Shown piece after piece: positions 1 to 26,153 of a stretch of DNA of 26,153 nt. The translations under genes and the position numbers were made by a program. Numbering within the stretch: the first letter of the stretch is position 1; each line of letters starts with the position of its first letter. The notes under the pieces are model-generated. The model was given only the letters and a program-made list of their open reading frames with translations, ran no database searches and was not told the origin of the DNA. Source of the DNA: a virus; IMG/VR virus record IMGVR_UViG_3300038348_000016, positions 1 to 26,153 of that record; one strand, 5' to 3'.

Positions 1-769
1 GAATCCTCGACTTCTCTTTAACAAATCTAGATTTCTCTACATTAATAATAAAGTCATACCCTTTAATCTCTTTACCTACCTTATCTTGTCTACGACCAAT
101 AATCCAAATTGTATTTGCTGAATATATAATACCAGTTCCTCCAGATACAACTTGTCTAGAAAACATTTCTTGTGTTTCATATGTATGATTAACAGCAATT
201 AACGGGATATCATTCAATGTCAAATAAGGCGTTGTCATACGAAACAACGATTTAATTTGTTTAGCTCTTGTCATATCAGCAACTGATTTTGAATCTCTAG
301 CATCATCAACTTCTTTCTTAGACGCTAGGTTGCCAATAGAATCAATCATGATAAACACTTTATCTTTTGAAGTTATTCCTTCAAGTTGTGTTACAAGATC
401 AAACTTCAATTCTTCAACATTCTTAATAGGAATATGTAAAACGCGGGACATATCAATTCCAAAAGAATCCCAATATGCCTGTGGTGAACCAAACTCAGAA
501 TCGTAGAATAGTGTGATAGAATCTGGAAACTTATCTTGGTAAGCCTTTAACATCAACAATCCAAATGATGTCTTATAATGTTTAGATGGCCCTGCTAATA
601 CAGTCAATCCTGATGTAATACCACCATCCAACTTACCCGTTAATGCCACATTAATCATAGGAACTGATGTTGATATAGGGTCTGACTGTTTAAATATTTT
701 TGATTCTGTCATTACTTCAGCAAGACTTATCTTACTTGTTGCTTTCAACCTTTCTAATAAACTACTCAT
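1..769 (-). CDS. uvsX: UvsX RecA-like recombinase, C-terminal part cut by window edge
   Basis: T4 UvsX is the strand-exchange recombinase that coats ssDNA and drives recombination-dependent replication and repair. Translating the minus strand from an ATG at 769 gives an open frame to the window edge (256 codons; T4 UvsX is about 390 residues). The N-terminus MSSLLERLKATSKI leads to a P-loop GPSKHYKT at residues 60-67 and a Walker B strand VFIMIDS near residue 140. An Asn-His (AVNHT) segment sits near residue 192, as in phage RecA homologues. A GAGGAT ribosome site overlaps the end of gene 43, and the two genes are almost contiguous, as in marine T4-like phages. The C-terminus is outside the window. 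Identification is firm. Confidence 0.93.
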   Translation of the reverse strand, partial: MSSLLERLKATSKISLAEVMTESKIFKQSDPISTSVPMINVALTGKLDGGITSGLTVLAGPSKHYKTSFGLLMLKAYQDKFPDSITLFYDSEFGSPQAYWDSFGIDMSRVLHIPIKNVEELKFDLVTQLEGITSKDKVFIMIDSIGNLASKKEVDDARDSKSVADMTRAKQIKSLFRMTTPYLTLNDIPLIAVNHTYETQEMFSRQVVSGGTGIIYSANTIWIIGRRQDKVGKEIKGYDFIINVEKSRFVKEKSRI

Positions 770-776
770 AATATCC

Positions 777-3239
777 TCATATAAAAAAATCTTCTAATGT
801 CGTTCTCTTCTCTGGAGTCCATCCAACAAATGTCAACATATGTTCAACAGGTTGTAAAAAAGCTTTCTTAAATTGTAACTCATAATCTATATATTTGTCA
901 ATTTCGAACTCTTTTGGAAGTACAGATGGAACAGATATAACATTAGAATATAAAGTATTAGGAATTTTAAGATAACAAAACTTTATTTTTGTTCCATTCT
1001 CAATATAGTTATACTTATCATTAATACCTAACTTATTAACTGCAAAATTATAAATTAATGAACCACGAACTTGAATAGGGGTTCCTTTCTTAAATATCTC
1101 TGTTTGATCAAAATACTTATCTATATTGTTAGCTGTCCGTGGAAATGATATTTCATCATAACTAGAATTAAAGAAATCTATCTTAAAATTTTTGTAAAAT
1201 AATTGTGCCTCGTCTTCATCACCATTTAATATAATGTTAATAAAGTCTTTAATTGCTGTTCTACATTTAGATGGCGTAGAACTTCTAACAGCCTCAACTC
1301 CCATCATCTTTATCCTTGGTTCGGTATAACGTGTACCTTCATTATCAAGAACATTCATGATATATCTTTTCTTAGCAAAGAATACTGATGAATCTGCAAT
1401 TGTTTCACGATCCATTATCATCTTTTGCTCATAAGCATTTGTATATTCTGCTAATTCTTTATACGAATCATCAATAACTTTCTGGATATGAGTTTCTCCT
1501 ATCTTAGCAAGAAAATCTGTAATATCAACTTTACCTTGATCGGGTTTCCATATTAATGTATCAATAACAGATTCAAAAGTCACATAAACAGAATCCGTAT
1601 CAACCGCAACAACATAATCAACATCCTTGGTTTTCATGAGATTGTTCATATACTTGTTCAATGCTTTCTCAACCCACCGAATACTTAACTGTCCAGCAGT
1701 CGTAATAGATTCTGCCATGTTAACATCAAAGTGACGGAAATACTTATTACCAAGCGCACCATATAATGAGTTCAACAGAATCTTTAATGCCATCTGTTTC
1801 GTATGAAGTCGGAATTCCTCATCCTTATCACCGTCATCAATAGCCTCAAACATAAGTTTCTTTGAAATCTTACGTTCATTGAAATACACTTCCATTAGAT
1901 CAGGTAGAAATCCCTTCTTACTTGTCGAATAAGTCATTCCATTAGGTGTAATAGTCAAGTCTGTTAAATCAAACTCATTTTTCTTTTCAAGCATAGAATC
2001 GATTGTCACATTAGGTATATGTCCATTAATCGTTTCTGGTGATATATTATATTGCATGATTAAATGAGGATATAACGATGTCAAATCAAACGACATAACC
2101 CACTTGTGACGGCCCGTCTGTGGTTCCTTTACATACCCACCAACAAAATCTCTATCTTCCTTAGCTTTCTTTTCAGATATAATTATATTTTTATCATACA
2201 GGTAGTTATAACAAATAACATCCCATACTTTTAATGTACCAAGAACATCTTCATAGTTACACTTTGCCATATATGACATCATGAAAACTAAGTCAAATAA
2301 CTTCAGTTTATCATCAAGTTGTTTAACCAATATAACATCTTTTATGTTATAGTCAATGAATAACTCATAATTCTTTTCGTATAGGTTAAATAAGTTATCG
2401 TAATCAGAATAATCAATCTTCTTTTCATTTAACTCAATATGAGATATATTATTTAAAGAATATGACTCTCTTTGATTATATGTGAATTTTTTATACAAAA
2501 CGACATAATCTAGTGTTGCAATCCCTAAAATATTATATACTTGTTGTTCTTTTCCAAATGACATTACTTTATTTTCACGAATATTATTCCACGGACTTAA
2601 TTTTTTAGCAAAGTCGAATGATATAACTCTAGTAATACGATTAACTATATATGGAACATCAAAGAACTTAATATTCCAGCCAGTAATAACATCAGGTTTG
2701 ATATACGTCCACATATTGACAAACTTAGTCAATAAGTCCTTTTCATCTAGGCATTTGAGGTATTTTACATTATCAGATTTTGGAGTATAAGTGCCCATGC
2801 CAAATACAAAATAAGTGTCATTATATTCAACTGTAATAGCATTAATCTCAGCATTAGCTTTTTCTGGATACGGGAAACCACCTTCTGGTGGCTGCATAGT
2901 TTCGATGTCGAAGTTTAATATACGAATATCAGAGGCATCAAACTTAATATCATCTCTCCAATATTCTGTTATATATTTGTATTGATTTTGAAAATTTCCA
3001 AAGATTTCAAAAATACCAGAGTAAGTTTTGATATAATTATCAGACTCTTTGATACTATTGAAATCTTTTTTAACTAAATTTTTAGATCCGCAAATATTCT
3101 TATAGATAGTTTCTTTGTCATCTTCTATCCATAAGCTTGGCTTATATTGCAATTTACTAAAATATTGTTTACCATCATCATACCCTCTAGTATAAATTTT
3201 ACCAGATTGTTGAATGACATTAGTATAGAAACTACTCAT
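777..3239 (-). CDS. 43: Replicative family B DNA polymerase gp43
   Basis: Phage replicase with 3'-5' proofreading. Exonuclease motifs are present: Exo I FDIET (about residues 110-114 from the chosen start), Exo II NIKFFD (about 189-194) and Exo III YNIKD (about 297-301). Polymerase motif A is DLTSLYP (about 385-391), motif B is KILLNSLYG (about 486-494) and motif C is DTDS (about 547-550). Catalytic aspartates are intact. It has 820 residues against about 898 in T4, so it is a compact version with no split or intein. I chose the ATG at 3239 (MSSFYTN). The upstream frame-extending start at 3251 would place the GAGGAG ribosome site inside the protein. A sigma70-like promoter lies just upstream, and uvsX follows directly. 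Confidence 0.96.
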   Translation of the reverse strand: MSSFYTNVIQQSGKIYTRGYDDGKQYFSKLQYKPSLWIEDDKETIYKNICGSKNLVKKDFNSIKESDNYIKTYSGIFEIFGNFQNQYKYITEYWRDDIKFDASDIRILNFDIETMQPPEGGFPYPEKANAEINAITVEYNDTYFVFGMGTYTPKSDNVKYLKCLDEKDLLTKFVNMWTYIKPDVITGWNIKFFDVPYIVNRITRVISFDFAKKLSPWNNIRENKVMSFGKEQQVYNILGIATLDYVVLYKKFTYNQRESYSLNNISHIELNEKKIDYSDYDNLFNLYEKNYELFIDYNIKDVILVKQLDDKLKLFDLVFMMSYMAKCNYEDVLGTLKVWDVICYNYLYDKNIIISEKKAKEDRDFVGGYVKEPQTGRHKWVMSFDLTSLYPHLIMQYNISPETINGHIPNVTIDSMLEKKNEFDLTDLTITPNGMTYSTSKKGFLPDLMEVYFNERKISKKLMFEAIDDGDKDEEFRLHTKQMALKILLNSLYGALGNKYFRHFDVNMAESITTAGQLSIRWVEKALNKYMNNLMKTKDVDYVVAVDTDSVYVTFESVIDTLIWKPDQGKVDITDFLAKIGETHIQKVIDDSYKELAEYTNAYEQKMIMDRETIADSSVFFAKKRYIMNVLDNEGTRYTEPRIKMMGVEAVRSSTPSKCRTAIKDFINIILNGDEDEAQLFYKNFKIDFFNSSYDEISFPRTANNIDKYFDQTEIFKKGTPIQVRGSLIYNFAVNKLGINDKYNYIENGTKIKFCYLKIPNTLYSNVISVPSVLPKEFEIDKYIDYELQFKKAFLQPVEHMLTFVGWTPEKRTTLEDFFI

Positions 3240-3259
3240 AACTCTCCTCATTAATAAAA

Positions 3260-3288
3260 ATTATATCATAAAAAGTGGGAGTTGTAAA
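3260..3288 (-). promoter_or_regulatory. sigma70-type promoter for gene 43
   Basis: On the minus strand TTTACA (3288-3283), a 17-bp spacer and TATAAT (3265-3260), with TGA just before the -10 (extended -10). It lies between the stop of the Sm-like gene and the ATG of gp43, about 20 bp upstream of the gp43 start. It could separate gp43-uvsX from the clamp-loader operon. Sequence match only. Confidence 0.6.
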
Positions 3289-3290
3289 GT

Positions 3291-3587
3291 CTATATTAGG
3301 ATATTTTTCTTCGGTGTAATAATTTTACCATACATTTGAGCATAAGAAGATTCGATGTCTTGTGTTGGTTCTGCTGTTGTCACGATAAAGTCTGTTGGTA
3401 TCATGAACTCAGTTGTCGTTGCATAAGGCATCCATGGCGACAATGCCATTCTCATAGTTCCTCCATCATCATGACCCATCGGCAGGATAACAGCGGGATT
3501 TTCTACTTTATATTCTGTACCATTATTTTCCAGAACATAACACATAATATCTTCACCAGACCGCAATCTTAAAATCTCAATACTCAT
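3291..3587 (-). CDS. Small conserved-looking phage protein, possible Sm/LSm-like fold
   Basis: 98 residues. The N-terminus (EILRLRSGEDIMCYVLENN, then VENPAVILP) has the pattern of an Sm1 motif: an alternating hydrophobic strand, an SGE turn, then a strand ending in a Pro-containing segment. Similar small proteins occur near regA/43 in marine T4-like phages as I recall them. If the fold is right it could bind RNA, fitting its place directly after the RNA-binding repressor RegA. Its ATG overlaps the regA stop (ATGA), so the two are probably translationally coupled, with GGTGG as ribosome site. There are no membrane segments or Cys clusters. Function is unproven; the Sm assignment is pattern recognition only. 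Confidence 0.75.
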   Translation of the reverse strand: MSIEILRLRSGEDIMCYVLENNGTEYKVENPAVILPMGHDDGGTMRMALSPWMPYATTTEFMIPTDFIVTTAEPTQDIESSYAQMYGKIITPKKNILI

Positions 3588-3970
3588 TTATTTCCACCTA
3601 TATTATATTTTGAAATAAGTTCCCATTGGGACTTATCTTTATAACTAATTATTTTTATTTGATTCATTGGTGCAAGATCGCCAACAGGTTTAATCAACGT
3701 CATCAGCCCCCACTCACTTAATAACTTAGCAATAGCATTTCTTCGTTCTATATCATTATCTGATATATCAGTTGGTTTTCCGTCTAGTTTAAATAATTCT
3801 TTAAAGTGGACAAGATAATACTTACCTTGTTTATGAAGAATATGACAGGATTGATATAATTTATTATCTTTTCTCGAAGCTACCCCAATCCTAGTCAATG
3901 TCTCCTTTATTTTTAAAAAATCATCAGACTCCTTAAACTTAATTTCTAATAGTGATTCAATGTCACTCAT
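3584..3970 (-). CDS. regA: RegA translational repressor
   Basis: RegA binds near start codons of early phage mRNAs and shuts down their translation. The 128-residue product closely follows T4 RegA (122 residues): an N-terminal FLKIKETLTRIGVA helix, then LYQSCHILHKQGKYY and VHFKELFKLDG, a DIERRNAIAKLLSEWGL helix, and a C-terminal YNIGGNK. It is preceded by AGGAAG about 8 bases before the ATG and by a TATAAATA box 35 bases upstream. It follows gp62 in the canonical 45-44-62-regA-43 order, and its stop overlaps the start of the small Sm-like gene. Confidence 0.95.
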   Translation of the reverse strand: MSDIESLLEIKFKESDDFLKIKETLTRIGVASRKDNKLYQSCHILHKQGKYYLVHFKELFKLDGKPTDISDNDIERRNAIAKLLSEWGLMTLIKPVGDLAPMNQIKIISYKDKSQWELISKYNIGGNK

Positions 3971-4004
3971 ATTATATCTTCCTTTACTTAATGATATTAA
4001 TTAA

Positions 4005-4012
4005 TATTTATA
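4005..4012 (-). promoter_or_regulatory. T4-late-type TATAAATA box upstream of regA
   Basis: Exact TATAAATA on the minus strand in the short gap between gp62 and regA, about 35 bases before the regA ATG. In T4 this octamer is the gp55-dependent late -10 element, and gp55 is encoded in this window. In DNA of about 70% AT, roughly six chance matches per strand are expected in a window this size, and one does occur inside ald. The call therefore rests on position. Confidence 0.3.
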
Positions 4013-4015
4013 AAA

Positions 4016-4399
4016 TTAACATCTACCACCTTTATATAAAGATTTCTCGATATACTCAAATTGTTCAGGTGTTATCAAGTCCAGCACTTCACGAGCCTTT
4101 CTATCAGAATAATTATAATATTCTTTTATTAATGACAAACGAGAATCTGGATTATACTTCAACCAAGTAGCAAATCGTTTCTTCTTTCGTATCATATTAA
4201 TATAATAATCATATTGAAGTCTATTATCTAAGCCATAATACATATTCATTTCATTAGACGGAAACAACGAATCAATATGAGCAGACATACATTTGTTTAT
4301 AATGAATGGAGAATAATCTTTCTCATCCTCATCAGTAATCATTATATTCTTTTTAGAATAGTTAATTGAATTTAACCACTCCTTTAATTCTATACTCAT
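4016..4399 (-). CDS. 62: Clamp loader small subunit gp62
   Basis: Partner of gp44 in the ATP-driven loader that places the gp45 clamp on DNA. It has 127 residues, shorter than T4 gp62 (187) but typical of the marine T4-like version. It begins with a LKEWLNSINYSKKN segment, then FIINKCMSAHIDSLFPSNEMN, QYDYYINMIRKKKRFATWLK, and a C-terminal EYYNYSDRKAREVL helix, ending in KGGRC. The start ATG overlaps the gp44 stop (ATGA), as expected for two subunits made in fixed ratio. The assignment rests on these motifs and on the gene order. Confidence 0.9.
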   Translation of the reverse strand: MSIELKEWLNSINYSKKNIMITDEDEKDYSPFIINKCMSAHIDSLFPSNEMNMYYGLDNRLQYDYYINMIRKKKRFATWLKYNPDSRLSLIKEYYNYSDRKAREVLDLITPEQFEYIEKSLYKGGRC

Positions 4400-5322
4400 T
4401 TAAATGAACACCTTAACATAATCTCAGTTAATGCTGCTAATAAATTAATCTCAATATCAGATACAAATGCAGACTTATATTGATATTCAGCAATAATCAC
4501 AACAGCTTCTGGGATTGATGCTGGTTCAAGACTGTCATACAACGAATCATAGATTGAACGATATACCGCATCAGACTCATTGTCAAGATTATCAACAACC
4601 CATTTTCGTACATTAGTGAATTCTTTATTACTCAAGAATCCTATAAGTTCTGCAATATTAAGGTTTGTTGTTGCTAGAATATTAGAGTCTATAGAACCTG
4701 ATACAGAATATCTCTGAAGCTCATTAAGCAATCGTCTAAAATCTGGAAAATATTTCATTATCAACTGAACAACAACATCCTTTGAATATTCGACATTCTC
4801 CATTGAAAGAATATATTCAACTCGTTCCAACAATTTCATTGCTAAAATAGGTTTGTTCTTCTTGGATATTGTAAAGTCTATAACGGAACATCTTGAGTGA
4901 ATGGGTTCAATCAACTTATTCTTAAAGTTACAAGTTAGAATAAACCGACAGTTCTTATAAAATTCTTCAAATACACCACGAATAGCTTTCTGTGCATCAG
5001 GAGTCATTGAATCAGACTCATCTAGAATAATAACTTTAGTCTGATTGGTTAATGATACGGTAGAAGCGAACTGTTTTACTTTGTTTCTAATTGTATCAAT
5101 ACCACGTTCATCTGATGCATTAATCATTACATAATCTGCACCAATCTCAGAACATATTGCTTTTGCTATAGTTGTTTTACCAATACCAGCGGAACCTGTT
5201 AACATCAGATTTGGTATCTCTTTGTTCTTGATAAAGTTTTTAAATGTATCTTTCATTTCATCTGAAAGAATACAATCGTCAACCTTTAATGGTCTATACT
5301 TCTCCACCCATAAATCGCTCAT
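4396..5322 (-). CDS. 44: Clamp loader ATPase subunit gp44
   Basis: AAA+ ATPase of the sliding-clamp loader. 308 residues, close to T4 gp44 (319). Box II WVEKYRP starts at residue 5, the Walker A GSAGIGKT is at 43-50, the Walker B LDES is at 100-103, and the SRC arginine-finger motif is at 143-145. A DFRRLLNELQR sensor-2 type helix and a helical collar domain follow. GAGGTT precedes the ATG. It lies between an 88-residue unknown gene and gp62, inside the gp45-to-regA operon. Confidence 0.96.
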   Translation of the reverse strand: MSDLWVEKYRPLKVDDCILSDEMKDTFKNFIKNKEIPNLMLTGSAGIGKTTIAKAICSEIGADYVMINASDERGIDTIRNKVKQFASTVSLTNQTKVIILDESDSMTPDAQKAIRGVFEEFYKNCRFILTCNFKNKLIEPIHSRCSVIDFTISKKNKPILAMKLLERVEYILSMENVEYSKDVVVQLIMKYFPDFRRLLNELQRYSVSGSIDSNILATTNLNIAELIGFLSNKEFTNVRKWVVDNLDNESDAVYRSIYDSLYDSLEPASIPEAVVIIAEYQYKSAFVSDIEINLLAALTEIMLRCSFK

Positions 5323-5338
5323 AATATAACCTCATAAT

Positions 5339-5605
5339 TTAATGTATTGTATTCTTTATTTCATCAGAACCGTCTTCAACAAGACCATGAATTGATAGTA
5401 TAGATTCTATTAACTCATTAGGGTCTGCACCTTTATCAAGGTTCTTTTTAAAAGCTAACTGAAGCATAGCAAACCATGCCGTTTGTGGATATATAGAATC
5501 CTCACTTATAAGTACATCCTTTTCTTCCATTATAGGCTCAACACGTTTCTTAACCCAATGAAGAATTTCAAGATATTCTTCTAATGCTTCTTGTTCATCA
5601 TCCAT
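5339..5605 (-). CDS. Small acidic protein of unknown function between gp45 and gp44
   Basis: I do not recognise this protein. It has 88 residues, is rich in Glu/Asp at both ends, is predicted mainly helical (EALEEYLEILHWVKKRVEPI), and has no Cys, signal peptide or membrane segment. Its ATG overlaps the last codons of gp45 (8 bases), and gp44 starts 17 bases after its stop, so it is co-translated with the clamp and loader. That context suggests a replisome accessory role, but nothing in the sequence proves it. Confidence 0.75.
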   Translation of the reverse strand: MDDEQEALEEYLEILHWVKKRVEPIMEEKDVLISEDSIYPQTAWFAMLQLAFKKNLDKGADPNELIESILSIHGLVEDGSDEIKNTIH

Positions 5606-6269
5606 ATGTTGATGTAGGTTCTAATGCAATCCAATATTCAACAGAGTTAGATTTAAATCTTGAAATTCCTTTTTCTGAAATAGTTACTTCATAATCATCA
5701 GGAATCATTCTCAAATTATCTGACTTAAAGTAAAACTTATAGGGAACTCTTGTATCCATATCATCAATTACAACTTTATGAGTGTTTGCGTTGCCGGAAT
5801 TCTTATCTATTACTCCAAAACTAACAACCCCATCTTTACACTCTAATATAATATCGGATAATTGGAGAATCGAACCGGCTGTAGTAATTCGATGTAAAAG
5901 ACTTTTAGTTAATGTAAATTTCACCTCTTCTGAAGGTAATGTAACTACTTTATCTGATGTAGTTAAAATATCTTTAGAAGCAAAATAATACTCTGTTCTC
6001 GAATTAACATCACCTTCTTCTATAATATCAACAGACTTATCTTTAAACTCTAAAACTGGCGTAGTATATAATGATGATGTTATTAATGATAAAAATTCTG
6101 ATAAATCATAAAGACCAAATTCCGGCAAATCTTCTTCAACCTCAGCTGAACCTAATATATTCTTCATTGCGGAAATCGTCTTAATAGTTTTACCGCCAGA
6201 GCAATAAAAGTTGGAGTTAATTGTCGAAAAGTTTTTTAATATTTCCAGAGTTTTTTTGGATAATTCCAT
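5598..6269 (-). CDS. 45: Sliding clamp gp45
   Basis: Processivity factor that forms a trimeric ring around DNA for gp43, and in T4 also acts as mobile activator of gp55-dependent late transcription. 223 residues (T4 228). The N-terminus LSKKTLEILKNFSTIN and the LPEFGLYDLSEFLSLI segment match the gp45 family. Alternating strands follow, with a C-terminal FKSNSVEYWIALEP strand. AGGTGA lies about 6 bases upstream of the ATG, and a near-consensus promoter sits immediately upstream. It is the first gene of the clamp/loader/regA operon. Confidence 0.94.
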   Translation of the reverse strand: MELSKKTLEILKNFSTINSNFYCSGGKTIKTISAMKNILGSAEVEEDLPEFGLYDLSEFLSLITSSLYTTPVLEFKDKSVDIIEEGDVNSRTEYYFASKDILTTSDKVVTLPSEEVKFTLTKSLLHRITTAGSILQLSDIILECKDGVVSFGVIDKNSGNANTHKVVIDDMDTRVPYKFYFKSDNLRMIPDDYEVTISEKGISRFKSNSVEYWIALEPTSTYG

Positions 6270-6298
6270 TCAATTTCACCTTTAGTTAATAAAGTTAT

Positions 6299-6327
6299 AT
6301 TGTAACATAATATATTACAATTGTCAA
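6299..6327 (-). promoter_or_regulatory. sigma70-type promoter for the gp45 operon
   Basis: Minus strand TTGACA (6327-6322), 17-bp spacer, TACAAT (6304-6299), with an extended -10 TGT. The TGA stop of the preceding 63-codon gene lies inside the -35 hexamer. The predicted transcript would begin about 20-25 bases before the gp45 ATG. It fits an early/middle promoter read by host polymerase. Confidence 0.65.
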
Positions 6328-6512
6328 TGTTCATGATCAATCAGGATTTGTTTATGATCATCTGCCTGATGATTATCGACATCAGGCAGATAGACACAAT
6401 AAGAGAAGTTATGTGTATGTATAATGCATTTTTTAAATTCAAAATAATTTTGCATAAACAAACCATACAAAATTAATATCAATATTAACCTAACTATCTC
6501 CCATCGTGTCAT
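6324..6512 (-). CDS. Small membrane protein with His/Asp-rich tail
   Basis: I do not recognise this protein. About 62 residues from ATG at 6512 (a GTG at 6515 is the alternative). AGGGG lies a few bases upstream, next to the Hsp20 stop. A short N-terminal hydrophobic stretch (VRLILILILYGLF) looks like one membrane span. It is followed by a soluble tail rich in His and Asp (ending IDHEH), which could bind metal. The 3' part of the reading frame contains a perfect 12-bp inverted repeat. It is the last gene of the CobS-like/Hsp20 operon. It could be a chance frame, but ribosome site, spacing and membrane span favour a real gene. Confidence 0.5.
   Translation of the reverse strand: MTRWEIVRLILILILYGLFMQNYFEFKKCIIHTHNFSYCVYLPDVDNHQADDHKQILIDHEH
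6360..6391 (-). other. Perfect 12-bp stem hairpin at operon end
   Basis: Arms 6360-6371 (ATCTGCCTGATG) and 6380-6391 are exact reverse complements around an 8-base loop. The stem is far stronger than the AT-rich surroundings. There is no U-run downstream in the minus direction, so it is not a standard intrinsic terminator. It sits between the last operon gene and the gp45 promoter, so an mRNA end-stabilising or processing role is possible. Confidence 0.6.
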
Positions 6513-6521
6513 CACACACCC

Positions 6522-6950
6522 CTATTCTATATCAATAATTTTACGTTTTTTATTCTCAGGCAATTCCCTAGAAAGAGAAATAAACAACATACCATCTTTC
6601 ATTGTAATATTATTTATTTTAATATCCTCTGACAATTTAAATTCTTTAGAAAACTGTCGTTTTGATATACCTTTATGTAAATAATTAACTTCGGGAACAT
6701 TTTTAATTTCAATTGATCTAACTGTTAACATAGAATCAAAATATTCAACCTCAATATCCCCTTTTGTAAATCCAGCTAATGCTATCTCAATAATAAAATT
6801 TTCACCATCCACACTAACAATATTATATGGAGGATATTTAGTATTTGAATTGTTAGATAATGCCTCTAACTGCTCGAATGCTTTATCCATACCTATAGAA
6901 AAATGTGTGTATGGAAATAAATGATGTTTTAGTGTATTTGCTGATGTCAT
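6522..6950 (-). CDS. Hsp20/IbpA-type small heat-shock chaperone
   Basis: Holdase that binds unfolding proteins; common in marine T4-like phages. 142 residues with the IbpA-like entry YPPYNIV at about 39-45. An alpha-crystallin domain follows (FIIEIALAGFTKGDIEVEYFDSMLTVRS, then RQFSKEFKLSEDI and NITMKDGMLFISLSRELPE), ending with a short KKRKIIDIE tail that resembles the C-terminal I-x-I anchoring motif. AGGAG lies 6 bases before the ATG, and the ATG overlaps the stop of an upstream 57-residue gene. It may protect virion or replication proteins during infection, which is inference from the family. Confidence 0.93.
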   Translation of the reverse strand: MTSANTLKHHLFPYTHFSIGMDKAFEQLEALSNNSNTKYPPYNIVSVDGENFIIEIALAGFTKGDIEVEYFDSMLTVRSIEIKNVPEVNYLHKGISKRQFSKEFKLSEDIKINNITMKDGMLFISLSRELPENKKRKIIDIE

Positions 6951-7120
6951 AATAGACTCCTTATATTAAGCAAGTTTTTAAATTGTCCAACATGGACGGT
7001 TTTATAATCCCTTTCGGCGACTATATTATTATTTATAACACTTGTAGTTTTAATACCCCCAATCATTAATAAAATAAAAATAAACATAACTGATAGAATA
7101 ATAGATATTATATATCTCAT
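6947..7120 (-). CDS. 57-residue protein with N-terminal membrane/signal segment
   Basis: I do not recognise this protein. It is found by reading the minus strand from an ATG at 7120. The frame starts MRYIISIILSVMFIFILLMIG, a single hydrophobic span, followed by about 36 polar residues ending NLLNIRSLL. AGGAT lies 6 bases upstream of the ATG. The start overlaps the stop of the preceding ribbon-helix-helix-like gene (ATGA), and its own stop overlaps the Hsp20 ATG (ATGA). These precise overlaps on both sides are strong evidence that the frame is translated. It is likely an inner-membrane or secreted peptide of unknown role. Confidence 0.6.
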   Translation of the reverse strand: MRYIISIILSVMFIFILLMIGGIKTTSVINNNIVAERDYKTVHVGQFKNLLNIRSLL

Positions 7121-7308
7121 TTTTTATCCTTTTTAGTCCAATCATCTATATCTAACTTATGTAACTTTCTCATTAAAAAAGATCCTAAGGCAATACGAAC
7201 CAGACTAGAAAATGATATATTATATTTTTTCTGGTACAATCCTGCCATAGAAATTAAATGATCATCAAACCTTATATTCCTTGGCGTATTATTATATCGT
7301 TTCTTCAT
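7117..7308 (-). CDS. Small basic protein, ribbon-helix-helix-like
   Basis: 63 residues, basic. A short beta-like stretch (NTPRNIRFDDHL) is followed by two helices (ISMAGLYQKKY and SFSSLVRIALGSFLMRKL), the arrangement of CopG/Arc-type ribbon-helix-helix DNA-binding proteins. The ATG overlaps the CobS-like stop (TAATG), so it is translationally coupled. It could be a phage transcription regulator or nucleoid-type protein. The fold call is by eye only. Confidence 0.65.
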   Translation of the reverse strand: MKKRYNNTPRNIRFDDHLISMAGLYQKKYNISFSSLVRIALGSFLMRKLHKLDIDDWTKKDKK

Positions 7309-8450
7309 TATACAACAGGGCTATAATCCTTTTCTTCAGGAGGATATTCACTCTCATTACCAGTAACTTCAAATGTATCTGATAATCCATTAGTAGATGC
7401 ATCAAACTTAGTATACAATTCTTTGAACGTGTTTTTAGTATCCTCATCAAAACGAGAGATGGCTAAATCAATAGACTTCATACGATCATTAAAGATAGAG
7501 TAAGTCTGGACAATATGACCTAGACGGCGGGTTGAAATAACATCATCAACACCATCATCATAAAAAGTCTTACGAATACCGTCTGCCCATGACACTAACA
7601 ACTTAGCAAACTCTTCATCAACCTTACCATATGTTTTCATGTGGTTCATTAGAATTTTTTCTTCTGTAACAACTGGAGCGAATGGTTGTTCAATAGTAAT
7701 AGTAAATCTCTCTAAGAATGCTTCATCAATGATTGTAGCAGCAGAGAACTTACCAGACTCAGAACCTTGGCCTTTGGTGTTAGCAGTAGCAATAACATTG
7801 AAACCCTGTTTAGGTTCAATCAGCTCACCAGTCTTTTTAATGACGATTGGTTTACCTTCTAACACACCTTGCAGACACATAATTTTATTAGAACCACGAT
7901 CAATCTCATCAATCAACAAGATTGCACCCAATTCCATCGCCTTAACTACAGGGCCTTTCTCAAATACTGTATCTCCATTAACTAATCGAAAACCTCCAAT
8001 TAAATCATCTTGATCAGTTTCAGGTGAGATTTGAACACGAATGAACTCGCGTTTGGCATTGGCAGCTGCTTGTTCTACCATCATGGTTTTACCATTACCA
8101 GATAAACCAGTAATATAGATTGGATAGAAAAACTCTGATTTGATAATTTTTAAAACATCTTTATAAGCACCCCATTTCACGAAATCTTTATCAATTGATG
8201 GAATATATGATATTTTAAAACTAGAAACATTTGGTGTTTCTATGACTTTTTTTTCATTTACTCTTATAGGAACAATAACACCAGATATATCATAAACACC
8301 CCTAGAAACTGATATTAAATGTTTTGTTAAACCTTGTCCATTATTATAATCAAGTTCTATAGAAGCAGCAACTAATTCACTCTTTTTGTATTCGGTTCTA
8401 GTAGGATCTTTTGATAATAAAAGATCAACAACTTTTTCAACTTTTTTCAT
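7308..8450 (-). CDS. CobS/MoxR-like AAA+ ATPase
   Basis: 380 residues. An N-terminal module (about 1-60, KVVDLLLSKDPTRTEYKKSELVAA, then RGVYDISG) looks like a small helical/winged-helix domain. It is followed by an AAA+ core of the CobS/CbbQ/MoxR class: Walker A GLSGNGKT (115-122), Walker B LLIDEID (178-184), sensor 1 ATANT (221-225), and an arginine-rich ISTRRLGH sensor-2 region. Such ATPases are widespread in T4-like marine phages and are often labelled CobS (cobaltochelatase subunit), although their role there is unproven. No CobT or CobN partner is visible here. A strong promoter lies upstream, and the gene heads an operon with small genes and Hsp20. Confidence 0.88.
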   Translation of the reverse strand: MKKVEKVVDLLLSKDPTRTEYKKSELVAASIELDYNNGQGLTKHLISVSRGVYDISGVIVPIRVNEKKVIETPNVSSFKISYIPSIDKDFVKWGAYKDVLKIIKSEFFYPIYITGLSGNGKTMMVEQAAANAKREFIRVQISPETDQDDLIGGFRLVNGDTVFEKGPVVKAMELGAILLIDEIDRGSNKIMCLQGVLEGKPIVIKKTGELIEPKQGFNVIATANTKGQGSESGKFSAATIIDEAFLERFTITIEQPFAPVVTEEKILMNHMKTYGKVDEEFAKLLVSWADGIRKTFYDDGVDDVISTRRLGHIVQTYSIFNDRMKSIDLAISRFDEDTKNTFKELYTKFDASTNGLSDTFEVTGNESEYPPEEKDYSPVV

Positions 8451-8482
8451 AATATATTCACCATTTCATTAATTTATACCTT

Positions 8483-8512
8483 ATTATAACATTATTCTAC
8501 CAATCTTGTCAA
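8483..8512 (-). promoter_or_regulatory. Consensus sigma70 promoter for the CobS-like operon
   Basis: Minus strand TTGACA (8512-8507), 18-bp spacer, TATAAT (8488-8483), with TGT immediately before the -10. Both hexamers match the consensus exactly. It lies about 33 bases upstream of the CobS-like ATG, in an otherwise AT-rich gap of about 110 bp after the HAD gene. Confidence 0.7.
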
Positions 8513-8563
8513 GTCTTTTTTTAAATTAATTACAATAAGAACAACAAGAATTTACTATATACA

Positions 8564-9145
8564 TTAACTAACAATCTCCCTATAAATATCAGACCATTTA
8601 TACATTCGTTTAGCATCACCCTTATAACTAGCGTTATGGGGGTGAGCTACCAATATACCATTAAGACCCAATCTTATACCAGTATCAACATTATCTGGTT
8701 TGTCTTCAATCCAGAACGCACCTGTATCTTTATATTTTAATAAAGCATCATCTTTATCAGCACCCGTGTCTAGAATGTTGTATTCATCAAACACTCTACC
8801 AAACAAAGACTCTAGGTTATTTATTCGTAGTTTTTGAGCAGAAACTCTATTAGATAATGAGGTAATTGCGTGGAACATGTAACCATGTTCTTCGTGAAGT
8901 TTCCTGATATATTTAACAGCATCCCTCAAAGGTGATAAGAAGGCTATGTCAGTAGATTCGTTGAAATCTCTTGCCATTCCACGACCTTCATCCCTTGGTA
9001 TGTTATATTTTTCGTTAATTTTATAAGAAAATGGATTGGCCATATCGTAGCAATATTTCTCCTTTACCCACTTTTCAAAATGATATTCCCAATCAAGCAG
9101 AACACCATCCACATCAACTATAATAATTTTTTCTTTTATTCTCAA
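8564..9145 (-). CDS. HAD-superfamily hydrolase, possibly nucleotide or polynucleotide 3'-phosphatase type
   Basis: About 193 residues. HAD motif I is IIIVDVDGVLLD (nucleophile Asp plus Asp+2) near the N-terminus, motif II is AITSLSN, a Lys lies in GADKDDALLKY, and motif IV is FWIEDKPDN. The set is complete for a phosphohydrolase. The overall shape resembles small phage HAD enzymes; the substrate cannot be read from sequence. I favour a TTG start at 9145, because GGGAG is ideally spaced before it and it overlaps the stop of a short upstream frame (TTGA). The ATG at 9157 lacks a ribosome site. A dedicated promoter lies at 9262-9290. Confidence 0.85.
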   Translation of the reverse strand: MRIKEKIIIVDVDGVLLDWEYHFEKWVKEKYCYDMANPFSYKINEKYNIPRDEGRGMARDFNESTDIAFLSPLRDAVKYIRKLHEEHGYMFHAITSLSNRVSAQKLRINNLESLFGRVFDEYNILDTGADKDDALLKYKDTGAFWIEDKPDNVDTGIRLGLNGILVAHPHNASYKGDAKRMYKWSDIYREIVS

Positions 9146-9231
9146 AACATCTCCCATACATCATCATTCACAACAACTTGATCGTCAACAGCTTCATCAT
9201 CATCAAACTCATTAATGATAACATGGAAACC
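9142..9231 (-). pseudogene. Possible remnant of an acidic C-terminal coding segment
   Basis: Between the promoter and the HAD gene there is a 29-codon open frame with Asp/Glu-rich composition (NEFDDDEAVDD, ending DDVWEMF). It has no usable start codon: a TGA lies just upstream and the first GTG is late. Its stop overlaps the HAD TTG start. It reads like the tail of an acidic phage protein whose front has been lost. It could also be chance. Confidence 0.25.
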
Positions 9232-9261
9232 TCAATCAGCTGAACTCCCCACCACAATTAT

Positions 9262-9290
9262 AGTATAACATAACTATAGCATAGAGTCAA
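9262..9290 (-). promoter_or_regulatory. sigma70-type promoter for the HAD gene
   Basis: Minus strand TTGACT (9290-9285), 17-bp spacer, TATACT (9267-9262), with TGT extended -10. It lies in the 188-base gap after ald and before the HAD gene. The leader of about 110 bases contains the acidic remnant. Confidence 0.65.
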
Positions 9291-9345
9291 GGCTTATTTT
9301 CATTTATTTAGGTACAATATGATGATTATGCATAATATAGTTTCA

Positions 9346-10461
9346 TTATGCTTTATAATACTCCATCAAATCTAACGATTCGGCAACATTTAAATTAGTT
9401 ATTTTTCCATTATATACATAAACACCTTTTGAAAAATAGAAATTTATTTTATCAATATCAGAAAATGCCTTATTATGAATGATATTAGATAACGTTATTA
9501 TATAAGGTAATGTAGATTCAGTTAATATATCAGTGGCACTTTTAGGATAGGTTCCAGGCATATTAGAAACACAATAATGAATAATCCCATGTTTAGTAAA
9601 TATTGGATTTTTATGATTTGTTATTCTTGAAGTTTCAATACAACCACCTTGATCGATAGACACATCAACAATAACAGAGCCCAGTCTCATTGTTTGTACC
9701 ATATCTTCAGTAACAACAATAGGAGCTTTCATACCCGGCACAGACACAGCACCAACAAGCAAATCTGCATTTACAATACTATTTCTTAAATTTTCTTCAG
9801 TTGATGTTTTATATGATACAGAATTTTCTTCATTGCCAAACCATTTTTGACTTTCAAGATCTAAACCTAAAAGTATAACATTAGCACCCATGCTATTTGC
9901 CATTTTAGCAGCGTGTCTACCAACAATACCATCCCCCACAACTACAACATTACCAGAGGTAATACCATTAATTTTTCCTAATTGTACCCCAGATCCTTTA
10001 TATCCAGTACCAGAGCATTGAAGATAATAACTCCCTATAGTAATAGACATATTACCAGCAATAGCAGACATTGGAGACAATAAAGGCAAATTACCATATT
10101 CATCGGATACCGATTCATACGCAATAGCGGTAGTTTTTGTGGATAATAATTTAAGTGTCAATCCCCTATCCACGCCAGATAAATGAAGATAAGTAAACAC
10201 CACCTGACCATCAAAATATTTATATTCTTCTGGTAATGGCTCTTTTATTTTAACTACCAAATCAGAATCCCACGCATCATGGGCATCACACATCGTAGCA
10301 CCAGATTCTATATAATCATCATCATAATATCCAGACCCCTCCCCAGCAGAAAACGTTACAAACACAGAATGTCCATTATTAATTAATACACGAACCCCAA
10401 CAGGAGTAATTGCCACTCTATACTCATTATCCTTTATTTCTTTAATTAAACCAATTTTCAT
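9346..10461 (-). CDS. ald: Alanine dehydrogenase
   Basis: NAD-dependent enzyme interconverting L-alanine + NAD + water and pyruvate + NADH + ammonium. From the ATG at 10461 it is 371 residues, the family's usual length. An in-frame GTG three codons upstream is less likely. Residues matching the mycobacterial enzyme's active site are Arg15 (NEYRVAITP), Lys73 (KIKEPLPEE), His93 (TYLHLSG) and Asp270 (SIDQGGC). The Rossmann loop GDGIVG is at about 176-181. No frameshift, and codon use is as AT-rich as neighbouring phage genes, arguing for long residence. It follows gp46 by about 50 bases. Its role in infection is inferred: alanine catabolism, or pyruvate/ammonium and NADH balance. Confidence 0.93.
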   Translation of the reverse strand: MKIGLIKEIKDNEYRVAITPVGVRVLINNGHSVFVTFSAGEGSGYYDDDYIESGATMCDAHDAWDSDLVVKIKEPLPEEYKYFDGQVVFTYLHLSGVDRGLTLKLLSTKTTAIAYESVSDEYGNLPLLSPMSAIAGNMSITIGSYYLQCSGTGYKGSGVQLGKINGITSGNVVVVGDGIVGRHAAKMANSMGANVILLGLDLESQKWFGNEENSVSYKTSTEENLRNSIVNADLLVGAVSVPGMKAPIVVTEDMVQTMRLGSVIVDVSIDQGGCIETSRITNHKNPIFTKHGIIHYCVSNMPGTYPKSATDILTESTLPYIITLSNIIHNKAFSDIDKINFYFSKGVYVYNGKITNLNVAESLDLMEYYKA

Positions 10462-10510
10462 TTTACACACTCTTTTAAGTTAACCTTTTTGACAAATTAC
10501 ATCAATAATA

Positions 10511-12217
10511 TTAAACTCTCCTACTAAAATTGCCTGTTTTTTTAAAAGTAATTACATCATCAAACCGTTCACTCATATGGTTCTTATGTGATATAACAAA
10601 TACATTCTCATTCTCTAATGTATATAAAATCTTCATGAATTCTTCTGTACCATTATCATCTAATGATGAATCAAAAATCTCATCAATAATTAATAAATTT
10701 GTATTAGCAGAGTTCTTCATCTTAGCTATCTTACGCCAAGTGAATAATAATGCCAAGTCAATTCGTTGTTTTTCTCCCTCAGAAAAGTTAGCATAACTAA
10801 ATTCATCTACATATCGTGAAAATATAGTTTCATTAAACTCTTCATCTAAATTAAACCTAGCATGAAACTCCATTGCAGATAAGAAAGAATTTATAGTCTT
10901 ATTTATTAAAGGAACATACTTTTTTATAATAGATGCCTTAACACCTTCATCAGATAATAAATTCTTCATCACATTAGAATATTCTTTATCTTCTACTATA
11001 GATTGTAACTTATTTTCTAATAATTGTAAAGTATTTTTTTTACCTTTCATCGATGATTCTAACTCATAAATCTCTACATTACCATTTTCATCACACAACA
11101 TGTCCTTTTCAATATCTATATTAGCAGACATTAAAGATTGTATCATAACATTATTTGTCTTTATAATAGATTCATTATTCACAACATCCATATCAATAGA
11201 TATAATGTTATCAAGTTTTGATTGTGATATAACCAAATCATTCTTTAATCTATCTAAAGCCTCTGTAATCTCACACTTCAATTTACTTCTTGTTGACAAC
11301 ACAGATTCCTTAAACGAATCATCTATATTCTGCATACATTCTGGACATAACTCATTAGAAGAGTAGAACAATAACGACTTATCAACATTCTTTAATTTAC
11401 TATTCAATTGTCCTTGTACAATAGACAGTTTTTTATTATGGGATTGTGCATCTAATACATTACCAATCGATTTATGAAGTTGACTATTAACGTTTTGAAG
11501 TCGTTCACTATCATGATTTAACTTTACAATTTTATCATTATTTTCTAATAAACGTTTACTATTCTTATCATGGTTTATCTTAACTCGTTTTTTTAATGAG
11601 TTTAAATTGATGGCATTCATTTTAACCTTTTCAGTTAACAAACTAACACCATTAGATAACTCTCTATGTTTGTCTACTATATTACGAATCTCAGCTTTAA
11701 GTAAAATATTCATCGAACTGAATATCTTAATATCTAATAATTCTTCAACAAGTTCTCTTCGATATGATGTAGTCAGTTTCATAAAAGGAACATAACTAGA
11801 TGATCCAAGAACAACCACTTGTGTGAATGTTTGATAATTCATCTTCATTATGTTCTTTTCAAGGTACTTTTGATAATCTCTTACCTTAGCGTCTTGATTA
11901 ATCATATCCCCATTAAGGTATATCTCAAATATATTAGGTTTTATTCCTCTAACAATACAATAGGAATTTCCACCTAACTCAAAATATACCTCAACAACAC
12001 AACCCTTTTTGTTAACAGAATTTATTAGGTTGTTCTTTTTTATAGCTCTAAATGGTTTACCATATAATCCAAATGTTAATGCATCAATTAATGTAGACTT
12101 CCCATGACCATTCTTCCCCACAACCATAGTTTTATTAAACTTAGATAATTCTACAGTCTGAAATGAGGCTCCTGTTGATAATAAATTTTTCCACTTCACC
12201 TTTTTGAAATTAATCAT
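10511..12217 (-). CDS. 46: Recombination nuclease ATPase subunit gp46 (SbcC/Rad50-like)
   Basis: ATPase partner of gp47 in the Mre11/Rad50-type complex that processes DNA ends for recombination and host DNA breakdown. 568 residues (T4 560). Walker A VGKNGHGKS is at 33-41, followed by long coiled coils with a zinc hook CPEC at 291-294 near the middle. The ABC signature NFSEGEKQR is near 477-485 and Walker B LLIIDE near 508-513. GGGATT precedes the ATG. In T4 gp46 and gp47 are neighbours; here a thiamine-diphosphate decarboxylase gene separates them. Confidence 0.96.
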   Translation of the reverse strand: MINFKKVKWKNLLSTGASFQTVELSKFNKTMVVGKNGHGKSTLIDALTFGLYGKPFRAIKKNNLINSVNKKGCVVEVYFELGGNSYCIVRGIKPNIFEIYLNGDMINQDAKVRDYQKYLEKNIMKMNYQTFTQVVVLGSSSYVPFMKLTTSYRRELVEELLDIKIFSSMNILLKAEIRNIVDKHRELSNGVSLLTEKVKMNAINLNSLKKRVKINHDKNSKRLLENNDKIVKLNHDSERLQNVNSQLHKSIGNVLDAQSHNKKLSIVQGQLNSKLKNVDKSLLFYSSNELCPECMQNIDDSFKESVLSTRSKLKCEITEALDRLKNDLVISQSKLDNIISIDMDVVNNESIIKTNNVMIQSLMSANIDIEKDMLCDENGNVEIYELESSMKGKKNTLQLLENKLQSIVEDKEYSNVMKNLLSDEGVKASIIKKYVPLINKTINSFLSAMEFHARFNLDEEFNETIFSRYVDEFSYANFSEGEKQRIDLALLFTWRKIAKMKNSANTNLLIIDEIFDSSLDDNGTEEFMKILYTLENENVFVISHKNHMSERFDDVITFKKTGNFSRRV

Positions 12218-12233
12218 AACAATCCCATATACA

Positions 12234-13964
12234 TTATAAATGATCTTTGCATAATACTTTAACTATATTTTTCATTGCTATAGATTGATCATCAGGAGAT
12301 ATTTCTATATTTAATATATAAGATTGTGACTCATCATCTAATGCAGTTTCTAATACACTTCTAAATTGAGAAGAATCTGATATATATACCCCAACACCAC
12401 CATCCATTAAATCTGTTATTTTATCATATCTCCAATTATGAATAGTATTAAAATCTCCTTCCATAATAGCATTTTCTGTAGAATATCCTCTATTATTAAG
12501 TATAAGTATAATACTATTCAAGTTATTGCGAATATGTGACGAAAATTCAGAACCCGTCATTTGAAAAGCACCATCACCAACAATAACTATTGGTCTTTTA
12601 TCTGGTTTTGCATATTTAACACCAATCGCAGCTGGAACTGAAAATGACATAGACGTATAATAAGCCATACATAAAAATTGTCCTTTCCTCATAGGAACAT
12701 CAATAATACCAAATAAAGATTCACCTATATCAGATATGACTATATGATCATCTGTTATCAATTCACCTATAACATTAAATACATATTCCAATTTAGTCGG
12801 ACTTGTATTATCATATGATTTAAAAGGGTAGGTAATGGTATCATAGACACCATCCCATCTATCTATACAATTACTAGATTGAACCTTCGAATCATCTAGA
12901 TATACTAAAGATGATCGAACTAACTCATAAAAACTAGAAGTTGTAGATTTTAATGTTTTAACATGTTTATTTTCAAACATGATACCATCATCCATATTAA
13001 TAGAAATATCAGCAACAAAATCAAATGATTCGATATCTGTATTAACCATACCAATTGTAAAAATACAATCTGATTTTTTTATCTCATCAATAACTGTTAC
13101 ATCAGAAAATAAGTTAGAAACACACCCAATAGAATTACGACTAAATTCATTTATTGTTGATTTACCCAACAATGTTGTAAATATAGGAATATTTAACTTC
13201 TTCGCAAAATCAAGAATATAATCTTCTAATGTATTTCTAAATACCTCATGGCCAATAATTAAAATTCTATTAGTTGCTGATTTAAATTTATCTAAATTAG
13301 AGTATGGTAAATTTATAGATTTACATTCTTTAGAAATTTGTGTATCCTTAGCATAAATACCAATATAATCCTTCATATAGGTAGAATAGATTTTTGGTGA
13401 CGAATCATCCCCATATACCATTTGGAATTTCTCTAAATATTCATCAACCGGACGTATTATATCTTTATTTGAAAATTCAATATAAACTGGTCTGGAATTA
13501 TCTCTCATTTTATTCAATGCTAAATGAATTACAGCCATATTAAAAAACATATCATCAGAATCTAATGAGCAAGTATAACATGTAATATTCTTAAATATAT
13601 CTTTTTGAGTGTTTTCGTTATTAATAGTGTGGTGTCTATTCGGATTTATTAACAAATCTTCTTCTGACGGCTTACCAACAAGAACAACTAATGGAGATCT
13701 TTCAGCATATGCTCCAGCAACAGAATTCATAATATTCATAGCACCAACAGAATAGGTAACGCATACCACACCACACCCTCTTAATCTACCATAAGCATCA
13801 GCAGCATATCCAGCACAATCTTCTCTACTCACTCCAACATATTCTGTTTCATCATGATTTTCAATTTCATGTATAAAATTCAACGTATAATCGCCAGGTA
13901 TGCCAAATATATGTCCTGAACCATACAACCTTAATTGTTCTATTAAAAAATGTCCTAAATTCAT
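12234..13964 (-). CDS. Thiamine diphosphate-dependent 2-oxoacid decarboxylase (pyruvate/indolepyruvate decarboxylase type)
   Basis: Enzyme of the non-oxidative decarboxylase family that turns a 2-oxoacid into an aldehyde and CO2. 576 residues, near the usual 550-570. Features matching Zymomonas pyruvate decarboxylase are the loop Asp25 (IPGDY), Glu48 activating the cofactor, the His111-His112 pair (NRHHT), the cofactor motif from GDGAFQ (463-468) to NN (490-491), and Glu497 (GYSTENAI). The HH pair and the last Glu separate this group from acetolactate synthase. GAGGGGA precedes the ATG. It sits between gp47 and gp46 with gaps under 25 bases. Substrate (pyruvate, indolepyruvate, phenylpyruvate or branched 2-oxoacid) cannot be settled from sequence. 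Confidence 0.9.
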   Translation of the reverse strand: MNLGHFLIEQLRLYGSGHIFGIPGDYTLNFIHEIENHDETEYVGVSREDCAGYAADAYGRLRGCGVVCVTYSVGAMNIMNSVAGAYAERSPLVVLVGKPSEEDLLINPNRHHTINNENTQKDIFKNITCYTCSLDSDDMFFNMAVIHLALNKMRDNSRPVYIEFSNKDIIRPVDEYLEKFQMVYGDDSSPKIYSTYMKDYIGIYAKDTQISKECKSINLPYSNLDKFKSATNRILIIGHEVFRNTLEDYILDFAKKLNIPIFTTLLGKSTINEFSRNSIGCVSNLFSDVTVIDEIKKSDCIFTIGMVNTDIESFDFVADISINMDDGIMFENKHVKTLKSTTSSFYELVRSSLVYLDDSKVQSSNCIDRWDGVYDTITYPFKSYDNTSPTKLEYVFNVIGELITDDHIVISDIGESLFGIIDVPMRKGQFLCMAYYTSMSFSVPAAIGVKYAKPDKRPIVIVGDGAFQMTGSEFSSHIRNNLNSIILILNNRGYSTENAIMEGDFNTIHNWRYDKITDLMDGGVGVYISDSSQFRSVLETALDDESQSYILNIEISPDDQSIAMKNIVKVLCKDHL

Positions 13965-13986
13965 ACAATCCCCTCATTTAAATTAA

Positions 13987-15039
13987 TCATACTAATTCAA
14001 TAGCCTCCGTATATAATTCATTCATTCGTTTTTGAAGATTGTCTATATTAATACCATCAATATTAACAGACTCAATATATTTATTAATTAAACTAACAGT
14101 GTCATCAATTTCTTCAATATTTGTTAGGATAGGATCATCAAAATCATTAGACTCGATAATCTTTATATCAATAACTGTTATCTCATTATACAATCTATCC
14201 AAGAATCTATCAAACTTATAGAAATTATTTTTTTCTGTGACAATTAACTTAATAATCTTATTATTATATACCTTTACATCAAAATCATCATAATTAATTA
14301 AATAATCATCGTAATATATCTTTTCTAGAATTGTATAAGGATTCTCTATAAATTCCATCTCTAATGTTTCTGTATCAAAAACATGAAACCCTTTTTTCTC
14401 ACCATAATCAGACCAATTTATCTGATATGCTGTACCTAGATAATATATAGTTCCATTATCAGATTTTTTATGAAAATGTCCTGTATATACACTATCAAAC
14501 TTCGTGAAGAGAGACGAATTTAATCCATGTCTAGCAATAATAGAAGAATTTAAATAAAATCCATTAATCTCTAAATGTCCAAAAGCTATCTTTGATCTAG
14601 TTATATCAATAAGGTTTAATGACTTTTCCATGTTCTCTGGATTAATCCAAGGAATAAAAAGAATATCAAGTCCTCCTATATTAACTTCTTCAGTTTCAGA
14701 ATAAGCAGTTACATTATCATATAAGTTTGTAAGTAAATCTATTGAATTTATATCATTAGTATTCTTGAAGTATGTGGAATGATTCCCAATAATACAATGA
14801 AGCTTTATATTCTCTAACTGTAACTTATCAAACCACATTTTCTGTGTTCTGTGTAAGATATTATAATTGATATACTTCCTATGATCAAATGTATCACCTA
14901 GATCAATAACTGTATCAATATTATGTTCTTTGAGATAAGGAAAGAATATGTTAGAATAGAATTGTTCAAAATATTCTGAAAAAGCAAGAGAGTCATTTCT
15001 GGCTCCAAAATGTTGATCTGTTACACAAGCTATTTTCAT
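13987..15039 (-). CDS. 47: Recombination nuclease subunit gp47 (Mre11/SbcD-like)
   Basis: Metallophosphoesterase nuclease that works with gp46. 350 residues (T4 339). Metal-binding motifs in order are DQH (8-10), GDTFD (48-52), GNH (85-87), GHLE (154-157) and GHFH (187-190), then a C-terminal capping region. The ATG overlaps the gp55 stop (ATGA), with AAGGGA upstream. Complete and standard. Confidence 0.96.
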   Translation of the reverse strand: MKIACVTDQHFGARNDSLAFSEYFEQFYSNIFFPYLKEHNIDTVIDLGDTFDHRKYINYNILHRTQKMWFDKLQLENIKLHCIIGNHSTYFKNTNDINSIDLLTNLYDNVTAYSETEEVNIGGLDILFIPWINPENMEKSLNLIDITRSKIAFGHLEINGFYLNSSIIARHGLNSSLFTKFDSVYTGHFHKKSDNGTIYYLGTAYQINWSDYGEKKGFHVFDTETLEMEFIENPYTILEKIYYDDYLINYDDFDVKVYNNKIIKLIVTEKNNFYKFDRFLDRLYNEITVIDIKIIESNDFDDPILTNIEEIDDTVSLINKYIESVNIDGINIDNLQKRMNELYTEAIELV

Positions 15040-15527
15040 TTAAAATAATCCCTTAAAATATCATCATAATATTCTCTTAATTCAGGATAGATTTCTTGAT
15101 TATCTATATTAAACAATTGTGTTATATCAGACCTATGTATAATACCTCTTTTAATTTCTGATTGTTTTTGTTCTTTTTGTATACGTCTAATAAAAGCATA
15201 ATATATTATTTGTGTAAAATAAGAGAATGGATTATTTGATTTTTCTGGATTAAAATTATGAGCATAGGCAATACAGTTTTCAATACCATCCAAAATCATT
15301 TCATCTTTGTAAGTATAATTCCTAAAATTAGGTCTAGTAGCTAGATGTTTAGCTATCTTCATAAAAGCAATTGCAGCTTTTTCTGGTATTACTGGTCTTT
15401 TAAGTCCAGAATTAAATTTTTTATATTCTTTATAATCTACATATAATTGTCTGTATAAAGACATTTCTTTTAAAAAATCTTCATTATTAACATAGTGTGT
15501 CGGATTCTTATTTTTTGTTTCAGTCAT
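15036..15527 (-). CDS. 55: Late transcription sigma factor gp55
   Basis: Phage sigma factor that redirects host RNA polymerase to TATAAATA late promoters together with gp33 and the gp45 clamp. 163 residues from the chosen ATG at 15527, which has GGAA suitably spaced. The ATG four codons upstream (15539) lacks a ribosome site. The region ENCIAYAHNFNPEKSNNPFSYFTQI, followed by AFIRRIQKEQKQ, is the sigma region 2-like core conserved in gp55 proteins. T4 gp55 is 185 residues. Its own promoter lies just upstream, after the structured intergenic region. Confidence 0.94.
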   Translation of the reverse strand: MTETKNKNPTHYVNNEDFLKEMSLYRQLYVDYKEYKKFNSGLKRPVIPEKAAIAFMKIAKHLATRPNFRNYTYKDEMILDGIENCIAYAHNFNPEKSNNPFSYFTQIIYYAFIRRIQKEQKQSEIKRGIIHRSDITQLFNIDNQEIYPELREYYDDILRDYFK

Positions 15528-15556
15528 TATATATTCCATTTATGATTTACTATACT

Positions 15557-15585
15557 ATTATAACATAAAATCAATCAATTGTAAA
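15557..15585 (-). promoter_or_regulatory. sigma70-type promoter for gp55 operon
   Basis: Minus strand TTTACA (15585-15580), 17-bp spacer, TATAAT (15562-15557), with TGT extended -10. The predicted start is about 20-25 bases upstream of the gp55 ATG. It would drive gp55, gp47, the decarboxylase, gp46 and ald. Confidence 0.65.
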
Positions 15586-15589
15586 ATGG

Positions 15590-15631
15590 TGTTATTCCTA
15601 AAGGAATAACATAATCACCAAAGGTGATTAT
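15590..15631 (-). repeat. Tandem pair of perfect hairpins
   Basis: Hairpin one has arms GTTATTCC and GGAATAAC (15591-15598 and 15603-15610) around TAAA. Hairpin two has arms ATAATCACC and GGTGATTAT (15611-15619 and 15623-15631) around AAA. They abut with no spacer. They close the structured intergenic interval just before the gp55 promoter. Only four U's follow (TTTTAC), so termination would be weak. Confidence 0.75.
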
Positions 15632-15911
15632 AATTATTATTAATACCATTATAAAAAAAGACAATAAAATTTAAAGACAGGTTACGATTTCCTGTTAGCC
15701 TAGTTCCTGTTAATTCAGGAATCTTCAATGGACTCAACTGTATATTTGTATCATACAGAATTGTTAAATGCCCCGACCCGATTACTTCACCATTTATTGC
15801 TTGCACTTACTCAATGGTTGGTTGCATCAAAACATTGGTTTCAATGGTAGCCTCTAACACCCGATAGCTTGCGACTCAGACGGTGTTCTTTAATTTATTG
15901 TGCTTTAATTT
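15590..15911 (-). ncRNA. Candidate structured non-coding RNA between fadJ and gp55
   Basis: The 414 bases between fadJ and gp55 hold no convincing gene. The one 63-codon GTG frame (15806-15615) has no ribosome site and ends inside a hairpin. The part from about 15670 to 15890 is visibly GC-richer than the genome and rich in complementary arms: 15856-15861 with 15882-15887, 15834-15837 with 15842-15845, 15789-15794 with 15813-15818, 15704-15709 with 15716-15721, and 15677-15681 with 15691-15695. The pair of perfect hairpins at 15590-15631 follows. A consensus promoter starts it and the gp55 promoter follows it, so it forms a discrete unit. It matches no RNA family I recognise. Alternatives are an IS605-type end or guide-RNA remnant, or a decayed insertion. 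Confidence 0.4.
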
Positions 15912-15917
15912 ACTATT

Positions 15918-15947
15918 ATTATATTATAGATATATCACTATTGTCAA
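15918..15947 (-). promoter_or_regulatory. Consensus promoter firing into the structured intergenic region
   Basis: Minus strand TTGACA (15947-15942), 18-bp spacer, TATAAT (15923-15918); both hexamers are exact. A second overlapping TATAAT lies 5 bases closer, but with a spacer too short to use. It begins 7 bases after the fadJ stop. No protein gene lies within 380 bases downstream, which points to an RNA product. Confidence 0.6.
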
Positions 15948-15953
15948 ATTAAA

Positions 15954-17927
15954 TTATTTAGGACACTCCATTAATAATTCGGTATATTCCTCTTTCATTG
16001 CTCGATTAACTTCATTAAAATAATGAAGTGGCCCACCCCTAAATGGGGCAAATCCAGTACCGAAAATAATACCAGAATCTATTAGATCCGCATTATCAAC
16101 AATACCTTCTTCTAAACATAATTTACACTCATTAACAATAGTTTCTATTAATCTGGATGCTATCTCTGGTTTTGGATCTGTATGAATTTTATCATCAAGT
16201 GTATTATACATATAAAATCCTTGTCCAGATTTGACACCAAACTTTCCATTTTCTATAAGTTCATTTAATCTAGGCGGTATAGTAAAGTTTAAATCCTTAC
16301 CTATTATATCCATAACAAAATAACAAACATCAAGTCCTACAGTATCTGCCAATTTTAAAGGCCCCATAGGCATACCAAAATCAGTAAAAGAAATGTCTAT
16401 TTCTTCTTTAAGATATCCCTCATCTAGCATATTAATAGCTTCAACAAGTGTAGGCATTAATACTCTATTAACTAAAAAGCCAGGGCTCGATTTAACCTTG
16501 AGTGGAAGTTTATCTATATGTCTACAAAATGACATACCTTTCTCTATAACATCATTGGAAGTAATATCAGAATATACAACTTCGACTAATGGCATTTTTG
16601 CTACTGGATTGAAGAAATGAATACCAATTAATCTTTCTGGATTTTTCATTTTTTCTGATAATACTTCAAGTTTTATAGAAGATGTATTTGTTCCTAATAT
16701 AGCAGTTGGTTTCATTTTACTTTCTAAATCATTATATAAACTTCTTTTAACATAAACATTTTCAATAATAGCTTCAATAACTATATCTGCGGTGGATATA
16801 CCATACCCATTTTTATCAGGTATTAACCTATCAAACACTTCATTAATTAGATGTTCACGTCCAGCAAATCTTTTAGTATAAAATTTATACGACTTCTGTA
16901 ATGACTTTGCTATCATTTTATCATCAATATCCTGTAATGTCACTTTATAACCACTTAGAGCAACCCACATTGCAATATCTCCACCCATTGCACCAGCACC
17001 TATGACATGTACATGTTTAAGATTTAACTTAGATTTATCACCAGAAGATTTAAGTAAATCTTGTAACATAAACACACGGAGTAAATTTTTTGCAGTATCC
17101 GTCATAGCTAATCTAGAAACCGATTCTGCTTCTGCTTTCATAAATTTAAACTCATCATATCCATATTTTTCCCATATATCAACTAAGGCATATGGTGCTG
17201 GATAATGTTTTTTATTAACCTCTTTATGTAGATTTTTACGAATTTTCATTGATACTAATTTTCTTCCAATATAGGAATGCATCATTTTATCAAGTTTATC
17301 TGATCGTCTAACTGGTGGACATTTTTCAAGAACATCTATAGCAGACTTATATAATAAACGTTGTGGGACAATATAATCAACCAATCCCAACTTTTTTGCT
17401 TGATATACTGATAAAGTACGTCCGGTTAACATGATACCCATTGCTTTAATGACACCAATAACTCTAATAGACCTAACAGAACCTCCAAAGCCGGGGTGTA
17501 TTCCCAACTTAACTTCAGGAAATCCCACTCTTATCTTTGGGGAATCTAAAATAATTCTATAATCGCACGATAATGCTAACTCCAATCCACCACCAAGACA
17601 TACTCCATTAATTAATGCTAATGTTGGAAATTCCATGTCATCAATCAACCACATGACTTCTTGGCCTTTGGTTATAGCAGTATATGCGTCATTATATTCG
17701 TGAAAATTCTTAAACTCTTTAACGTCAGCACCGGCAATGAACCCAGAGGGTTTATCGGAACAAATAACCATGCCAGAAATCTGATAATCGGTTTTAACCT
17801 CTAATAATACATCTTTTAATTCTGTTAATACTTCATCTGATAATACATTAAATTTACCATAAGCGTAATCAAAATGCACCCATGCTATATTATTATTATA
17901 TTCTAATTTAAAATGTTTATAGTTCAT
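15954..17927 (-). CDS. FadJ/FadB-like fatty-acid oxidation enzyme (enoyl-CoA hydratase + 3-hydroxyacyl-CoA dehydrogenase)
   Basis: Bifunctional beta-oxidation enzyme: hydrates 2-enoyl-CoA, then oxidises 3-hydroxyacyl-CoA with NAD. 657 residues, somewhat shorter than E. coli FadJ (714) or FadB (729). The N-terminal crotonase domain (1-200) has the oxyanion loop GGGLELAL with Glu116, and Glu138 in GFPEVKLGIHPGFGG. A linker leads to the dehydrogenase Rossmann fold, GAGAMGG (310-315), then His437 (GIHFFNPV) and Glu449 (the His-Glu pair) and a C-terminal helical domain (SPGFLVNRV). All catalytic residues are present. It starts 3 bases after the thiolase stop, so the two probably form one alpha/beta complex. 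Codon use is AT-rich like its phage neighbours. Confidence 0.93.
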   Translation of the reverse strand: MNYKHFKLEYNNNIAWVHFDYAYGKFNVLSDEVLTELKDVLLEVKTDYQISGMVICSDKPSGFIAGADVKEFKNFHEYNDAYTAITKGQEVMWLIDDMEFPTLALINGVCLGGGLELALSCDYRIILDSPKIRVGFPEVKLGIHPGFGGSVRSIRVIGVIKAMGIMLTGRTLSVYQAKKLGLVDYIVPQRLLYKSAIDVLEKCPPVRRSDKLDKMMHSYIGRKLVSMKIRKNLHKEVNKKHYPAPYALVDIWEKYGYDEFKFMKAEAESVSRLAMTDTAKNLLRVFMLQDLLKSSGDKSKLNLKHVHVIGAGAMGGDIAMWVALSGYKVTLQDIDDKMIAKSLQKSYKFYTKRFAGREHLINEVFDRLIPDKNGYGISTADIVIEAIIENVYVKRSLYNDLESKMKPTAILGTNTSSIKLEVLSEKMKNPERLIGIHFFNPVAKMPLVEVVYSDITSNDVIEKGMSFCRHIDKLPLKVKSSPGFLVNRVLMPTLVEAINMLDEGYLKEEIDISFTDFGMPMGPLKLADTVGLDVCYFVMDIIGKDLNFTIPPRLNELIENGKFGVKSGQGFYMYNTLDDKIHTDPKPEIASRLIETIVNECKLCLEEGIVDNADLIDSGIIFGTGFAPFRGGPLHYFNEVNRAMKEEYTELLMECPK

Positions 17928-17930
17928 AAA

Positions 17931-19235
17931 TTATCTCTTTAAATTTTCAATTAAAATCGCTCCACCCTGTCCATGTCCAATACATAAAGATGCAACCCCA
18001 TAACGTCCACCATTCGACTCTAACGTTTTAGCCAGATGATATACTATCCGTGTGCCAGAAGCACCTACTGGATGACCTATACTAATAGCCCCACCATGAA
18101 TATTTAATTTATTATCAGGGATTTTTCCAAATGGATTATTTAAACCAAGTTCAGATAAACAATAATCATTATTATTCAAAGCTTTTATACAACCAATAAC
18201 CTGTGCAGCAAATGCTTCGTTTAATTCCCAATAATCTATATCATTACAATTCAATCCATTTCTCATAACAAGAGGAACTATTGACTTGACTGGGCCCAAC
18301 CCCATTTCTGAAGGATCTACTCCAGCCCACTTAGTATCAATAATTTTTGCAATAACTTTATCACGGAGGTTATACTTATCTAGTGCAGACTCACTTGCAA
18401 GTAATACAAATGCAGCACCATCAGTAATAGGTGAAGAATTTCCAGCAGTTACATTTCCAAATATTTTATCAAAAACTGGTCTTAATTTTCCTAACTTTTT
18501 AATAGTATTTTTAGGTCTAACAGATTCGTCCTTGTTATAAAAATTTCCATCAGTGTCATATATAGTAATTACCTCATCATCTAATATACCATTATCTTGT
18601 GATATTGATGCTTTCATATGACTATCCACTGAATATGAATCCATTTCTTCTCTAGATATATTAAACTTATATGCCAAATTCTCTGCGGTTTGCCCCATTG
18701 ATAAATTAATAGTTGGATCTTTTAGTGCTCGTAATAAACTAATCACAGGAACTAATAATTTAGGTTTGAACTTAAATAATATAGTTAACTTTTTAAGCAT
18801 TGACTTAGCTAATGTAAATTCAGACAACCATATTGTCATATCATCATTAAATAATAATGGTGCTCTGCTCATCGTTTCAGTTCCACCAGCAATAATCAAA
18901 TCCGATTCACCACAATATATACTTCTATATGCGGAATCAATTGACTGTAAACCAGAAGCACAATTACGTTGTACAGTATATGCCGGTATATTAACATTAA
19001 GTCCTAATCGTAATGCTAATAATTTAGCTATATTACACTCATCAGCATCAGGATTAACACAACCAACAATCAATTCATCTACATCATCATCATCAATCCC
19101 ATTACGAATTAACATAGGTCGAACCACTTGGATTGCTAAATCTAAAGCTTTGAATTTGCCAGGACTTCCCTTAGCCTTTAAGAATGGTGTTCTACCACCA
19201 TCTACTATATATACATCATTTGAATTGTTTATCAT
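17931..19235 (-). CDS. FadI-like acetyl-CoA acyltransferase (thiolase)
   Basis: Last enzyme of beta-oxidation: cleaves 3-ketoacyl-CoA with CoA to acetyl-CoA and a shortened acyl-CoA, reversible. 434 residues, nearly the length of E. coli FadI (436). Nucleophile Cys92 is in QRNCASGLQ, NEAFA is at 339-343, His388 is in GHPVGASG, and Cys418 is in CIGHGQGG: a complete thiolase active site. Ribosome site GAAGGAG lies upstream at a rather long spacing. A TATAAATA box overlaps the end of uvsW upstream. The pair with the FadJ-like gene mirrors bacterial fadIJ operons, suggesting capture as a unit. Confidence 0.94.
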   Translation of the reverse strand: MINNSNDVYIVDGGRTPFLKAKGSPGKFKALDLAIQVVRPMLIRNGIDDDDVDELIVGCVNPDADECNIAKLLALRLGLNVNIPAYTVQRNCASGLQSIDSAYRSIYCGESDLIIAGGTETMSRAPLLFNDDMTIWLSEFTLAKSMLKKLTILFKFKPKLLVPVISLLRALKDPTINLSMGQTAENLAYKFNISREEMDSYSVDSHMKASISQDNGILDDEVITIYDTDGNFYNKDESVRPKNTIKKLGKLRPVFDKIFGNVTAGNSSPITDGAAFVLLASESALDKYNLRDKVIAKIIDTKWAGVDPSEMGLGPVKSIVPLVMRNGLNCNDIDYWELNEAFAAQVIGCIKALNNNDYCLSELGLNNPFGKIPDNKLNIHGGAISIGHPVGASGTRIVYHLAKTLESNGGRYGVASLCIGHGQGGAILIENLKR

Positions 19236-19259
19236 AACTATTAATTACTCCTTCAATTG

Positions 19260-20738
19260 TCAAATATTTATAATATTGATTGAAATATTAAATTCACCAT
19301 CTCTATAGATATTACACCTTTCGTCAAAATGATTCATTGTATAGTTCTTTTTTTTACCTGTTCTGATATCATCTGCTATATCATATACATTACACACATC
19401 CTTAGAATTGTGAGTTCTAAGTCCACGGCCAATAGATTGTAGTATCCTTATCTGTGATTTAGATGGAAATGCGAATATAATATTATGAATGTTTCTTATA
19501 TTAATGCCTGTAGAGAATGTTCCATTTGACGCTACGATAATAACATCATCTGTATTTTCAGCAAACTCTCTTATATCTTCTCTTTCATCTGCCTTAGTTA
19601 TACCAGAAACATACAAAACTTCTTTATCAGTCATTTCTCGTATCTGTTCGGTTAAAGGAATGCCGTGTTTCTCTACATATTGGAACAATACCAACGTGTT
19701 ACCATTTAGTGTTGTTGCTAACTTTGATATAAAAAGATTTCTACTCTTGTTCAATACAAGGTAATCGCACTCCTCTTGGTATGTTTTTACATTACGCGCT
19801 ATTTTCTTATCTTCTTTAGAGTGATTTAATACCAAACAATTCACTTTAAGTTTAGCTATTGTTCCAGCGTCCATTAATTTTTTAGTTGTTGTGACGTTCT
19901 TTGGAACATCAAACAAACCAGATAATGTAAGTCTGTTAGTTTCTTTACCGTCAAGTGTGCCTGTTAAACCGAAACGATATGGGCAGTTTGTCAATTTTTC
20001 CATAATTGTTGATAGTGACTTAGCTTTTGCTGTATGTGCTTCATCGACAAATACTACACTAAACTGACTGAAATAATCCTTTTTCATTTTATATACTGAC
20101 TGCCACGTTGAAATGTATATTGGCTTGTCAGCATACTTATCTTTACCAGAAGTAATCAAGTGGCAATTTGTTTCTGCATCGAAACCGTAATCGTTGAAAT
20201 CTTTGAACATCTGTGATACCAATTGTATAGTTGGTACGAGTAATAATATTTTCTTATTAGTTTTTTGTTGTTTGAATGTATAATAACGTATTAAACAATA
20301 TATTATTAAAGATTTGCCGGAAGCAGTAGGTGATACTAATAGAGCTCTAGAGTGTTTGATTGCATGATGAACTGCGTCTAGTTGGTAATCCCTTATTTTC
20401 ATAGGAATTTTAAGGTGGTTAATGAAGTTGTTAACATCATCTTTAATTATATCTATCGAATTATCGAATAATGAGAACTTATAACCCCTAGACTCAGCGA
20501 AACGAGCTAGTTCAAACCTCAAACCAAAGTATATTAGATTTGTTTTTGTATCGAATAGACGTATCTTACCATCCCAGAAACCACCTTTATATGATGGCAT
20601 GAACTTTGCGCCAGGAACTTCAAATGTGAAGTGTTCTGATAATTCCATAGCTATACCTCTTTCACATTTAACATGGACGTATACATCATTCTTTTTTGTA
20701 ATAACCAAATCATTTTTATTATTAGTAATGAATCCCAA
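19260..20738 (-). CDS. uvsW: UvsW DNA/RNA helicase
   Basis: Superfamily 2 helicase that unwinds R-loops and branched recombination intermediates, and helps the switch from origin to recombination-dependent replication. 492 residues (T4 about 500). Domains: an N-terminal DNA-binding part with a WDGKIRLFD segment, Walker A SPTASGKS (136-143), DEAH (232-235), GLTGT (258-262), and motif VI QSIGRGLR (about 430). The start is a TTG at 20738, placed by AAGGGAG five bases upstream and by overlap with the end of uvsY. No ATG is in a better position. It sits directly after uvsY, as in other T4-like phages. Confidence 0.95.
   Translation of the reverse strand: MGFITNNKNDLVITKKNDVYVHVKCERGIAMELSEHFTFEVPGAKFMPSYKGGFWDGKIRLFDTKTNLIYFGLRFELARFAESRGYKFSLFDNSIDIIKDDVNNFINHLKIPMKIRDYQLDAVHHAIKHSRALLVSPTASGKSLIIYCLIRYYTFKQQKTNKKILLLVPTIQLVSQMFKDFNDYGFDAETNCHLITSGKDKYADKPIYISTWQSVYKMKKDYFSQFSVVFVDEAHTAKAKSLSTIMEKLTNCPYRFGLTGTLDGKETNRLTLSGLFDVPKNVTTTKKLMDAGTIAKLKVNCLVLNHSKEDKKIARNVKTYQEECDYLVLNKSRNLFISKLATTLNGNTLVLFQYVEKHGIPLTEQIREMTDKEVLYVSGITKADEREDIREFAENTDDVIIVASNGTFSTGINIRNIHNIIFAFPSKSQIRILQSIGRGLRTHNSKDVCNVYDIADDIRTGKKKNYTMNHFDERCNIYRDGEFNISINIINI
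19265..19272 (-). promoter_or_regulatory. T4-late-type TATAAATA box upstream of the fadI-like gene
   Basis: Exact TATAAATA on the minus strand in the last codons of uvsW, about 30 bases before the thiolase ATG. The position suits a gp55-dependent late promoter for the fadI-fadJ pair. Chance matches are expected in this AT-rich DNA, so the call is weak. Confidence 0.3.
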
Positions 20739-20739
20739 A

Positions 20740-21138
20740 TCAACTCCCTTGTTGGAATTTCTCCCATTCGATGATATTTTTTATATGAAAACTCCTTGTA
20801 GAAATCTCCTTTAATACCTTCTCTAAAGTTTTTTCTTGAAGCTCTAAATTAATTCTTTTCTTTTTTATATTAATGAGTGTGTTATCAGCATTAAGATAAA
20901 TATCCTTGTCAGCACGAAGTATCTTTTCATCCAAAGGTTCAATAATATAAACTTCTGGTTCTGCTTTACCCAAATAATACTTAAATCTCTCTTTATATGC
21001 TATATCATATTCTATTTGAACCCATCGTAACTTAGCAACTATCTCATTATATTTATTTAAATATTTAGAATAAATGAATGGGGTTTCTGCCGATTCTGTG
21101 GATAATTTAGTAATGTTTATTTTGTCAAGTTCTATCAT
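20740..21138 (-). CDS. uvsY: UvsY recombination mediator
   Basis: UvsY helps UvsX displace the single-strand-binding protein gp32 and nucleate on ssDNA. 132 residues (T4 137). Shared features are FIYSKYLNKYNEIVAKLRW, the aromatic YKERFKYYLGKAEPE segment, LRADKDIYLN, and a C-terminal RSFHIKNIIEWEKFQ helix. It is followed immediately by uvsW with a TTG start. A clear ribosome site is not visible, and the gene starts 5 bases after the thioesterase stop. Confidence 0.93.
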   Translation of the reverse strand: MIELDKINITKLSTESAETPFIYSKYLNKYNEIVAKLRWVQIEYDIAYKERFKYYLGKAEPEVYIIEPLDEKILRADKDIYLNADNTLINIKKKRINLELQEKTLEKVLKEISTRSFHIKNIIEWEKFQQGS

Positions 21139-21143
21139 ATATA

Positions 21144-21635
21144 TTATTCAGTATCTTCAAAATATTGTGAATAGTGATTGTTTAATTTAGGATTAAACCA
21201 ATTTTCATTTATTTTATGTTTAACATGTCCACAACTGTTACACTTATCAGGCAACATTTCTATTAATTTTGGTACTGGAGTTGGTATTTTATTATCATCT
21301 ACTCCTACCATAAGGAACTGTGCTGTAACACATTTTATTTGGCAAGAATTCTTAACATCTTCTTTAACTCCAACCAAATCAATAGTCATAGAAGTTTTTC
21401 CGACCTTGATTACTTCTCCTCTAATAGATAGAAGACATCCTATATCAATAGGTTCTAGATATTGCACATCCATTATTTTAACAGTAATACAATATAATCT
21501 AGAGAATCGTCTAGATGTAATTGAAGCTGTTTGATCTAATAATTTAAGTAACTCTCCGCCATGAAGTTTATTATCAAAATTTGATTGTGATGGTGATGGT
21601 GAAACGACAATAGTTGTTGATATTGGATTATCCAT
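21144..21635 (-). CDS. Hotdog-fold acyl-CoA thioesterase
   Basis: Hydrolyses acyl-CoA to free acid and CoA. 163 residues of the YciA/BACH hotdog type. The N-terminal strand TIVVSPSPSQSNFDNKLHGGELLKLLDQTA contains the hotdog helix signature (HGGELLKLLDQ). It is followed by IKIMDVQYLEPIDIG-like strands and a GKTSMTIDL strand. A short tail contains CNSCGH, a possible single metal-binding CxxC not standard for the family. GAGGAACGT precedes the ATG, which lies just after the ftsH stop. Sitting among ftsH and the fad genes, it adds to a lipid theme. The chain-length preference is unknown. Confidence 0.85.
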   Translation of the reverse strand: MDNPISTTIVVSPSPSQSNFDNKLHGGELLKLLDQTASITSRRFSRLYCITVKIMDVQYLEPIDIGCLLSIRGEVIKVGKTSMTIDLVGVKEDVKNSCQIKCVTAQFLMVGVDDNKIPTPVPKLIEMLPDKCNSCGHVKHKINENWFNPKLNNHYSQYFEDTE

Positions 21636-21649
21636 ACGTTCCTCGTTTG

Positions 21650-23467
21650 CTAGGTATCATACCCCTGTGGTTCTCTAATAATATCCTTTCTTTCTAATAA
21701 ATCGTCCAGTTGATATTTATCTATAGTTTCATATTTCATTAAACATTCAGTCATAGAATGTAGAATATCTATATTATCTTCAAGAATTTTCTTTGCTTTA
21801 TCGTAATTTTTAGATGTTAATTTGACAACCTCTTCGTCTAATAATTTAGATATTTCTGGTGAAATAATTTGTGCTGGTTGTCCCATAGTTCTACCCATAA
21901 AAGGATCACCTTGTTCATCTTCATAACAAAGTGGGCCTACTGCATCACATAACCCCCATCGTTTTACCATATTTCTAGCAATAGATGTTGCACGTTCAAT
22001 ATCATTAGATGCACCTGTAGTCACTTTATCTTTTCCATAAATTAATTCTTCAGCAATTCTTCCTCCATATAACGATTGCAACATTGATTCTAATTTTTCC
22101 TTAGATGCAGAATAAGAATCTTTCTCTGGTAAAAACATAGTCACGCCCAGAGCTCTTCCTCTTGGCATAATAGACACTTTATATACTGGGTCATGAGTTT
22201 CAGTTAATCTACCTACAATAGCATGTCCTGATTCATGATATGCAGTCATACGTTTTTCACCCTCGTCCATCACCATTGTTTTCTTCTCTACCCCCATAAT
22301 CAACTTGTCTTTAGCCTTTTCTAGATCAGACATACATATATTATTCTTATTATTCTTTGCAGCATTAATAGCAGCTTCATTGATAAGATTTGCTAGTTCT
22401 GCACCAGAAAACCCAGTAGTTCCTTGAGCAATATATTTTAATTTAATATCATCGGAGTATGGTACTTTTCTCATATGAACCTGAAGAATATGTTCTCTCC
22501 CTTTAATATCCGGCAATCCCACATTAATTTCTCTGTCGAATCTGCCTGGCCTTAATAATGCTTTATCTAACACATCTGCCCTATTAGTTGCACCTAACAC
22601 AATAACACCATCTCTGTCATCAAATCCGTCCATTTCCACTAATAATTGATTTAATGTTTGTTCTCTTTCATCATTACCACCTCCATGACCAGCACCACGT
22701 TGTCTGCCTACCGCATCAATCTCGTCTATGAATATAATACATGGTGAAGATTTTCTTGCTTCAGAAAACATATCTCTAACTCTAGATGCTCCGACACCAA
22801 CAAACATCTCCACAAAATCTGAACCAGATATTGAAAAGAATGGTACTTTTGCTTCGCCGGCGATAGCACGCGCCAATAGAGTTTTTCCTGTGCCCGGAGG
22901 CCCTACCATTAATGCACCTTTAGGTATTTTTGCTCCGAGTCTCACATATTTAGGTGGATTTTTTAAAAAATCAACCATTTCAGAAACTTCATCTAATGCT
23001 TCTTCCACGCCTGCAACATCAGCAAATGTAACTTTTATTTTATTTTGTTCTAATTTCTTAGCCTTATTCTTGCCGGTGAACTTACCAACTTGTCCACCTT
23101 GCACTCGTTTCATATACCATATCCACACCCCTATTATTATTATTATAGGAAACCATGAAATGAATATACTCATGAAAATAGATCCCTCTTCTGGCGGATT
23201 TACAATAACATCCACACGATTTCTTAATAAATCGTCAATTAAATGAGGATCATCAGGAGAATATGTTCTAAATGTTGTGCCATCATGAAATTCCCCAACA
23301 ACAAACATACCTTCTATTAGAACTCTTTTTACTTGACTACTATTAACTAAATCTATAAATTTAGCATATGAAACTTCTGATGTTATCGGGTCTTCTTTAC
23401 TAGAAGATCCTAATAACAAAATAAGAATTAATCCTATAATTAACCAAATTGCCTGTTTTTTTATCAT
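21650..23467 (-). CDS. ftsH: FtsH membrane AAA+ zinc metalloprotease
   Basis: Inner-membrane ATP-driven protease that extracts and degrades membrane and short-lived soluble proteins. 605 residues, full length (E. coli 644). TM1 is at about 6-20, a periplasmic domain at about 25-95, and TM2 at about 101-118. Walker A GPPGTGKT is at 189-196, the pore loop MFVG at 221-224, Walker B FIDEIDA at 246-252, and the second region of homology is [20 protein letters not shown]. The zinc site HESGH is at 411-415, with a third ligand Asp near 489. No inactivating change is seen. The ATG lacks an obvious ribosome site, and the gap holds the palindrome ATAAAATTTTAT. It may reshape host membrane proteins or remove host regulators; this is inference. 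Confidence 0.96.
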
Positions 23468-23476
23468 AATAAAATT

Positions 23477-23995
23477 TTATAAGGTAGATTCGAGTATTGT
23501 AATATCCGGTGTTGATAAGTTAAAATTATCAGTTCCACTTGGGTCTGCATCGAAATAATAACGCGTGTATGCTAAATCAACATCGACTTTAGCATAAGAT
23601 ACCCCATCGTCATCTACTCCGAAATCTATACCAGATATAGATGTAGGGAATGAGTCAACAAAGGTGTAAGTTCCTATTAATATATTAGATGAATTGTATA
23701 TGATTATATTTGAGTCTGATAACAACTCATTAGCCTTATCATAACTCACATTAGAAATATTTTCCATCCAAGAAACAATTTCTCTATAATTTTTTAACTG
23801 TTCATCTACATTAAAAGATAATGTTAAGTCGGAATATACCAACTTATCACCCGGCACTTTAATGTCTGCCCATCTATTACTTTGAATAGCTGCTTCAACA
23901 GATAAAGATGGTAATGACACATTTGTACAAGAGAATTCAACATCTTTAAATATTTTATTAACAAACTTGAAAGATGCTGTATTTAATAAATTCAT
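23477..23995 (-). CDS. Tail-tube-like virion structural protein
   Basis: 172 residues from the ATG at 23995, which has AGGAG at ideal spacing. The longer frame starting at 24025 would read through the promoter's downstream region. The sequence (NLLNTASFKFV, LPSLSVEAAI, VPGDKLVYSDLTLSFNVDEQLKNYREIVSWM, then DSFPTSISGIDFGV) matches the gp19/gp54-like tail-tube fold family. Marine T4-like phages encode such a protein right after gene 23, where it is often named gp3 or simply virion protein. It is the first gene after a strong terminator/promoter pair and precedes ftsH. Exact role (tube, initiator or completion) not determined. Confidence 0.8.
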   Translation of the reverse strand: MNLLNTASFKFVNKIFKDVEFSCTNVSLPSLSVEAAIQSNRWADIKVPGDKLVYSDLTLSFNVDEQLKNYREIVSWMENISNVSYDKANELLSDSNIIIYNSSNILIGTYTFVDSFPTSISGIDFGVDDDGVSYAKVDVDLAYTRYYFDADPSGTDNFNLSTPDITILESTL

Positions 23996-24015
23996 ATTTA
24001 CTCCTGATATTATAT

Positions 24016-24044
24016 AGTATAACATTATTTATCATAGTTGTCAA
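24016..24044 (-). promoter_or_regulatory. Near-consensus sigma70 promoter after gene 23
   Basis: Minus strand TTGACA (24044-24039), 17-bp spacer, TATACT (24021-24016), with TGT before the -10. It begins 4 bases past the U-tract of the gene 23 terminator. It would start the long run through the tail-tube-like gene, ftsH, thioesterase, uvsY, uvsW, fadI and fadJ. The spacer also contains GATAAATA, one mismatch from the late octamer. Confidence 0.7.
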
Positions 24045-24047
24045 GTC

Positions 24048-24075
24048 AAAAAAAAGGAGCCTTATGGCTCCTTTT
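24048..24075 (-). terminator. Intrinsic terminator of the head operon
   Basis: On the minus strand a 10-bp perfect stem AAAAGGAGCC / GGCTCCTTTT (24075-24066 and 24061-24052) with loop ATAA, continuing into eight T's to 24048. It lies 22 bases past the gp23 stop. The strongest terminator in the window. Confidence 0.92.
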
Positions 24076-24097
24076 AGTTTTGTTATTGTATCTAAGA

Positions 24098-25336
24098 CTA
24101 GATAGCAGTAACTTTAGTGCGTCTGTAATAGACGTTATTATTTGCACCAGATGTAACGAATGGATTATCAACCATACCGTAACGAGTTTTGAATGCAATT
24201 TTAGGTTGAAAAGTGTTTTCGCCAACCGCTTTAACCATTTGTAATGGAACGTATGGACAATAGAACAATCCAGCATCATATTGAGATGCACCTTTATAAC
24301 CAACTACAAAATAGTCAGTTCCAGTTGCATACGGATCAACAAATACTTTGATAGAACCGTTTAGAGTTCCAACAAAAGTATTACCAGATGCATCAACATT
24401 ACCAGATAAGTGACCAGAAACACCACCAAAATCTAAGTTACCAACCATTGCTAAAGCAGAAGCAATGTTAGAAGAACAGATTAGGATGTTACCTTTGCCA
24501 CGTCTAGTATCAATTGCAATTTTATTTGCTTCTTTTTCGATCCAGAACAATAGTCCTTTGTATTTCTCAACAGACCAACGACCATCTAAATCAGCAGCAA
24601 CAATAGTACCAGCAGTTGTGGCATCTTGTGAACCTACTTTAGCATTTATATAGATAGTACGAACCAATTCGCGGTTGATCTCACCCAAGATTTCTTGAGA
24701 TAAGATATTAGCTAATTCGCTTTCGGCATCAAGACCATGAACAGCTTTTAAGTCTTGTGCTAATTCCATTGTATACTCAGCTTTTAGAGCTCTGGTTTTA
24801 GCAGTTACAGAAGTCGATTCAATTGAGAATGCCATTTCTGGGAATGCGTTAGTGCCATCACCCATAGCTTCACCATATGCTGTGGTTTCACCCGCACCAG
24901 TTGTATAAGTGCCTGGAGTACCATCATTTAATACTGAAGGGTCTGTTCCAGCTTGTGTGCCAGAACCAGCAAAGTCTGTATCTCTTTCATCAAATCCTGC
25001 TTCTGTACCACTTTGTGTAGAATATTTTGATTTCATCGCGAAGATTAAACCAGTAGGGCCAGTCATAGGTTGTACGCCAGCAATATCATATGCAATCAAT
25101 GAAGGCATCGCACGTCTTACTAAACTAATTAATACAGGATCCCAGTTAGCAACAGATGAACCAGTTGCATTAGTAGGTGCTGCTTCTTGTAAGCCATGTT
25201 GCTCAATGAAAGCTTTTTCTTGATTTTCTAGAATTACTGTAGTGACGGAACGTTTATAAGCATCTTTGATCTCAGGAAGATCTGCGTGGTCTAAAACTGG
25301 TCGCCATTTTTCATTCAATTGTTCGGTTTTGAACAT
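24098..25336 (-). CDS. 23: Major capsid protein gp23
   Basis: Builds the hexamers of the T4-type head. 412 residues from ATG at 25336, with AAGGAG upstream. An in-frame start 23 codons earlier is excluded, because it would run through this ribosome site. Family landmarks are KWRPVLDHADLPEIKD, DPVLISLVRRAMPSLIAYDI, the GVQPMTGPTGLIFAMKSKY block, and MELAQDLKAVHGLDAE. LQE at 49-51 followed by AAPTN fits the L/I-x-E site cut by the gp21 prohead protease, so the mature protein probably starts at Ala52. Shorter than T4 gp23 (521), as in marine relatives. Followed by a strong terminator. Confidence 0.97.
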   Translation of the reverse strand: MFKTEQLNEKWRPVLDHADLPEIKDAYKRSVTTVILENQEKAFIEQHGLQEAAPTNATGSSVANWDPVLISLVRRAMPSLIAYDIAGVQPMTGPTGLIFAMKSKYSTQSGTEAGFDERDTDFAGSGTQAGTDPSVLNDGTPGTYTTGAGETTAYGEAMGDGTNAFPEMAFSIESTSVTAKTRALKAEYTMELAQDLKAVHGLDAESELANILSQEILGEINRELVRTIYINAKVGSQDATTAGTIVAADLDGRWSVEKYKGLLFWIEKEANKIAIDTRRGKGNILICSSNIASALAMVGNLDFGGVSGHLSGNVDASGNTFVGTLNGSIKVFVDPYATGTDYFVVGYKGASQYDAGLFYCPYVPLQMVKAVGENTFQPKIAFKTRYGMVDNPFVTSGANNNVYYRRTKVTAI

Positions 25337-25358
25337 TGTGTTCTCCTTATGGATATTT

Positions 25359-26153
25359 TTATTGATGTTTTGAAATTGCTGCCATATATGCAGCCATATT
25401 ATCACTCACTTCAGTAGGTGTTGTAGGAGTTACCTCTTCCACATCACTTACTTTTGTATCAGTTGGGAAATATTTTTCCTTAATGATATTGAGTTTCTTT
25501 TCATATAATTCACTTGATTCAAAATCTACGTTTTCAGCTAGTTCTTTAAATTTTTCTATTTCTGTGACAGCTAGATCTTCGGATAAATTTAAAAGAATTC
25601 GATCTTTCATTGATTCATTAACCTGACTAAATAAAGACATTTTTTCTTTTTCGACTTCATTAAGTTTTTCAGTTAATTCTTCAATTTCGTCAAATTGTGA
25701 TTCAACAATTGAAAGTTTTTCTTCTGGGATGTCAATAAAATTTTCTACGAATAAATCCCGCATTCCATCTAAGAACCCTTCAGAAATTTCTGAACGAATA
25801 CTATGTTCTAAAGCAATTTCATTATCTTTAGCCCATTCTTCAACTACATAAGATAAATAATCATCTATTTTAGTACCTAAAGATTCTTCAACTGATTGAA
25901 TTTCTTCTAATAACTTAGTTTGATAAATTTCCTCTAATTTTACTTTTTCTGATGCTAATCTCGCACCAATTGCTGCTTCAAAAATTGTAGTAGCTTTAAG
26001 TTTAAAGTCGTCTGAAAAGTCTTCACCTTCTAAAAGTGCATCTACGTCAGCTGACATATCTACTTTATCTTCTTTTACTGGGTTTTTCTTTTCTTCTACC
26101 TCATCCTCGTCTTCCTCTTCATCTTCATCTTCATCAGAATCATCCGATTTTAT
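25359..26153 (-). CDS. 22: Prohead core scaffold protein gp22, start beyond window
   Basis: Internal scaffold that shapes the prohead and is degraded by gp21. The readable part (264 codons plus stop) includes a very acidic stretch (26152-26060, mostly Asp/Glu). This is followed by DVDALLEGEDFSDDFKLKATTIFEAA, typical of marine T4-like gp22, long coiled-coil helices (IEELTEKLNEVEKEK), and a C-terminal NMAAYMAAISKH. An internal ATG at 26057 could be called as start, but it has no ribosome site and the frame stays open to the edge, so the true start is probably upstream. Gene 23 follows 22 bases after the stop. Confidence 0.88.
   Translation of the reverse strand: MKSDDSDEDEDEEEDEDEVEEKKNPVKEDKVDMSADVDALLEGEDFSDDFKLKATTIFEAAIGARLASEKVKLEEIYQTKLLEEIQSVEESLGTKIDDYLSYVVEEWAKDNEIALEHSIRSEISEGFLDGMRDLFVENFIDIPEEKLSIVESQFDEIEELTEKLNEVEKEKMSLFSQVNESMKDRILLNLSEDLAVTEIEKFKELAENVDFESSELYEKKLNIIKEKYFPTDTKVSDVEEVTPTTPTEVSDNMAAYMAAISKHQ

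Follow-up and report, generated by a model that had tools for sequence, protein, structure and literature searches.

Lipid-degradation enzymes in a T4-like phage and its relatives suggest that these viruses burn host lipids to make more virus

Metabolic genes of phages are known mostly from photosynthesis, the pentose phosphate pathway and nucleotide synthesis. Isolated fadJ, fadB, ACSL and aceBA genes have already been published from phages or viromes: fadJ and fadD were found among other auxiliary metabolic genes in phages of PHA-producing cultures, with fadJ read as a PHA-precursor gene (PMC12013262); fadB reads occur in Pacific viromes, where fadB fell outside the genes validated by contig linkage (PMC4053976); and the T4-like marine genome TARA_ERS478052_N000008 carries an aceBA operon whose isocitrate lyase is discussed as leading acetyl-CoA carbon into gluconeogenesis (PMC5332604). 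The giant algal Prymnesium kappa virus has a lipase and an acyl-CoA dehydrogenase of viral origin, and according to a review enoyl-CoA hydratase and ketothiolase have not been found in any giant virus (PMC9270025). In our literature search, no phage was reported to have the three core beta-oxidation enzymes together.

A thiolase and hydratase/dehydrogenase pair in a T4-like genome

The DNA analysed here, referred to as the window, comprises 26,153 nt of IMG/VR record IMGVR_UViG_3300038348_000016 and belongs to a T4-like virus of bacteria, with homologues of gp23, gp22, gp19, gp43-45, gp46, gp47, gp55 and uvsW on one contig. Open reading frames, Pfam matches and neighbouring genes bear out the first-pass annotation of an intact thiolase and hydratase/dehydrogenase pair between uvsW and gp55, the two uninterrupted frames being separated by 3 bp:

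19260-20738, minus strand: uvsW helicase, upstream flank (UvsW_N and phrog_16; same neighbour in contig L001)
17931-19235, minus strand: fadI-like 3-ketoacyl-CoA thiolase of the TFP-beta type, 434 aa (Pfam, NCBIfam PRK08170, alignment to 6dv2)
15954-17927, minus strand: fadJ-like enoyl-CoA hydratase / 3-hydroxyacyl-CoA dehydrogenase, 657 aa (Pfam ECH_1, 3HCDH_N and 3HCDH, alignment to 8bnu)
15036-15539, minus strand: gp55 late sigma factor, downstream flank (phrog_234, E 5e-48)

All Pfam domains scored far over their cut-offs (Thiolase_N 218 and Thiolase_C 138 bits; ECH_1 130, 3HCDH_N 164 and 3HCDH 94 bits). Residues 4-431 of the thiolase aligned end to end with human mitochondrial TFP-beta (6dv2), spanning the region after residue 128 that the soluble thiolase 8k1c left unaligned, its match being split into two blocks by a gap at 129-166. 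FadJ aligned over its full length with E. coli FadJ (8bnu), catalytic residues lining up. The active sites are complete, as had been proposed: C92, N339-E340-A341-F342, G387-H388-P389 and C418-x-G420 are invariant across an 11-sequence thiolase alignment, as are hydratase E116 and E138, the GAGxMG NAD motif and dehydrogenase H437 and E449 across nine phage FadJ sequences. The thiolase passes NCBIfam PRK08170 (614.5 bits against a cut-off of 593) and misses the FadI equivalog cut-offs (TIGR02446, 256 against 711.55; PRK08963, 320 against 560); FadJ likewise misses those for FadJ/FadB (PRK11154, 509.7 against 869; TIGR02440, 445.6 against 968.45; PRK11730, 466.9 against 870). We therefore rejected naming the proteins FadI/FadJ equivalogs.

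The suspicion that such genes are rare among phages held up: neither protein has a PHROG, and a search of 50,697 phage records returned nothing above 60% identity to either. Many of the matches below that level had bacterial-looking annotation (fadB, paaF, paaJ), and others sat on contigs of bacterial size, among them 'Acinetobacter phage MD-2021a' and Salmonella assembly records; annotation and size led us to set these aside. The cellular copies found were at most about 56% identical to the phage proteins. A selected function, likewise suspected, is supported by dN/dS of 0.09-0.21 across eight phage sequences and by retention of the pair in four contig groups. Codon use is phage-like and AT-rich, with an RSCU correlation of 0.95 between the pair and phage core genes and a GC3 of 0.18, whereas the nearest bacterial homologues have 0.61-0.69. 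The genes are host-derived, embedded in a phage genome and under purifying selection, as expected of auxiliary metabolic genes.

Two further candidate features adjoin the pair:

19265-19272, minus strand: candidate late promoter of the T4 type, TATAAATA, with the fadI ATG 37 nt downstream
15610-15914, minus strand: candidate conserved structured RNA of about 300 nt in the fadJ-gp55 spacer

The octamer recurs at -38 in L001 and is absent from the same spot in the sister lineage L161-L163, which is without fadI. It makes a weak promoter candidate because it is unenriched across the window (5 found, 8.9 expected) and overlaps uvsW codons. The spacer had no match in Rfam; a perfect TTGACA-18-TATAAT lies immediately upstream of the putative RNA, which is kept in L161-L163 with compensatory changes at 12 pairs among four sequences.

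Shared genes, relatives and host signal

Four groups of T4-like contigs have the pair, at differing genome positions in at least three of them, and other genes occur with it. Four of these genes stand in the window and belong to the same shared gene set as fadI-fadJ:

21650-23467, minus strand: FtsH protease (Pfam M41 and AAA; 84-86% identity in G001/G013)
21144-21635, minus strand: hotdog-fold acyl-CoA thioesterase-like protein, a weak YciA-like match (NCBIfam PRK10694, E 2e-8, below cut-off; orthologues in L001 86%, G001 79%, G013 83%)
12234-13964, minus strand: TPP-dependent 2-oxoacid decarboxylase inserted between gp46 and gp47 (TPP_enzyme_N/M/C; nearest solved structures are phenylpyruvate and branched-chain ketoacid decarboxylases)
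9346-10470, minus strand: alanine dehydrogenase-like protein (AlaDh_PNT_N/C; TIGR00518 at 385.9 bits, just under the cut-off of 391.85; 67% identity in G001)

Between the window and G001, identity in this cassette is 87% for fadI, 80% for fadJ, 83% for the TPP enzyme and 84% for ftsH, against 43% for gp43 (DNA polymerase) and 34% for gp45. A fadI 87% identical between phages with so divergent a polymerase indicates transfer of the cassette from phage to phage, and the genes have been gained repeatedly.

Two relatives (115 kb and 61 kb) add FadE, isocitrate lyase, malyl-CoA lyase and PEP synthase, and also carry PRPP synthetase, a lipase and ribonucleotide reductase; malate dehydrogenase is present in the 115-kb relative (418 bits, cut-off 271). 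FadE is of the bacterial long-chain type with ACDH_C (PRK09463, 910.6 bits, cut-off 600), isocitrate lyase scores 737-752 bits against 562 with KKCGH intact, malyl-CoA lyase aligns to 5ugr (E 2e-102) and PEP synthase reaches 1101 bits against 598. L124 has the genes for isocitrate lyase, malyl-CoA lyase and FadE in head-to-tail order, and FadE, FadJ and thiolase occur together in G001, G002 and G013. The window itself is a fragment without FadE, FadD or glyoxylate-shunt genes. A gp43 search for longer contigs of its lineage (lineage A) recovered three short ones only, and we infer that the other pathway genes of lineage A lie outside the sequenced fragment. No ETF was identified and no malate synthase was found in the phages. 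Acyl-CoA synthetase (FadD, PF00501) was absent from all seven phage records, which are possibly fragments, and G011 gave 11 AMP-binding matches. The first-pass annotation had left the host to supply the substrate; for acyl-CoA synthetase this stands, whereas for acyl-CoA dehydrogenase it is limited to the 26-kb fragment, since a FadE-type enzyme is encoded in related phages.

Trees, suggested at the outset, place the phage FadI (quick tree) and FadJ sequences each in one clade adjoining Methylococcaceae MAGs. Among 369 gammaproteobacteria, the three best FtsH matches all belong to the order Methylococcales, and the best DnaK match does too, but its ranking is flat around 70% identity and DnaK alone was rejected as a host marker. 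FadI, FadJ, FtsH and DnaK are thus consistent with Methylococcales at identities of only 54-70%, with no spacer, prophage or pmoC link (pmoC was not found in the phage), and the host is probably a Methylococcales methanotroph.

Proposed lipid use by the phage, and rival readings

The lipid enzymes in this phage and its relatives suggest that these viruses burn host lipids to make more virus. FadI and FadJ would work as a trifunctional-enzyme-like unit encoded by the phage and probably synthesised at a late stage of infection, performing hydration, dehydrogenation and thiolysis, the three steps with which each round of beta-oxidation ends. Acyl-CoA would be drawn from host lipid through a host acyl-CoA synthetase, and the acyl-CoA dehydrogenase step would fall to a host enzyme or, in the relatives, to phage FadE. 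The resulting acetyl-CoA and NADH could feed respiration; by way of enzymes seen in the relatives and not in this fragment (isocitrate lyase, malyl-CoA lyase, malate dehydrogenase and PEP synthase), acetyl-CoA could also pass into gluconeogenesis and on to PRPP and nucleotides, for which malyl-CoA lyase and a thioesterase would have to stand in for malate synthase. We put the probability of this reading as a whole, with acetyl-CoA serving both energy and a glyoxylate-shunt/gluconeogenic route to nucleotides, at roughly 0.6.

Contamination by bacterial DNA or a chimeric contig is very improbable. The fadI-fadJ order is the same in bacterial homologues, yet the uvsW-fadI-fadJ junction is repeated in L001, the position is an empty site in L161-L163, the pair stands beside many T4-type genes in G001 and G002, and the phage sequences form one clade with a GC3 far below that of the nearest bacteria. 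An unlikely but more serious rival is lipid remodelling, in which FadI/FadJ, the thioesterase and lipases would trim or recycle acyl chains, give back free CoA or prepare the membrane for lysis. The thioesterase in lineages A, B and C and the lipase-like and acyltransferase-hydrolase genes of G001 would suit it, whereas the presence in those genomes of isocitrate lyase, malyl-CoA lyase, PEP synthase and malate dehydrogenase argues that acetyl-CoA is used as carbon.

Those genes bear also on the direction of flux. The first-pass annotation had allowed that the enzymes run in reverse. They would then condense and reduce acetyl-CoA, yielding short or medium acyl-CoA that could serve membranes, a storage polymer or redox balance; each of the three reactions is reversible, and the best curated match of the thiolase is named acetyl-CoA C-acetyltransferase. 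That option is now improbable, given that the relatives have isocitrate lyase and PEP synthase, that a FadE-type dehydrogenase stands alongside the pair in two lineages, that no trans-enoyl-CoA reductase was recognised and that a TFP-beta-type architecture is typical of degradation. Little more probable is amino-acid catabolism, in which the pair, the 2-oxoacid decarboxylase and alanine dehydrogenase would process branched-chain, aromatic or propionate-type intermediates: the latter two occur with the pair in lineages A and B, and the enzymes with the nearest decarboxylase structures use phenylpyruvate or branched-chain ketoacids as substrates, but the 61-kb record of lineage C, which has fadI, fadJ and FadE, yielded neither of the two, and FadE is of the long-chain type.

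Beyond lipid burning as such, it is possible, if on balance doubtful, that a T4-like phage family, probably on methanotrophs, encodes almost the whole route from lipid to nucleotides (lipase, FadE, FadJ, FadI, isocitrate lyase, malyl-CoA lyase in place of malate synthase, malate dehydrogenase, PEP synthase, PRPP synthetase and ribonucleotide reductase, with acyl-CoA synthetase the main gap) whose genes are swapped between distant lineages as a portable metabolic programme.

Significance and comparison with known systems

If true, a phage beta-oxidation core joined to acetyl-CoA assimilation would make host lipid usable by phages as both fuel and carbon, and would affect the release versus retention of carbon by infected cells, possibly methane oxidisers. 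The fadI-fadJ pair offers a small, testable two-gene system with an explicit carbon-flow hypothesis.

Like E. coli FadIJ (anEcTFP, 8bnr/8bnu) and human TFP (6dv2), it is a two-gene unit of a TFP-beta thiolase and a hydratase/dehydrogenase alpha chain, with catalytic residues kept and the gene order of gammaproteobacteria; unlike them, it is AT-rich, phage-encoded and below the E. coli FadI/FadJ equivalog cut-offs. Where the PHA-culture phages and Pacific viromes yielded single genes, here, in several lineages, FadJ is linked to a thiolase inside a T4 core and FadE occurs as well. Beta-oxidation genes go unmentioned for TARA_ERS478052_N000008 in the cited parts of its description, whereas the relatives described here pair isocitrate lyase with malyl-CoA lyase, PEP synthase and FadE/FadJ/FadI, and, in contrast to the giant viruses, these phages have both enoyl-CoA hydratase and ketothiolase.

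The fadI-fadJ pair and its place in the T4-like core

Nearly all genes in the 26,153-base window lie on the minus strand. Between uvsW and gp55, among homologues of T4-type gp43, gp44, gp45, gp46, gp47, gp19, gp22 and gp23, two uninterrupted open reading frames are separated by 3 bp (the first two entries below; three further features of the window follow):

17931-19235, minus strand: thiolase of the TFP-beta/FadI type (fadI)
15954-17927, minus strand: FadJ-like enoyl-CoA hydratase/3-hydroxyacyl-CoA dehydrogenase (fadJ)
15610-15914, minus strand: structured RNA candidate, fadJ-gp55 spacer
12234-13964, minus strand: 2-oxoacid decarboxylase, an insertion separating gp46 from gp47
9346-10470, minus strand: alanine dehydrogenase, adjoining gp46

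The first-pass annotation had claimed a pair with complete active sites here, and the catalytic motifs are indeed invariant: every aligned phage homologue retains C92, NEAF 339-342, H388 and C418 in the thiolase, and E116, E138, the NAD motif, H437 and E449 in the FadJ-like protein, which aligns with E. coli FadJ (8bnu). We assign the thiolase to the TFP-beta/FadI type because it aligns with TFP-beta (6dv2) over its full length, whereas its alignment with the soluble thiolase 8k1c falls into two blocks, broken at residues 129-166. It passes the PRK08170 cut-off; both window proteins miss the curated cut-offs for the E. coli FadI and FadJ equivalogs.

A chimeric contig, the concern raised alongside that annotation, was rejected. 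The independent contig L001 repeats the gene order gp19-ftsH-thioesterase-orf-uvsW-fadI-fadJ, with proteins 84-92% identical to the window across the shared block; it stops right after fadJ, and the fadJ-gp55 junction is seen in the window only. In three sister-lineage contigs (L161-L163; uvsW 70-71% identical to the window), uvsW is followed by gp55 after ~300 nt, without fadI or fadJ. Codon use is phage-like, as previously proposed: RSCU of the pair correlates with that of phage core genes at 0.95, and GC3 is 0.18 in the pair and 0.225 in the core, against 0.61-0.69 in the nearest bacterial copies. As gp47 also adjoins gp46 in L163, without the decarboxylase gene, the window's metabolic genes have been inserted into a conserved core at different places. 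Between gp23 and gp19 (L161:2357-4704 and equivalents in L162 and L163) the sisters carry a dihydroorotate dehydrogenase (78-80% identical to that of G001, a related 115 kb phage record) and an alpha/beta-hydrolase match (21% identical); the window has neither there, so cargo differs near the same core genes.

The RNA candidate has a perfect sigma-70 promoter upstream and a hairpin with a T-rich tail downstream, and is conserved in L161-L163. Compensatory changes occur in 12 of 50 predicted pairs, with only four sequences compared; an Rfam search gave no match at E<=5. The 63-aa open reading frame inside it (15615-15806) is probably not a gene.

Transfer between phage lineages

IMG/VR searches found fadI-fadJ in four contig groups:

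Group A: the window and L001
Group B: G001 (115 kb), G002 (97 kb) and others
Group C: G013 (61 kb), L006, L011 and others
Group D: L009 (fadI 59%, fadJ 55% identity), with a gp32 fragment

Groups B and C carry the pair at sites other than uvsW-gp55: in G001 it is found at 71.5-74.8 kb, with the replication genes at 105-115 kb, and in G013 near thy1. Core identity between A and B is low (gp43 43%, gp45 34%, gp46 39%), yet their cargo is alike (fadI 87%, fadJ 80%, decarboxylase 83%, ftsH 84%, thioesterase 79%, cobS-like 80%, alanine dehydrogenase 67%). The synonymous distance of fadI is also lower between A and B (0.59) than between A and C (1.14), even though the core of A is closer to that of C, with better-conserved replication genes 69% (gp43) to 86% identical. 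These comparisons indicate that the cassette has been transferred between phage lineages. Low dN/dS (fadI 0.09-0.19, fadJ 0.10-0.21) shows both genes to be maintained by selection, bearing out the selected function suggested earlier.

In L011 (8356-10105), fadJ occupies two overlapping frames with a break at ~9230. Because fadJ is intact in sister contigs, this frameshift probably arose during assembly or sequencing.

A putative carbon route and a probable phage host

Relatives encode a wider set of enzymes, in G001 comprising:

28045-30435: PEP synthase (1101, cut-off 598)
32768-33745: malate dehydrogenase (418, cut-off 271)
39050-40012: malyl-CoA lyase homologue (the 89%-identical G013 copy matches 5ugr, E 2e-102)
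53657-55780: FadE-type acyl-CoA dehydrogenase (PRK09463 910.6 bits, cut-off 600)
95334-96611: isocitrate lyase (737, cut-off 562; KKCGH intact)

G001 also encodes PRPP synthetase, aspartate decarboxylase, a class-3 lipase-like protein, two alpha/beta-hydrolase-domain proteins (one with an acyltransferase fusion), dihydroorotate dehydrogenase, ribonucleotide reductase and Thy1. G013 shares FadE (58%), isocitrate lyase (90%), PEP synthase (86%) and malyl-CoA lyase (89%), as well as PRPP synthetase, lipase, ribonucleotide reductase and thioesterase. Phage contig L124 (241-5273), unassigned to a lineage, carries isocitrate lyase, malyl-CoA lyase, FadE and formyltransferase head to tail. The earlier expectation that the host must supply both missing steps thus holds for acyl-CoA dehydrogenase only in the window, given FadE in G001 and G013. 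It stands more widely for acyl-CoA synthetase: no AMP-binding form was found in seven phage records, an absence that is provisional because the records are incomplete, against 11 AMP-binding matches in G011, a Methylococcales MAG. G001 further encodes a Mom-type DNA modification protein and four DNA methyltransferase homologues (L025:11050-11949, L025:8255-9187, L025:18623-19498, L027:6661-8142, L027:11341-12381), which suggests that its DNA is heavily modified.

Judged by the established roles of these enzymes, with the full set drawn from relatives, the gene combination would fit a route from lipid acyl-CoA through acetyl-CoA to gluconeogenesis. FadE, FadJ and FadI would convert acyl-CoA to acetyl-CoA; isocitrate lyase and malyl-CoA lyase would act next, thioesterase and malyl-CoA lyase standing in for malate synthase; and malate dehydrogenase and PEP synthase would lead into gluconeogenesis, and so to PRPP and dNTPs. 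FadI and FadJ might possibly run in reverse or remodel lipids, and could also act on amino-acid-derived substrates, given that A and B encode the decarboxylase and an alanine dehydrogenase. As to timing, a late-promoter match, TATAAATA, lies 37 nt upstream of fadI in the window and recurs in L001, but is missing at the empty site; it suggests late expression of fadI-fadJ from this candidate promoter, although the motif shows no enrichment across the window and the match overlaps uvsW codons.

In quick trees, the phage FadI and FadJ clades fall inside the gammaproteobacteria beside two Methylococcaceae MAGs, L041 (UBA1147) and L047 (SH-aLRT 91 for FadI, 100 for FadJ), the kind of host-clade branching that the first-pass annotation had looked to trees to reveal. 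The top three matches of window FtsH among 369 gammaproteobacterial genomes (G266, G153 and G011) are all Methylococcales, and DnaK best matches G266. Methanotrophs encode a PmoC/AmoC-family protein, as do G011, G012 and G266; no pmoC was found in the phage records searched. Malyl-CoA lyase is common in Methylococcales (119/151 at E 1e-100) and less so in the class (39/369 at a stricter 1e-110), the thresholds being unequal. Together, the sequence affinities make a Methylococcales host likely, though unproven.

Relation to known viral metabolism

Several records filed as phages, namely CAKLQF02/CAKLQH02 (Acinetobacter phage MD-2021a), AGRM01 and AFYI01, resemble bacterial assemblies, with sizes of up to 691 kb and with fad and paa genes; anyone looking for metabolic genes of phages may be misled by them. 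Searches of an open-access library turned up no phage described as encoding the FadE, FadJ and thiolase trio, or this trio plus glyoxylate-shunt and PEP synthase genes, though such a report may exist. The fadI-fadJ phages extend an already known phage auxiliary metabolism: Pacific viromes contain fadB reads and validated fadL contigs (PMC4053976), auxiliary metabolic genes in phages of PHA cultures include fadJ and fadD (PMC12013262), three digester viruses carry a long-chain acyl-CoA synthetase (PMC10401857), and a T4-like genome carries an aceBA operon (PMC5332604). Giant viruses possess acyl-CoA dehydrogenase but are stated to lack the hydratase and ketothiolase (PMC9270025), whereas the phages described here encode both hydratase and thiolase.
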